In this document: piece by piece, positions 1-64,000 of the stretch
Position numbering within the stretch: position 1 is the stretch's first letter
Layout of the letters: every line of letters starts with the position of its first letter
Assembly: GCA_022772085.1 (NCBI GenBank)
Contig: JALFBN010000003.1
Span: forward strand, 124,001-188,000
Length of the DNA stretch: 64,000 bases
Source of the DNA: Porphyromonas sp.
GTDB lineage: Bacteria > Bacteroidota > Bacteroidia > Bacteroidales > Porphyromonadaceae
Direction of reading: 5' to 3'
The notes under the pieces: generated by a model
What the model saw: only the letters and a program-made list of their open reading frames with translations
What the model was told of the DNA's origin: nothing
The model's database searches: none
Position numbers and translations under genes: made by a program

Positions 1-698
1 GGGTACTCAACGGCACTAAGATCTTTATTACGAATGCAGAGTACGCTCACGTATATATCATTTTCGCTATGACCGATAAGAGTCAAGGTAATCATGGTAT
101 TTCTGCATTTATCGTGGAAAAGGATATGCCAGGCTTTAGCATTGGTAAGAAAGAGCTTAAGTTGGGTATTCGTGGTTCTGCAACTTGTGAGCTCATCATG
201 GAAAACTGCATCGTTCCCAAAGAAAATCTTTTGGGTAAGATCGGTGGTGGTTTCAAAATTGCCATGAAAACACTTGACGGTGGTCGTATCGGTATCGCCT
301 CTCAAGCTGTTGGTATAGCTCGTGGGGCTATGGACGAAACAGTGAAGTACACCAAGGAGCGTAAGCAATTTGGTCGTAGCATTGCCAAATTCCAAAATAC
401 ACAATTCCAACTTGCTGACCTACAAACAAGGATTGATTGTGCACAGCTTCTTATCCGCCGTGCCTCTTGGCTAAAGGATGCTCAGCTCCCCTACTCTGTG
501 GCAGCTGCAGAAGCTAAACTATTCTGTGCAGAAACAGCAATGGAAATGACAACCAAAGCGGTTCAATTCCATGGTGGTTACGGATATACTCGTGAGTACC
601 CCGTTGAACGCATGATGCGCGATGCCAAGATTACCGAGATTTACGAAGGAACCAGCGAAGTGCAACGTATGGTTATTTCTGCAAACCTATTAAAATAA
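1..698 (+). CDS. acyl-CoA dehydrogenase (butyryl-CoA dehydrogenase-like), 5'-truncated by window edge
   Basis: Frame is open from nt 3 ([26 protein letters not shown]...) into the 69..698 ORF; typical C-terminal ACAD motifs ([51 protein letters not shown]). Confidence 0.93.
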
Positions 699-713
699 GA
701 AGGAGGACTATAG

Positions 714-1502
714 ATGTTGAAAATAGTTGTTTGTATCAAGCAAGTTCCCGATACAACTGAAATCAAGCTCGACCCTGTGAAGGGAACGCTCATCCGTGAT
801 GGGGTACCTAGTATTATGAACCCCGATGATAAGGGAGCGTTGGAGCAAGCTCTTCTCTTCAAGGATAAGTTCGGAGCGGAGGTAACATGTATCACCATGG
901 GTCCTCCTCAAGCAAAAGATATCATCCGCGAAGCATTCGCAATGGGTGTAGATAAGGGTTATCTCGTAACAGACCGACGTTTTGGTGGTGCTGATACACT
1001 CGCTACCAGTTACACGATCTCCCAAGCTCTTCGTTCATTGGATTATGACATTATTCTTGCAGGTCGTCAAGCTATTGACGGAGACACTGCACAAGTAGGT
1101 CCTCAGATTGCAGAGCAACTAGATCTCCCCCAAATCACTTACGTTGAGAATGTTGAATTTGATGGCAAAGACCTTTTGACTGTTCGCCGTAATGTGGAAG
1201 AAGGTCACGAAGTATTGGAAGTAAAACTTCCCTGTATGCTCACGTTCTTGGCTTCTGCTTATGAACCTCGCTACATGAATGTTCGTGGAGTTATGGAGGC
1301 GTTCGACAAGGAAATCGTTGAACTAAATGCCGATAGCTTCCCCGTTGATCCTGAACGTCTAGGACTCAAAGGATCTCCGACGAGCGTGAAGAAATCATTC
1401 ACAAAGGGTGCCAAAGCTATGGGTACGCTCCACGATGAGATTACACCCGAAGAAGCTGCTGATATTATTATCGAAAAACTCAAAGAGAAATTCATTATCT
1501 AA
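714..1502 (+). CDS. etfB: electron transfer flavoprotein subunit beta
   Basis: 262 aa; VCIKQVPDT...ILAGRQAIDGDTAQVGPQIAEQL, typical EtfB; between acd and etfA. Confidence 0.93.
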   Translation: MLKIVVCIKQVPDTTEIKLDPVKGTLIRDGVPSIMNPDDKGALEQALLFKDKFGAEVTCITMGPPQAKDIIREAFAMGVDKGYLVTDRRFGGADTLATSYTISQALRSLDYDIILAGRQAIDGDTAQVGPQIAEQLDLPQITYVENVEFDGKDLLTVRRNVEEGHEVLEVKLPCMLTFLASAYEPRYMNVRGVMEAFDKEIVELNADSFPVDPERLGLKGSPTSVKKSFTKGAKAMGTLHDEITPEEAADIIIEKLKEKFII

Positions 1503-2524
1503 TGCATACTATGGACAAAGAACAATATAAAGGAATACAAGTCTTTGCGGAACAACGCGAAGGGGTGGTTCAAAACGTTGCATTCGAGCTTATCGGTAAA
1601 GCTAGAGAATTAGCAGATTCTATTGGAGAAAAGGTAACTGCAGTACTTCTTGGTAAAGGTGTCGAAGGCCTCTGCCCAGAACTCATTGCGGCCGGAGCTG
1701 ATCGGGTGCTTCTCGTAGAGCATGATCTCCTTAAGGACTATGTAACGGAGCAATACGCTCAAGCAATTACACATATCCTCAATACCTACAAACCCGAGAT
1801 CTTCCTCCTTGGAGCTACGACTATTGGTCGCGATTTAGGTCCTCGCCTTTCGGCTCGTATGCATACCGGTCTTACAGCAGACTGTACCTCCCTTGAGATC
1901 AATGAAGATCGTAACTTGTTAATGACTCGTCCTGCATTCGGTGGTAACCTCATGGCTACTATTATTTGTAAGGAACATCGTCCCCAAATGTCTACGGTAC
2001 GTCCTGGAGTAATGCGTCGTAAGGCGAGTGATATGACTCGCACGGGCGAAATCGAAAAGATAGAAGTACCTTTTGATGAAAGCAAGTGTCGTGTTCGTCT
2101 CATTCGCAAAGAACGTGAGACAAAGAACCTTGTTGATATTACAGAAGCTCACGTACTTGTGTCTGGTGGTCGTGGCGTTGGTACCAATGATGGCTTTGAT
2201 AAACTCAGTGCATTGGCTCGTACTTTGGGTGCAGAAGTATCGTCTTCTCGTGCTATGGTGGACGCTGGTGTCATGTCTCATGATCGTCAAGTTGGTCAAA
2301 CGGGGAAGACTGTCCGTCCTGACCTCTACCTCGCTCTCGGTATTTCTGGGGCAATCCAACACCTTGCAGGTATGGAAGAGTCGGAATATATCATTGCAAT
2401 CAATAAGGATAAATTTGCTCCCATTTTCCAAGTTGCTGACTTGGGTCTTGTTGGAGATCTACACAAGATTGTTCCCATTCTTAACGAAAAGCTCAAAGCA
2501 GAACTTGCAAAAACTGGACGTTAA
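1502..2524 (+). CDS. etfA: electron transfer flavoprotein subunit alpha
   Basis: 340 aa; C-terminal FAD motif VSGGRGVG...SRAMVDAG...QVGQTGKTVRPDLYLALGISGAIQHLAGM. Confidence 0.94.
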   Translation: MHTMDKEQYKGIQVFAEQREGVVQNVAFELIGKARELADSIGEKVTAVLLGKGVEGLCPELIAAGADRVLLVEHDLLKDYVTEQYAQAITHILNTYKPEIFLLGATTIGRDLGPRLSARMHTGLTADCTSLEINEDRNLLMTRPAFGGNLMATIICKEHRPQMSTVRPGVMRRKASDMTRTGEIEKIEVPFDESKCRVRLIRKERETKNLVDITEAHVLVSGGRGVGTNDGFDKLSALARTLGAEVSSSRAMVDAGVMSHDRQVGQTGKTVRPDLYLALGISGAIQHLAGMEESEYIIAINKDKFAPIFQVADLGLVGDLHKIVPILNEKLKAELAKTGR

Positions 2525-2547
2525 TCCATTAGCATAAAGGTTTTGCC

Positions 2548-3324
2548 ATGAGTACTTCGTACACAACGGTTCGACTTGATTGTGAAGAAGGTATCGCTTT
2601 AATCACAATATCCAGACCCGAAAGTTTGAACGCACTTTCTCGTCAGGTGCTCGTAGAACTAGAGCAAGTGCTGCACGAAGTTTCCCAAGATTCTGATATT
2701 CGCGTCCTTCTCCTCACGGGAGAAGGGCGTTCTTTTGTTGCAGGGGCAGATATTGCCGAGATGAAGTCTCTGTCTCCTAATGAAGCAAAAGACTTTGGTA
2801 CCTTGGGAAGCCATGTATTCCGAAAAATCGAACAGATGCCCATGCCCGTAATAGCTGTCATTAATGGCTTTTGTTTGGGCGGTGGCTGTGAGATGGCTCT
2901 TAGTGCTGATATAAGGATAGCATCTTCCAAAGCGAAGTTTGGACAACCAGAAGTTGGGTTGGGTATCACCCCTGGATTTAGTGGTACTCAACGCCTTCCT
3001 AGAACGATTGGCGTAGGAAAAGCCAAGGAATTAATCTATACGGGTCGCATAATAAAGGCAGAAGAGGCACTTGCCATCGGGTTGGTTAATACGGTAGTTT
3101 CTCCAGAAGAACTGATGGCTACAGCTCAAGCTCTTGCAAAAGAAATTGCTCAACAATCTCCCAACGCCGTACGTTTATCAAAAGAGGCAATCAATAGAGG
3201 ATTACAGTCAGATATAGACACTGGGATTGCGGCAGAAAGCACGTTATTTGGTCTCTGTTTTGCCCATTCTGAGCAAACGGAGGGGATGAGTGCATTCCTA
3301 GAGAAGCGTACTCCTCGCTTTTAG
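2548..3324 (+). CDS. enoyl-CoA hydratase/crotonase family protein
   Basis: 258 aa; crotonase motifs SFVAGADIAEM, NGFCLGGGCEMALSADIRIAS, FGQPEVGLGITPGFSGTQRLPR. Confidence 0.93.
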   Translation: MSTSYTTVRLDCEEGIALITISRPESLNALSRQVLVELEQVLHEVSQDSDIRVLLLTGEGRSFVAGADIAEMKSLSPNEAKDFGTLGSHVFRKIEQMPMPVIAVINGFCLGGGCEMALSADIRIASSKAKFGQPEVGLGITPGFSGTQRLPRTIGVGKAKELIYTGRIIKAEEALAIGLVNTVVSPEELMATAQALAKEIAQQSPNAVRLSKEAINRGLQSDIDTGIAAESTLFGLCFAHSEQTEGMSAFLEKRTPRF

Positions 3325-3383
3325 AGTGATTCATTTTTGATAAAACTTCCCATTTCAATAGATACAATATAGATATAGTTAAG

Positions 3384-4229
3384 ATGAAAATAGCAGTTAT
3401 CGGTAATGGTACCATGGGTGCGGGTATTGTACAATGTGCAGCTCAACACGAAATGGATATCATCATGAAAGGTCGTAGTAAGGAATCTCTTGATAAGGCG
3501 ATGCTCAAGCTAAAGAAGAACTTTGCTCGTCTTGTAGAAAAAGGCAAGATTACCGAAGAACAATCTTTGCAATACTATACACACATACATGCTACTCAAG
3601 ATTTTGCGGATATAGCTGATGCAGACATCGTTATTGAGGCATTGTCTGAGGATATGGAGGTCAAGAAATCAACGCTTCGTAACTTGGACGGCATTATCAA
3701 GCCTGAAGCGATTTTTGCCACCAATACCTCTTCATTAAGCATTACGGAGCTAGCTTCCGTAACCAATCGAGCAGAAAAGGTAATCGGCATGCACTTTTTC
3801 AATCCAGTTCCACAGATGAAGCTTGTTGAAGTTATCAGTGGACAGTGTACAAGTACGGAGGTGTTGGATACCATCCTCTCTCTTTGTCAGCAGTTGGAAA
3901 AGACGGCGGTACGAGTTAGTGAAGCACCTGGATTCGTGGTTAATCGGATTCTAATTCCTATGATTAACGAAGCGATCGGTGAGCTTGCAGATGGTGTAGC
4001 AACCGCAGAAGAGATTGATGCCGCCATGAAATTAGGAGCCAACCACCCTATGGGTCCTCTAGAACTTGGAGACTTCATTGGCCTAGATGTTTGTCTTGCC
4101 ATCATGGAAGTACTTCACCGGGAATATGGGGATGACAAATATCGTCCCCATCCCTTGTTGCGTAAGAAGGTTCGAGCAGGACAGTTGGGACGCAAAACGG
4201 GATATGGTATTTATGACTACTCCAAGTAA
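3384..4229 (+). CDS. 3-hydroxybutyryl-CoA dehydrogenase
   Basis: 281 aa; N-terminal Rossmann [31 protein letters not shown]-terminal [16 protein letters not shown]. Confidence 0.93.
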
Positions 4230-4278
4230 ATCTCCCTTTTTATGCGCTAAATAAACACAATCATACGAAAATACAAGT

Positions 4279-4323
4279 AAGGTTCGAGATACGGAGATAT
4301 CCGTACTCGGACCTTATTTTTTT
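4279..4323 (+). terminator. Rho-independent terminator of the acd-etf-hbd operon
   Basis: AAGGTTCGAGATACGGAgataTCCGTActCGGACCTT stem-loop followed by ATTTTTTTA. Confidence 0.8.
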
Positions 4324-4483
4324 ATTGTATCGTTGACGCAGTGAATATAATTGCGGATAAAGACCGCATCCGAGCCCTTTTCGAGTGGACTCGTGACATG
4401 ATAAGAGTACCCACCGGGTGCTTGATCCCCCTGTGGATCAAGGCTCGGGCGAAGGCAGGGCTATTGATGCATTTCTAGAGTAG

Positions 4484-5092
4484 GCTGCGGGCAAGTCCGA
4501 GTTATTCCGATACAACCCGGGCAAGGAGCAACGTATATTCTCCGACCGTCACCCCTACTACAGCAAGCGTGGTATCCGACATTGCGCCATTGCCACCGAC
4601 AAACTCGCTGCCAACCTTGACAACAACGAGGAGTGCGAGGTGCTACGCAACCTCATAAAAAACCAAATCATCAAAGAGACCGAAAAAACGATCCTTGACT
4701 GGGCAAAAAAGGAGCAAGGTCTGCATGATGCATCAACCACGCAAACTGGTAAAATCATCATGTCTAAAAAGGTCGCAGAGAGGTTTTTACCTCATGCAAA
4801 AACAAAGAAAGAGAAAGCTATGCTCGTCCATATCATAGGGCATAACGAAAAACTTACATTCATACGCGAAGATACCCTTGGGGAAAAGAAAGATATGGAC
4901 AACCCAAAGGATGTAAAGAATATCGAGCGAAAGAAGAAGAGAGGAGTAGTAAGTTACACCGTATATTCCTTTGAAAACGAGCAGGGAAAATGGAAAATTG
5001 GATTTGAGAAAACAAACTTCAGAGGGAATTTACACGAAGCCCCATACTATATCTTTTCTATGACAAGCACAAAAAAGAAGAGAACTAAATAA
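4484..5092 (+). pseudogene. remnant of phage minor head / head morphogenesis protein with a nuclease-like C-terminal region
   Basis: Frame open from 4484 upstream of the annotated ATG at 4640 (AAGKSELFRYNPGKEQRIFSDRHPYYSKRGIRHCAIATDKLAANLDNNEECEVLRNLIKNQI...); no clean start, followed by a second phage gene. Family call by pattern only. Confidence 0.45.
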
Positions 5093-5182
5093 TCGCAAGT
5101 CCGTGGTTTAGAAACTCCCACGGGGCGATTAGATAGCTCTCTTCCATCACAAAGGTAGCAACAAAATTAGAATAAACAAGCG

Positions 5183-5455
5183 ATGGAACTAGACAAAGCA
5201 AAAATAGAGGCGGCACTGGCAAGGGGACTTGCCCTCCTGATGGAGCAGGAGACTGCCCATGCCTTTCGCACCAAGCAGTGGGGCGGTAGGGCTTGGAAGC
5301 CCTCCAATCTATCGGCCAACCTCCTAATCAAAAGCTCCATGCTCCGTAACAGCATCCACCATACGGCCGTGGGTAACCAAGTCGAGGTTAGCAGTCCCTT
5401 ACCCTATACCAATATCCACAACTGTTATAAGACACATGCAAAGCATACTCATTGA
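5183..5455 (+). pseudogene. truncated phage virion morphogenesis (Mu gpG-like) protein
   Basis: MELDKAKIEAALARGLALLM...W..SNLSANLLIKSSMLRNSIHHTAVGNQVEVSSPLPYTNIHN; the L.xSI...V.G..V.VSS..PY..IHN pattern is typical, and similarity stops after IHN where a C-terminal segment is expected. Confidence 0.55.
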
Positions 5456-6025
5456 GTCTTTGCCATCTCTGCGCTCAATCTCCTCAGCAAGAGAGGCAAA
5501 GACGTTGATTAGCTGATGCTGTGAGAAGAGGACACTCCGATCCTCGTCTGGAACTTCTAACTAATCTGATGCTTCTCAATCCAATCCTTGTTTTTCATAT
5601 TGCAACTCTCCAACAAGCTCTATTGCATTGACTTTAGATATTGACACGATGGAATCAGCAAATCCAAGTGGATTGTTTTTATTATTCGTATATCATTATT
5701 TACAAAATATTCAACTAATACATGATAGGTCATGCCCACACAAGGCAGTAGTTGCTATTGTTGGCTAAAGTAGGGTCTGCACAAATCAAACGAAAAGAAA
5801 GTTATTGCATAAGAAAAAGAGACAATCATTTGTTTTTCTCAATATATAGCACTATTTTTGCTGCAGATCGCACGATTTAAGCGAATAGTTGTATATGGGA
5901 GCAATGGGTAGGAACCAATTGCCTGCTACCACGTGAGTACAAACTTAATCAGATTATTGATTATTTGTAACAAAAACTGAAGTAATATTACATTTTAAGA
6001 TAGAAGTATAACTAAAAGAAACGAC

Positions 6026-7183
6026 ATGAATCAAAAATCTCTCTTACTCTCCGGCCTAGTAGCATTGCTACTCATGCAGTTTTTCTCTCTAAAGGCACAG
6101 ACTCAGTACACCACGGATCAGCCTTACATGGAAATTGTTTCTTCGGAAAATACAGGTAAATGGCAGTTAAACCTTATCATCCCTTCAAAGGATAAGAAAA
6201 CAGCATGGATCGACCTTAATGACAATGGGAAATATGATCAAGGAGAGGAAAAAGTCCCTGCTTATGGGCAACTCTTTAAACCCAACCGCTCCTCCTACAA
6301 ATTGCGTATATATGGTAAGTTCACTCTCTTCTATTGCTCTCTGAATAACCTAACCTCGGTGGATGTATCACACAACGAAAGCCTAGAACAATTATCTTGT
6401 GATCAGAATAACCTTACAGCCTTGGATATATCTCAAAATCCAAATCTAAAAAAACTCTATTGTAATACGAACAAGATAGAAGGGACGCTCGACTGTACCC
6501 ATTCTCCACAATTGGAAGAGCTCTATTGCTTTGACAACAAGTTTAGGGATATCCGGCTCTCAGGACTAGCTAAACTGAAAGAGCTTTGGTGCAACCGTTG
6601 TCAATTAGAAACTTTAGATTTAACAGATTGCAAGGCCCTTACCCAGTTGATCTGCTTTACAAATGAGATAAAGACGATAACTCTATCCTCTGCTCCCAAT
6701 TTGCAAAAAGTGCACTGCCACGACAATAGAATGAGCCGAGAAGCTATGGAACAGATGATGCAAGCATTACCTACACACGATCAAATTTCGGGAGAAGCCT
6801 TTGTCATAGACAGCGAAGCTCCTTCAGAAGAAAATCATTGCACAGATGTAGCAGTACAAGCCCTCTCTGCTAAAAATTGGAAAGTATACGACTTCAAAGC
6901 CGGAGCCAATGGAGGATATAATCCCTATGCCGGAGAAAGTACACAGACAACAGAGCTATTTGCTATAGGATCGATACGCTGTACTCCTTTGGCTACTACG
7001 TGGCGGGTACAATTGCCAACTCGTCTGGTAGGACAAATAATTCGCATCATCGATCTTAATGGAACTCTGCATATGCAGCAACCAGCCCTAGGAGAATACA
7101 CAGAATTAGATCGTTCGGGCTTGGCGATCGGGTTCTATCTACTTTGTGTCGGAGATCAAGTAATTAAGATCACCAACCCATAA
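6026..7183 (+). CDS. leucine-rich repeat protein with signal peptide and C-terminal T9SS-type sorting domain
   Basis: Signal peptide; ~21-22 aa LRRs with conserved Cys (LEQLSCDQNNLTALDISQNPNLKKLYCNTNKIE...); C-terminus IRIIDLNGTLHMQQ...LAIGFYLLCVGDQVIKITNP. Confidence 0.8.
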   Translation: MNQKSLLLSGLVALLLMQFFSLKAQTQYTTDQPYMEIVSSENTGKWQLNLIIPSKDKKTAWIDLNDNGKYDQGEEKVPAYGQLFKPNRSSYKLRIYGKFTLFYCSLNNLTSVDVSHNESLEQLSCDQNNLTALDISQNPNLKKLYCNTNKIEGTLDCTHSPQLEELYCFDNKFRDIRLSGLAKLKELWCNRCQLETLDLTDCKALTQLICFTNEIKTITLSSAPNLQKVHCHDNRMSREAMEQMMQALPTHDQISGEAFVIDSEAPSEENHCTDVAVQALSAKNWKVYDFKAGANGGYNPYAGESTQTTELFAIGSIRCTPLATTWRVQLPTRLVGQIIRIIDLNGTLHMQQPALGEYTELDRSGLAIGFYLLCVGDQVIKITNP

Positions 7184-7222
7184 GAATCTATTTTTGGAGC
7201 AAATCCAAGAAATGGACCCACG

Positions 7223-7264
7223 AAAAAAGTGTTGCCTATTTGTAGATGGGCAACACTTTTTTTT
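7223..7264. terminator. probable bidirectional Rho-independent terminator between the LRR gene (+) and nadA (-)
   Basis: AAAAAAGTGTTGCC-loop-GGCAACACTTTTTTTT, A-run on one side and T-run on the other. Confidence 0.85.
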
Positions 7265-7286
7265 GAGGAATACGACAAGAATTGGA

Positions 7287-8222
7287 CTATTTGATGGCGA
7301 GCATTCGCTGAATGGGGAGCAAGGCTCGCTTCCGAATTTCTGGATCAACTGTTACCACATACTTGTTATCTCGCAGTGCATCCCTGAGGTCGGTAAGCGT
7401 GGTTAGCTTCATGTACTCACAGAAATGCTCGGTCGTTATGGGGATAAACTCCAAATTGGGATACTGATAAACCAATTCGGTAATCGCCTCCTTTTCCGTC
7501 GCCACAACAAATTGTTTTTTATCGCTCTGTGCAGGATGTTTCAAAATCCCCGAAGTAGAACCAACAAAACAACGCGGATGTTGCAAGATCTCCGGCTCTT
7601 TGCACGCCACGGATTCAGGATGAATAAGTACATCGGCATTGGGATAGCGTTGCAAATATTCCCGGATTAAATCTCCCGTAATATGGCTATGAACATAGCA
7701 CTCACCCTGCCAAAGATCCATCTTTCGTCCTGTTTTAAGACTGATGTATTCTCCGAGGTTTTTATCAGGACCGAAGAGTATGGGCACATCCGGAGGTAAT
7801 GTCTCAATTACTTTCAGAGCATTGGCACTAGTGACACAGTAATCTGTTTCAGCCTTTACCGCAGCCGAAGTATTCACGTAACTAACAACAAGTCCGTTGG
7901 GATGGTATTTACGCCAAGTGGCGAGTCCGGCGGCGGTTACACTTTCTGCAAGGGTACATCCCGCATTCTCCACGGGTATCAATACGGTCTTATCAGGCGA
8001 AATAATTGATGCCGTCTCTGCCATAAAATGAACACCGCAGAATACAATGACTTTGGCCTTAGTCGTGGCAGCAAGTTGCGACAATGCCAATGAATCTCCA
8101 AGAATATCAGCTACGGCTTGAACCTCTGGACGGGCATAGTAATGGGCCAAAATAATGGCATCTCGTTCCTTCTTTAGGATTGCAATCTCTTCGTTAAGTG
8201 CCTTAAAATCTCCGTTCTTCAT
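7287..8222 (-). CDS. nadA: quinolinate synthase NadA
   Basis: 311 aa; ILAHYYARPEVQAVADILGDSLALSQ, GVHFMAETASII, conserved C-terminal Cys region. Confidence 0.95.
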   Translation of the reverse strand: MKNGDFKALNEEIAILKKERDAIILAHYYARPEVQAVADILGDSLALSQLAATTKAKVIVFCGVHFMAETASIISPDKTVLIPVENAGCTLAESVTAAGLATWRKYHPNGLVVSYVNTSAAVKAETDYCVTSANALKVIETLPPDVPILFGPDKNLGEYISLKTGRKMDLWQGECYVHSHITGDLIREYLQRYPNADVLIHPESVACKEPEILQHPRCFVGSTSGILKHPAQSDKKQFVVATEKEAITELVYQYPNLEFIPITTEHFCEYMKLTTLTDLRDALRDNKYVVTVDPEIRKRALLPIQRMLAIK

Positions 8223-8272
8223 CTTTCTCTTTATTCCTTTCTCTCTCTAATCCTCTAAAGGGCTAGAGATCG

Positions 8273-9118
8273 TTATTTCACAAAATTCATACTGATATCA
8301 AGGGCTTTGACCGAATGCGTCAAGGCACCAACGCTGATATAATCAACTCCGAGAGCTGCCACTTCGGCGATGCGCTCCAGGCTCATATTACCGGATGCTT
8401 CTGTCGAACAGCGATGATTGATACGTACAATGGCTTCTCGCATGGCAACATTATCCATATTATCCAACATGATGATATCCGCACCTGCTCGCACAGCCTC
8501 ATCAACCTCCTCCAGGGTGGTTGTTTCAACCTCTACCTTAATGGATAGAGGGAGTTGGGAACGCACCATGCGTACAGCCTCCGTTATACAACCAACAGCT
8601 TTGATATGATTGTCTTTGAGCATAACCATATCGTACAGCCCCATACGGTGATTATGCCCTCCGCCATGGCGCACTGCCATCTTATCCAAGAGACGAAGTC
8701 CGGGAGCCGTTTTACGGGTATCTAAAATGTGTGTGTGAGTCCCCTTGCAAGCCTCGACATACCGACGAGTTTCAGTGGCAATCCCTGACATACGTTGCAT
8801 TATATTGAGCAGAAGACGCTCTGCCGTGAGAAGTGTTGAGTAAGAGGCTGTAATCGCAATGATTTGATCTCCTTTTTGGACGAAGTCTCCATCATGAGCG
8901 AAGTACTGGATATGGTTAGGACCTCGTTTATCCAACACTCTTTGTACTATCTCAATACCAGAAACGACACCAGATGCTTTAGCCGTCAATATGGCTGTTG
9001 CTTCTGTAACTTCAGGAAAGATAGACTCGGTCGTTATATCCCCTTGAGCAATATCTTCCTCAAAAGCGAAGTCTATAAGGCGATCTATCTTGGATAATTC
9101 TTCTTGTGTTAAATTCAT
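8273..9118 (-). CDS. nadC: nicotinate-nucleotide pyrophosphorylase (carboxylating) NadC
   Basis: 281 aa; DTRKTAPGLRLLDKMAVRHGGGHNHRMGLYDMVMLKDNH. Confidence 0.95.
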   Translation of the reverse strand: MNLTQEELSKIDRLIDFAFEEDIAQGDITTESIFPEVTEATAILTAKASGVVSGIEIVQRVLDKRGPNHIQYFAHDGDFVQKGDQIIAITASYSTLLTAERLLLNIMQRMSGIATETRRYVEACKGTHTHILDTRKTAPGLRLLDKMAVRHGGGHNHRMGLYDMVMLKDNHIKAVGCITEAVRMVRSQLPLSIKVEVETTTLEEVDEAVRAGADIIMLDNMDNVAMREAIVRINHRCSTEASGNMSLERIAEVAALGVDYISVGALTHSVKALDISMNFVK

Positions 9119-9145
9119 ATGCTATTTAGGTTCTATTCATCTCGA

Positions 9146-10723
9146 TTAAATAAACTCCTGTTTGATCTCTTCTTGCGTAATGGTGGTATGATAAGTCTGC
9201 TCGGGGGGAAGCGTATCGGGATAATCGCTCCGATAGTGTCCTCCTCTACTCTCTCGGCGATTTAGTGCCGCAACGACCATCTGTTGCGCCAAGTAGAGAC
9301 GTCGATCTATGACGGATGCAAAGAGGTAGAGAGAACGCTCTTGATTGAGTTGAGATCTCAATGCGGAGATCGCTCCTAAAGCGGTATTTAAAGACCTCTC
9401 CGTACGAACAATGCCCACATGTTTCATCAAGATTATTCCCAATTGATCCATGTAGTCCCGTCCTTGCTCTTGAAGCCAATTTTGCTCCTGTTCTATGGGT
9501 GCAAGGAGCGCGGGCATTACGTTACACTCTTTCAAGGGCTCTCCTATCGGATTCTGTCGAATATGGTCAGCGATACGTCTGCCAAAAACAAGGCATTCTA
9601 TCAAGGAATTAGAGGCTAGTCGATTTGCCCCCATGACACCCGTAGAGGCCACCTCTCCAACCGCATAAAGCCGGTGAATAGAGGTTGCTCCATGCAAATC
9701 TGTCGCTACACCGCCTACCGTATAATGTGCGGCAGGTGCAACAGGAATCTCTTGTGTCAGATCCAATCCAGTTGCAGCACAGTGGTGAGCAATCGTCGGA
9801 AAGCGTTGTTCGATATATTTTGCGTCTAAATGTCGGAGCGATAGCGTGACGTAACCAGCTCCTTCCCGCTCCATTTGGTAAAAGATCTCTCGGGCAACCG
9901 TATCTCGAGGAGCTAGCTCAGCCAAAGGATGTTTATCCAACATGAATCGCTCACCTCGCTGATTATACAAATAGGCACCCTCTCCCCGTACAGCCTCACT
10001 GATAAGGAATGAAGATGCTCCCGGAATATAAAGAGCGGTGGGATGGAATTGAACAAATTCTAAATCCTTAAGCTCCGCACCTGCTACCAGCGCCATAGCC
10101 AAACCATCACCTAGCGAGGTGGGGGGATTGGTCGTTGGCTGGTATAGTGCAGCAGCTCCTCCAGTGGCCAAAATCGTAGCTTGAGCCGTAAAACTTTCGA
10201 TCCGGGTATTTTCCTTATCAAGGGTGTGAACTCCATAACAAACACCGTCCTCCACCATTAACTCCAGCGCAAAGTGGCAATCAAATATCTCAATGGACGA
10301 AGACGAACGCACCAAACCTGTCATAAAGGAAGTTACCATACGCCCCGTTGCATCTCCACCTGCATGCAAAATGCGCCTGTGGTGATGCCCTCCCTCCAAT
10401 CCTAATGCGAGGTGTCCATTCTCAGTATCAAAATGCATCCCTAGAGTGATAATCTCTTCGATGCGTAGGGGAGCCTCTTGAGTTAATATTTGTACAGCTT
10501 CCTCTCGACACAAGCCACGTCCGGCTATAATTGTATCTTCAAAATGACTCTTAGGCGTATCATCGGCTTCAATAACTGCAGCCATTCCTCCTTGCGCGAA
10601 GTAAGAATTACTCTCCTCTAATGTAGCACAAGCAATGAGAGCCACACGCCCATATTTCGATAAGAGGTAGGACGTGTATAATCCGGCTAATCCTCCTCCT
10701 ATGACAATGTAGTCAAACTGCAT
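9146..10723 (-). CDS. nadB: L-aspartate oxidase NadB
   Basis: 525 aa; FAD motif IGGGLAGLYTSYLL, SYFAQGGMAAV, HHRRILHAGGDATGR; operon with nadC and nadA. Confidence 0.95.
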   Translation of the reverse strand: MQFDYIVIGGGLAGLYTSYLLSKYGRVALIACATLEESNSYFAQGGMAAVIEADDTPKSHFEDTIIAGRGLCREEAVQILTQEAPLRIEEIITLGMHFDTENGHLALGLEGGHHHRRILHAGGDATGRMVTSFMTGLVRSSSSIEIFDCHFALELMVEDGVCYGVHTLDKENTRIESFTAQATILATGGAAALYQPTTNPPTSLGDGLAMALVAGAELKDLEFVQFHPTALYIPGASSFLISEAVRGEGAYLYNQRGERFMLDKHPLAELAPRDTVAREIFYQMEREGAGYVTLSLRHLDAKYIEQRFPTIAHHCAATGLDLTQEIPVAPAAHYTVGGVATDLHGATSIHRLYAVGEVASTGVMGANRLASNSLIECLVFGRRIADHIRQNPIGEPLKECNVMPALLAPIEQEQNWLQEQGRDYMDQLGIILMKHVGIVRTERSLNTALGAISALRSQLNQERSLYLFASVIDRRLYLAQQMVVAALNRRESRGGHYRSDYPDTLPPEQTYHTTITQEEIKQEFI

Positions 10724-10847
10724 TTTGGATTGTTCTTTGTTATAATCTGTATTTTATAGAGCAAAGGTAAACGATTTGATTCAGAAAACCGCATCCCAAC
10801 ACCCTCAAGGGGTAGTGTCATGATCGGCACAAACTTGATAAATAAAG

Positions 10848-10879
10848 AAAGGCATGCAATACGACGATTACATGCCTTT
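10848..10879 (-). terminator. terminator downstream of the nitroreductase gene (minus strand)
   Basis: On minus strand AAAGGCATG...CATGCCTTT followed by CTTTATTTATC; ~115 nt after the 10993 stop. Confidence 0.55.
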
Positions 10880-10992
10880 CCCTTAGAGAATCGCGGGGAA
10901 TTGTCGGGGAGTAATTCTCAATTCATTGCCCGAAAAGTGGTTTTACCATGCTTAATGGTAATTAGTATATCCCACTCCCTAAAGAACCAGAT

Positions 10993-11604
10993 TTATTTGA
11001 TCAATAAAGTGGTATCCAAGGGTAGTTTTTCCTTTTCACCCGGCTGAGACAAGGGCTTACCGAACGGCATTTGTCCCACTAATGACCAAGATGCAGGCAA
11101 TCCTAATTCTTGCTTGATATCTTCGTCTATGATACCATTGTAGTGCTGGAGGCTTACACCAAAACCCATCCCACATAATCCGAGCCACACCGCAAATTGA
11201 TGACTGCCTTGGGTCTGCTCTGCCCATTTAGGAAAATTAGGAGCATACAAGGGAAATTGCTCTTGTAATTTTTGAGTTATAGCTGTGTCATCGAAAAACA
11301 GAATCGTAGCCACACCGGCACGAAAAGCTCCTTGGATTTTGTCTCGTGTAGATTTATTATAGGCTTCTTCACTCATCATACCTTTGAGAGCATCTTCTAT
11401 CATTTGCCAATGACGCAAGTGGCTTTCACCCTGCAACAGCACCATCCGAACGGGTTGTGAGTTAAATGCTGATGGTACATTGTGCAGCACCTTTGCGAGA
11501 AAGGATTCAACCTCAGACTGTGGAGCCACCCATTCCGGAGCCAACGCATAATGGCTATGGCGTCCTGCCAGCATTTTTTCGAGTATTTCTGTATTTGCAT
11601 CCAT
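10993..11604 (-). CDS. nitroreductase family protein
   Basis: 203 aa; RHSHYALAPEWV..., VPSAFNSQPVRMVLL, WLGLCGMGFGVSLQHYN typical of HBN1-like nitroreductases. Confidence 0.8.
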   Translation of the reverse strand: MDANTEILEKMLAGRHSHYALAPEWVAPQSEVESFLAKVLHNVPSAFNSQPVRMVLLQGESHLRHWQMIEDALKGMMSEEAYNKSTRDKIQGAFRAGVATILFFDDTAITQKLQEQFPLYAPNFPKWAEQTQGSHQFAVWLGLCGMGFGVSLQHYNGIIDEDIKQELGLPASWSLVGQMPFGKPLSQPGEKEKLPLDTTLLIK

Positions 11605-12243
11605 ATGTATTCTCTCTTTCTTTTTACCAGTATATTGCCTGATTTATCTATATCAAAGTTCAGTATCATAACAGATCAGAATGGTACAAGTTCACGATGT
11701 AAATCCTTTGTGACAAAAACAGATACACTGCCCACTCTGTACCTCAGGTGTGTTAAATTAGGTCTCATTATGAGATCCTTGCAATACTGCAATGACTCAC
11801 AATAGTAATACAAGCTAAGATGCCCCCGACAGACTCAGAGATTAATAATAGATACAACAAAGGCAGACTACAAACAGATACTCGCATCTGCCCGTTATTT
11901 TACTAAAAATGGAGAGGACGTCGAGATCTTGCCAAATTTACATTCCCCCCGTAACCGACAAGATGCGCAGGTACTTTTAGGCCATATTTTACAAAACCAA
12001 AGATCCGATTTACAAAGCTATTGCACTCACAAAAAAATGCAAACCATCCCCCCCTCACACGTCTCCCCCCTAGAAAATCGTGCGCTAGAGTTTTTTTATT
12101 CTTAGGTAAAACGCTAAAACTTCTTGGGTGAAAACAAAAAAAGTTTTGGGCAAGAAATTTTCTGCTCCTTACCAACAACTCAAATTTAGCTTCACATCCT
12201 CTCTTGCCCTCACGCATAAAAGCGATTCTCCCTACACATAGAG

Positions 12244-12274
12244 ATTGTGGTTCCAAATATTTCAATTAACTTTG
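12244..12274 (+). promoter_or_regulatory. Bacteroidota-type promoter for rpsF-rpsR-rplI
   Basis: TAACTTTG at 12267-12274 matches -7 TAnnTTTG; ATTG ~19 bp upstream is 3/4 of the -33 TTTG; 43 bp upstream of the rpsF ATG. Confidence 0.5.
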
Positions 12275-12316
12275 CGGGCGTTATGTGAATGTAAATCATT
12301 AAATAAGAACGTTAGT

Positions 12317-12661
12317 ATGAACAGTTACGAAACCGTTTTCATCCTTACTCCCGTTTTATCTGATCAACAGATGAAGGAAACGGTACAAAAGTTCGTCGAT
12401 CTCCTCAAGGAACAAGGTTCGGAGATTGTGAACGAAGAGAACTGGGGGCTCAAGATGCTTGCGTACCCCATTGACAAGAAGACTACAGGCTTCTATCAAT
12501 TCATTGAGTTTAACGCCGATCCCTCGGTTATCAAGAAACTCGAAGTAAACTTCCGTCGCGATGAGCGCATCTTGCGCTTCCTTACGATCCGTCAGGATAA
12601 ATTCGCACGTGAATATGCAGAAAAGCGTAGAAATCTTAAGTCGAACAAGTCAGCAAACTAA
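12317..12661 (+). CDS. rpsF: 30S ribosomal protein S6
   Basis: Start at [18 protein letters not shown] (12317), internal to the 12245 ORF; followed by rpsR. Confidence 0.95.
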
Positions 12662-12666
12662 AGACC

Positions 12667-12939
12667 ATGTACAGTAAGAATAAAGGAGATATTCGCTATC
12701 TCACCCCCATGTCGGTGGATTCTAATAAGAAGAAGTATTGTCGCTTCAAGAAGAGTGGTATTAAGTACATTGATTACAAGGATCCCGAGTTTCTCAAGAA
12801 ATTCCTTAACGAGCAGGGTCGAATCCTTCCTCGTCGTATTACAGGGACTTCATTGAAATTCCAACGTCGTATTGCGCGTGCTGTAAAACGCGCGCGTCAT
12901 TTGGCTCTTTTGCCCTTCGTTACTGACTTGATGAAATAA
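12667..12939 (+). CDS. rpsR: 30S ribosomal protein S18
   Basis: 90 aa; [62 protein letters not shown]. Confidence 0.97.
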
Positions 12940-12960
12940 AAAAGAGAGGAGACAGATTAT

Positions 12961-13503
12961 ATGCAAGTTATATTGAAGGAAGATGTCCTTAACCTGGGTT
13001 ACAAGGACGATATCGTAACGGTACGTGACGGATATGGTCGCAACTATCTAATTCCTAGAGGGATGGCTATTGTAGCTAGCGAATCTGCTAAGAAGGTTCT
13101 TGCAGAAAGCCTGCGTCAGCGTCAGCATAAGCTCGCAGCTATCAAGAAGGCTGCCGAAGATCTCGCAGCAAAGCTCGATGGTGTGACCCTCTCTATCAAA
13201 GCCAAAACTTCCAAGTTCGGTGTTATTTTTGGTAGCGTGACAAACATTCAATTGTCCGAAGCTCTTGCAGCAAAAGGGTTTGAGATCGATCGTAAGAGTA
13301 TCTACCTCAAAAATCCCGTGAAGGAAGTTGGCAACTACGAGTGTCAGCTACGTCTCCACAAGGAAGTACAAGTAAATATTCCTTTTGAAGTCCTCTCTGA
13401 AAACTATCAAGAGTTGGAGGTTAAGAAGGAAGAGGTACCTGCAGAGACTCCCGTTATTGAAGAGGTTGTAGAAGTGGTAGTAGAAGAAACTACCGAAGTA
13501 TAA
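12961..13503 (+). CDS. rplI: 50S ribosomal protein L9
   Basis: 180 aa; MQVILKEDVLNLGYKDDIVTVRDGYGRNYLIPRGMAI; acidic C-terminal tail. Confidence 0.97.
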   Translation: MQVILKEDVLNLGYKDDIVTVRDGYGRNYLIPRGMAIVASESAKKVLAESLRQRQHKLAAIKKAAEDLAAKLDGVTLSIKAKTSKFGVIFGSVTNIQLSEALAAKGFEIDRKSIYLKNPVKEVGNYECQLRLHKEVQVNIPFEVLSENYQELEVKKEEVPAETPVIEEVVEVVVEETTEV

Positions 13504-13653
13504 GTTGATTATAAGGAGATAAAGACACTTCTCTATGAAAAGAAGAGGATACAATCCTCTACTTCAAAGAGGATCTGCATTACGTTATTTTGAGAGAACT
13601 AGATTTGTTGCTCTCAGGATAGTTTCTCCTCTCCCTTATAATCCGTAATATTT

Positions 13654-13697
13654 GATCTCCGGCTCCTACCGCTTAGTGGAGCTGGAGATCTTTTTTT
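13654..13697 (+). terminator. Rho-independent terminator downstream of rplI
   Basis: GATCTCCGGCTCC-loop-GGAGCTGGAGATC followed by TTTTTTT. Confidence 0.85.
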
Positions 13698-13778
13698 CGA
13701 GAGGACTTTTCGGAAAGCAATCTCCTATCCTCCAACGAGAGTACTATTGAATTTGTCGTAAGCTGTCTATTAGAATCT

Positions 13779-15449
13779 ATGATTGATTGGATAAAAGAAG
13801 TTTTTTGGACTCCATCGGATATACAAACACTGATTGCAATTTGTCTCGTGTGCGCTATCGGTTTGATCCTTGCCAAGATCAAAATGGGCAAGATATCTCT
13901 GGGAATTACTTTTGTATTTTTCGTTGGGATCATTGCCGCCCATTTTGGATTGAGAGTTGATCCAAAGATGCTAACCTTTGCACAGAACTTTGGGCTAGTG
14001 CTTTTCATCTATGCCTTGGGAGTGCAAGTAGGGCCTTCTTTTTTTCCTTCACTCAAAAAGGGCGGTATTACGGACAATCTTCTCTCTGTCTCTCTCATTG
14101 TCATTACCCTTTTCCTATGCCTCGGTATATACCTTATCACAGGAATCCCTATTACAGAAATAATCGGGATCATGTCAGGAGCTGTAACGAACACCCCAGT
14201 ACTGGCTGCTGCACAAAGTACCTTAGCAGGGATTGATGCTGGTTCTGTCACCGAGCAATCTAATATGGCCTTGGCCTGCGCTGTTGCCTACCCATTGGGG
14301 GTTGTTGGCATGATCCTCGGTATGGTCATCTTGGGCATGATACAAAAAAAAGGGGCAGAGTCGGCTCCATCTGCCATACAACACTCCACCCTCATCAATG
14401 AATTTATTGCCGATAATCCCATCATTTTTGGACGAACAATCGCTGATATTACTCATGATGTAGAAGCAAAATTCGTAATATCCAGATTGTGGCATAACGG
14501 TTCCGTGGTGCTCCCCACCTCTCAGACAACCATCGAAAAAGGAGATCATCTACTCATCGCGTCGCACAAAGAGGATATTCGCACCCTTGAGGTCCTATTT
14601 GGAGCCAAGGAGACAAAAGACTGGAATAGAGATGATATTGATTGGAATGCTGTGGACAAACAGCTGGTATCTAAGCGTCTCATTGTCACCAAATCCAATC
14701 TAAATGGAGAAAAATTGGGTAATCTAAGACTCCGTAATCTGTATGGAATAAATATAACCCGTATCGATCGTTCGGGTGTGGAACTACTAGCTTCACCCAA
14801 TTTACGACTTCAAATTGGAGACCGCTTGGTCGTTGTCGGAGAGGCTAATGCGATAGCTCATGCCAAAGATACGATCGGAGACGAAATCGGATTGCTCGAT
14901 GCCCCCAACTTAATTAGTTTGTTTGTAGGCTTAGTACTGGGTTGTATCGTAGGACTCATTCCGATTTTCATTCCTGGGATCTCGATGCCTATCAAATTAG
15001 GATTGGCAGGAGGACCTATCGTAATAGGGATACTCATGGGAGCCTTTGGACCTAGATTCCGTCTTACAACCTATATTACCAATAGTGCAAGTTTGCTGCT
15101 GCGCCAGCTCGGTATCGTGATATACCTTGGTTGTTTGGGTTTGGCGAGTGGCAGTAATTTCTTTGAAACCATCATCAACGGAAATGGTTGGCAGTGGATT
15201 CTTTTAGGAGCTCTCATTACGATATTGCCTGTTCTGATTGTCGGATGGCTGGCTATGAAACTGGCTCATCGCTCCTATGGCGCCACTTGTGGTATGCTCT
15301 GTGGCAGCATGGCCAACCCAATGGCTTTGGACTATCTCACGGGCAAAGTCAAAGACGATAGCCACAATGTCAGTTATGCAACGGTCTACCCTCTTTCAAT
15401 GTTCTTACGGATCATAACAGCACAGATACTCTTGCTCCTGATCGTATAA
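13779..15449 (+). CDS. putative transporter, AspT/YidE/YbjL antiporter family with RCK_C domains
   Basis: 556 aa; duplicated membrane halves flanking two RCK_C-like segments; VQVGPSFFPSLKKGG, GLASGSNFFETI. Confidence 0.88.
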   Translation: MIDWIKEVFWTPSDIQTLIAICLVCAIGLILAKIKMGKISLGITFVFFVGIIAAHFGLRVDPKMLTFAQNFGLVLFIYALGVQVGPSFFPSLKKGGITDNLLSVSLIVITLFLCLGIYLITGIPITEIIGIMSGAVTNTPVLAAAQSTLAGIDAGSVTEQSNMALACAVAYPLGVVGMILGMVILGMIQKKGAESAPSAIQHSTLINEFIADNPIIFGRTIADITHDVEAKFVISRLWHNGSVVLPTSQTTIEKGDHLLIASHKEDIRTLEVLFGAKETKDWNRDDIDWNAVDKQLVSKRLIVTKSNLNGEKLGNLRLRNLYGINITRIDRSGVELLASPNLRLQIGDRLVVVGEANAIAHAKDTIGDEIGLLDAPNLISLFVGLVLGCIVGLIPIFIPGISMPIKLGLAGGPIVIGILMGAFGPRFRLTTYITNSASLLLRQLGIVIYLGCLGLASGSNFFETIINGNGWQWILLGALITILPVLIVGWLAMKLAHRSYGATCGMLCGSMANPMALDYLTGKVKDDSHNVSYATVYPLSMFLRIITAQILLLLIV

Positions 15450-15706
15450 CTCAAGTCCGATTTTATTGTCCGAGAATCCTGAAATAAAATTTCATTATGA
15501 TATGCCTCTACTCTCCATTCTACCAGGATATCTTGCGGAGGGACAAAGAATCCAAAATAACAAACATGAGTGGGTGCCCAAAATCCATAAGCTCTGCGGC
15601 AATAGAATGCCTATGTGGCTATATATTCGTACTTTTGGGGAACATTGAGAGAAGAGTTCGCTCTTCAGCAGGCAAAAATCAATTGTATTAAACGACAAAA
15701 CAAAAT

Positions 15707-16435
15707 ATGAATATAGTCCTAGTCGGATATGGTCGAATGGGCAAAGCCATTGAAAAAGAGGCTTTGCTTCGAGGGCATAACATACTTGAAACATTCGATA
15801 CTTCAGATGATCTTTCTGCTAATAAGGATAAAGTAGCTCAAGCAGATGTTTGTATTGAGTTTAGCACCCCCCAATCGGCCTACAAAAACTGCCTATTTTG
15901 TTTGGAACTAGGAGTTCCTGTAGTCTCGGGGACCACGGGATGGGGCGATGGAGTACGTGAGCTCCAGGAGAGAATCCAACAGCAGAAAAAGGGCACATTC
16001 TTTTATGCGAGTAATTTCAGTTTGGGTATGAACATCCTCTTTGAATTGAATCGAAAGCTAGCCAAAATCATGCAAAAAGCCCCTGAGTACAGTGTTTCTA
16101 TTGAAGAGACACACCATACACGGAAAATTGATGCTCCTAGTGGCACAGCCATCACACTCGCAGAATCAATCATACAAGTAACACCTGATCTCAATGGCTG
16201 GACGCTTGCCCCTCAAGAAGAGTCTCATGCCATCCCCATACAATCACACAGAGAAGGAGACATACCTGGTATCCATTCTATAAAATGGCACTCCTCAGTC
16301 GATGAACTGACACTCACTCACGAAGCCTTCGGGAGAGAGGGATTTGCCCTCGGAGCCGTGCTGGCAGCGGAATATACGCTTGATCATGAGGGCTCCCTTA
16401 CGATGCAACAGATGCTCGGTTTTTCGGATAACTAA
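15707..16435 (+). CDS. dapB: 4-hydroxy-tetrahydrodipicolinate reductase
   Basis: 242 aa; VGYGRMGKAIE, VSGTTGW, ASNFSLGMNILFELN, HHTRKIDAPSGTA. Confidence 0.95.
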   Translation: MNIVLVGYGRMGKAIEKEALLRGHNILETFDTSDDLSANKDKVAQADVCIEFSTPQSAYKNCLFCLELGVPVVSGTTGWGDGVRELQERIQQQKKGTFFYASNFSLGMNILFELNRKLAKIMQKAPEYSVSIEETHHTRKIDAPSGTAITLAESIIQVTPDLNGWTLAPQEESHAIPIQSHREGDIPGIHSIKWHSSVDELTLTHEAFGREGFALGAVLAAEYTLDHEGSLTMQQMLGFSDN

Positions 16436-16448
16436 ATCTAGATTCTAT

Positions 16449-17864
16449 ATGCAACTCAACAATACTCAACTAAAGAATTTTCTCACGGTACGTCATATTA
16501 TTGGTCTTATCGTCTGTATCCTGTTTACCATTTTTGCAGGATGGGCAGGATGGCTTTGGCTGCTATTTCTCCCTCTACTTATAGACTATTATTTTTTCCA
16601 TAAGATAAAATGGGATTGGTATCGCTCAATCAAAAATAATCTGTTGCGCAACATATGCTCTTGGGTTAGTGATATCATTTTTTGTGTTCTAGGGGTTACA
16701 TTGCTTAATATCTACTTTTTCCAAAACTTTGCCATCCCCTCCTCTTCCCTCGAAAAGACACTACTCGTAGGCGATTATCTCTATGTGGATAAGTTGAGCT
16801 ACGGTCCTCGAATGCCCTATACGCCTCTTGCCATTCCCCTCATTCACAATACATTCCTAGGTAAAAAGAGCTACAGCGAGACTCCAACACTCAAGTATCG
16901 CAGATTACCAGGAAGAGGTAATGTGGAGCGGGGAGACCTTGTTGTATTCAACTTCCCTGCGGGAGATACGGTGGCAACTAAAGTACCCAATCCCGACTAT
17001 TACACCTTGGTAGCTTTATACGGTAGAGACGAGGTTTGGAACAATACGGACACTTTCGGAGAAGTCGTATACCGCCCCGTAGACCGAAGAGACCACTATG
17101 TAAAACGTTGTGTGGGTATGCCCGGAGAAACCCTCCAGATACGCCAAAATGATCTGTACATCAACGGTAAGAAACAGGAGCGTCCAGAATATATGCAGCT
17201 CAACTATTACATACAAACTCTATCTGGCGGGTTGTCAAAGCAAGACCTAGAATCCCTAGGAATCAGCAAAGACGATCGAGATCGAGGATATATATCCTTA
17301 TCTCCTGAAACCTCCAATACCCTTACTTCCTTGGGCTTTGACCTATCACTTAATGGAGGGAACAATACATTCTACCACTTCCCCCTCACCGATGAGATGT
17401 ATCAACGCCTTAAGTCAGACTCTCGCGTAGCAAAAATCGTTGTAGAACCCGATAGCGAAGGCTTTACCTACCCCGTAGGAATGCAAAATTCGTGGACTCG
17501 AGACAACTATGGACCAATACTGATCCCCCAAAAAGGCTTAACTATTACGCTTTCTGCAAGCAACCTTCCTCTATACGATCGCTGCATCAAGGCTTATGAA
17601 GGTCACACACTAGAACAGACCTCCCAAGGAGAGATCCTTATTGATGGTACTGCTACAACCACCTATACTTTTGAGATGGATTACTATTTCATGATGGGAG
17701 ACAATCGACACAATTCTGCCGATAGTCGTTACTGGGGATTCGTCCCCGAAGATCACGTTGTGGGTAAACCGGTGTTCCTTTGGCTCTCTTTGGATAAGGA
17801 TAAAGGGTTCTTCTCCGGCAAGATCCGCTGGAAACGTATGTTCCACAAAGTATCAAATTGGTAA
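16449..17864 (+). CDS. lepB: signal peptidase I
   Basis: Start at MQLNNTQLKNF; IPSSSLEKTLLVGDY (Ser), YVKRCVGMPGETL (Lys), MMGDNRHNSADSRYWGFVPEDHVVGKP. Confidence 0.93.
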   Translation: MQLNNTQLKNFLTVRHIIGLIVCILFTIFAGWAGWLWLLFLPLLIDYYFFHKIKWDWYRSIKNNLLRNICSWVSDIIFCVLGVTLLNIYFFQNFAIPSSSLEKTLLVGDYLYVDKLSYGPRMPYTPLAIPLIHNTFLGKKSYSETPTLKYRRLPGRGNVERGDLVVFNFPAGDTVATKVPNPDYYTLVALYGRDEVWNNTDTFGEVVYRPVDRRDHYVKRCVGMPGETLQIRQNDLYINGKKQERPEYMQLNYYIQTLSGGLSKQDLESLGISKDDRDRGYISLSPETSNTLTSLGFDLSLNGGNNTFYHFPLTDEMYQRLKSDSRVAKIVVEPDSEGFTYPVGMQNSWTRDNYGPILIPQKGLTITLSASNLPLYDRCIKAYEGHTLEQTSQGEILIDGTATTTYTFEMDYYFMMGDNRHNSADSRYWGFVPEDHVVGKPVFLWLSLDKDKGFFSGKIRWKRMFHKVSNW

Positions 17865-17902
17865 GTCGATCCTCCTGAAAGGAGGGTATAGAACTCAATG
17901 TC

Positions 17903-18457
17903 ATGAAAGCAACTTGCGAAAAAGAGAAACGAAAGGCTACGTGGACCTACTATGCTATTCCTCTCTTTTTTGCCCTGTTAGTGGTGTGCGTACGCCTATT
18001 CGTAGGCTTCCTGTATCACGCTCCACAAGACCCTAGACTAGGTCATCATGCCGGAAGGTATATTTTCATGTCTCGCTTAGGCACTCCATTACGTGGTCAA
18101 TTCGTATTGGCTTCTCTATACAATAAAGAAACACAGAAAGAAGTAAAACTCCAACCACTATTTGCTGTAGGAATTCCTGGAGATACTATTGAGATCTATA
18201 AAGGAGACTGTTGGATAAATGGGAAACCGTGGTACACTCCTGACTCACTGAGAGATCGGTCTCAAATACATTGGGTAGATGTCCCGATTCAACAGGCATC
18301 ATCACCAACAGCACTCCCCATACAAACGAGTTGTTACCGCCTTGTACTACGCCCCGGGGAGTATTGGCTGCTCTCCTACTCCAAAGAGCTCGGATTGGAT
18401 TCAAGACATTGTGGACCAATTCATCGCAAAGGTATTAAAGGAATTGCACGACCATGA
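17903..18457 (+). CDS. S26-family signal-peptidase-like protein, apparently lacking the catalytic dyad
   Basis: 184 aa immediately after lepB; retains LFAVGIPGDTIEIYKGDCWINGKPW and LDSRHCGPI but lacks the S-x-x-x-TL and KR motifs. Confidence 0.75.
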   Translation: MKATCEKEKRKATWTYYAIPLFFALLVVCVRLFVGFLYHAPQDPRLGHHAGRYIFMSRLGTPLRGQFVLASLYNKETQKEVKLQPLFAVGIPGDTIEIYKGDCWINGKPWYTPDSLRDRSQIHWVDVPIQQASSPTALPIQTSCYRLVLRPGEYWLLSYSKELGLDSRHCGPIHRKGIKGIARP

Positions 18458-19080
18458 TTTTATCGACAGCTTATGCTCCCCCCATCCAGTACTTTGCCAA
18501 ATTAGCCATGGGAGGCGTACATCTTGAGTCTCACGAACACTATATCAAACAAACCTACCGAAATAGATGTCATATTCTTGCTAGTGATGGCGTAAAAGAA
18601 TTGATCATCCCTGTGGAAAAAGGAGCATCGGAGCAATGTCCCATTCGAGAGGTTCGCATATCTGACCACAATAGCTGGCGATCAAGACACTGGCAGGCTC
18701 TCAAAAGTTGTTACGGCATGTCAGCATTCTACGATTACTATGCACCTGATATTGAATTCATATACAGAAAAAAGCAAACCTTCCTATACGATTTCAATAG
18801 AGAACTCATTGAAACCATAGCCTCTCTCATGCACTTACCGATATGTATTAAAGAGACAAGTAGCTATAATAAGGAACTTCCCGAAGATTTTCGGCTTGCA
18901 ATACACCCTAAAAAGCCCCTAGAAGACCCGTATTTTCGAGCTAAAACTTCCTACTATCAAGTGTTTGGCTATCCCAATAGGGGGGACTTTTACCCCAATC
19001 TTAGTATCTACGACCTTCTATTTAACGAGGGACCGTTATCTCCTACTTTACTTCGAAAGTCGATTATCCTCCCCCACTAA
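18454..19080 (+). CDS. WbqC family protein
   Basis: 208 aa; LSTAYAPPIQYFAKLAMGG...QTYRNRCHILASDGVKELIIPVEKG; last gene after dapB-lepB. Confidence 0.8.
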   Translation: MILSTAYAPPIQYFAKLAMGGVHLESHEHYIKQTYRNRCHILASDGVKELIIPVEKGASEQCPIREVRISDHNSWRSRHWQALKSCYGMSAFYDYYAPDIEFIYRKKQTFLYDFNRELIETIASLMHLPICIKETSSYNKELPEDFRLAIHPKKPLEDPYFRAKTSYYQVFGYPNRGDFYPNLSIYDLLFNEGPLSPTLLRKSIILPH

Positions 19081-19111
19081 TCATCTAACTGAAGGCATTC
19101 GGCAATAGATT

Positions 19112-20530
19112 CTAGCAGTGCAATCGTGTCTCAATTTTAGAGATAGTAGAGGCAAAATCTAGATCTATGCTCATAGCATCTCTTGTCGAGTTGCAAGCAT
19201 GGATCACGGTGGCATGACTACGCCCTCCGAGATAGCTTCCGATGCTCGATAGCGATTCTTTAGTGTACTTATTAGCCAGAAACATAATTACGTGCCTCGC
19301 CGTAACAATGTTCTGACGACGGCTCTTTCCTTTGACAAGATGTGCAGGTATGTGAAAGGACTCACACACGATACGTTGGATATTCTCAAGCGTGATCTCT
19401 CTATCCTCTAGACGAATAGTCCGTGATAGAATTTCTCGGCTAAATGGCAGATCAATGGTACGTCCCGATACCGCAGCATTGTAAACCAAACTTGTAAGAA
19501 CACCATCCAATTCACGCACACTATTTGAGGCATTTCGGACAATAAAGTCGCTAACCTCTTCTGGTAATAACAAACCACCTTGGTTGGCCAGTTTATTGAG
19601 AATCTCACGACGGAGACTCAGGTCGGGACGACTAATTTGTGCAGTCAAGGACCCTGCCATACGGGAGATAAGTCGCTCACTCAAACCTCGCAAGTCGCTA
19701 ACAGGGCAATCCGAAGTCAAGACAATCTGCTTTCCAAGCGAATAGAGATGGTTGAATATATCAAAGAATGCCTGCTGCGAGCGCTCCTTGCCCGAAAGTA
19801 CTTGCATATCATCCAACAGAAGTACATCGACCTGCTGATAATACTTAATGAAGTCTGGTACCTTTTTGTTCTTACTCGCAGCAGTAAATTGCTGAATAAA
19901 CTGAGAAGTCGTAATGTAGAGAACGCGCAAATTGGGGAATCGAGCTACAATATCCCCACCCATAGCATTGATCAAGTGGGTTTTTCCTACCCCTGGAGGT
20001 CCGTATACAAAGTAGGGATTCATCATGCTATCCCCAGGATTTTTGCAGATCTGACGAGCCAAAGATAGGGCTACTTGATTGGACTCTCCTCGAATGAAAG
20101 AATCAAATGTGAAAGGTGTTAGTAGGTGCGTATCCCACTTGCTATTTTCTGAAGCTGTATTGCCATCGTTATGAGGAATTGTGATCCCCTGAGGAATACC
20201 AGCCGATGTCGTGGATAGAGGTACTTCTGACTGCGAAGCGACGAGATACCCATCTGATTCGCTTTTAGAGCTGGCATCAACGAGAGCAAGGTATTGTAAA
20301 CGTGCAGAATCTCCCAAAATAACTTGAAGCGTTTCCCGTAATTCCTTTTGGAAATGCTGCTCCAAATACTCACAAAAGAACATGGTAGGAACGCGAATAA
20401 GCAATGTATTGTCATCAATCAACTGAACGGGAGTAATCGGTTTAATCCATATATTGAATGAATCTTCCGACACTCGTTTCCTCAATTCATTGAGACATTG
20501 CTGCCATATGCTATTTACGTCCATTGCCAT
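19112..20530 (-). CDS. dnaA: chromosomal replication initiator protein DnaA
   Basis: 472 aa; YGPPGVGKTHLINAMG, DVLLLDDMQVL, C-terminal DNA-binding SRRQNIVTARHVIMFLANKYTKESLSSIGSYLGGRSHATVIHA. Confidence 0.97.
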   Translation of the reverse strand: MAMDVNSIWQQCLNELRKRVSEDSFNIWIKPITPVQLIDDNTLLIRVPTMFFCEYLEQHFQKELRETLQVILGDSARLQYLALVDASSKSESDGYLVASQSEVPLSTTSAGIPQGITIPHNDGNTASENSKWDTHLLTPFTFDSFIRGESNQVALSLARQICKNPGDSMMNPYFVYGPPGVGKTHLINAMGGDIVARFPNLRVLYITTSQFIQQFTAASKNKKVPDFIKYYQQVDVLLLDDMQVLSGKERSQQAFFDIFNHLYSLGKQIVLTSDCPVSDLRGLSERLISRMAGSLTAQISRPDLSLRREILNKLANQGGLLLPEEVSDFIVRNASNSVRELDGVLTSLVYNAAVSGRTIDLPFSREILSRTIRLEDREITLENIQRIVCESFHIPAHLVKGKSRRQNIVTARHVIMFLANKYTKESLSSIGSYLGGRSHATVIHACNSTRDAMSIDLDFASTISKIETRLHC

Positions 20531-20800
20531 ATTTACTTGCTACTTGCGGGAAGGTTATTTGTCATCTTCTTCATCTACACAACCTCTCTCTTTAGAGGGC
20601 TTCTCCCCCGAGGAGGGAGATCGGGACCCGATCACCGCTCTAGGATTACCTAGCTACCGTAACTCTGAAACCCACCTCCCCCTTCTTCTGTTTAAGGGGA
20701 ATAAGTTTTTATTTGATGCCCTGAAAAATTTTTTCTGGCGCCCTACATTTCGAAAACCACAGCGCTCCATTTTTTGGAGTTTTGCCCTTCAAATGCAATG

Positions 20801-20832
20801 CAAAACTAGTGCTTCTTTTTGGTATATACAAA
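20801..20832 (-). promoter_or_regulatory. Bacteroidota-type promoter for dnaA
   Basis: Minus strand TTTG-20 nt-TAGTTTTG (plus strand CAAAACTA 20801-20808 and CAAA 20829-20832), matching -33 TTTG / -7 TAnnTTTG. Confidence 0.6.
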
Positions 20833-21091
20833 TCCCTTTTTTTCAGAAATAGGCTAAAGGTTCCGCTAACTACCCAAAGAATCAATAGCTTACAAGAGTA
20901 GTTATAACCAAGGAAGACACAAATATATAAATCACTGAATTACAATATAATAAATTGATTCCAGCTCGTGTAAATATGAGTTATCAACAATTAAGAACAA
21001 GCCTTAACCTGCCTATTTATCGGGTTTTAGGTGTGTAACAAGCAGACTTGTAACCAATCATCAATAATCGGACAAAGTCCGCTATAGAGAT

Positions 21092-21757
21092 CTAAGATAG
21101 CTTAGTTGCTCGGAGTACCTCTCGCTTGCCTTTGGGTCCACCAAGACGTTCCACACCATAGCCCACTGCTGTCAGTGCTCGACGCACTTCTCCCTTAGCA
21201 CAATAAGTTGTTAAAATACCCTTCGGATTCTGTTTTTCATACAGTTGAACAAATATATCAGCTCTCCACAACTCGGGCTGTACATTGGGAGAAAAGGCAT
21301 CGTAATAAACAATATCGATCCCTTCCGGCACATCGGCCCGTGTAAAATCTTCATGATGCTTGTGTATGGAAAAATAAGAATCGAGCAGATGAGAACAATT
21401 CCACCCCAAATGATGCAACGTTTGGAGGCATTCCGAATTGGGGACTTCGTACTTTAGGAATGGAATTTCATCGGCAAGGGGATATAACTCGTAGGTGTGA
21501 TACATGACTTTTACACCATACTGAAGGGCATACTTCCAGGTCAGCAGGGCATTAAGCCCCGTACCAAAACCCATCTCCAAAATATGAACAGTTTGATTCG
21601 ATGAGGGGCTATTCCGCACAATCCATTCCTCAAATCCCAATCCAATGTATATATGCAAACTCTCTTGCAGGGCACCATACTCCGAATGATAGGTCTCCCC
21701 TGTACGGAGATCTTTGAGGGTGCAAGAGCCATCTCCAGTGGGTAATATCAATCTCAC
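21092..21757 (-). CDS. mnmD: MnmD-like tRNA (mnm5s2U34) methyltransferase
   Basis: 221 aa; EMGFGTGLNALLTW, IVYYDAFSPNVQPELW, LTTYCAKGEVRRALTAVGYGVERLGGPKGKREVLRA. Confidence 0.85.
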   Translation of the reverse strand: MRLILPTGDGSCTLKDLRTGETYHSEYGALQESLHIYIGLGFEEWIVRNSPSSNQTVHILEMGFGTGLNALLTWKYALQYGVKVMYHTYELYPLADEIPFLKYEVPNSECLQTLHHLGWNCSHLLDSYFSIHKHHEDFTRADVPEGIDIVYYDAFSPNVQPELWRADIFVQLYEKQNPKGILTTYCAKGEVRRALTAVGYGVERLGGPKGKREVLRATKLS

Positions 21758-23229
21758 GGAACGATCTCCTCTCTTTTTTGTTTAGAGGGCTCATAAGCTC
21801 CTATCGTGGGTTTTTGAGGTCTTGTTTGCCCAAGAATATCGGTAGTGATGTCTGTTTTGGTTGCTTGCTTCACCCAAGGTGCATCCGCCCAAGGCTGGAA
21901 GAGGTATATAAAATCCATCTTATTATTTTTTCGATCCAGCCCAACTCGTACGTATGTCTTATCTGCTGGTTCCTTGACCTCCAAGCAATTGGTATAGATC
22001 CCTTTGCTATTTTCTGCAATAGCAGTCCGCAAACAGCAATAGATAAAGGATGTTCTCTGTACCATTTTCTCATCTAATTCGATCTCTCCTCCCATGGGAT
22101 CCTTTCCCGCGATACGCACAACACTACGCGCTCCATCCACCAATGTATTTTTGACAATGAGGGAGGATTGTCCCACCTCTTCACCCTCAGCAATCGTATA
22201 TTTCAGGGTCATCCCCTCTCGCTTATCCCAAGCGTAATAATTCACGATCGTACAATGCAGGAGGCTGGTTGCTCCACCTGATATATCTAATGTAGTAGAG
22301 AGAGAATTAGACAATTCACAGTTAATCCAACACGAACGAACCTGATTCAATGAGAGCACACGACCCTTCATATTTGTGATAATAGTCCCCATTGCCACTA
22401 TTTTATCTTTTAAATCTAATGGACTTTGACCAAAGCATAATACACCATCTCGACCATTGCGGATCGTAGTATAGGCTAATTCATTTCCTTGAGAACTTGA
22501 AGCAAAACGAATGTAATCCCATTGACCTGGAACCTGTCGGTAATTAACAGAGGGTATCAGATAGTCTCTGCGTATACCCTCTATAAGCACCCTATTATCA
22601 GGCACTCCCTTTGAAAGTAGTGTACCATAGATACTGACATGCGCTCTATCACCCAAAAGCAAATGCGCCCCCGGAGCCAAGGTTAACGTAGCCCCCTCAC
22701 GCACTACCAAACTATCTCGGATGTATAAAGGGCGCTGAGCCATCAGTTCATAGTCCTGATCAATAATAAGAACATCCTCTTGATCAATATTATAACACCA
22801 GGCCTCAATGCGCAGAACTTGTGATCGGTTGCGAAAATGAAATAAAATGGAGTCCGTAAGCAACTGAGGAGAATCCTTCAAGTGCTGTTGAAATGTAGCC
22901 TCTACGAAAATATGAATACTATCACCGGCAGGAATGATAATGTTCTCAAAAGTTTGACCCGAACGACCGTCTACATTGATATGGAACCCTTTTTCTACCC
23001 CATGCAATAGATGGATCTTCTGAATGTTCAAAGCATCTTTGGTTCGATTATAAACCAGCACCGTACGAGTTGACGAGGGTCGTTCAGAGTATAATGTATC
23101 CATATGTAACGTATCTCTGGAAAAGGTCAATTGACCATCTGCATCCAACGGCTCACGATCATGACAACCGCAAAGAAGACTCAATATCAGTACGATTAAA
23201 CTAGAGGCTATAAAAAGAAAGTGTCTCAT
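21754..23229 (-). CDS. lipoprotein with predicted right-handed beta-helix region
   Basis: 491 aa; lipobox LSLLCGC; repeated short beta-helix-like segments; overlaps the mnmD-like start. Confidence 0.65.
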   Translation of the reverse strand: MRHFLFIASSLIVLILSLLCGCHDREPLDADGQLTFSRDTLHMDTLYSERPSSTRTVLVYNRTKDALNIQKIHLLHGVEKGFHINVDGRSGQTFENIIIPAGDSIHIFVEATFQQHLKDSPQLLTDSILFHFRNRSQVLRIEAWCYNIDQEDVLIIDQDYELMAQRPLYIRDSLVVREGATLTLAPGAHLLLGDRAHVSIYGTLLSKGVPDNRVLIEGIRRDYLIPSVNYRQVPGQWDYIRFASSSQGNELAYTTIRNGRDGVLCFGQSPLDLKDKIVAMGTIITNMKGRVLSLNQVRSCWINCELSNSLSTTLDISGGATSLLHCTIVNYYAWDKREGMTLKYTIAEGEEVGQSSLIVKNTLVDGARSVVRIAGKDPMGGEIELDEKMVQRTSFIYCCLRTAIAENSKGIYTNCLEVKEPADKTYVRVGLDRKNNKMDFIYLFQPWADAPWVKQATKTDITTDILGQTRPQKPTIGAYEPSKQKREEIVP

Positions 23230-23249
23230 AATGTAGCGAGTGAGGTGGG

Positions 23250-24647
23250 TTAGGTTTCGGGATTCTCTTTCTCTGGCGATAGGGTCTGAACTCGAACTCC
23301 TGCAAAACCTTGATGCAGGAGGATTTCTAGCTGTTCACCCTCCTCTATTTGGTGAGTTGATGTTATACTCATTCCATTTTTTCGGACAATAGCATAACCG
23401 CGTTTAAGTGTTTGATTGGGACTTAGAAGCTGTACAATGCGAGACAATCCTTCTAGTTTTTCTCGATTTTTTCCCATTTGGATGGGAAGTGATCGTCTCA
23501 AACGTCGTTCACATCGGAGCAAATCCTCTAGGCAGGAAGTAAGATTCTTTTTCGGTATCGACTCCAAGACGTAGCTACAATGCTCTAGGAATCTGTTCTC
23601 TTGGATAATCTGCATCATACAGGAGCGCTGAAGCTGGGCTTGTAACTGGAAAAGTCTGATGGATTCTCTTTGAGTAAAATCCTTGACTACTATGGGAAGA
23701 TCCCGAATGTAACGCTGGATTTGATGTAGATGGTAATCCTTCATTGACACAACTGCTCGCTGCAACCGCTCCGAAAGGAGCTTCAAAGCAGCCCACTCAT
23801 TCTCCCGACTATGCAATAGAAAGTCAGCAACAGCAGTTGGCGTTTTAAGCGAACAGTGCGCAACCATATCAACAACACTAATATCTCGCTCGTGTCCAAT
23901 CCCTACTATAACTGGTATGGGGAATCGGGCTATTGTGGCACAGAGCTGGTAGCTATCAAAGGCCATCAAATCAATCTCAGCACCTCCACCTCGTATAATG
24001 ACCACGCAATCGTAGGGGATACCACTCTGCTCTATTTGGCAAAGTGCCGAAGAAATGGATGTTGTAACACGTTCTCCCTGCATAAGAGCAGGATAGAGTT
24101 GTAAAAGAAATGGCCAATGAGATTGCTCTGCCAAGAGGTGATTTTGAAAATCTCCCCAGCCAGCAGCAGAAGCCGAAGACACTACAGCGATATGTCTGAG
24201 TGGTCGCCCTAGGATCTGCTTCTTCTGAAGATCCAACAAATTCTCCCGCAAGAGACGATTGATTGTCTCCTTACGTCTTCGAGCCATATCCCCTAGAGTA
24301 AACGAGGGATCAATATCGTATACATCAAGTGAGAGCCCAAAGTTTTCATGAAAACGGACTCCAACGAGCAACTGTACTTGGATACCATTGGAAAAACGCT
24401 GCCCCGTAGCTATTTCAAATCGAGATAAGATTGGGGCCACGGTATCTCGCCAAATCACAGCTCTAGAGCGAGCGATAACCTGCCCATGCTCCTCTCCTTT
24501 CTCCAATAATTCGAAATAGAAATGACCGCCTTTAAGACTCGGCTTTATGCCACTTGTCTCTGCAGTAACCCAAAAACGCCCTGAAAAGTTCTGTTCAAAA
24601 GCTCTGCGAATACTACTATTGAGTTCATGAAGAGAATATATCTTCAT
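23250..24647 (-). CDS. xseA: exodeoxyribonuclease VII large subunit
   Basis: 465 aa; GRFWVTAETSGIKPS.GGHFYFELLEK, VVIIRGGGAEIDLMAFDSYQLCATIARFPIPVIVGIGHERDISVVDMVAH. Confidence 0.93.
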   Translation of the reverse strand: MKIYSLHELNSSIRRAFEQNFSGRFWVTAETSGIKPSLKGGHFYFELLEKGEEHGQVIARSRAVIWRDTVAPILSRFEIATGQRFSNGIQVQLLVGVRFHENFGLSLDVYDIDPSFTLGDMARRRKETINRLLRENLLDLQKKQILGRPLRHIAVVSSASAAGWGDFQNHLLAEQSHWPFLLQLYPALMQGERVTTSISSALCQIEQSGIPYDCVVIIRGGGAEIDLMAFDSYQLCATIARFPIPVIVGIGHERDISVVDMVAHCSLKTPTAVADFLLHSRENEWAALKLLSERLQRAVVSMKDYHLHQIQRYIRDLPIVVKDFTQRESIRLFQLQAQLQRSCMMQIIQENRFLEHCSYVLESIPKKNLTSCLEDLLRCERRLRRSLPIQMGKNREKLEGLSRIVQLLSPNQTLKRGYAIVRKNGMSITSTHQIEEGEQLEILLHQGFAGVRVQTLSPEKENPET

Positions 24648-24680
24648 AAATGGCTCTCCCCGGGACGAAGCTAAGAGAGG

Positions 24681-25175
24681 TTACTCCGCGCTATAAATTG
24701 TATAAGATTCTGCGGTGTCTTCTTCGGGAATAGGCATATTGCGTACAAATCCTTCTGCAAGAGAAATCAATGTTTCCGTGGACGAAACTCCCGTTATAGA
24801 CTGAATCCGATCACTAAGGATATGCATCAAATGCGAATTATCTACGGCATACAACTTGATAAGCATAGAGTAAGGACCCGTTGTGTAGTGACACTCTACC
24901 ACTTCAGGAATAGCCTGAATCTGGGGCAATACTTCACGATACAAAGCAGCACGCTCTAAGCGAACTCCAATGTAGGTACAGGTCGTGTAACCCAAATCTT
25001 TAGGATTAACTCGATAGCCAGATCCCGTGATCACGCCTCTCTCCACCATACGTTGTACATGCTGATGAATCGCAGCTCGAGACACACCGCATCGCTCCGC
25101 AACATCTCTAAATGGGATACGAGCATTATCTGATATAATCGCCAATATCTTTCGATCAAGTTTGTCAATCTTCAT
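24681..25175 (-). CDS. Lrp/AsnC family transcriptional regulator
   Basis: 164 aa; LDRKILAIISDNARIPFRDVAERCGVSRAAIHQHVQRMVERGVITGSGY. Confidence 0.92.
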   Translation of the reverse strand: MKIDKLDRKILAIISDNARIPFRDVAERCGVSRAAIHQHVQRMVERGVITGSGYRVNPKDLGYTTCTYIGVRLERAALYREVLPQIQAIPEVVECHYTTGPYSMLIKLYAVDNSHLMHILSDRIQSITGVSSTETLISLAEGFVRNMPIPEEDTAESYTIYSAE

Positions 25176-25220
25176 ATGTATCTTTCCACTTTAATGTTTC
25201 TATTTGATTCCTGTAATTTC

Positions 25221-26267
25221 CTAAAAGGTATCATCATTTCCGAATAAAGAGGGTCTCTGAGAAGACATTATAGTACGTCCCAAATGCTCATAGGCTCTAG
25301 AAGTAGCCTCCCGTCCTCTGGGAGTCCGTTTTAAAAATCCCTCTTTGATCAAAAAAGGCTCATAAACCTCTTCCACAGTACCGACATCCTCACTCATAGC
25401 TGTTGCTATGGTGGAAACCCCCACAGGGCCTCCTCCAAATTTATCGATGATGGTTGTGAGTAATTTATGGTCAATATTATCTAATCCACAACCATCTATA
25501 TTAAGAGCTTCTAGAGCAAATATAGCGATAGAGCGGTCAATAGATCCGGAACCTTTGACCTGAGCAAAGTCCCGCACTCGACGCAGTAGTGCATTTGCGA
25601 TACGGGGAGTACCTCGACTTCTTCGGGCGATCTCCACAGCAGCCGACCGACTACATTCAATACCTAATATACCCGAAGATCTCAAAACGATCTCTGCTAC
25701 TGTATCTACATCATAGTATTCAAGATGTAGGTTGATGCCGAATCGAGCCCTAAGTGGAGCGGTCAACAATCCACTACGCGTTGTTGCCCCTACAAGTGTA
25801 AAGGGATTCAGATCAATCTGAATAGATCTCGCACTTGGCCCTTTGTCGATCATTATATCAATACGATAGTCCTCCATAGCTGAGTAAAGATACTCCTCCA
25901 CTATGGGACTCAATCGGTGAATCTCATCAATAAAGAGAACATCTCGAGGCTCTAATGAAGTTAATAGACCAGCAAGATCGCCAGGCTTCTCAAGTACGGG
26001 ACCCGAGGTAATTTTAATACCAACGCCCAACTCTGCCGCAATGATATTAGAAAGAGTTGTTTTCCCCAAACCGGGAGGCCCATGCAATAACACATGATCC
26101 AAACTATCCCCTCGCATGGAGGCAGCCTGCACAAATACTGAGAGGTTCTCTACAACCTTATCCTGCCCTCTAAAAGAAGAGAAACTAATAGGTCGCAAAG
26201 CCTCCTCGATTTGCTCATCTGGTCTAGGACGTTTATCCTCTTCTCTTATATTGAACACATCTTCCAT
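25221..26267 (-). CDS. ruvB: Holliday junction branch migration helicase RuvB
   Basis: Likely start at [11 protein letters not shown] (26267); [42 protein letters not shown]. Confidence 0.96.
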
Positions 26268-26403
26268 ACGCACGACAAAGTTACGAATTTTGCACTCATT
26301 CCTAACATATTGGCAAGAAAAGCACTCAAATGGCTGCAATCCTATACCATAAGATGACTTCGGAGTGATTCAAAAAGGGAGGATAAGAGGAAAGAGGTGT
26401 TTT

Positions 26404-28266
26404 TTAGGTTACAGCAAAAAGTTTCATCTGACATAGAGCACAATCAAACTCTAAACGAATTCTATTTTTTCCATGTATCAAATAAAGTGGTTCTTGGTAA
26501 GGAAAACTTTTAGCCTGCCTACTTCGGGAGCAATAACCGATATAACGACGAATGCAATGTCGACAAGTCATTAGAGGTACAAAATCCTGAGGTGCAAGCT
26601 CGTAGGTTGGCAGCAACTCATTAGCCCCCCACGAACGATATACTTTCTCTGCAAAAAAATTGGCAATATTGGCCTCCGAGGAAAGAGATTCTCTCCCCCT
26701 TGGCAACTGGACAGAATCATAGGAGGGTCGATAGGATGGCTTAGGGATATTTCTCAAACGAAGGGCTCTATTCAAAGCCTCTAGACCCTGTTTTTTAATG
26801 GATCCCAGTATGGATAAGGGTACAAATAGCCCATTAGATTCAACCTTGACTTTTGATGTCGCAAAACCGGATCCGCCTAATTTGGAAAGTGTCGATACGA
26901 TACGCTCCACAGCGACTTCCCCATGAGCAGGTTCTAGAACTGATGCCAAAGAGACTTTGACCTCTAGAGGACGACGATCTTGCTTTATTGAGAGGGTCAG
27001 TATCACCCCCCAAGGCAAAGCCTTCAGTGCCATTGTAATAGGAAGTGTGCGGATCGAACTATTTGGACGATTGATCTCTCGTTCAAATTGAATAGAGTAA
27101 TTACGATACAACTTCATTCCAACTCTCATTTCTTTGGGATTATCAACCGTAAACGTATTTTCTCTGAGCACCGTATTCACACGAGTTCCCAGCATTGTAC
27201 CCTCAATCGTATAGAATGCCAATCCATCTCCGTTAGCAAGCAATGGGGTTGGCTTAACCTGAATTTCTTTGCCTTTTACAGCTGTAATCACCCCTAGATA
27301 TTCCCCTTCACTTTTCGGACTTTCGGGACGAATAAAAGCCTCCTTACAAGGGCCCTTACTGATCTGAAATGTCGTAAATCCTCGAGAGAAACTTTTCTCC
27401 AAATGAGGTTCAAAACTCAAATTAACCTCCCCACAAGAAGCTCTTCTATAGCTTCCAGGATTAGTATTTATAAAATCATCCAAAAGACGATGATAATAAG
27501 CTGTAACGTTTCGTACATAGGAGGCACTTTTCAGACGCCCCTCAATCTTAAAACTAACAGCCCCTGCACCAATCAATTGGGACAAGATGGACGAGCGGTT
27601 AAGGTCTTTGAGCGAAAGCAAATGTTGCTCCTTTAGGATCTCTACCCCCGAAGCATCTACGAGTGTATAGGGTAAGCGACAGTGCTGAGCACATGCTCCT
27701 CGATTAGCACTTCTTGAAGAGAATTTTTGCGAGAGATAGCAACGCCCACTATAACTCACACAGAGAGCTCCGTGGACAAAGGTCTCCAAACGAACCTGAG
27801 GAACACCTCGGTGTATCTCTTTCGTCTCTTCAACAGACAATTCGCGAGCCAAAACGACCTGCTCAAAGCCCAACGAAGCAAGATGCTTTACCTGTTCAAT
27901 AGAGGCATTGTGACACTGCGTACTAGCATGTAATGCAATAGGTGGAAGGTCTAGAGCAAGAAGCCCCATATCCTGCACAATCAGTGCATCTACTCCCATA
28001 AGATACAGACGCCGAATCAATAGTTCGGCTTCGCGTAATTCATGATCGTATAGAATAGTATTGAGAGCTACATAAACTCTCGCTCCATAAGTATGAGCGG
28101 CAACAACTAAGATCTCAATATCCGCCAAAGAGACTCCTGCCGAAGCTCGTGCTCCAAACTTAGGAGCCCCGACATAAATAGCGTCGGCCCCCGCAGATAG
28201 AGCCACCAAACCACACTCCAAATTACCTGCAGGTGCAAGTAGTTCCAACGGTGTGTCAAGGGGCAT
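26404..28266 (-). CDS. U32 family peptidase (TrhP/RlhA-like)
   Basis: 620 aa; LLAPAGNLECGLVALSAGADAIYVG, HGALCVSYSGRCYLSQKFSSRSANRGACAQHCRLPY; C-terminal extra Cys cluster. Confidence 0.88.
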   Translation of the reverse strand: MPLDTPLELLAPAGNLECGLVALSAGADAIYVGAPKFGARASAGVSLADIEILVVAAHTYGARVYVALNTILYDHELREAELLIRRLYLMGVDALIVQDMGLLALDLPPIALHASTQCHNASIEQVKHLASLGFEQVVLARELSVEETKEIHRGVPQVRLETFVHGALCVSYSGRCYLSQKFSSRSANRGACAQHCRLPYTLVDASGVEILKEQHLLSLKDLNRSSILSQLIGAGAVSFKIEGRLKSASYVRNVTAYYHRLLDDFINTNPGSYRRASCGEVNLSFEPHLEKSFSRGFTTFQISKGPCKEAFIRPESPKSEGEYLGVITAVKGKEIQVKPTPLLANGDGLAFYTIEGTMLGTRVNTVLRENTFTVDNPKEMRVGMKLYRNYSIQFEREINRPNSSIRTLPITMALKALPWGVILTLSIKQDRRPLEVKVSLASVLEPAHGEVAVERIVSTLSKLGGSGFATSKVKVESNGLFVPLSILGSIKKQGLEALNRALRLRNIPKPSYRPSYDSVQLPRGRESLSSEANIANFFAEKVYRSWGANELLPTYELAPQDFVPLMTCRHCIRRYIGYCSRSRQAKSFPYQEPLYLIHGKNRIRLEFDCALCQMKLFAVT

Positions 28267-28280
28267 TTTCTTGAGATCTC

Positions 28281-28940
28281 TTAAAGTTTTTCTCCGTAAG
28301 CTAAGTCGCCAGCGTCTCCTAGGCCCGGTACAATATAGGAGTGATCATTAAGCTCAGGGTCAATGGCCGCAACCCAAATCGTAGCATCTGTATCAGGTTC
28401 CATTGCCGATCTCAGATAATCAACAGCTTGCTGACTAGCAATTACGGATACAAAATGGACGTGACGAGGCTTTCCTCTTGACAATAAAGCACGATAGGCG
28501 AGTTCCATACTTCCCCCCGTAGCCAACATCGGATCGGTAAGGATCAATACCTTATCTGTTAGATCAGGACAGGCAATATACTCTACGAAAATATCGAATT
28601 TTAGCTTGTCCTTATACTTGCGATATGCAGATACAAATGCATTTTCCGCATGGTCAAAGTAATTCAAAAAGCCAGCATGAAAAGGCAACCCTGCACGCAG
28701 TATCGTTCCAATAACAACTGGATCCTGCAGACGATAGTTTTGAGCTATTGCCAAGGGGGTTTGCACTTCCTCCTTTTCGTAACGAAGACATTGGCTTACC
28801 TCATAGGCTAAAAGTTCTCCAATACGCTCTATATTACGACGAAAGCGCATGCTATCCTTTTGGACGTTAACGTCTCGAAGTTCTGCCATATAATCGCTCA
28901 TCAGCGAAGGACGATCGGAAAAATTGATTACTTCTACCAT
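28281..28940 (-). CDS. upp: uracil phosphoribosyltransferase
   Basis: Start likely MVEVINFSDRP (28940); VIGTILRAGLPFHAGFLNYF, ILTDPMLATGGSMELAYRALLSRG. Confidence 0.92.
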   Translation of the reverse strand: MVEVINFSDRPSLMSDYMAELRDVNVQKDSMRFRRNIERIGELLAYEVSQCLRYEKEEVQTPLAIAQNYRLQDPVVIGTILRAGLPFHAGFLNYFDHAENAFVSAYRKYKDKLKFDIFVEYIACPDLTDKVLILTDPMLATGGSMELAYRALLSRGKPRHVHFVSVIASQQAVDYLRSAMEPDTDATIWVAAIDPELNDHSYIVPGLGDAGDLAYGEKL

Positions 28941-29014
28941 AATAATTCTGCTATTCAACTAATATCCGATGAACAAAAGTACAATAAAAAACCTACTCTG
29001 CACGTTATCTGAGC

Positions 29015-29761
29015 GTGATAGGAACGGAACGATACACGAAAACTTGGGCAAAGCTCCTTGTAAGTTTTGCTTGCTTCATAATGGGGACGACCATTGCGTT
29101 TTCCCAAAAGCAAGTTGTCCAGCGCAGACCTTACGCCGATTACAGACAGTTCCACCTCGGATTTCACGTAGGAGTACACACTCAAGATCTTGCTATCATC
29201 AACTCAGGATCACAACGCGTTTTACCGGATCAATCCCTAGGAGATCCCATTTATAGCGAGATATCAAGTTACTCCCCGGGGTTCTCCGTTGGCATTATTG
29301 CAGATTATACCCTCAAACTTAATTGGGAACTTCGCTTTATACCTACCCTACATCTAGCGGAACGCTCCTTTGCCTTTTCCAATGGGAAAGAGCAGATCGA
29401 AAGCCTATCGTCTCGTTCCAATCTCATTGAGCTTCCCCTACTCATCAAATACTCTTCCGAGAGATTGAACAATATAAGACCCTATATGCTCTTTGGTGGA
29501 TATACCGCTCTTCAAATCGGTCAAAAAAAGGGAGATGCTATCCATTTCAAGCCCTTGGAATATGGCTTAAAAGTTGGAGTCGGATGTGATATTTACCTCT
29601 CGTTTTTCAAACTGAGTCCAGAAATTTCGTTTTCGTACGGATTGGGAGATGTCATACAACATCAACGACCTGATATCTCAGAGGATTCGAGAATTCACTA
29701 CACCCAATCCATCCAGAAAGCCTTCCCTCGTATGTTCATGTTGACCTTTCACTTCGAATAA
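29015..29761 (+). CDS. porT: PorT-like outer-membrane beta-barrel protein (type IX secretion-associated)
   Basis: 248 aa with signal peptide; FHVGVHTQDLAI...YSPGFSVGIIADYTL...LIKYSSERLNNIRPYMLFGG...VGCDIYLSFFKLSPEISFSYGL resembles PorT. Confidence 0.78.
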   Translation: MIGTERYTKTWAKLLVSFACFIMGTTIAFSQKQVVQRRPYADYRQFHLGFHVGVHTQDLAIINSGSQRVLPDQSLGDPIYSEISSYSPGFSVGIIADYTLKLNWELRFIPTLHLAERSFAFSNGKEQIESLSSRSNLIELPLLIKYSSERLNNIRPYMLFGGYTALQIGQKKGDAIHFKPLEYGLKVGVGCDIYLSFFKLSPEISFSYGLGDVIQHQRPDISEDSRIHYTQSIQKAFPRMFMLTFHFE

Positions 29762-29763
29762 AA

Positions 29764-30714
29764 TCAAGTAGTCTCCCCCTCTCTCTTTTGAAGCAAAGAG
29801 TCTATATTGCGTCTAAACCCCTGATATCCGACTCGTTGTACAGCCGACTTCGCAAATAGATTATCAAACTCTAAAGGGTCTAAATGCTGCCACTCGGAAA
29901 GACTCTTCCGCAATAAATCGGACTTTGGCATCAAACGCTCTTCTTGGTGAGGATAGGCAAATTTATTGTGGGGACAAACCTTTTGGCACGTGTCACATCC
30001 ATAGACCCGGTCTCCTAACTGTGCGACAACCTTTTCTTCCAGTCCCCCATGATATTCAATAGTCTGATAGCTCAAACATCGTGTAGGGTTGAGCCCTCCA
30101 TCGGGACTAATTGCTTGAGCCGGACACTGCTCTACACATTGCATGCAATGACCACAAGGCGATCCCAATGCAGGAGGGTCTGCCGGCAATTCTAATGTGG
30201 TAACGATCTCTCCCAAGAAGCAAAAGGAGCCAAACCGAGGCACAATTAACAACCCATTCCGACCAATCCGTCCAACTCCTGATTGTACGGCCCAGTAACG
30301 TTCCATCAATGGAGCGGAATCCACAAAAACACGAGAAGAAAAAGACTCTTCGGTATGCTGTTTCAAGAGGTCAAGCAATATGTACAACTTATCCTTAACC
30401 ACTTTATGATAATCATCACCATAGGCATAATAGGCGATTTGAGGAGCATCAGATCGTTGCTTTTGCTTCGGATAGTAATTGAATGCCCCAACGATAATAC
30501 TACGAGCTCCCGCTACCAACAAGTCCGGATTAAAGCGAACTTCCAAATTCCGCTCTAAATAACCCATATCCCCCACTCCAAAGTTTTCAAGAGTGGATAG
30601 GTATTTATCTTGAACTTCTTGAGGGATAGGATGAACGGAGGCAATGCCCAAAGCAATAAAGCCCAATTCCTTTGCTTTAGATTTTAATTCAGTAACAACC
30701 TCTCTCGAAAGCAC
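29764..30714 (-). CDS. queG: epoxyqueuosine reductase QueG
   Basis: 316 aa; GRIGRNGLLIVPRFGSFCFLGEIVT, two 4Fe-4S clusters CGHCMQCVEQCPAQAI / CDTCQKVCPHN. Confidence 0.93.
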   Translation of the reverse strand: MLSREVVTELKSKAKELGFIALGIASVHPIPQEVQDKYLSTLENFGVGDMGYLERNLEVRFNPDLLVAGARSIIVGAFNYYPKQKQRSDAPQIAYYAYGDDYHKVVKDKLYILLDLLKQHTEESFSSRVFVDSAPLMERYWAVQSGVGRIGRNGLLIVPRFGSFCFLGEIVTTLELPADPPALGSPCGHCMQCVEQCPAQAISPDGGLNPTRCLSYQTIEYHGGLEEKVVAQLGDRVYGCDTCQKVCPHNKFAYPHQEERLMPKSDLLRKSLSEWQHLDPLEFDNLFAKSAVQRVGYQGFRRNIDSLLQKREGETT

Positions 30715-30739
30715 GACCGATCACTCGAGCTTGAGGTGA

Positions 30740-31783
30740 TTAGGGTTGGTTATTGTAGTGTAACAACCAGGCCTGGGCATACTCATCAGACTCTGCTTGT
30801 AATGCCAAAAGATACTTCTCAGCATCTCGTTTCTCTACAAAACGCTTAGCATAGATCAGGCGATTCCGTCCTTTTTTTACCGATCCCATCGTTGCTGAAA
30901 ACGAACTTGTTCGGTGAGACTGTAAGTATTCATTGATCTTGGCTTCACTACGAAAAGAGCCAATCACGACATAGTAAGAACCCAAAGCCTCTACACTCTG
31001 AGCCTCAATGGACTCAACTTGATCAGAAGAAATGGATTCCGTAGGCAAGCTGTCTTGCAGAGCTCCTCTTGTCTCAATCTCTTCAGTTTCCAACGTTGAG
31101 ATTCTTTGATTCTCAGAGGGAACAAATCCTGCACTAAAATAATCCCGTATAGGGGTGCTTGTTATGGGAAGAAGACAAATAAGTACAATTGCAGCAGCTG
31201 CCATCCACCCCATTAGAGGTCGATAGATCCGTACATGCAGGTATCGAGCATCTTGAGCATCGGTTGGTTGTTCACGATGAGAAGAAGCAATTCCTTGCAA
31301 TTCGGTAGGCTTTTCTACCGTATCGGTATTCAAGGCTGAAAGGGCCCATGCTCCCCGACAAGGTAATGCATAAGAAGTAAGTCCATAAGCCTCTCCATAT
31401 CCGAGAGGAAGTTGACTTTGCTCAGGCAAAAAATCCATCTTACCATTACGATCAATATGCAAGCGACCCAAATGACCCACAGAGACGCTACCCAAGCGGA
31501 TCATATCACGTCGCAATTCCTCAACATCGGCATCAACTAAATTGCGTGCTCTACGAATACTAATACGGTAGCTCTTGGAGTAGATATCGTCCAATAGTCC
31601 GTCTCTCTCCCGAAGCTCTCCATTAAAATGGAAACGCTCCTCCATTGGATATACGCGATGCTCGTCACTGGCATAATGTGCAGGCACATACTCCTTAATA
31701 ACTGCACCCAAGGAAGGAACAATCACACAATCATGCAAAGCCAGCAATTTATCTAAGTGAGTAATCAATCGATACATCTGCAA
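30740..31783 (-). CDS. CCDC81-like prokaryotic HU-domain protein with TM segment and C-terminal SPOR domain
   Basis: 347 aa; LDKLLALHDCVIVPSLGAVIKEYVPAHY; TM MGWMAAAAIVLICLLPI; C-terminal YYVVIGSFRSEAKINEYLQ... SPOR. Confidence 0.82.
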   Translation of the reverse strand: MQMYRLITHLDKLLALHDCVIVPSLGAVIKEYVPAHYASDEHRVYPMEERFHFNGELRERDGLLDDIYSKSYRISIRRARNLVDADVEELRRDMIRLGSVSVGHLGRLHIDRNGKMDFLPEQSQLPLGYGEAYGLTSYALPCRGAWALSALNTDTVEKPTELQGIASSHREQPTDAQDARYLHVRIYRPLMGWMAAAAIVLICLLPITSTPIRDYFSAGFVPSENQRISTLETEEIETRGALQDSLPTESISSDQVESIEAQSVEALGSYYVVIGSFRSEAKINEYLQSHRTSSFSATMGSVKKGRNRLIYAKRFVEKRDAEKYLLALQAESDEYAQAWLLHYNNQP

Positions 31784-31865
31784 TAATTATCCAAAAGGAG
31801 AGGTTATCTTCCATCCCCCAGCGGGTTCTACAAAGGTAATTGATTATTACGATATACTCTGTTAC

Positions 31866-33929
31866 CTAATTATTAAAATCAAAATTAATCCCCAAACGCA
31901 GGGTCATGGGGTTAATAGGATAATGAGCTAAAGACCAACGCCTTGAGGGAGAGATTAGCAATTCTCCTGCATTGTACAACATCACAAAAAATCGCACTCG
32001 TTGCAATTTCATATTGGCAAATAGATTGATCATAGGAAAATTCCCCACTTTCACCTCTGTTTGATTTACAAATTGCTGTATCGCAGGTTCGTAATAGGGA
32101 GCATGGTAAGCAGTGTGCCAAAAGCAATCAATTCCCAACTGCGTACGCATCACTCGTGCGGTATAGAAATCAAGATAGATCGATCCGTAAGCAGACAGGC
32201 TTGGGAGGGGCAACACCTCTTGATTGCTAGAGAATTGGTATGACAACTCCGATTGCCATCCCAAAATACCCCAACGATACTGATGTTTGAGACGAGCCTC
32301 CAAAACCTCTATAGGAGCAGCATACTGTTGTATCTGGCGTGAAGTATCGAAATAGAGTGTATTACCCAATGTAGCCGAGTGAGCCGAGATACTCGTTCCC
32401 CACTTGGGAGCAGAGAGATGCCCCCCAATAACCAACTGCTTCGTAAAGCCAAGATCTTTGTCCCACCACACATAAGTTCCATGGTGATGGCGCCACAGGT
32501 AGGGAACTTTGAGTAAATGAAAACGAGCATCAGCCCCTATACCAACAGGGACTTCCCACAAATGGAATAACGAAGAGAGATTACCCGAGAGACGCATAGA
32601 GCCAAGATCTGTACCCAAAACGGCGATTTCTCCACCAGCATCAAAGTTTAGCCCCACACCACTATGACGCTCTACTCGACCACCTACATAGGTAGCCATC
32701 TCTTTGGTTTGCAATCCTTTTTGCTCTGAATCGGGTATGTAAAACGAGCGGTTTTCCATACGAGCGTATGCCGTAAGCCCCATTTTGACCCAAGGGCGAA
32801 AGCCCTCTCGTAGCGAAAGCGAAACCGTATTAGAAAATTGAACCATTCGAGTAGAGTCCAACGGATGTACCGAGAGCTGATCTTCTCCCGTTTTGGGATT
32901 ATGCCACCAGTGCTCATGCTCCTCCCCATAAATAGAGGCAAGAGAGCCTGCGCGCTCGGCGATAAATAAACGAACTCCTCGATCATACGCGAAGCGGTGT
33001 CCAATGCTCCCCACGGGGATAAATAGTACCGTGTCACGCTCTGCCCGTTCTCCATTAGGTAAAGTGCTCCCTGATCGGAAATCCCGTGTGGTTCCCAAAT
33101 TGTACCGATGCCCCAGCATAACATGTCCAACCCACATAGAATTACCAACTCCCGAGGCATACTTTACAGGGATCTCCACCGAACTGATATTCGTTCGTCC
33201 TGATCCATAATTTTCAGGAGAATCAATATATCCGTCTTTAGATACTCCTCCATTCTCATTCTGTTTGATATAGTTGTTTCCTGCCGAAAGAAACAATTCG
33301 TACCGAGGGAGCAAGAGACTTCCGAATAGCCTATAACTAACCCCACTCGAATTATTACCAATATATTGCCCTCTAGAATAGGTGTAATTGAAATCGCCTC
33401 CAAAGTTAATCGCTCGCCCATTGTTGATGGCAAGAGTCATGTCCAGCTCCTCTTCTCGCTGATCGGCAGTGCCATTACGCTGGTACAAAAGGCTCGCATA
33501 AGGAGACTTGGTATCGTAGAATAAAAGCTTATCTGCACGGTATAAAATACCCTCATACACTGATCCGTAACTAAATGGAGCTTGATCAGCAGGTCTATCA
33601 AAGAAAGTTTTGAAATGCCTAGGACTGATCAAATTACCTGTATACCCCACCGCAAGTCCCTGTCCTTCTACCATCCTACGGCGGTAATAGTCAAGAGCCA
33701 TCGTATCCAATTCACACTGATTAGGAGCCCCCGTATAGGGGTGTAGATGAAATGTTCGAAGCGTATTCCCTCGATTGATTAGCTCTATATCACCATACTC
33801 TTTAGCTGGACCGATCTTGTAGTCAATCTGAGCATGAAGCCTCAAAGAGTTCCCAACAAACAAGATCGAACAGAGCAAAAGAGTATTCCGAAAAAGACGA
33901 TCCATCGAAGAAAGAAACGAATAGGTCAT
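31866..33929 (-). CDS. putative porin (outer-membrane beta-barrel)
   Basis: 687 aa; signal peptide, many aromatic-alternating strands, terminal aromatic strand (LRLGINFDFNN). Confidence 0.72.
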   Translation of the reverse strand: MTYSFLSSMDRLFRNTLLLCSILFVGNSLRLHAQIDYKIGPAKEYGDIELINRGNTLRTFHLHPYTGAPNQCELDTMALDYYRRRMVEGQGLAVGYTGNLISPRHFKTFFDRPADQAPFSYGSVYEGILYRADKLLFYDTKSPYASLLYQRNGTADQREEELDMTLAINNGRAINFGGDFNYTYSRGQYIGNNSSGVSYRLFGSLLLPRYELFLSAGNNYIKQNENGGVSKDGYIDSPENYGSGRTNISSVEIPVKYASGVGNSMWVGHVMLGHRYNLGTTRDFRSGSTLPNGERAERDTVLFIPVGSIGHRFAYDRGVRLFIAERAGSLASIYGEEHEHWWHNPKTGEDQLSVHPLDSTRMVQFSNTVSLSLREGFRPWVKMGLTAYARMENRSFYIPDSEQKGLQTKEMATYVGGRVERHSGVGLNFDAGGEIAVLGTDLGSMRLSGNLSSLFHLWEVPVGIGADARFHLLKVPYLWRHHHGTYVWWDKDLGFTKQLVIGGHLSAPKWGTSISAHSATLGNTLYFDTSRQIQQYAAPIEVLEARLKHQYRWGILGWQSELSYQFSSNQEVLPLPSLSAYGSIYLDFYTARVMRTQLGIDCFWHTAYHAPYYEPAIQQFVNQTEVKVGNFPMINLFANMKLQRVRFFVMLYNAGELLISPSRRWSLAHYPINPMTLRLGINFDFNN

Positions 33930-33934
33930 AGCGA

Positions 33935-34417
33935 TTAATAGCGATTATGGATAAGAAGCCCCCGGGCAGACCGAGTTACCATATAGTTCTTCAAAGGAGA
34001 TTGGGCAGGTCCGGTCGTGGGGACACCTCCGCCATAGAAGATACTATATGTACTATGGCACTGCGGACACTCAGCCTCCAACTTGTCATTGACTTTTAAT
34101 AAGACATCAGACTGTGCCTCATGAGGACAAGCCAAATCATAGGCATAATACTCATCGGCATCTAGTATTCCATGAACTATAAGTAACCCTCCAAATCCGA
34201 TGGCACTACGTTCAGTAGTTCGTTCGGTAATCCGCAAACAGCCTGCCACTTCACGCAGTGGAGCCGCCTGTGATGAGGTGAAGTCTAATTCATAATAAAC
34301 CGGAGCATCAGGCACGGTCGAACGCACCTCCACACCACACGAAGTGCCAAGAAAAGCCATTGCCACCCCAAAGGCACACACAACGAGAGACCTCTTGGGA
34401 TGTAACAGACTATACAT
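33935..34417 (-). CDS. lipoprotein with Rieske-like CPH...CPQCH motif
   Basis: 160 aa; lipobox GTSCG; YDLACPHEAQSDVLLKVNDKLEAECPQCHSTYSIFYGGGVPTTGPAQSPLKNYMV. Confidence 0.55.
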   Translation of the reverse strand: MYSLLHPKRSLVVCAFGVAMAFLGTSCGVEVRSTVPDAPVYYELDFTSSQAAPLREVAGCLRITERTTERSAIGFGGLLIVHGILDADEYYAYDLACPHEAQSDVLLKVNDKLEAECPQCHSTYSIFYGGGVPTTGPAQSPLKNYMVTRSARGLLIHNRY

Positions 34418-34829
34418 AATTCAACCTTGACAAAAGATCTACGACCTTATCAAGCCCCTCTCGAATGGGTTTATCAACCATCATTTGAGCAAAAAACGGG
34501 ACATCTGCCGTCAAATGAGCGGAGAGAGAAGTCTTTGTTCCTCCCTCTTCGTTACCGAGTCTCAGTTGCATGGCAAGGGCCGTCACAAGTGCAGTCTTTC
34601 CCTCCATTTGGATCAGTGAGTGAGGGGTACGTTGTACGATCTCGAGAGAGACCTCTCCCACCATCGAAGCGTTTAAGGTACAGCGATCCGAAGAGAGCTC
34701 CTTCACCTCAATCCCCTTACTCTTGGCTATGGGAAGAAGTGGGCGCACATTCTCTAAATCGGACAGTTTTGCGAAAACGGCATCGTTCGGAGCATCTATC
34801 TGAACGGTTCTACTTTTAAAATCAGCCAT
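34410..34829 (-). CDS. SRPBCC-fold protein
   Basis: 139 aa; FKSRTVQIDAPNDAVFAKLSDLENVRPLLP...SLEIVQRTPHSLIQMEGK, START/SRPBCC-like. Confidence 0.65.
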   Translation of the reverse strand: MADFKSRTVQIDAPNDAVFAKLSDLENVRPLLPIAKSKGIEVKELSSDRCTLNASMVGEVSLEIVQRTPHSLIQMEGKTALVTALAMQLRLGNEEGGTKTSLSAHLTADVPFFAQMMVDKPIREGLDKVVDLLSRLNYV

Positions 34830-34839
34830 AAATCAGTTT

Positions 34840-35475
34840 TTATTGACGCCAACGGGCAGGATCTTTACGCCACTCAGCCAAAACGGGCAACATGTCGGCA
34901 GCAACATAACCAATTCGCTGAGCCTCCTTTAGGACTGCATCATAATGACTTAATGTATGCATCGGTACACCGGCAGAAGCAAACAGTTCCTCCGCAACGG
35001 CAAATCCGTGTGTGTACACGGCATAGAGACCTAGTACTTCAGCACCCGCTACACGAAGAGCCTCCACTGCTTTTAGGCTGCTCCCTCCCGTAGAGATCAG
35101 ATCTTCTACAACCAATACTTTGCTATCACCGGGTAAATAGCCCTCAATAAGATTTTGCATCCCATGATCTTTAGCTTGAGAACGCACATAGATAAAAGGC
35201 AGATTTAGGGCATCTGCAACCAATGCTCCCCATGAGATCGCTCCCGTAGCCACTCCGGCGATCACCTGAGTCTCTGGATACAAATCAGCAATAGCCTTTG
35301 CCATAGCCATCTTGATATAATTGCGAGCGTGGGGATAGGATAAAGTACGACGATTGTCGCAGTATATAGGACTCTTCCACCCAGAAGCCCAAGTAAAAGG
35401 TTCCTCGGGACGTAACTTAACGGCTTCGACCTCCAAGAGGTAACGTGCAACCGTCTTTTCTGTTCTTTGTGACAT
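34840..35475 (-). CDS. pyrE: orotate phosphoribosyltransferase
   Basis: 211 aa; FTWASGWKSPIYCDNRRTLSYP, VLVVEDLISTGGSSLKAVEALR. Confidence 0.95.
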   Translation of the reverse strand: MSQRTEKTVARYLLEVEAVKLRPEEPFTWASGWKSPIYCDNRRTLSYPHARNYIKMAMAKAIADLYPETQVIAGVATGAISWGALVADALNLPFIYVRSQAKDHGMQNLIEGYLPGDSKVLVVEDLISTGGSSLKAVEALRVAGAEVLGLYAVYTHGFAVAEELFASAGVPMHTLSHYDAVLKEAQRIGYVAADMLPVLAEWRKDPARWRQ

Positions 35476-35502
35476 ATCAAAAACTCCTTTTTATGTTGCT
35501 TT

Positions 35503-36192
35503 TTACTTTTGATTTACCTTCTCAAAGAGATCGGGACGACGCTCTCGGGTTCGCTCCAGAGCTTGCTCCTCTTTCCATGCCTGGATTTTCGCTTCATGCC
35601 CACTGAGCAGAATATCGGGAACTTTCCATCCCCTGAAATCAGCTGGACGTGTGTAGATCGGGGGAGCAAGCAGTCCATCCTGAAATGTATCACTCAAAGC
35701 ACTCTCCACATCTCCCAATACCCCGGGAAGAAGGCGCACGATAGCATCGACCATCAATGCAGCAGGTAGTTCCCCACCCGTTAGGACAAAATCTCCAACG
35801 GAAATCTCCTTCGTGATAAAATGATCTCGAATACGCTGATCAATACCTTTGTAATGCCCACAGAGGATTAAGAGATTTTCTTTAAGACTGAGGTCATTGG
35901 CCATCCCTTGATCAAAGGTATCTCCATCGGGAGAGGTGTAGATAACTTCGTCATACACACGCTCAACCTGCAAACTCTCAATGGCTCGAACAATCGGTTC
36001 GATTTTCAGTACCATCCCGGCCTCTCCCCCAAAGGGATAATCGTCCACCCGGCGCCATTTATCTGTTGAGTAATCTCGCAAATTATGCAGAATGACCTCA
36101 GCAGCTCCCTCCCGTTGCGCGCGCCCCAAGATCGAATGAGAAATAAAGGGTTCGATCATTTCGGGAAATACGGTTATTATATCTATGTGCAT
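35503..36192 (-). CDS. trmD: tRNA (guanosine(37)-N1)-methyltransferase TrmD
   Basis: 229 aa; [58 protein letters not shown]. Confidence 0.96.
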
Positions 36193-36342
36193 TGTATTCT
36201 TTTCTAGTCCCTACAAAAGTACAAAGAGCTACTCAATAAGAGACAAGCCCACTCACTTTATGGTGTATCAGTTGCACAAATAGACTTCTCTCGGAATGAC
36301 GAAAGGTCCTCCTAAGGAACGACAAACGGCCTCGTTCTGCTG

Positions 36343-36382
36343 CAAAAAAAGACCCTCTAAAGAAAGATTCCTCTAGAGGGTT
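36343..36382 (-). terminator. Rho-independent terminator downstream of nadE
   Basis: Minus strand ACCCTCTA-loop-TAGAGGGT followed by CTTTTTTT. Confidence 0.75.
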
Positions 36383-36414
36383 TATTCTTTTAATTCTGGT
36401 CTTCACAAAAGACT

Positions 36415-38358
36415 CTACTCTTCGGGTAACTGCTCGATCTCACGGATCCACATAGAACTTACGGCATCGCTCGGCATCCGCCACTCTCCTCTAGGAGATA
36501 GGCTCACAGCACCCACCTTGGGACCATCCGGCATGCAGTTTCGTTTGTATTGTTGACTGAAAAAACGTTTGAAAAATAAAAGCATATAACGCTTTATGAT
36601 TGAGGGTGAATAGATCCCATCGAATGCCACTCTTGCCAAATAAAAGATCTTGCTGGGTTGATTCTTTTTGAACAGGAAGTGGTAGATAAAGAAGTCATGC
36701 AATTCATAAGGACCAATGAGATCTTGTGTCTTCTGCTGAGGTTGATCGCCATTACGCCCGGGGATTAACTCGGGGCTTATTGGTGTGTCAATAACATCGA
36801 GGAGCGTTTCGGACAATACTCTGTCCCCCTTAGTGCACTCCCGTGCATACCAACCAATAATCAAAGCAACAGATGTTTTGGCCACGGTTGCATTCACCGA
36901 ATACATAGACATATGGTCTCCATTGTAGGTACACCACCCAAGTGCAATCTCCGAAAGGTCTCCCGTACCGATCACAGGAGCATTGTAACGATTGGCAATA
37001 TCCATGAGTATTTGCGTTCGCTCCCTCGCCTGTACATTTTCGTATGTTGTATCTTGAATTTGAGGATCATGGCCAATAGCACTAAAATGTTGCATACAAG
37101 CCTCTGTAATATCGATCTCCTGCAAAGAGGCATTAAGTTGCTTAATCATTCGATTCGCATTGGCCAACGTACGATCGGACGTACCGAAACCGGGCATCGT
37201 TACCCCTATTATATTGCAATGAGGTAAGCCTAAAATATCGAAGGCTCGAGCTGTAACAAGAAGTGCCAGCGTTGAATCCAATCCGCCGGATATCCCCAAG
37301 ACGGCATGACTTGCCTTCATATGTCTGAGACGTTGTACCAATCCGCATACTTGTATTTGGAACATTTCCTCACAACGCTCGTCGGGATCTATTCCATCGG
37401 GCATGAAAGGATTGCGCTCGATGGGGCGATCTACCGGAGCAGACTCCTCCTCGCTCCGTAGCGCAAAGGGGATCTCTGTCAATTCCTCTTGGGTAAAGTG
37501 CGAAACGGCAGATTTAAAACTGCTATTCAATAGTCGCTCCGTTTGGACATGAGAGACGTCAATATCGCTGACAATCATGCGTTCGCAATACTCAAATCGC
37601 TTCATTTCCTTCACGATCTTGCCGATCTCGGAGATAAAGGCTTTACCTGTATAAACCAGATCTGTAGAGCTTTCTCCATAACCACAAGACACATACACAT
37701 AGCCACACAATCCCTGAGAAGATAATCCACTGATGATTGAGCGGAGATAGTTGTGCTTACCTGCATTTTCGTTGCTCGCAGACAAATTGAAGATGATGTG
37801 CGCCCCATAGAGACTTAAACGTGTACCAGGGGTATAGGGAGTCCACATATCTTCACAGATTTCTATACCAATGCCAACCCGCCCCGAGCGGAACAGAATA
37901 TTACGTCCGATAGGTACAATATGCTCACCAATCTCCACAGTCTTATATTGAAGTACATCGCTGGGAGAGAACCAACGCTTCTCTTGAAACTCTCGATAGT
38001 TAGGCAAATATGTCTTGGGAATGGCACCTAAAATACGTCCTTGTTGCAATACAACAGCACTATTAAATAGCTTCTCTTCGACACGAATGGGCATACCCAC
38101 AATAACAAGGGCACGTGTATCGGCCGTATCTTTGACTAATTGACAAAGTGCTGCATTGGCTTCATCTAGAAGGAATGGTTGCAAAAAGAGATCGCCACAC
38201 GTGTATCCGGTTATAGATAATTCGGGAAATGTAACTATTTCTACACCTTGAGAATCAGCTTGATGTACCATCTCGCTAATCCGTTCTACATTATAGTAGC
38301 AATCAGCCACTCGCACATAGGGCACAGCAGCAGCTACCTTAACATATCCATGTTTCAT
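36415..38358 (-). CDS. nadE: glutamine-dependent NAD(+) synthase
   Basis: 647 aa; N-terminal nitrilase domain (ELSITGYTCGDLF), ammonia-ligase motif LGISGGLDSTLALLV. Confidence 0.94.
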   Translation of the reverse strand: MKHGYVKVAAAVPYVRVADCYYNVERISEMVHQADSQGVEIVTFPELSITGYTCGDLFLQPFLLDEANAALCQLVKDTADTRALVIVGMPIRVEEKLFNSAVVLQQGRILGAIPKTYLPNYREFQEKRWFSPSDVLQYKTVEIGEHIVPIGRNILFRSGRVGIGIEICEDMWTPYTPGTRLSLYGAHIIFNLSASNENAGKHNYLRSIISGLSSQGLCGYVYVSCGYGESSTDLVYTGKAFISEIGKIVKEMKRFEYCERMIVSDIDVSHVQTERLLNSSFKSAVSHFTQEELTEIPFALRSEEESAPVDRPIERNPFMPDGIDPDERCEEMFQIQVCGLVQRLRHMKASHAVLGISGGLDSTLALLVTARAFDILGLPHCNIIGVTMPGFGTSDRTLANANRMIKQLNASLQEIDITEACMQHFSAIGHDPQIQDTTYENVQARERTQILMDIANRYNAPVIGTGDLSEIALGWCTYNGDHMSMYSVNATVAKTSVALIIGWYARECTKGDRVLSETLLDVIDTPISPELIPGRNGDQPQQKTQDLIGPYELHDFFIYHFLFKKNQPSKIFYLARVAFDGIYSPSIIKRYMLLFFKRFFSQQYKRNCMPDGPKVGAVSLSPRGEWRMPSDAVSSMWIREIEQLPEE

Positions 38359-38383
38359 CTATACTTATATTTTTAAGATGTTA

Positions 38384-39445
38384 TTATTTCGTATATAAAC
38401 CCGTTTGACGATACGCCAAGACCTGCTTATTGATATAGGTGATAGCCGCCTCTATAAGAGTATCTTTTCCCTGACTAATATCGTTTGGATCGAGATCTAC
38501 CTTGTAATGAGGAGCAATGCCATGCTCTACATGCTGATCGTTGGCATCCGTCATCACTGATGCAGAGTAACGCACAGCCCATCCGTTTGGGAGTTCACTA
38601 CTACGAGGTAAACCGCCACCTCCTCCCGTTGTATCGCCCATAAGCGTCACAAAAGGTAAGTGCTTTACATTCATAGAAAAATCGTTTGCGGCACTAAAAA
38701 CACCTCGATTCGTAAGCACAACAACAGGTCTGAGCCATTTGATCCCCACCTTCAGCGTATCCAAGTAGACGGGAACGGGTTCGGAGAAATCACGATGCCC
38801 CGGCCCCGTTTTGTGGCGCATGTAGCCCGTTAAAACACGCTTATCGGTAAAGTGAGAGGCCAATAGAGTCGAATAAGATACATACCCACCTCCATTGTTC
38901 CTAATATCTATGATAAGCCCTTTACATTTAGATAGGCGTGCAAAAGCCGAAGAGATACCGGACTCAGACAGTGTACTGGAGAAGCTGTTATACATCAAGT
39001 ATCCAATACTATCTTTTGTGTGTTCGGCATAACTAACCGGAGCATAATAGAGTCCTCCTGCGATGCGATAAGAGTCTCCTAAGTAGCGACGACGCACCTT
39101 GTCATCCAACTGAGAAGGATAATCTTGATACCATCGAGAGTAACGGCTCACATCAAAAGGTGATGTCAAATTAACGTGTCCGTCCTTGAGTTCTGAGAGC
39201 AACATCTCCATAACATCAAATAGAGAATCCTGTCCCATATCGTTACCAATCAATGGTAAATACTTCTGATACATATCTTCCCAAGTCGAGTCTTTAGGGA
39301 GTTTTTCGTCAAAGTAACAATATCCCTTATCCAAGACCTCCCACAGAGCACGGTAATTCGTTGCAGGTGAGGGGGAGTAATTTCCCTTTGTTGTACAACT
39401 CAAGACAAGCAGAAGCAGTACTATTGTAATCCCAAAACGATTCAT
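38384..39445 (-). CDS. S41 family peptidase lipoprotein
   Basis: 353 aa; lipobox VLSCT; LIIDIRNNGGGYVSYSTLLASHF, VLTNRGVFSAANDFSMNVK. Confidence 0.85.
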   Translation of the reverse strand: MNRFGITIVLLLLVLSCTTKGNYSPSPATNYRALWEVLDKGYCYFDEKLPKDSTWEDMYQKYLPLIGNDMGQDSLFDVMEMLLSELKDGHVNLTSPFDVSRYSRWYQDYPSQLDDKVRRRYLGDSYRIAGGLYYAPVSYAEHTKDSIGYLMYNSFSSTLSESGISSAFARLSKCKGLIIDIRNNGGGYVSYSTLLASHFTDKRVLTGYMRHKTGPGHRDFSEPVPVYLDTLKVGIKWLRPVVVLTNRGVFSAANDFSMNVKHLPFVTLMGDTTGGGGGLPRSSELPNGWAVRYSASVMTDANDQHVEHGIAPHYKVDLDPNDISQGKDTLIEAAITYINKQVLAYRQTGLYTK

Positions 39446-39477
39446 ACAGGTGTAGTTTTATGTGACACTACGAAAAA

Positions 39478-40353
39478 CTAAATCCCAAACAAAGCAGACT
39501 GATGGAGCCCGGACGTTGTTGCCCTCCGCCCCAGGAGGTAAAGAGATTCAAAGCTGAATCCAATGAGCCCCACATGTTGCGTATGTTGCCATACGAGCCC
39601 GTTCAAAAACAATCGATCATATTGCAATCGATAGCCCAACTGGAGCGTACAAACATTCCAAAGGGGGATATCAATGCGCGCTTGTGTGGTACTATAACTC
39701 GCATTGTGCGGAGCAGTGAAAGCAAGAGATTTCAACGCTCCACCTGCGAGGAACTGCTGTTCATAATAGCTCTGTCCATAACCGATGCTGCTGGAGAGAC
39801 CAAGCAATCCGTAAGAGGTCCAAACTCGAATACTTACAGGCCATGTTTCGCTTGGAATTCGATAGGCTAAGAGTACTGTGGCCGTAAGGTCTCCTTTGGC
39901 ATCCAAAGTAGCGGGATTATTCCCATTTCGCGAGTGCAAGCGTCCCCCTCCTCCGATGCGTATGCCGGGTCCCGCGAGCAGATTCAAACCACGGGGAAGT
40001 TGCCAACGATACATCGCTTGGGGATGAAACTCGCCTCTGTAATAGGTCATACCTGCATTGCCCGCAGGATTCAAAGTAAAAGCATAGTCAAAAGTACCAT
40101 CTAACATCAGCATCCACGCGGAGGGTACTCTTCCCACAGGAACTTCGGAGTGCGCAGAAATAGAATAAGATTTCCCCCCATAAGGTAAGGGAGAGAGATA
40201 TTGATCTTGGTTATACATTCCTCCCATGCCAACCGTGACAGCAGTATAAGTCGATCGGGGGAGGATCTCCTCTTCGGAGCTTTGAACTTGTGCCATAGAT
40301 ACCCGTGGCAAAGCAATTAAAAGTCCTACAGAAATGAAATACTTCAGTTTCAT
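39478..40353 (-). CDS. exported hypothetical protein, DUF3316-like
   Basis: Signal peptide MKLKYFISVGLLIALPRVSMAQ; VGMGGMYNQDQYLSPLPYGG...SAHSE; beta-rich. Confidence 0.5.
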   Translation of the reverse strand: MKLKYFISVGLLIALPRVSMAQVQSSEEEILPRSTYTAVTVGMGGMYNQDQYLSPLPYGGKSYSISAHSEVPVGRVPSAWMLMLDGTFDYAFTLNPAGNAGMTYYRGEFHPQAMYRWQLPRGLNLLAGPGIRIGGGGRLHSRNGNNPATLDAKGDLTATVLLAYRIPSETWPVSIRVWTSYGLLGLSSSIGYGQSYYEQQFLAGGALKSLAFTAPHNASYSTTQARIDIPLWNVCTLQLGYRLQYDRLFLNGLVWQHTQHVGLIGFSFESLYLLGRRATTSGLHQSALFGI

Positions 40354-40379
40354 AAGCAACGTACTTTTTATGACATTAC

Positions 40380-43055
40380 TCACTCCAAATCTTGTTCCCT
40401 AAAAAGTTTAGAACCGGAGGCCTTCACTTCTAAACTTTCAGCCCTCGAGTTTTCCAACTCCAGGTCTTCGTCTAAGGAGAGCTCCTCCTCAGAGTTGGGC
40501 GAAATATCCTCAACTCGTAGGATTTCTCGTGTTGATAAGCGTTTTCCCTTTGCTCGTACACTCTTCACAGCAATGAAGTTTGCAGCATCAATCTCCTCGG
40601 GAATGCGTCCCTCATCGCGACCTCCGAAAATCAAGGAGAATCGTGCTTGAGTTGCGTCACTATAAGCAATGAGTTTATTGCCTTCACCTTGGATCAGAAT
40701 GGGTTTCTTGGAATCCTCCAATTGACAGCGCTTGAGATAATGGTACCCTTGTTCCTCATCAAAATAGATCACTGTCCAGATTTTGTTTGCATCAAACTTT
40801 TCAATCCGAGTCGTTCCCTCCATGAAGTAATTCGATTCTCCAAAATCGGTTGTATAGACGTTACCATCTTTTGCAAATACAAGTAGACGATCATCGGCCT
40901 CAAATTCGCCAATAAACTCTCCCTGTCCATTGTAATTAATCCTCATAACATCACGGTCAAACCACACCTTGCGCCCTCCAAGAGTGGATCCCCCTCGGTA
41001 CTTGAGCGTGATACGTTGTACCTCGGCTTTGGTGACCAATTTGCCTTTGGCACTACGACCTCGTATGGGGATTTCACTAAAGCTTTTCTCAAAAACGAGA
41101 ACACGCATACGCGGTTGTGGTTTCAGAGAAATACGCACAGTTTCAGCCTCTCCATTCGGATTTACAGAGAGATAGGTAATGCGAGACCCCTCTTCCTCAT
41201 CTATGAGATTGTAATCTTTGTCCCTGCTGATCCCCGTAATACTGCATCGCTTGATCAACCAAGGTCCCTTTTTTCCTTGACGATAGATAATGTTGTATAT
41301 CGTACGATTATCGTTGCGTCGGAATCGATTGATGTAAAGAACTTCACCCTTACCAATGAACTTCTTATCCTCTATCTTAGTAATACGGTAAGTACCATTT
41401 CGAAAGATGACAATCATTTCATCGAGCAAAGAGCACTCAGCGATGAACTCGGCATTCTTCAGTCCCGTACCTGCAAATCCACCTTCTCTATCGAAGTACA
41501 ATTTTTCAGTGGCCTCAATGACTTTAGTTGCTTCTATCGTGCCAAAACGGGTCAGTGTAGTCTTCCTACTCCACTCAGCCCCAAACTCTTTAAGTAAATG
41601 CTCGTAGTAATCGATGGTATACTGTGTACTATTGGACAGGTTCTTTTTGATGCGCTCCGCCTCCTTAGTCAATTGTGCGATCAATTCTTCGTGCTTCTCT
41701 ATATTGAATCGCAGGATACGAGCCATCTTGATCTCCAACAGATGCTTTAGGTCTGCGTCTGTTATGGGACGAATAAATACAATCCTCTCAAGGGCTTCAA
41801 TCCTATTTCGGATGTGTTGCAAAGCCTCAAGTTCGTTCTTAGCCTCTTCAAAAGTCTTATCCTTATAGATGCGATTTTCAATAAAAATTCGCTCCAAAGT
41901 AGCCGTTATGAGGGTATTCTGTACCTCTTCCAGGCGGTATTGCAGCTGAGCGATAAGGTGCTCCTTTGTTTTATCTGCACTGTAGCGGAGCAAGTCCGAT
42001 ACGCCTAAAAAAACCGGAGTACCATCCTTAATAACACAAGCATTAGGAGAAAGCCCGATCTCGCAATCGGTAAAGGCGTAAAGCCCGTCAATCGTCTTAT
42101 CTGAAGAGACCCCGGCAGGCAGTTGAATCCGAATATCCGCAGTAGCGGCGGTCATGTCATCAATGTGCTTGATCTTGATCTTTCCCTTTTCATTTGCCTT
42201 CAGGATTGATTCAATAAGTGTCGAGGTCGTCTTGCCAAAAGGCAACTCTGTAATACTCAATACACGATCCTCCAACTTCTCGATCTTAGCACGGCACTTC
42301 AAAGCCCCCCCTCGATGTCCATCGTTATAACGATCTATATCGAGCAGTCCCCCTGTCGGAAAGTCGGGATATAACTCGAATTCTTCGCCTTTGAGATAGG
42401 CAATAGCAGATTCCAACAATTCCTTAGGATTATGAGGATAAATACGCGAGGACAGACCAACAGCAATCCCCTCTGCTCCCTGGGCCAATAGTAGAGGGAA
42501 GCGTACAGGAAGGGCTATGGGCTCCTCTGCAGTACCATCATAGGTTCGCTTCCATTCCGTCAGTTTATTGTCGAAAAGGATCTCCAAGGCAAGAGGAGAC
42601 AGCTTTGCCTCAATATATCGACCTGCAGCCGCATCATCACCCGTAAGTATATTCCCCCAGTTACCTTGTGTATCTATGAGGAACCCCTTTTGCCCCAATT
42701 GTACTAATGCATCGTTAATGGAAGCATCTCCATGGGGATGGTATGCCATGGTCTGCCCCACAATCTTAGCGACTTTATGCAGATGCCCATTTTCAAAATG
42801 CTGCATGGCGTATAAAATACGGCGTTGTACGGGCTTCAATCCATCTTCTATATGAGGAACGGCTCGCTCTAAAATTACGTAAGAGGCATAGTCCAAGAAC
42901 CAAGTACGATACATCTGAGGAAGCGAATGCAAGCGCTCCTCCAGCAAACGTGAAGAGGGATTGAAATTATCCTCTTCAGAACTTCGAAGATCAGCTTTCC
43001 CCTCTGTATCCTTCAAATATGGGTTGTGATCGGGAGTTTCTAATGGGTCACTCAT
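40380..43055 (-). CDS. parC: DNA topoisomerase IV subunit A (GyrA/ParC family)
   Basis: 891 aa; DYASYVILERAVPHIEDGLKPVQRRILYAM, HPHGDASINDALVQLGQ, GDDAAAGRYIEAKLSP. Confidence 0.88.
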   Translation of the reverse strand: MSDPLETPDHNPYLKDTEGKADLRSSEEDNFNPSSRLLEERLHSLPQMYRTWFLDYASYVILERAVPHIEDGLKPVQRRILYAMQHFENGHLHKVAKIVGQTMAYHPHGDASINDALVQLGQKGFLIDTQGNWGNILTGDDAAAGRYIEAKLSPLALEILFDNKLTEWKRTYDGTAEEPIALPVRFPLLLAQGAEGIAVGLSSRIYPHNPKELLESAIAYLKGEEFELYPDFPTGGLLDIDRYNDGHRGGALKCRAKIEKLEDRVLSITELPFGKTTSTLIESILKANEKGKIKIKHIDDMTAATADIRIQLPAGVSSDKTIDGLYAFTDCEIGLSPNACVIKDGTPVFLGVSDLLRYSADKTKEHLIAQLQYRLEEVQNTLITATLERIFIENRIYKDKTFEEAKNELEALQHIRNRIEALERIVFIRPITDADLKHLLEIKMARILRFNIEKHEELIAQLTKEAERIKKNLSNSTQYTIDYYEHLLKEFGAEWSRKTTLTRFGTIEATKVIEATEKLYFDREGGFAGTGLKNAEFIAECSLLDEMIVIFRNGTYRITKIEDKKFIGKGEVLYINRFRRNDNRTIYNIIYRQGKKGPWLIKRCSITGISRDKDYNLIDEEEGSRITYLSVNPNGEAETVRISLKPQPRMRVLVFEKSFSEIPIRGRSAKGKLVTKAEVQRITLKYRGGSTLGGRKVWFDRDVMRINYNGQGEFIGEFEADDRLLVFAKDGNVYTTDFGESNYFMEGTTRIEKFDANKIWTVIYFDEEQGYHYLKRCQLEDSKKPILIQGEGNKLIAYSDATQARFSLIFGGRDEGRIPEEIDAANFIAVKSVRAKGKRLSTREILRVEDISPNSEEELSLDEDLELENSRAESLEVKASGSKLFREQDLE

Positions 43056-43102
43056 TTATTTAGACCTAAAATAGTTTTACTTGGCAAAGATATAGCTAAA
43101 AA

Positions 43103-43933
43103 TTACTCCGATTGCTGTGTTCGTAGAGAATGAATCAAAAGACGTTCTTGGTCTTGACGAGAGGTGGCTCCATGCAGTATAACCCGCTCCCAAGTCCCAT
43201 AATTGGGATTTGGTATTACAATAAATTTTCTGCCAAACTCGGTTCGGAATTTCAGAAGAGCCTCCTCCCGGTCCTTGCTGTTTAGTGAATCAAAGAGGTG
43301 ATCAAAGTCTCCCAAATTATCCCCTAAGAGTAGCAGGACATTGTAATTATTCATAATTTCCGTCCTCCGATCGCTTTTGTCAGAAGAGTCTTTTCTTAGA
43401 AGAAGATGATCGTCGTCCACACTTGGGAATCCGAATCTGTGAAGATTCTCTATGGTTCCCTCTCGATTGACCTCATCCCGATTGGAGACGTAGAAGATCT
43501 CGACCCCTCGATCTTGAGCGAAGCAAAAGAAATCCAAAGCACCCATTAGGGTATCAGCTGCTGCCAATTCACACCATTCATTCCACGATTGAGACGAAAA
43601 GTCTTTTCCTCTCAATGCCAAATGAACTGCGTTGGGCGTATTGTCCAATATGGTCTCATCAATATCGGTAATAATGGCCCACGGCTTGGCTCCATTCTTT
43701 ACAGCTCCCGAAGTTGCCTGTTCCACGCGCTCTCTCGCAATATTGTAAGCTTGCTGACAGAGAGCTTTGTACTCCGCAGATTGTTGGATCCATGCCGAGG
43801 TGTACAACTTTCCTCCTATCAAGGCAGACCCTGAAGTCGTGTGGGTATCGCCCACAATACGCGTTGTAACGATACAACTACTAATGAAAATAGATACTAG
43901 AAGTACGAAGAAAATCCTATTCAATTTGCTCAT
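43103..43933 (-). CDS. 5'-nucleotidase, lipoprotein e(P4) family acid phosphatase
   Basis: Lipobox start MSKLNRIFFVLLVSIFISSC; AIITDIDETILDNTPN, VEIFYVSNRDEVNREGTIENL, LLLGDNLGDF. Confidence 0.9.
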   Translation of the reverse strand: MSKLNRIFFVLLVSIFISSCIVTTRIVGDTHTTSGSALIGGKLYTSAWIQQSAEYKALCQQAYNIARERVEQATSGAVKNGAKPWAIITDIDETILDNTPNAVHLALRGKDFSSQSWNEWCELAAADTLMGALDFFCFAQDRGVEIFYVSNRDEVNREGTIENLHRFGFPSVDDDHLLLRKDSSDKSDRRTEIMNNYNVLLLLGDNLGDFDHLFDSLNSKDREEALLKFRTEFGRKFIVIPNPNYGTWERVILHGATSRQDQERLLIHSLRTQQSE

Positions 43934-43946
43934 AATAAACTCTCTA

Positions 43947-45335
43947 TTATTGACCGGAAAACAGAATGCGAAAGGCTTCTTCAACGCCACTACAAGGGTG
44001 AACCCGAATCCCGTTTTTCCTCATTTGCATAACACCCGGCATATTACTTTTGGGAATTACAATATCTCGAAATCCGATGCGCTCAGCTTCAGCAATACGT
44101 TGCTCAATACGTTGAATCGCTCGGATTTCGCCCGACAATCCCACCTCCCCTGCGATACAAAATGCGGAGGGAATGGCTCTATCCAAGCCCGAAGACAAGA
44201 CGGCAGCAAGTACGGCTAAGTCCACAGCAGGATCGTTGATATGAATGCCTCCGGCAATATTCAGAAAAACATCTTGTTTGATCAATTTGAATCCGGCACG
44301 TTTTTCGAGTACTGCAAGTAACATATTGAGACGCCTGAGATCAAATCCGGTGGCACTTCTTTGAGGATTAGCATAGATGGCACTGCTCACCAAGGCTTGG
44401 GTCTCTATCAGTAGCGGCCTCACCCCCTCCATAGCAACGGCTACGGCTCTGCCACTCAAGCCCTCCATGTTTTTAGAGGTGAGGTGCTCTGAGGGATTCT
44501 CGACCCCCAAAAGCCCCGAACTTCGCATTTCGTAAATACCGAGTTCACTAGTACTGCCAAAGCGGTTTTTACTCGCTCGTAATATGCGATATAGAAAGTG
44601 TTTGTCTCCCTCGAACTGGAGGACCGTATCTACCGTGTGCTCCAATACTTTAGGTCCTGCGATAGACCCCTCTTTGGTAATGTGCCCGATCACAATGACA
44701 GAGACGCCTTGTGTTTTGGCATATTGCAACAAGATATTAGCACTCTCTCGGATTTGCGAAGGAGAGCCCGGGCTACTCTCCGAAAGGGATGTCGCAACGG
44801 TCTGAATGGAATCAATCACCAGCAAATCAGGTTTTACCTGCTGAGCCGTCTCCAAAATAGCCTCTATGGAGGTGGAACAATAGATAAGACACTCACTATC
44901 TTTTCCTCCCAACCGCTCCGCTCTCATCTTAAGTTGTTGCTCACTCTCCTCACCCGAGACATAGAGAGTGCGCAATGTGCTAAGACGAATAACCGTTTGC
45001 AGTATCAGCGTTGATTTGCCAATCCCGGGTTCTCCTCCCAAAAGTGTAAAGGAACCGCGAACCAAACCTCCACCTAATACGCGATTGAATTCGCCATCTT
45101 TTAGATCCCAACGAGCTTCCCCCTTGGCCTCTATTTGAGAAAGGGGTAAGGGCTTTTGCCCTACTCGCCCCCCTGCAATGCGATCAACAACAAGATTTCC
45201 TTTGGAGGACGTTGAGGTAATTTGAATCTCCTTTACAGTATTCCACTGCCTGCAATTCGTACACTGTCCCTGCCATTTAGAATAGACAGCCCCACACTCT
45301 GCACACACAAAAGAGGTCTTCTCACGCATGGACAT
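43947..45335 (-). CDS. radA: DNA repair protein RadA
   Basis: 462 aa; zinc finger CAECGAVYSKWQGQCTNCRQWNT, GGEPGIGKSTLILQ, KNRFGSTSELGIYEM. Confidence 0.96.
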   Translation of the reverse strand: MSMREKTSFVCAECGAVYSKWQGQCTNCRQWNTVKEIQITSTSSKGNLVVDRIAGGRVGQKPLPLSQIEAKGEARWDLKDGEFNRVLGGGLVRGSFTLLGGEPGIGKSTLILQTVIRLSTLRTLYVSGEESEQQLKMRAERLGGKDSECLIYCSTSIEAILETAQQVKPDLLVIDSIQTVATSLSESSPGSPSQIRESANILLQYAKTQGVSVIVIGHITKEGSIAGPKVLEHTVDTVLQFEGDKHFLYRILRASKNRFGSTSELGIYEMRSSGLLGVENPSEHLTSKNMEGLSGRAVAVAMEGVRPLLIETQALVSSAIYANPQRSATGFDLRRLNMLLAVLEKRAGFKLIKQDVFLNIAGGIHINDPAVDLAVLAAVLSSGLDRAIPSAFCIAGEVGLSGEIRAIQRIEQRIAEAERIGFRDIVIPKSNMPGVMQMRKNGIRVHPCSGVEEAFRILFSGQ

Positions 45336-45347
45336 CCATCATGCAAA

Positions 45348-46274
45348 TTAGGCACGTACAATCGGACAAGTCGAACAGCGAAGCAATCCTCCCTCCTTAG
45401 ATATTTCGTAGTAGGGAACAGTCTCCACTGTCATACCCCATTCATTGACTAAGTGGTGATTCAAACGAGTAAAGCGCTCTTCTGAGATAATCACATCTGG
45501 TGCGAGAGAAAATAGGTTAGTTGAGAGGTGCATGGCCTCCTCCTGGGTCACAGCGAATAGATTTTCCTTTCCAAAAATCTCCTCTATCAGTCTAAAGTCT
45601 TCTTCACGAGCGAATCCAGCGGGATAGACGACAGCTTTCCCCTCCCCGACGGGTTGAAATGTACAATCCAAATGTAGGATAGACCGATAGGGGTCGGTAT
45701 CATGCTTCTTGAGAGGGAGTGGTACAATCTTTTTGTTTGGGAACTGGCGTGTAAAGAAATCGATCCCCGCACGATTGGTTCGCGCCGTTTTGTAAAGATC
45801 AAATTCTCCATCTTGGCACGTTCCTATGAATAGATAGTCATTATACAACATTACATCCCCTCCCTCTGCATGGATATCTTGGGGCATCTTGACTAGATGA
45901 TTGGGGTCTATACGATCAAAAATGGGCGAAAAAGCCTCCACTTCCCGCATACGATCTTCGATCATATTGGCAACAAAGAGGCGATCGTCTATGGTAAAGG
46001 CAACATCTCGTGCAAAGATCTGATTATAATCTTGGATCAGCCTTGGACGAAGTACCTCTACATTGTAACGCTGTAATATCTCAAGTAGAGCTGTCATTTC
46101 TACCTTTATGTCCTTTTCTTGAGGATAGACTCCACACTTCAAACTATGATAACTTGTTGCATCATAAGCTTCATCTAGCGATGGTGCTGCTCCAAGAGAA
46201 TCAGGCAAACCCAGCACTACTGTATGCAAAACGTTGGTCTCATTCGTTGCATGTGGAGTAAGTAAATCCTTCAT
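45348..46274 (-). CDS. arginine deiminase / amidinotransferase family protein
   Basis: 308 aa; FARDVAFTIDDRLFVANM, HAEGGDVMLYNDYLFIG, LHLDCTFQPVG, C-terminal catalytic-Cys region LLRCSTCPIVR. Confidence 0.8.
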   Translation of the reverse strand: MKDLLTPHATNETNVLHTVVLGLPDSLGAAPSLDEAYDATSYHSLKCGVYPQEKDIKVEMTALLEILQRYNVEVLRPRLIQDYNQIFARDVAFTIDDRLFVANMIEDRMREVEAFSPIFDRIDPNHLVKMPQDIHAEGGDVMLYNDYLFIGTCQDGEFDLYKTARTNRAGIDFFTRQFPNKKIVPLPLKKHDTDPYRSILHLDCTFQPVGEGKAVVYPAGFAREEDFRLIEEIFGKENLFAVTQEEAMHLSTNLFSLAPDVIISEERFTRLNHHLVNEWGMTVETVPYYEISKEGGLLRCSTCPIVRA

Positions 46275-46316
46275 ATATGCGTATATGTTTTAATAAGTCT
46301 ATTGATAAATAAAATT

Positions 46317-46362
46317 CCGCTTAGTCCTGATAAATCAACAGTTTATACTAGGGATTAAGCGG
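46317..46362 (-). terminator. probable terminator downstream of the CTD-only gene
   Basis: CCGCTTAGTCC...AGGGATTAAGCGG long imperfect stem-loop; on minus strand followed by AATTTTATTT. Confidence 0.5.
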
Positions 46363-46398
46363 ATCTATCGGGCGTATTCGTCCTCCTTAAAATACAGA

Positions 46399-46779
46399 TT
46401 ACAATTTAATCTTAAACGTTTTTCGGTGTCCCTCCCGGCTCACGACCTCCACGAGCAGTACCCCCGAAGGCAATTGATCACGACCAATCCGTAAAAGGGT
46501 TTCGCCCTGGGGAGTTATCCGAGACCATACGCGTCCGGTAATGTCGTAGACCATTACGGTCTGTATATAGCCTGCAGGTAATTCAATTACAAGATCCGAA
46601 GCGGTGCTAAAAACGCGCACAGAAGCCAATTCATCATCTATCGCCTCCACAACTAGGGGAGTCGACTCTCCCAGAATGGGCTCTTTTCCTTCGGCAGCAT
46701 GCATCATTGTACAAGAAGATATTGCGACAACAATCCCAACAATAGCACGATGGAAGAGAGAGATACGTTTTCTACTCAT
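46399..46779 (-). CDS. small exported protein consisting mainly of a T9SS-type C-terminal sorting domain
   Basis: Start MSRKRISLFHRAIVGIVVAISSCTMMHAAEG; remainder SVRVFSTASDLVIELPAGYIQTVMVYDITGRVW...LPSGVLLVEVVSREGHRKTFKIKL. Confidence 0.65.
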   Translation of the reverse strand: MSRKRISLFHRAIVGIVVAISSCTMMHAAEGKEPILGESTPLVVEAIDDELASVRVFSTASDLVIELPAGYIQTVMVYDITGRVWSRITPQGETLLRIGRDQLPSGVLLVEVVSREGHRKTFKIKL

Positions 46780-46937
46780 AATACACTTTAATGGGCTTTC
46801 TTGTTCTACCATTCCCTTGCAAATGTACGATTTTCTTTGTAGAAAGAAAAGAATCCTTCTCTACATCGGGGGTAAACAAGGGAATGTACGATGGGGATTC
46901 ACTACCTTTGCGTCCGAAACAAAATGATGAATTTATT

Positions 46938-48054
46938 ATGATTACAATAGACCAACTGAACAATCTGTTGGAGCGCAAGGAAGCGCTGAGGGGGTATCTT
47001 TGACGTCGATAACAGACGTATCCAACTTGAAGAAGAAGAACTAATCACGCAGGCTCCGGACTTTTGGGAAGACAATAAAAGAGCCGAAGCTCAGATGCGT
47101 AAGGTCAAGGAGATCCGCCGTTGGATCGAAGCTTTTGAAGCCGTAGAATCTGCCGTAGAGGAGGTAAAGTTGAGTTTTGACTTTTACAAAGAGGGCGTGG
47201 CAGAAGAGGAGGAGGTAGACCAAACCTATCAGGCAGCGCTCACCCTGATCGAAGATGTAGAACTCCGCAATATGCTCCGTCGGGAGGAGGACAGACTCGG
47301 TGCCGTGCTCAAGGTAAATGCAGGAGCCGGTGGGACCGAAAGTCAAGACTGGGCCTCCATGTTGGTGCGGCTCTATCAACGTTGGGGCGAAAACCACGGC
47401 TATAAGGTCACCATTACCAACTGGCAAGATGGAGACGAGGCCGGGATCAAGACCGTAACCATGCAGATCGAAGGCGACTTGGCATACGGATTCCTCAAAA
47501 GCGAGAATGGGGTGCATCGCCTGGTGCGCGTATCGCCCTATAACGCTCAGGGGAAGCGGATGACTTCGTTCGCATCGGTCTTTGTCGTACCTCTGGTCGA
47601 TGACAGTATTGAGATCGCCGTAAATCCGGCCAATTTGTCTTGGGATACATTCCGCTCCAGTGGGGCAGGTGGACAAAATGTAAACAAGGTGGAGACGGGC
47701 GTCCGACTGCACTATCAGTTCAAAGATCCGGACACGGGAGAGGAGCGTGAGATCGTAATCGAAAATACCGAAAGCCGATCACAGCTGGACAATCGTGAGA
47801 ATGCCCTACGACTACTTCGCTCACAACTCTACGACATCGAGCTCGAGAAGAGGCGTGCAGCCCAAGCCGAAGTAGAGGCCGGAAAGAAAAAGATCGAATG
47901 GGGTTCGCAGATCCGAAGTTATGTGTTTGACGATAGACGGGTCAAGGATCACAGAACCAACTTCCAAACCTCCAATGTCAATGCCGTAATGGATGGCGAC
48001 ATCGATGATTTCATCAAAGCCTACCTTATGGAGTTTGGCGGAGAGTCGAAATGA
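46938..48054 (+). CDS. prfB: peptide chain release factor 2, expressed by +1 programmed frameshift
   Basis: ATG 46938 MITIDQLNNLLERKEALRGYL then CTT TGA C (46998-47004); +1 shift continues DVDNRRIQLEEEELITQAPDFWEDNKRAEAQM... into the 47095 ORF; GGQ motif SSGAGGQNVNKVETGVRL. Confidence 0.95.
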
Positions 48055-48143
48055 TATACGTGGACTGAAGGGCTTCTTCGCATTCAACAGGAGTGCGAAG
48101 GGTTCCCCCTCATCCTCTTTTCCAACCCCACCATCCCATCATT

Positions 48144-49949
48144 ATGATTGTTTGCATAGCAGAGAAACCATCCGTTGCTCGAGAGATTGCGCGCATACTC
48201 GGTGCCAACCATCCCCAAGCGGGCTTCATTGAAGGCAATGGCTATTGCATTACGTGGACTTTGGGGCATCTCTGTACCCTCAAGGAGCCGAATGATTATC
48301 AAACACTATGGAAGAGATGGAGCCTCGGGGATCTCCCTCTGATCCCTTCCCGCTTCGGGATCAAACTCATTGATAACGAGGACTACAAACGGCAATTCCA
48401 GGTCATCCGACAGCTGGTGGAGAAGGCCGAATTGGTCATAAATTGCGGGGATGCGGGGCAAGAAGGTGAATTGATCCAGCAATGGGTGCTTACCAAAGCC
48501 CTTTGCAAATGTCCCATACAGCGTTTATGGGTCTCCAGCCTTACGGACGAAGCAATCAAGGAGGGCTTTGCAAAGCTCCGATCCAATGAGGAGATGAAGA
48601 GCCTATACGAAGCCGGGCTCGCGAGGGCCATCGGCGATTGGCTTCTCGGAATCAACGGTACCCGTCTCTACACGATGCGTTTTCCGCAACCGGGACGAAT
48701 TTTATCCGTCGGGCGTGTACAAACACCGACCCTGGCACTCATCGTCGAGCGAGGGAGACAAATCGAGCACTTCGTGCCCACAACCACCTTTGAGCTCCAA
48801 ACTCGCTATCGAGAGACTCTTTTTCGCCAAACAGATGAGGGCTTTGCCACGAAAAAGCAAGCGGAAGAGATCATCGAGCAGATCGCCTCCTCTCCCCTCT
48901 CCATCACCAAAGTGACCAAGCAACAAGCCAAAGAGCTCCCCCCTAGGCTGTTCGATCTGACAAGTTTGCAGGTAGAGTCCAATAAGCGCTTCGGGATGAG
49001 TGCCGAGGTCACCCTGCAAACGATCCAATCGCTCTACGAAAAAAAGCTTACAACCTATCCTCGTGTAGATACAACTTACCTGTCCGAAGACTTATATCCC
49101 AAAATCCCCACAATCCTGAAGGGACTGCGCGCGTACGAACGATTTACGGCCGCTTTGCTGTCCACCGGCAAACCGCTGAAGAAGAGTAAGAAAGTCTTCG
49201 ACAATAAGAAGGTTACGGATCACCATGCGATCATTCCCACGGGAGTGAATCCCCCATCGGGACTATCCCTGAACGAAACCCGCATTTACGATCTCGTCAC
49301 CCTGCGCTTCATTGCAGCATTCTACCCTGATGCCAAGATGGCGAATACTACGATTTTAGCTAAAATTGAGGAGTATGAGTTTAAGGCCACGGGGCGCGAA
49401 GTTTTGGAAGCAGGATGGAGGGCCGTTCTCTTTCCACCCAAAGAAAAAACAGATACAAGCAACGAGCCCAAAGAGGAGGGCGAGGAGCCCGAAAGCAGAG
49501 ATCGCCTTCTTCCCGACTTCGTGGAGGGAGAGTGTGGAGCGCATGCCCCCTCGATCAAGGAGCGCACTACCGAACCACCCAAGTACTACACCGAAGCCAC
49601 CCTGCTCCGTGCCATGGAAACGGCGGGAAAGAATGTCGAAGACGAGACCCTCCGAGAAGCCCTCAAGCAGAATGGAATCGGACGCCCATCGACGCGTGCC
49701 GCCATCATCGAAACGCTATTTAAGAGAGGGTATATACGACGGGAGAAGTCATCGCTGCGCGCGACGGAAACGGGTATTCAGCTCATTGATACCATACAAG
49801 ATCCCCTTCTCAAGAGTGCCGAACTTACAGGTCGTTGGGAGTACAAACTCCGACAAATAGAACGGGGGGAATATGCCGCCGCGGATTTCTTGCAGGAGCT
49901 CAAGCAACAAGTAACCGAACTCGTTCAAAGCGTTCGCCGTTACTCCTAG
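48144..49949 (+). CDS. topB: DNA topoisomerase III
   Basis: Start likely MIVCIAEKPSVAREIARILGAN; GRVQTPTLALIVERGRQIE, LTTYPRVDTTYL, IGRPSTRAAIIETL. Confidence 0.93.
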   Translation: MIVCIAEKPSVAREIARILGANHPQAGFIEGNGYCITWTLGHLCTLKEPNDYQTLWKRWSLGDLPLIPSRFGIKLIDNEDYKRQFQVIRQLVEKAELVINCGDAGQEGELIQQWVLTKALCKCPIQRLWVSSLTDEAIKEGFAKLRSNEEMKSLYEAGLARAIGDWLLGINGTRLYTMRFPQPGRILSVGRVQTPTLALIVERGRQIEHFVPTTTFELQTRYRETLFRQTDEGFATKKQAEEIIEQIASSPLSITKVTKQQAKELPPRLFDLTSLQVESNKRFGMSAEVTLQTIQSLYEKKLTTYPRVDTTYLSEDLYPKIPTILKGLRAYERFTAALLSTGKPLKKSKKVFDNKKVTDHHAIIPTGVNPPSGLSLNETRIYDLVTLRFIAAFYPDAKMANTTILAKIEEYEFKATGREVLEAGWRAVLFPPKEKTDTSNEPKEEGEEPESRDRLLPDFVEGECGAHAPSIKERTTEPPKYYTEATLLRAMETAGKNVEDETLREALKQNGIGRPSTRAAIIETLFKRGYIRREKSSLRATETGIQLIDTIQDPLLKSAELTGRWEYKLRQIERGEYAAADFLQELKQQVTELVQSVRRYS

Positions 49950-50122
49950 ATGCTTTACTCTCCGCCCCCACTACTTCGCACGAAATCCTTCCCACGGATC
50001 CGTAGCCGAATGGATCGTATTTATGCATTCGTTATATACTCGTACCCTGAATTTGAGACAGGATTGAAGACACAATAAATAACTGCTACGCGGAGAAATG
50101 GTAAAACAAGCAGCGAACAGTC

Positions 50123-51958
50123 TTACTCCTTATACATCGCCTCAATTTGCTCTTGATAGTGTTGGTAGATTACCTTACGGCGCAACTTGAGTGAGGGGGT
50201 GATCTCATTTCGCTCCATGCTAAATGGTTCGGCAATGAGAGTAATACGTTTGATCTTTTCGAATGCAGCAAGTCCGGCCTGTAGTTCTTCAATTTGAGCC
50301 ATTGCTATTTGGATCACTGTGGGGATAAGGGCAATCTGATGGAAGTTCATGGGATCTCCAATGATACACCCTCGCTCTTTAGCCATAGAAATCATGAGCC
50401 CCCAATTGGGATAAATCAGTGCAGAAACGAACTTATACCCATCCGCTACCACGGCGACTTGCTCAAAAAGCCGATGAGCCGTGAGTAGATTTTCGATCTG
50501 TTGGGGAGCAATATATTTCCCATTAGCTGTTTTGTACAGATCTTTCAGACGTTCCGTAAAGAATAGCGTACGCCCCTCCAGTCGCCCGGCATCTCCCGTA
50601 CGGAACCATCCATCCTCTGTAAAAGCCTCAGCATTGGCTTGGTCATTGTAGTAGTATCCGGGAGTAATGGTTTCTCCTCGTAGTTGGATCTCCTGGGTAT
50701 CGGGAGCTATACGCACCTCGACTCCCTCAAAGACCTCTCCGATAGAGGATAGCTCAAACCCTCGCATGGGATAAGCAGAAACAGTAGCACAACTTTCCGA
50801 CAAACCATAACCGATAATAATAGGAATATCCACCGCATTGAGGAACTCATTAATCGGCTCACTCAGCAATGACCCCGCCGTGGGGAAGAAACGTCCGTTT
50901 TGCAATCCCGTGGCGCGCTTTAGCAGATAGTAGACCGTATGCTTATAAATCCAGTGCTCCACACTAAGGAGCACCGGGGGTGTCTTATATTTATTCCAAT
51001 AATCGAGTTTGTAACGCCGCCCCACCTTGATCGCTCGCCTAAAGAGGCTGGCAATCGGGGCTAGTGACTCGTCAATATGAGCCATCACCCCTTGGTACAC
51101 TTTTTCCCAATAACGAGGTACATTGCACATCAGCGTTGGCTTGATCTGAGGCATAAGCTCTTGTATGCGCTTCGGATTGGTGACAATAGCGACACGAACT
51201 CCTAAAGACCAACAAACGTAGACCCACGCCTTCTCGAATATGTGGCTTAATGGTAAGAAGTTCACCGAAGTATCCGTAGGTCCAATGCTCGGATAAACTT
51301 CGTGGTGGCGTTTTACCTGCTCCACAAAAGCCTGATGCAATACTTGCACCCCCTTGGGTTCGCCTGTCGTGCCACTCGTATAGATCAGTACAGCAAGGTC
51401 TTCCCGTCGAGCTTCACTCATACGAATCTTCACCTTCGTTTCACTAGGCATAGAATCTCCAATGCGAATAAATTCGTCATAATAGATCGAAGTATTATCG
51501 TCGAATTGCCGTACCACAGCACGATCGTATATGATAATGCGTTCGATCTGTCCACGTTCTCGCTGTACTTGATATGCATTATTGTATTGGTATTGCTCCC
51601 CCACAAATATGACTTTGATTCCGGCACTGCATACTATGAAATGTACTTGATCAGGCGAACAGGTCGAGTAGAAAGGCACTGATACGCCTCGCAAAGCAAA
51701 AATACCCAATTCCGTATAGAGGTATTCACTCTTATTGGGACTGTAAATTCCAATGCAATCACCCGGCTCAAGCCCTAGCTGTGCAAGTCCCTTAGCCGCC
51801 TGCATACAGTTTTGAGCAACGGCTTCTCCGGTAAGCCATTCCCACGTTTGCGTTTTGGGATTTAGCTGTTTAAGGATGCGATGACTGCGAAAAGTGGTCT
51901 CCAACCTTCCAATTATTTGGGAAAGATGTGAGAGATGTAGATCTTGTGATTCCATCAT
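50123..51958 (-). CDS. AMP-dependent synthetase / long-chain fatty acid--CoA ligase
   Basis: 611 aa; AVLIYTSGTTGEPKGVQVLH, FLPLSHIFEKAW, GYGLSESCATV, GWFRTGDAGRLEG. Confidence 0.9.
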   Translation of the reverse strand: MMESQDLHLSHLSQIIGRLETTFRSHRILKQLNPKTQTWEWLTGEAVAQNCMQAAKGLAQLGLEPGDCIGIYSPNKSEYLYTELGIFALRGVSVPFYSTCSPDQVHFIVCSAGIKVIFVGEQYQYNNAYQVQRERGQIERIIIYDRAVVRQFDDNTSIYYDEFIRIGDSMPSETKVKIRMSEARREDLAVLIYTSGTTGEPKGVQVLHQAFVEQVKRHHEVYPSIGPTDTSVNFLPLSHIFEKAWVYVCWSLGVRVAIVTNPKRIQELMPQIKPTLMCNVPRYWEKVYQGVMAHIDESLAPIASLFRRAIKVGRRYKLDYWNKYKTPPVLLSVEHWIYKHTVYYLLKRATGLQNGRFFPTAGSLLSEPINEFLNAVDIPIIIGYGLSESCATVSAYPMRGFELSSIGEVFEGVEVRIAPDTQEIQLRGETITPGYYYNDQANAEAFTEDGWFRTGDAGRLEGRTLFFTERLKDLYKTANGKYIAPQQIENLLTAHRLFEQVAVVADGYKFVSALIYPNWGLMISMAKERGCIIGDPMNFHQIALIPTVIQIAMAQIEELQAGLAAFEKIKRITLIAEPFSMERNEITPSLKLRRKVIYQHYQEQIEAMYKE

Positions 51959-52432
51959 TTCTTCTTTTTTGGGGATCTATTTAGAGCTTATACTTAGTGG
52001 CTCTCAGCGCAAAAGTACCTATTTTAGGGGAGATCTCCTCCTTTCAGACCTCAAGTCCATCCCCACCTCTTCGGGAATTAAGCTATACTAAGGCAATACC
52101 CTGCTCCGCAAGCTTAATACAAAGTAGTGCCGTGAAACACAAAAAAGTCCGCCCTTCACTTTTTTTGCTCTTGGGCTCGACTTCTTCGTTTCACAGGCAA
52201 AAATAAAAATGAATCTACCTTGCAATTTTTAGATCAATAACTATCCTCCTCTACTGAGCCAGGTTGCCCACAAGGATAAGAGTCTTTTAAAGACACTTTG
52301 TCGTTGGCATAGTATTTGTATGAGGGTTTTGTAGCGCTGTGATCTATCGGATCAAAAGCGAAAAAAATGCTAGGGATCGTGCCTCCTCTCTATGCAAATA
52401 GAGAAGATCCACCCCACTGATATATAAGAGGA

Positions 52433-54592
52433 ATGATGAACAATAACAACAATAAAGGCTACGCTTGGCAAAAGCCACTGGCATCCGAAGAAAAGGATTT
52501 TATGGTGCTTGATGGACTCAGTCAAGAGGACTTCCAAGATAAGGAACCCGGCATAAACGGCTCGGGCAACTCCAACAAACAGGAGGATAAAAACCTCAAG
52601 ACGCTCAATTCGTTTGGGATCAACCTGACCCAAAAGGCCGCTAATGGAGAACTCGATCCTATGATCGGTCGAGACAAAGAGGTAGAGCGATTGATCCAAA
52701 TCTTATGTCGTCTGAAAAAAAACAATCCTGTACTCATCGGAGAGCCCGGTGTAGGTAAAAGTGCCATCGTAGAGGGTCTTGCTCAACGAATCCACGAAAA
52801 AAAAACACCCAAGATCCTACACGACAAAAGTATTTATGCCCTTGATACCGCCCTATTGGTATCGGGAACAAAGTATCGCGGGCAGTTCGAAGAGCGCCTA
52901 ACCTCCCTCATGAAAGAACTAAAAAGCCATCCCAACATCATCCTGTTTATTGATGAGATCCACAGTATCATAGGGACAGGCTCTGCTGAAGGATCTATGG
53001 ATATGGCGAACATCCTAAAGCCTGCTCTATCTCGAGGGGAGATCCGTTGCATCGGAGCAACTACCCTATCAGAGTACAGCAAAAGTATTGAAAAGGATGG
53101 GGCATTAGAACGTCGTTTCCAAAAGATCATCGTAAACCCGACAACACCCGAGGAGACTCTAGAAATCCTCAAACAGACCAAAAGAGTCTACGAAAAATAT
53201 CATGGCGTACACTACACAGACGATGCCATTCAATCCATTGTAGACTTAACCGAACGCTACATCTCAGATCGCTTCTTCCCCGACAAAGCCATTGACGTAA
53301 TGGACGAGGCCGGAGCTAAAATGAATGCACTGGGCAAAGAAGCATCCAAAGCCCTCATGGAGTTGGAAAGCATCTTGCAACTTTATAGCAGAAGGCGCAT
53401 GGAGGCGGTTAAGGAATCCAACTACGAGTTGGCAGCCTCTTGGAGAGAAAAGGAGCGGGAGGTCGCACAGCAAATCAATGAGCTTACCGAAAAGGAGGGG
53501 CAAGAAAACAAAAACTTGGCCATCACGGTAGATCATATCGCAGAAGTTGTCGCGCTTATGACAGGGGTCCCCGCAGAACGTATTGCAAAAGCAGAAACGG
53601 AGCGACTCCGATCTCTCAAAGAAAAACTTAATCACATTGTTATTGGTCAAGAAGAGGCTATTGATAAGGTTGTTCGTGCCATTCAGCGAAACCGCCTCGG
53701 ACTACGAAACGAAAAACGCCCCATCGGGAGTTTCCTCTTCCTCGGGTCTACGGGTATCGGTAAAACCTTTTTGGCCAAAAAGCTCGCCGAACAACTATTT
53801 GGAGACGAAGAGGCTCTGATCCGTGTGGATATGAGCGAGTACTCTGAAAAGTTCACCGCTTCACGCTTGGTAGGAGCCCCTCCGGGATATGTAGGATACG
53901 AAGAAGGTGGTCAATTGACCGAAAAAGTACGGCGCAAACCCTACTCCGTTGTACTTTTAGACGAGATCGAAAAAGCCCATCCTGAAATATTCAATATGCT
54001 ACTGCAAATGCTTGACGATGGCGTTTTGACCGATAGTTTGGGACGCAAAGTAGACTTCAAAAATACCGTGATTATTATGACCGGTAACGTAGGAAGTCGT
54101 CGAGTTACAGAGTTCCGATCGGCCTTGGGATTCCGTGCGGAATCAGAGCAGTCTCTAGAAGAGACCGATTCGTACACGCAAGGAGTCATAGACAAGGAAC
54201 TCAAACGTACCTTCAGTCCTGAGTTCCTCAACCGTTTGGATGCAGTTATCCACTTTTCTCACCTCAGCGAAGAGGCTCTGCTCCAAATCGTGAAAAATGA
54301 ACTTCAAGTTATCCAAAAACGAGTAGAACGAGAGGGATACCGCTTTGAACTTACCCTCGAAGCACAATCATGGTTGGCGAAGAAAGGCTTTGATCCGCTC
54401 TACGGTGTGCGCCCGCTCAAGCGACTTTTACAAACAGAGATAGAAGATCGTTTTACCGATCTGATCCTAGAGGGTAGCCTCCGGTCGGGTGATATTGTAT
54501 TATTCGACCTTGAGGAGGAGCACCTCACAACGGAGATCCAATCTCAAGAGAGCCAGCCTTGCGAACTAGCACTTCAGGAATCTGAAGGATAA
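52433..54592 (+). CDS. ClpC-type AAA+ ATPase lacking the N-terminal Clp repeat domain
   Basis: 719 aa; two Walker A (GEPGVGKSA, GSTGIGKTF), UVR-like linker, D2 loop ALGF; D1 begins only ~60 aa from the N-terminus. Confidence 0.88.
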   Translation: MMNNNNNKGYAWQKPLASEEKDFMVLDGLSQEDFQDKEPGINGSGNSNKQEDKNLKTLNSFGINLTQKAANGELDPMIGRDKEVERLIQILCRLKKNNPVLIGEPGVGKSAIVEGLAQRIHEKKTPKILHDKSIYALDTALLVSGTKYRGQFEERLTSLMKELKSHPNIILFIDEIHSIIGTGSAEGSMDMANILKPALSRGEIRCIGATTLSEYSKSIEKDGALERRFQKIIVNPTTPEETLEILKQTKRVYEKYHGVHYTDDAIQSIVDLTERYISDRFFPDKAIDVMDEAGAKMNALGKEASKALMELESILQLYSRRRMEAVKESNYELAASWREKEREVAQQINELTEKEGQENKNLAITVDHIAEVVALMTGVPAERIAKAETERLRSLKEKLNHIVIGQEEAIDKVVRAIQRNRLGLRNEKRPIGSFLFLGSTGIGKTFLAKKLAEQLFGDEEALIRVDMSEYSEKFTASRLVGAPPGYVGYEEGGQLTEKVRRKPYSVVLLDEIEKAHPEIFNMLLQMLDDGVLTDSLGRKVDFKNTVIIMTGNVGSRRVTEFRSALGFRAESEQSLEETDSYTQGVIDKELKRTFSPEFLNRLDAVIHFSHLSEEALLQIVKNELQVIQKRVEREGYRFELTLEAQSWLAKKGFDPLYGVRPLKRLLQTEIEDRFTDLILEGSLRSGDIVLFDLEEEHLTTEIQSQESQPCELALQESEG

Positions 54593-54642
54593 ATCAAAAG
54601 AAAGAACATCCATAGTACACGACTAATTGATATAATTCTATA

Positions 54643-56712
54643 ATGGCACAAACTGGAAAAATTGGGGTAACAAGCGAAAATATATTCCCCATCATTAAGA
54701 AGTTTCTCTATAGCGAACATGATATTTTCCTTAGAGAATTGGTATCTAATGCCGTAGATGCCACTAGCAAACTCAAAACCATTGCACGCAACGATAGCTC
54801 TGTAGGAGATCTGGGTGAGCTATCTGTTCGTATTGATTTGAACAAAGAGGCAAAAACGATCTCGATTACAGACCAAGGAATCGGGATGACTGAAGAAGAG
54901 ATCAATCGCTACATCAACCAAATCGCATTCAGTGGCGCTGAAGAGTTCCTTAAGAAATACGAAGGAAATGATACTACCATCATAGGGCACTTTGGACTCG
55001 GATTCTACTCCGCTTTTATGGTTGCTCACACAGTAGAAATTGATACTCTTTCTTACCAAGCAGGGGCGACGGCCGTTCATTGGTCTTGCGATGGCTCTCC
55101 CGAATACACCCTAACCCCATCCTCCCGCACCGAAAGGGGGACAACTATCACCCTACACGTGGATGAAGAAAGTCTCGATTTCCTCGAAAAAGAAAAACTC
55201 GGAGCTCTTCTTGATAAATACTGCCGATTCCTCCCGATCCCCATTATATTTGGCAAAAAAGAGGAGTGGAAAGATGGCAAGATGGTACCTACAGATGAGG
55301 ATAATCAAATCAACGAAACAAATCCTCTTTGGATACGTACTCCCAACGATCTTAAGGAAGAAGATTATAAGGAGTTCTATAAAACGCTTTACCCTATTTC
55401 CGACGACCCTCTATTTTGGATCCATCTCAATGTAGATTATCCATTTACACTCAAAGGCATCCTCTACTTCCCCAACATAAAGCCTAATGTAGAACTCCAG
55501 AAAAATAGAATCAAACTTTTCTGCAATCAGGTCTTTGTCACAGATCATGTAGAGGATATTGTTCCCGAATGGCTTACTCTATTAGAAGGGGTTATAGACT
55601 CGCCTGATATTCCTTTGAACGTAAGCCGATCTTATTTGCAGAACGATGCTAATGCACAGAAAATTGCACGACACATCAGCAAAAAGGTATCAGACAAACT
55701 CGCTGAACTCTTCCAAAGTGATCGCAAAGCCTACGAAGAGAAATGGAACTCCATCGGTCTCTTTGTACACTATGGAATGCTCACGGACGAAAAGGCTTAC
55801 GAACGCCTGTTGCCTTCAATGCTATTCCGTGATAGTGAAAACAGACACTTTACGATGGAGGAGTACCGCTCACTTATCGAAAGTGAACAGACGGACAAAG
55901 ACGGGAATCTATGCATACTCTACGCAACCGATACTAACGAACAGTTTCTCCCATTACGTACAGCTACCGGTAGAGGCTATAACGTCTTGATCATGGATGG
56001 ACCTCTTGCGCTTCCCTTCATGAATATGTTGGAGCAAAAGAATGAGAAAATACATTTTGCTCGTGTGGATAGCGATACTTTAGATCGCCTCATCCCTCGC
56101 CAAGAAACGAAAGAGGAAGATATAGATCCAAAGAAAGAAAAACTCCTCAACAAACTATTTTCTGCAGTAGCTCCTCGGGAAGAGGGAAGAACTTACCACG
56201 TGCAAGTGGTTGCTAAAGCAGAAGAAAATCAGTCGGGGTCTCCGGCCGAATTGATTCAGGGAGAATGGATGCGACGCATGAAGGATATGAGCAAATTCCA
56301 ACAAGGAATGGGCTTCTATGGCTCTCTACCTGATAGCTACAACCTTGTGGTGAATGCCTCTCACCCAACAATTCAACATATCTTGGAACAGATTGATCAG
56401 ACTGACAGCGAACATCTTCTTTCAATACAAACCACTTTGGAGCAATTGGAGGCTGAGAGGGCAGAAGTGGTCAAGGAAATTGGAGATAAGCCCGAAGACG
56501 AAGTAAGCCAAGAAGTAAAAGATCGTAGAAGTGAGCTTACCAAAAAGATTGATAGCAATAAAGAGTTGTTTGAAAATTTGATAGAATCAATTGCCAAAGG
56601 CAATGTGCGATTGATGCAACTTTGGGATCTAGCATTGCTCAGTAGAGGCTTGCTCATCGGAGAGCGACTCCACGAATTTATGAATCGTATGTACTCTAGT
56701 ATGCAAGAGTAA
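54643..56712 (+). CDS. htpG: molecular chaperone HtpG (Hsp90)
   Basis: 689 aa; IFLRELVSNAVDATSKL, IGHFGLGFYSAFMVA, GVIDSPDIPLNVSRSYLQ. Confidence 0.97.
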   Translation: MAQTGKIGVTSENIFPIIKKFLYSEHDIFLRELVSNAVDATSKLKTIARNDSSVGDLGELSVRIDLNKEAKTISITDQGIGMTEEEINRYINQIAFSGAEEFLKKYEGNDTTIIGHFGLGFYSAFMVAHTVEIDTLSYQAGATAVHWSCDGSPEYTLTPSSRTERGTTITLHVDEESLDFLEKEKLGALLDKYCRFLPIPIIFGKKEEWKDGKMVPTDEDNQINETNPLWIRTPNDLKEEDYKEFYKTLYPISDDPLFWIHLNVDYPFTLKGILYFPNIKPNVELQKNRIKLFCNQVFVTDHVEDIVPEWLTLLEGVIDSPDIPLNVSRSYLQNDANAQKIARHISKKVSDKLAELFQSDRKAYEEKWNSIGLFVHYGMLTDEKAYERLLPSMLFRDSENRHFTMEEYRSLIESEQTDKDGNLCILYATDTNEQFLPLRTATGRGYNVLIMDGPLALPFMNMLEQKNEKIHFARVDSDTLDRLIPRQETKEEDIDPKKEKLLNKLFSAVAPREEGRTYHVQVVAKAEENQSGSPAELIQGEWMRRMKDMSKFQQGMGFYGSLPDSYNLVVNASHPTIQHILEQIDQTDSEHLLSIQTTLEQLEAERAEVVKEIGDKPEDEVSQEVKDRRSELTKKIDSNKELFENLIESIAKGNVRLMQLWDLALLSRGLLIGERLHEFMNRMYSSMQE

Positions 56713-56738
56713 GCAAATATACCTTTAATGACCCACTA

Positions 56739-56775
56739 GGGGCGGCCTGCACTTCAGCGCAATAGGCTGCCCCTT
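56739..56775 (+). terminator. Rho-independent terminator downstream of htpG
   Basis: GGGGCGGCCT-loop-AGGCTGCCCC followed by TTTT. Confidence 0.7.
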
Positions 56776-57185
56776 TTCGTATGCCTCCCCTACTTTTTAG
56801 GATTTAGATTCAAAAGAAGATGGACTCTCTTTTTTGATTTGCAGATTCTATAAGAGGGAATGCGGTAAACAACACTTTTGCGCTATTACCTATCACACTC
56901 CCTCTTCGCAAGACTACATTAGACACTCACTCCATACTTGAATCGGCAACCTACCGGAATACTATAATACTCAGCTATTGCGAAACATATATACTGCGTC
57001 CTAAAAGGAATTGGAACCCTTTACTGGAAGATACTAAAGATGTAAAAGCCTCATCTCGCAAAAAGGAACTAACTTTGTAGCGAGGAATGGTATGCTCATA
57101 CAATGGATAGGGTATCTCTATTTCTCAGGATTAAGAAAACGGAGATTAGTAGTAAAACAAGGAACGTATTATCCTTCGAAAATAT

Positions 57186-58061
57186 ATGTCAAAATCAAAA
57201 CGAAAAAAGTACTCTTTACACACACGCTTCATTGCCATTATCAGTATCGCTTTACCCCTCTTCATCCTAGGTTGGGTGGGCATTGTGGAATCAATCCAAA
57301 AAGGAATGGAACGTGAAATGCGTGAGGGGCTGACCTTTACCATAAACCTAGACAAAGAAATGATCGGAGATAAAGCCCAAAAGCTTTGTGCCCATTTATC
57401 TCAAAATCCATATGTCAAAGAAGCTCACTACATCTCTCCCGAAGAAGCGGCAAAAGAGTTAGAGGCGGAATTGGGAGAGAATCCGGAACTCGTTTTGGGC
57501 TACAATCCGCTACTCCCCTCCATAAAACTACACCTTAAGGCCGAGTATACGCATCCCGATAGCCTCCCCTTAATAGACAAATATATAGCCTCAATTGAGG
57601 GGGTGGATCAACTCTCGTATCGCTCTGACATGTTCAGTATCGTAGATAAGCGCATGGATCGTGTTTCTTATGTTTTGCTGCTCCTAACTGCCCTACTCCT
57701 GCTGATGGCAATCATACAGATAAACAACACGACGCACCTCATGATCTACACGAAACGTTTCCTAATTCGCTCAATGACCCTTATTGGAGCACGTTTCAGT
57801 CTCATTTGTCGCCCATTCTTATTGTATAGTTTGATCAATGGTCTTTGGGGAGGATGTATCGCTATCCTTCTGCTGCTAGGCTCTCTGTGGGGTGCCAACC
57901 ACTATATGGATCAAACTCTTATGCACTACGTTTCTCCTATACATAGTGCAGTTGTTGCAATTATACTACCCCTACTCGGTATGGTTTTGTCCCTGATCAC
58001 AGCACTTTTTGCGACACGTCGTTATATCAAAATGGACGGCAGTAGGATCGTTTTAAGCTAA
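57186..58061 (+). CDS. ftsX: cell division protein FtsX
   Basis: 291 aa; N-terminal TM, VKEAHYISPEEAAKELEAELGE, C-terminal multi-TM permease. Confidence 0.88.
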   Translation: MSKSKRKKYSLHTRFIAIISIALPLFILGWVGIVESIQKGMEREMREGLTFTINLDKEMIGDKAQKLCAHLSQNPYVKEAHYISPEEAAKELEAELGENPELVLGYNPLLPSIKLHLKAEYTHPDSLPLIDKYIASIEGVDQLSYRSDMFSIVDKRMDRVSYVLLLLTALLLLMAIIQINNTTHLMIYTKRFLIRSMTLIGARFSLICRPFLLYSLINGLWGGCIAILLLLGSLWGANHYMDQTLMHYVSPIHSAVVAIILPLLGMVLSLITALFATRRYIKMDGSRIVLS

Positions 58062-58123
58062 ATCCTCAAGCCCTAACTCCAGTATTTATCACTATTGATT
58101 CACTTAGAATAGATAGAATCCAT

Positions 58124-58366
58124 ATGTCTTTTAGTAGAAAGAATTACATCTTGATACTTGTGTCTATCGCATTTATCATCCTTGGTTTCGTTTTAATGAT
58201 GGGCGGAACTCCTATTGACGGTGTTAAATTCAATCCTGAGGTTTTCTCCACTCGTCGGGTTGTTGTAGCACCGGCTGTGTGTCTTATCGGTTTTTTCTTA
58301 ATGATCTATGCTATTATGGCACCCGGCAAGAGTAAAGAACTTAAAAACGAAGATCCAGCAAAGTGA
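58124..58366 (+). CDS. DUF3098 family small membrane protein
   Basis: 80 aa; two TM segments with FVLMMGGTPIDGVKFNPEVFSTRRVVVAPAVCLIGF; between ftsX and uppP. Confidence 0.75.
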   Translation: MSFSRKNYILILVSIAFIILGFVLMMGGTPIDGVKFNPEVFSTRRVVVAPAVCLIGFFLMIYAIMAPGKSKELKNEDPAK

Positions 58367-59208
58367 GCATCTTAGAGACTATTATACTAGCTATTGTAGA
58401 GGGGCTTACCGAGTTTCTCCCTATATCTTCTACGGGACATATGATACTTGCCCAAGGAGTGATGGGAATGCAGAGTTCGGATTACAGCAAGGCCTTTACA
58501 GTCATGATACAACTTGGTGCGATCCTTTCGGTTGTTGTACTGTATTGGCGTCGCTTTTTTATACCAGGGTTACAGCAAGATGGCAGAGACCATAGCCATG
58601 CCCCACAACGTTGGAAGGAGTTTTTCCTATTCTACTTAAAATTGGTTGTTGGATGCATCCCAGCCGGCATTTTAGGGCTTTTGTTCGAGAAGCAAATCGA
58701 TGCTCTTTTGGATAGCGTTTTGGTAGTAGCGATCATGTTGCTTCTCGGAGGGATTCTCATGGTGTTCGTTGACCGTCTTTTTAGTGAGTCCCGATCTTCC
58801 AAAATCTCGTTTCAGAACGCTTTTTTCGTTGGACTATTCCAATGCATTGCCATGATTCCCGGGGTCTCTCGTTCGATGGCCACTATCGTAGGCGGACAGC
58901 AACAAGGTCTAAGTCGTAAAACGGCAGCCGAATTTTCGTTTTTCCTTGCCATCCCCACCATGCTGGGGGCAACACTCCTAAAAGCATACAAACTCTTCAA
59001 AGAATTTGGGATTTCCATTTTTGTGGACAATTGGAAAAGCCTACTAGTCGGCAATGTGATCGCCTTTGTTGTTGCCCTCCTAGCCATTCAATTCTTCATC
59101 GGATTTTTGACCCGTTATGGCTTCAAATACTTTGGATATTACCGCATCATTGTGGGAGCAGTAATACTTCTACTCTTGGCATTCGGTGTTGAACTATCCA
59201 TCGCATAA
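58363..59208 (+). CDS. uppP: undecaprenyl-diphosphatase
   Basis: 281 aa, GTG start overlapping the upstream gene by 4 bp; AIVEGLTEFLPISSTGHMIL, MIPGVSRSMATIVGG. Confidence 0.95.
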   Translation: MSILETIILAIVEGLTEFLPISSTGHMILAQGVMGMQSSDYSKAFTVMIQLGAILSVVVLYWRRFFIPGLQQDGRDHSHAPQRWKEFFLFYLKLVVGCIPAGILGLLFEKQIDALLDSVLVVAIMLLLGGILMVFVDRLFSESRSSKISFQNAFFVGLFQCIAMIPGVSRSMATIVGGQQQGLSRKTAAEFSFFLAIPTMLGATLLKAYKLFKEFGISIFVDNWKSLLVGNVIAFVVALLAIQFFIGFLTRYGFKYFGYYRIIVGAVILLLLAFGVELSIA

Positions 59209-59232
59209 AGGGATTCTTATTCTCGGTAATAG

Positions 59233-60039
59233 ATGAATAAAATAATAGTACATACCCATACAGAGGGTTGTGTTCCCCAAGAACCCTTGACCTTGCGATC
59301 GGGCTGCATCATTGCTGTGGATAAACCACTGGATTGGACCTCTTTTGATGTGGTTAATAGGTTTCGGATCATGGTTAAAAAGGCCATTGGATTACGGAAG
59401 ATAAAGGTAGGTCATACGGGAACGCTTGATCCCAAAGCCACAGGACTTTTATTGCTCTGTACAGGGCGAGCAACCAAACAGATTGAACAGCTGATGTTGG
59501 ACTCTAAAGAGTATGTTGCCACAATTAAATTAGGTGCTACCACCCCATCGTACGACTCTGAGCATGAGGAAAATGCACACTTTACATACGAACATATAAC
59601 ACGTTTGATGGTCGAAGAGGCTTTAAGCGGATTCTTAGGAACAACATTACAAGTTCCTCCCCTATTTTCTGCCGTATCGGTTGGTGGGAAACGTGCCTAC
59701 GATCTCGCAAGACGTGGTAAGGAGTGTAATCTACAAGGTAAGCCCATTACGATAAACGAGCTAGAGATCTTGGACTTTGCCCTACCCTATATCCAAGTAA
59801 GAATCAACTGTGGGAAAGGTACCTATATCCGCTCTTTGGCTCGTGATTTGGGAGAAAAGCTGGGATCCGGAGCTTACCTTACAGCTCTGCGTCGCACACG
59901 ATTAGGAAACGTCCGTGTAGAACAAAGTTTTTCGCTCGAAGATCTCCCTACTTTTTTGTCTCATGCGGAACTGGAGGAAGAGGGCTTTGATCCAATCATT
60001 CCCCTGGAGCCTAGCGACAATACGACAAACTCTCTCTAA
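59233..60039 (+). CDS. truB: tRNA pseudouridine(55) synthase TruB
   Basis: 268 aa; DKPLDWTSFDVVNRFR, KVGHTGTLDPKATGLLLLCTGRATK. Confidence 0.95.
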   Translation: MNKIIVHTHTEGCVPQEPLTLRSGCIIAVDKPLDWTSFDVVNRFRIMVKKAIGLRKIKVGHTGTLDPKATGLLLLCTGRATKQIEQLMLDSKEYVATIKLGATTPSYDSEHEENAHFTYEHITRLMVEEALSGFLGTTLQVPPLFSAVSVGGKRAYDLARRGKECNLQGKPITINELEILDFALPYIQVRINCGKGTYIRSLARDLGEKLGSGAYLTALRRTRLGNVRVEQSFSLEDLPTFLSHAELEEEGFDPIIPLEPSDNTTNSL

Positions 60040-60091
60040 GAGGATCTCCAATCCCCACCTATTTTTTTATAACAATTAGATTAACATAGTA

Positions 60092-61141
60092 ATGAAGCTC
60101 TCAGAATTTCAATTTGAGTTACCGGAAGAATTAATTGCCACCCACCCTGCGGAACATCGTGATGAATCTCGTCTGATGATATTGCATCGCAAAGATGGCT
60201 CCATCGAACATGGGATCTTCAAAGATATTCTCAAGTATTTCGGTAAGGGAGATACATTTGTGTTTAACAATACCAAGGTAATCCCTGCGAGACTTTACGG
60301 AAAAAAAGAAAAGACAAACGCCAAAATCGAGGTATTTTTGCTCCGAGAACTCAATGCTCAGATCAAACTTTGGGATGTACTTGTAGACCCGGCTCGTAAG
60401 ATCCGTATCGGGAATAAACTCTTCTTTGGACCAGATGACGGTCTGATGGCAGAGGTCATAGACAATACAATTAATGGAGGTCGTACCCTACGCTTCCTCT
60501 ATGATGGCAACCACGAAGAGTTCAAATCATTTTTATATGCATTGGGAGAAGCTCCACTACCCAAGTACATGAATAGAGAGGCTACGGAAGAAGACTTGGA
60601 ACGTTTCCAAACGATTTATGCCTCCGAAGAAGGGGCTGTGATTGCTCCAGCTGCCGGACTTCACTTTAGTAGAGAACTCCTTAAACGCCTTGAGATTGCC
60701 GATTGTCGCTTAGCCTATCTAACACTTCATAATGGTTTAGGGAACTTTGAAAATCAAGATATAGAGGATCTCTCCAAACACAAAAAGAACAACGAACAGA
60801 TGTTCATCGGAGCGGAGTGTTGCAATATCACCCACAAAGCAAAAGACGAGGGCAAACACATAGTAGCCGTGGGGACTTCTGTACTTCGTGCACTAGAGAC
60901 TGCCGTAAGTACCGATGGCTATATCAAAGAATTTGAGGGCTGGACGAATAAATACATCTATCCTCCCTACCCTATTGAATTTGTGACTTCGCTCATTACC
61001 AATTTCCATATGCCCCAATCACTTCTTCTGATGAATGCGGCAGCTCTCGCCGGCTATCAGCATATCATGAAAGCCTACGAAGTGGCCATTGAGGAGAAAT
61101 ACCGCTTTGGTGCTTATGGGGATGCCATGCTGATCATCTAA
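60092..61141 (+). CDS. queA: S-adenosylmethionine:tRNA ribosyltransferase-isomerase QueA
   Basis: 349 aa; LIATHPAEHRDESRLMIL, FNNTKVIPARL, VIAPAAGLHFS, NFHMPQSLLLM. Confidence 0.95.
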   Translation: MKLSEFQFELPEELIATHPAEHRDESRLMILHRKDGSIEHGIFKDILKYFGKGDTFVFNNTKVIPARLYGKKEKTNAKIEVFLLRELNAQIKLWDVLVDPARKIRIGNKLFFGPDDGLMAEVIDNTINGGRTLRFLYDGNHEEFKSFLYALGEAPLPKYMNREATEEDLERFQTIYASEEGAVIAPAAGLHFSRELLKRLEIADCRLAYLTLHNGLGNFENQDIEDLSKHKKNNEQMFIGAECCNITHKAKDEGKHIVAVGTSVLRALETAVSTDGYIKEFEGWTNKYIYPPYPIEFVTSLITNFHMPQSLLLMNAAALAGYQHIMKAYEVAIEEKYRFGAYGDAMLII

Positions 61142-61147
61142 CTCTTA

Positions 61148-61660
61148 ATGAATTTCATGGGAGATACGGATCCAAGAGTATTCCTATCGCTAGGTAGTAA
61201 TCTAGGGGATAGATGGCATTTGATATCTTCAGCCATTGACGCTCTGGCACAGCAGGTAGGTTCTATTGTTTCCATTGCCCCATACATAGAAACTCAACCT
61301 TGGGGATTCTCTTCAGAGTACCTATTCCTCAATACAGCCATTGAGATAAAAACCGACCTATCCCCTATGGAGTTGCTGAAGCAGACACAATCCATTGAGC
61401 ATATGTTGGGGAGGAAATACAAACATAAGGTGGGTGAAGCCTATCAAGATAGACCCATTGACATTGATATATTGCTGTACGGCGAAGAGATTGTTGACGA
61501 AAGCAATGAACTACAAGTGCCTCATCCGCTACTGCACAAACGAGATTTCGTACTCAATCCATTGTCTGCAATCGCTCCAAATGTAGTCCACCCGACGTCA
61601 CATCAGCGAATAGATTCCTTACTAACAGTTATCACAAATGAGTATAACCCACCTTACTGA
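61148..61660 (+). CDS. folK: 2-amino-4-hydroxy-6-hydroxymethyldihydropteridine diphosphokinase
   Basis: 170 aa; VFLSLGSNLGDRW, DRPIDIDILLYG, VPHPLLHKRDFVLNPL. Confidence 0.93.
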   Translation: MNFMGDTDPRVFLSLGSNLGDRWHLISSAIDALAQQVGSIVSIAPYIETQPWGFSSEYLFLNTAIEIKTDLSPMELLKQTQSIEHMLGRKYKHKVGEAYQDRPIDIDILLYGEEIVDESNELQVPHPLLHKRDFVLNPLSAIAPNVVHPTSHQRIDSLLTVITNEYNPPY

Positions 61661-63047
61661 TAATGCAACTATTTGTGCCCTTGCCTCTGGACGAGGGGGA
61701 GGGATTGCACTCATTCGGGTATCTGGGAGTGAGACTCTTCGGATTGTTTCGCACTTTTTTACGACCAAAGATGTCGAGTGGCGACCGAGACATGCCTACT
61801 ATGGTTTGTGGAAAATCCACGGAACGATCATTGACGAAGTCGTTGTTACCTACTATCGAATGCCTCACTCCTATACCGGAGAAGATCTCGTGGAGGTCTC
61901 GTGTCATGCCTCGCCATACATTATACGAACTATCATAGAGGGACTTATTAGAGAAGGTTGTCGCCCTGCCGACCCTGGAGAATATACATTGCGGAGCTAT
62001 CTTAATGGCAAAAAAGATCTCACGGAAGCAGAAGCCGTTGCAGATATTATTGTAGCAGAGAGTGCCGTCCAACATCGTATTGCTCTACAACAAATACAAG
62101 GAAGACTTCGCACAGAACTAGAGGGATTGCACAGTGCTCTCCTCAAATTTGCGTCTCTCATGGAGTTGGAATTGGACTTCAGTGAGGAAGATGTCGAGTT
62201 TGCCAACAGGGAGCAATTGCACACCTTAGCCGTCTCAATCGGTCAGCGTATTGACCAACTTATTGCTAGTTTTAATCAGGGAAAAAGTTTGCATGATGGT
62301 ATTCCCATCGCGATTATAGGTGAACCGAATACAGGTAAGAGTACGCTACTCAACGCTTTGTTACAAGAGGAGCGAGCCATTGTAAGTGATATTGCGGGCA
62401 CAACTCGAGATACTATTGAAGAACGTTTGATTATCGAGGGGGTCCTTTTTAGGATCATTGACACAGCAGGACTAAGAGAGACAAGCGATCCCATCGAACG
62501 TATTGGTATTGATCGCACCTATCAAAAGGCAGAGAAAGCCACAATTATTTTGGTACTTCTCGATGCCGTAAAAGTCTTACAAAGAGGGATAGATTCGCTT
62601 CTTGCACAGCTAGAACCCATAAAATCAGAGTCGAAGCAACAGATTATCTTGATCAATAAGATGGATCTGATCCCTGATAGCAAGGATCAAGAGCAGGCCC
62701 TTTCTTTGGTCACTTCTCATTTCCCTGAAAATTGCATCATACCATTATCGGCCAAAGAGGGACTTGGCATAAAGTCCCTTCAGGAGGCGATGCTCACTAC
62801 AAGTGGTGCATTACAAATCGGAGAAGAGGATATCTTTATCACGAACGAACGCCACCTAAAAGCACTTCAAGAGGCAAGAGAATACTTACTTCGGGTCCTT
62901 GACGCATTGGATACAGGGGTTTCTGCGGATCTAATTGTTCATGATCTACGATTTGTACTGAATGCTCTCGGTGAAATTACAGGAGACACCATCTCTGGAG
63001 AAGATATCCTTCACTCCATTTTTACTCACTTTTGCATCGGCAAGTAG
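61638..63047 (+). CDS. mnmE: tRNA uridine-5-carboxymethylaminomethyl(34) synthesis GTPase MnmE
   Basis: 469 aa; GEPNTGKSTLLNALL, DIAGTTRDTIEE, C-terminal FCIGK; overlaps the folK 3' end. Confidence 0.96.
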   Translation: MSITHLTDNATICALASGRGGGIALIRVSGSETLRIVSHFFTTKDVEWRPRHAYYGLWKIHGTIIDEVVVTYYRMPHSYTGEDLVEVSCHASPYIIRTIIEGLIREGCRPADPGEYTLRSYLNGKKDLTEAEAVADIIVAESAVQHRIALQQIQGRLRTELEGLHSALLKFASLMELELDFSEEDVEFANREQLHTLAVSIGQRIDQLIASFNQGKSLHDGIPIAIIGEPNTGKSTLLNALLQEERAIVSDIAGTTRDTIEERLIIEGVLFRIIDTAGLRETSDPIERIGIDRTYQKAEKATIILVLLDAVKVLQRGIDSLLAQLEPIKSESKQQIILINKMDLIPDSKDQEQALSLVTSHFPENCIIPLSAKEGLGIKSLQEAMLTTSGALQIGEEDIFITNERHLKALQEAREYLLRVLDALDTGVSADLIVHDLRFVLNALGEITGDTISGEDILHSIFTHFCIGK

Positions 63048-63088
63048 TCGCTGATTACCAACGATAACGAAGCATCACCAAATATCAC

Positions 63089-63118
63089 AAAGGCACTCAT
63101 TATGAGTGCCTTTCCTTT
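63089..63118 (+). terminator. Rho-independent terminator downstream of mnmE
   Basis: AAAGGCACTCATTATGAGTGCCTTT followed by CCTTTT. Confidence 0.7.
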
Positions 63119-63236
63119 TGCCTTTTCTGTTCGTTAGGCATCGTTCGACGCTGTTCTTTCGCACATTTCTGTACCTCATTTGTACCGCAGGCTCCTCACC
63201 CGCCCGACAGCCCCTCGCGTATATACCGAGATGCCG

Positions 63237-63280
63237 GACAAAGTTGACAATGGCTGACAATAATTGACGATAGTAGACAA
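63237..63280 (+). repeat. five GACAA-type direct repeats with ~10-bp spacing upstream of the HTH gene
   Basis: GACAA at 63237, 63246, 63256, GACGA at 63266, GACAA at 63276; spacing 9/10/10/10 bp; ends 24 bp before ATG 63304. Confidence 0.8.
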
Positions 63281-63303
63281 ATAATGGCGAAATGATAAGT
63301 GAT

Positions 63304-64000
63304 ATGGCAGGAAGCAAAATACCCATCAAGAAAATATGCGAGTATTGTAATTCAGAGTTTTACGCTCACAAGGGAAGTACAAGATATTGTTCGCACACTT
63401 GCAATAGTAGAGCCTATAAACAAATGAAGCGAGAGGCGAAAACACGTACTATTGAAACAGCAGAACAAGAGAAAAAAGTCAAGGATATTATATCTCGTCC
63501 TTACCTCAAAATCTCAGAAGCTGGAAGGTTGCTCGGAGTCGCTCGACAGACTATATATGAGCACATTTATGCTGGTCGCCTCAGAGCCTCCAAGATAACA
63601 AGCCGTCTTTCTGTTGTCAGGCGTGAAGACATTGAGCTGATGTTAGCGGAGCGGCCTTATGAGAAGCGACAACCAAGAGATACAATCGTAATCACTGATC
63701 TATATACGACAGACGAGGTCTGCGAGACCTACACTATTGCTCGTTCTACACTCTTTGCGATAGCCAAACGTGAGCATATTCCTCGCACTCATAACCGAGG
63801 TAAGACCTATTGGAGTAAACGACACATTGATGCCTACTTTGCGAAGAAAGCCCCCGATGCTTCGATTACAGAATGGTGTACAGCCGAAGATATATCGTCT
63901 CGCTTTGGCATGACTACTACAGCGGTCTACAACTTCGTCTTTGACCACAATATTCCCAAGAAGAAGGTCAAAGGGAAAAGTTATTACTCTACACAGCACG
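63304..64000 (+). CDS. Zn-finger plus tandem (three) excisionase-type helix-turn-helix domain protein, truncated by window edge
   Basis: Open frame from ATG 63304 to window end with no stop: MAGSKIPIKKICEYCNSEFYAHKGSTRYCSHTCNSRAYKQ...YLKISEAGRLLGVARQTIYEHIYAGRLRA...LYTTDEVCETYTIARSTLFAIAKREHIPR...WCTAEDISSRFGMTTTAVYNFVFDHNIPKKK. Missing from the supplied ORF track because it has no stop. Confidence 0.85.
   Translation, partial: MAGSKIPIKKICEYCNSEFYAHKGSTRYCSHTCNSRAYKQMKREAKTRTIETAEQEKKVKDIISRPYLKISEAGRLLGVARQTIYEHIYAGRLRASKITSRLSVVRREDIELMLAERPYEKRQPRDTIVITDLYTTDEVCETYTIARSTLFAIAKREHIPRTHNRGKTYWSKRHIDAYFAKKAPDASITEWCTAEDISSRFGMTTTAVYNFVFDHNIPKKKVKGKSYYSTQH

Follow-up and report, generated by a model that had tools for sequence, protein, structure and literature searches.

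A phased array of four 10-bp units was found immediately upstream of a gene encoding a protein with a Zn finger and four tandem helix-turn-helix (HTH) modules. The array lies on the left attachment arm of an integrative mobilizable element (IME). With a probability of roughly 0.7, we consider it to be a ladder of binding sites for a directionality factor of the excisionase type, lined by the first HTH module (HTH1) of protomers placed head to tail. The array, its conservation, its co-variation with HTH1, the exchange of cassettes and the spacing described below were computed. The window, that is, the whole stretch of 64,000 nucleotides analyzed here, comprises bases 124001-188000 of a 315-kb contig from a genome of 2.06 Mb, and the feature lies at its end. 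The following 60 kb beyond the window were also analyzed (window position = L002 position + 62499). Coordinates are collected in Table 1.

Table 1. Features at the left end of the element, in window positions
Feature	Position	Strand	Remarks
mnmE (trmE), host gene	61638..63047	+	Intact 469-aa ORF; integration site at its 3' end
attL core TGCATCG	63033..63039	+	Within the last mnmE codons; from right-end comparison of related elements
Inverted repeat AAAGGCACTCATTATGAGTGCCTTT, terminator-like	63089..63113	n/a	Just inside the element; read from sequence
Putative integrase arm-type sites TGTACC	63170-63175, 63181-63186	+	Role suggested by motif recurrence
Fifth GACAA, most upstream	63237..63241	+	9 bp from the next unit
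Phased array, four 10-bp units GTTGACAATG GCTGACAATA ATTGACGATA GTAGACAAAT	63243..63282	+	Conserved part; proposed HTH1 filament site
Zn-finger + 4x HTH_17 protein gene, 304 aa	63292..64000, continues to equivalent of 64206	+	Proposed RDF/excisionase
Zn finger C16, C19, C33, C37	63337..63402	+	Within the exchanged cassette
HTH1, residues 71-118	63502..63645	+	Recognition helix 85-93; candidate specificity residues Q86, E90; within the exchanged cassette
HTH2, residues 137-186	63700..63849	+	Conserved backbone; does not follow the word
HTH3, from residue 194	63871..64000	+	Cut by the window end; HTH4 beyond
Integrase gene	equivalent of 64252-65397		Just after the four-HTH gene

The element and its integration site

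An earlier note on this DNA had proposed that the locus belongs to an integrative element, which was borne out by the genes present past position 64000. After the four-HTH gene, the order was a tyrosine integrase, a further gene, a small HTH_17 protein, DUF3987, a Zn-ribbon/DUF6371 protein (presumably primase-like), a NikA-like/MobC protein and a MobA/VirD2-type relaxase. The integrase matched Phage_integrase (E=4e-21) and contained Arm-DNA-bind_5 and SAM_5 domains, and the relaxase, lying beside the NikA-like/MobC accessory protein, matched PF03432 (E=9e-38). No T4SS-like gene was recognized among the listed ORFs, part of which were annotated, from the integrase to the right end. With a site-specific integrase, a relaxase and accessory protein without complete conjugation machinery, and defined att ends, the element is, judging from its gene content, an IME at the mnmE 3' end, for which excision and transfer are predicted.

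In 85 of 105 homologous loci, representing 27 of 32 clusters, mnmE was the gene immediately 5' of the element; related elements with mnmE visible join it at TGYATCGGCAAGTA or at a closely similar sequence. At the right, related elements terminate in ...GATGCTGCATCG, with GATGYTGCATCG as the terminal sequence, and the right junction in Hoylesella (L105) is TGCATCGGCAAATGA, that is, the mnmE terminus. Because this junction restores the mnmE terminus, the core is approximately TGCATCG and the last mnmE codons are copied on the element. TGCATCG was present at both element ends, which gives att ends at the target gene. It should be noted that the right end in G000 was located by comparison with Hoylesella and Alloprevotella, not by a long repeat of the mnmE terminus. 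Comparison of L102 with the element also revealed a self-complementary 25-bp match at the inverted repeat AAAGGCACTCATTATGAGTGCCTTT.

Relatives with ~90-93% DNA identity over ~6-8 kb could be identified in other Porphyromonas, Alloprevotella rava and Hoylesella saccharolytica, the carriers being gut and mouth bacteria. Homologous elements were present in 77 of 399 sampled genomes of one Bacteroidales family, or about one in five, and a scan of viral contigs for homologues of the four-HTH protein revealed none.

The genome of the window contains two tandem right ends (GATGCTGCATCG; L003 ~1237 and ~3772), which therefore suggests that a second unit with the Mrr gene was accreted and kept its own end. 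Defence genes follow the relaxase as cargo in the accreted island (L002:8929-19264 and L003:2022-2957), namely an Avs2-like NTPase, a type I restriction system (HsdR/HsdS/HsdM) and an Mrr-like type IV enzyme. A type V-A CRISPR-Cas system (L003:4207-11340; contig C14 ~210706-217839), comprising Cas12a (1261 aa), Cas4, Cas1 and an array of ~20 repeats, begins ~430 bp outside the second right end. In the nearest relative by mnmE (L041 of G396, positions 2893-3830), ~900 bp lie between the mnmE end and a second core-like TGCATCGACAAATAA, after which element-like sequence is found, possibly a small insertion or remnant.

The Zn-finger/HTH protein

Three HTH modules had been counted in the window, which truncates the protein; the full 304-aa version has four HTH_17 modules. 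The zinc finger read from the same sequence stands, since C16, C19 and C37 were invariant in 45 homologues and C33 nearly so. Profile matches were obtained with HTH_17 (E=2e-28), TIGR01764 excise (E=1e-14) and PHROG 66 'excisionase and transcriptional regulator' (residues 9-236, E=8e-23), the last being an annotation only, without site or mechanism. AlphaFold predicted a Zn finger, a long helix and four winged HTHs (mean pLDDT 87.7) with uncertain relative placement of the domains (pTM 0.43). For single modules, Foldseek revealed similarity to Pukovnik Xis (TM 0.87), BldC (0.78) and RdfS (0.64). A tyrosine integrase was located directly 3' of the four-HTH gene in 93 of 96 loci. The Xis/BldC-like fold, the adjoining tyrosine integrase and the att-arm geometry of the site at which the protein is predicted to bind are those of a winged-HTH excisionase/RDF.

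Longer natural proteins (488-552 aa, with seven or eight HTH modules where counted) occur in L200, L204, L205, L208 and L210, several of which have an extra two-unit array upstream. A second protein of the element, with a single HTH_17 module (L002:3814-4173), could be the true excisionase, or alternatively a replication regulator.

The array and its conservation

Five GAC(A/G)A units at 9/10/10/10 bp had been noticed and were recovered here, starting at 63237, 63246, 63256, 63266 and 63276. Three consecutive GACRA at 10 bp occurred twice without mismatch, with a chance expectation of 0.02 per 64 kb estimated for a pattern searched with at most one mismatch. The fifth, most upstream unit was degenerate (GATAA) in the nearest relative L126. 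The interval of 24 bp given between the array and the ATG applies to the second ATG (63304), the first in-frame ATG being at 63292. Motifs of the TTTGTACC/TTTCTACC type were found ~53 and ~65 bp 5' of the array in most loci, and TTGTACC/GGTACAA was also found close to the right end of the element. The idea that the GACA units themselves are integrase arm sites was rejected, as no other such array was found in the 60 kb covering the element and TTGTACC motifs lie near both element ends.

A total of 110 distinct homologues from Bacteroidales genomes were grouped into 34 clusters at 65% identity. The search upstream of homologues that had been proposed as a check came out in favour of the array: at least three of four AC cores at an exact period of 10 were identified in 30 of 34 clusters, compared with a mean of 4.1 and a maximum of 10 in 100 dinucleotide shuffles, and with 5 of 34 clusters in the next upstream region. 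All four cores at period 10 were found in 19 clusters (0.14 in shuffles) and, at periods 7-9 and 11-14, in none of the 34. Composition-free autocorrelation was 0.65, 0.62 and 0.59 at lags 10, 20 and 30, and 0.40 and 0.45 at lags 9 and 11. Some of the four clusters missed have arrays with another core, such as TTGAATATGG in L125. In L011/L007 (1-1037), whose protein is 81% identical to that of the window, no array was found in the 113 bp before the contig end; mnmE is also absent from this fragment, possibly owing to rearrangement.

Within a single locus the word is largely common to the four units, and between loci it varies: GTTGACAATG in the window, TTTTACGCCA in L015, TGAGACGCTG in L157, TGGTACGTCA in L154, TGGGACACCC in L206, TTGCACACGG in L023 and GTATACACCC in L170.

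Exchange of the array together with HTH1

The link between protein and repeats, only surmised in the earlier note, gains support from the co-variation of the word with HTH1. In a partial Mantel analysis of 86 four-module proteins, the correlation of word with HTH1, given the other modules, was r=0.665 (permutation maximum 0.107), whereas values for the Zn finger, HTH2, HTH3 and HTH4 were 0.007, -0.12, 0.005 and 0.03, respectively, although such permutation statistics are inflated by related sequences. Among pairs with HTH2-4 more than 85% identical, word distance was 0.39 if HTH1 was similar (n=103) and 2.18 if it was different (n=122). The suggestion that the tandem HTH modules share the array was not upheld: only HTH1 tracks the array word.

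Individual loci showed the same pattern. L146, L157, L161 and L138 carry four different words. Their DNA is 85-96% identical over the 200 bp preceding the array, 29-68% across the array itself and 51-60% across Zn+HTH1, and the values are 90-95% for HTH2-4 and 95-98% for the integrase. The pair L119/L164 gave 98% (outer arm), 60% (array), 55% (Zn+HTH1), 95% (HTH2-4) and 99% (integrase). The array and the Zn-finger/HTH1 region are exchanged as one specificity cassette with an identity of about 50-60% between flanks that are 92-99% identical, while HTH2-4, integrase and outer arm remain constant. On the tree of HTH2-4, at least 22 word changes could be counted among 41 proteins.

Residues of HTH1 and bases of the word

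Among the columns of HTH1, z against the word was highest for Q86 (with N3 and N4) and E90 (with N2), both of which belong to the predicted recognition helix (85-93). In an ungapped alignment of the helix, they fall on Lys26 and Arg30 of BldC (numbered from the PDB sequence), which are reported to make the major-groove base contacts in that protein, where Arg30 recognizes the G of a 5'-YpG step (PMC5859096). In proteins with Arg in the E90 column, N2 was G in 78 of 80 units and in 20 of 20 loci, nearly always as TpG, compared with G in 5 of 120 units with other residues. The arrays of R-type proteins read TG, and the window allele has E at the Arg column, where the contact is a predicted one. 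On the HTH2-4 tree, Arg and G each change at least 11 times, and joint change was observed in all five supported independent pairs, a number with which the p value of a sign test cannot fall below 0.06.

At the Q86 column, locus consensus associated Q with TTGAC (11/13), P with TTTAC (6/6), A with GAGAC (8/8), T with GGTAC/GGAAC (5/5) and S with GGGAC (3/4), and R mostly with C before AC (5/6). A third position was also involved: Q-type proteins in which R85 is replaced by L/V have TTGAA, not TTGAC (L123, L125, L128, L144, L147 and L168). Near-minimal pairs include SRQAIYKM-type helices with TTGAC versus SLQAVYKM with TTGAA, and RQTIYEH with GTTGAC versus RHTIYRY with TGAGAC. Altogether, at least seven site words could be matched to two to three recognition-helix residues, which makes the recognition rules of a widespread domain directly testable.

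The rules were written before 20 further loci were fetched, some of which are close to earlier loci; registers in diverged held-out arrays were read by eye. G at N2 was found in most units of all held-out Arg loci (L220-L222, L223/L224 and L236) and in none of the others. R at the Q86 column went with C before AC in L235, L236 and L239, and Q with G in most units of L227, L233, L237 and L238. Q-type exceptions were L228-L232 (G in 2/4 units) and L225/L226 (1/3), in which the bases before AC are mixed, and the rule for column 22 was kept in L223/L224 and broken in L235. On the basis of such co-variation, the word and the HTH1 residues appear to be connected by a residue-to-base recognition code.

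Geometry of the left arm and alternative readings of the array

By analogy with BldC and Xis, we infer that several copies of the protein would align head to tail, each HTH1 on one 10-bp unit. Such a filament would introduce a bend between the core and arm sites of the integrase and so promote excision, and it probably also represses the protein's own promoter. HTH2-4 may bind the integrase, other DNA or each other. The array and Zn-finger/HTH1 evolve and recombine together as a specificity cassette.

The geometry of the arm is relevant to this proposal. In single-array loci with a recognizable mnmE core, the core-to-array distance was 203 +/- 6 bp, 22 of 34 loci being at 196-202 bp and 9 of 34 at 207-212 bp, that is, one unit more; loci with a distance of 255 bp have an extra two-unit site ~55 bp nearer the core. 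The interval of ~200 bp contains no sequence conserved between lineages (median aligned identity 48%, a random level). A fixed register with the core, kept across unconserved sequence, would be expected of an intasome part, and the constant spacing of the array from the core points first to excision. A different reading, to which we give a low although not negligible probability, takes the array as an operator only: the protein would shut down its own promoter, as an autorepressor or a repressor of the immunity type, and would take no direct part in recombination. Promoter and leader are expected in the stretch ahead of the ATG, and the array is found there, at a distance of 6-83 bp. In phage immunity cassettes, binding domain and site are exchanged wholesale, which resembles the swap observed here. 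The related directionality factor RdfS likewise binds the promoter of its own gene (PMC11963761). However, the array-to-ATG distance was loose (34 +/- 17 bp) and that to the att core tight across unconserved sequence, and a plain operator would have no reason to hold register with the core.

It is quite improbable that one protein molecule reads the whole array with one HTH module per 10-bp unit, an early idea of this analysis that was suggested by the commonest architecture of four modules and four units. It was rejected by the co-variation of HTH1 only, as all four units change word with HTH1 while modules 2-4 stay >85% identical, and by the module and unit counts: proteins with two or three modules are preceded by four to five units, and those with seven or eight by four units plus extra pairs. 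We consider it similarly improbable that the array and HTH1, which adjoin and swap together, co-travel by physical linkage only while the integrase or a host factor reads the array. The correlated columns are recognition-helix residues aligned with the base contacts of BldC, and the Zn finger, equally linked, has a partial r of ~0. The code also recurs in lineages with unrelated HTH2-4 and mostly held in loci fetched after the rules were fixed, and loci with different words can have integrases as much as 99% identical. The reading as a chance or low-complexity repeat, for which nothing speaks except the shortness of the array, is refuted by the shuffles, the period specificity and the recurrence in ~90% of clusters.

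Relation to known systems

The fold and the class of role (winged-HTH excisionases, BldC) are already known, as is the annotation as an excisionase (TIGR01764, PHROG 66). The proposed ladder is most similar to BldC (Streptomyces BldC-whiI/smeA, PDB 6AMK/6AMA, PMC5859096), which has a winged HTH of the HTH_17 type and lies head to tail on direct repeats about one turn apart, an arrangement that is predicted here, and whose Arg30/YpG and Lys26 contacts map onto the two specificity columns. On the other hand, BldC is a single 68-aa domain with 9-bp repeats and loose specificity, whereas here HTH1 is joined to a Zn finger and three further HTHs in one protein, the repeats have a 10-bp period, and specificity differs by allele and is exchanged. 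The protein, with its predicted binding, would work like BldC and is not a member of the BldC family, whose stand-alone domain differs from the four HTHs and Zn finger found here.

Winged-HTH excisionases are usually seen as weakly sequence-specific architectural proteins. Pukovnik Xis (4J2N), RdfS (8DGL, PMC11963761) and phage lambda Xis share with the present protein the fold and a neighbouring tyrosine integrase; their oligomers on an att arm beside integrase arm sites, and the action of RdfS on its own promoter, have proposed counterparts here. Each of them consists of one small domain whose sequence specificity is poorly defined, and no consensus motif was given by the authors of the RdfS study (PMC11963761), in contrast with the strict four-unit word linked to two helix residues observed here.

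IMEs at the trmE/mnmE 3' end are also known from the Salmonella Genomic Island 1 family (PMC8409611). This family is gammaproteobacterial, and the common use of the attachment site is probably convergent. To our knowledge, it has no tandem-HTH/array module. As far as the parts of the literature consulted describe them (PMC5704250), the Bacteroidota IMEs NBU1, Tn4555 and MTnPi likewise have a tyrosine integrase, a MobP-type relaxase and an RDF required for excision; these parts mention no mnmE site, phased array or swapped specificity cassette. In an open-access full-text search, with subscription journals outside its scope, the texts as far as they were accessible contained no description of a phased array, of allele swapping or of such a code.

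Co-resident elements

The control cassette was identified on elements in about one-fifth of the sampled genomes mentioned above, and it may explain how several related elements can stay side by side at one site. Tentatively, and with less confidence than in the binding ladder itself, it could be speculated that related elements with a shared att site and a near-same integrase escape mutual excision control by swapping the array/HTH1 cassette, which would be a natural heteroimmunity with a readable code. If so, new specificities of Xis/BldC-type domains should be predictable from the code. Copies on one contig were found 12-43 kb apart in several genomes. Co-resident copies with the same backbone differ in word in G969 and in G1133 (on different contigs in the latter), and G258 and G1185 have two copies each, which belong to different lineages and both carry TTGAC.
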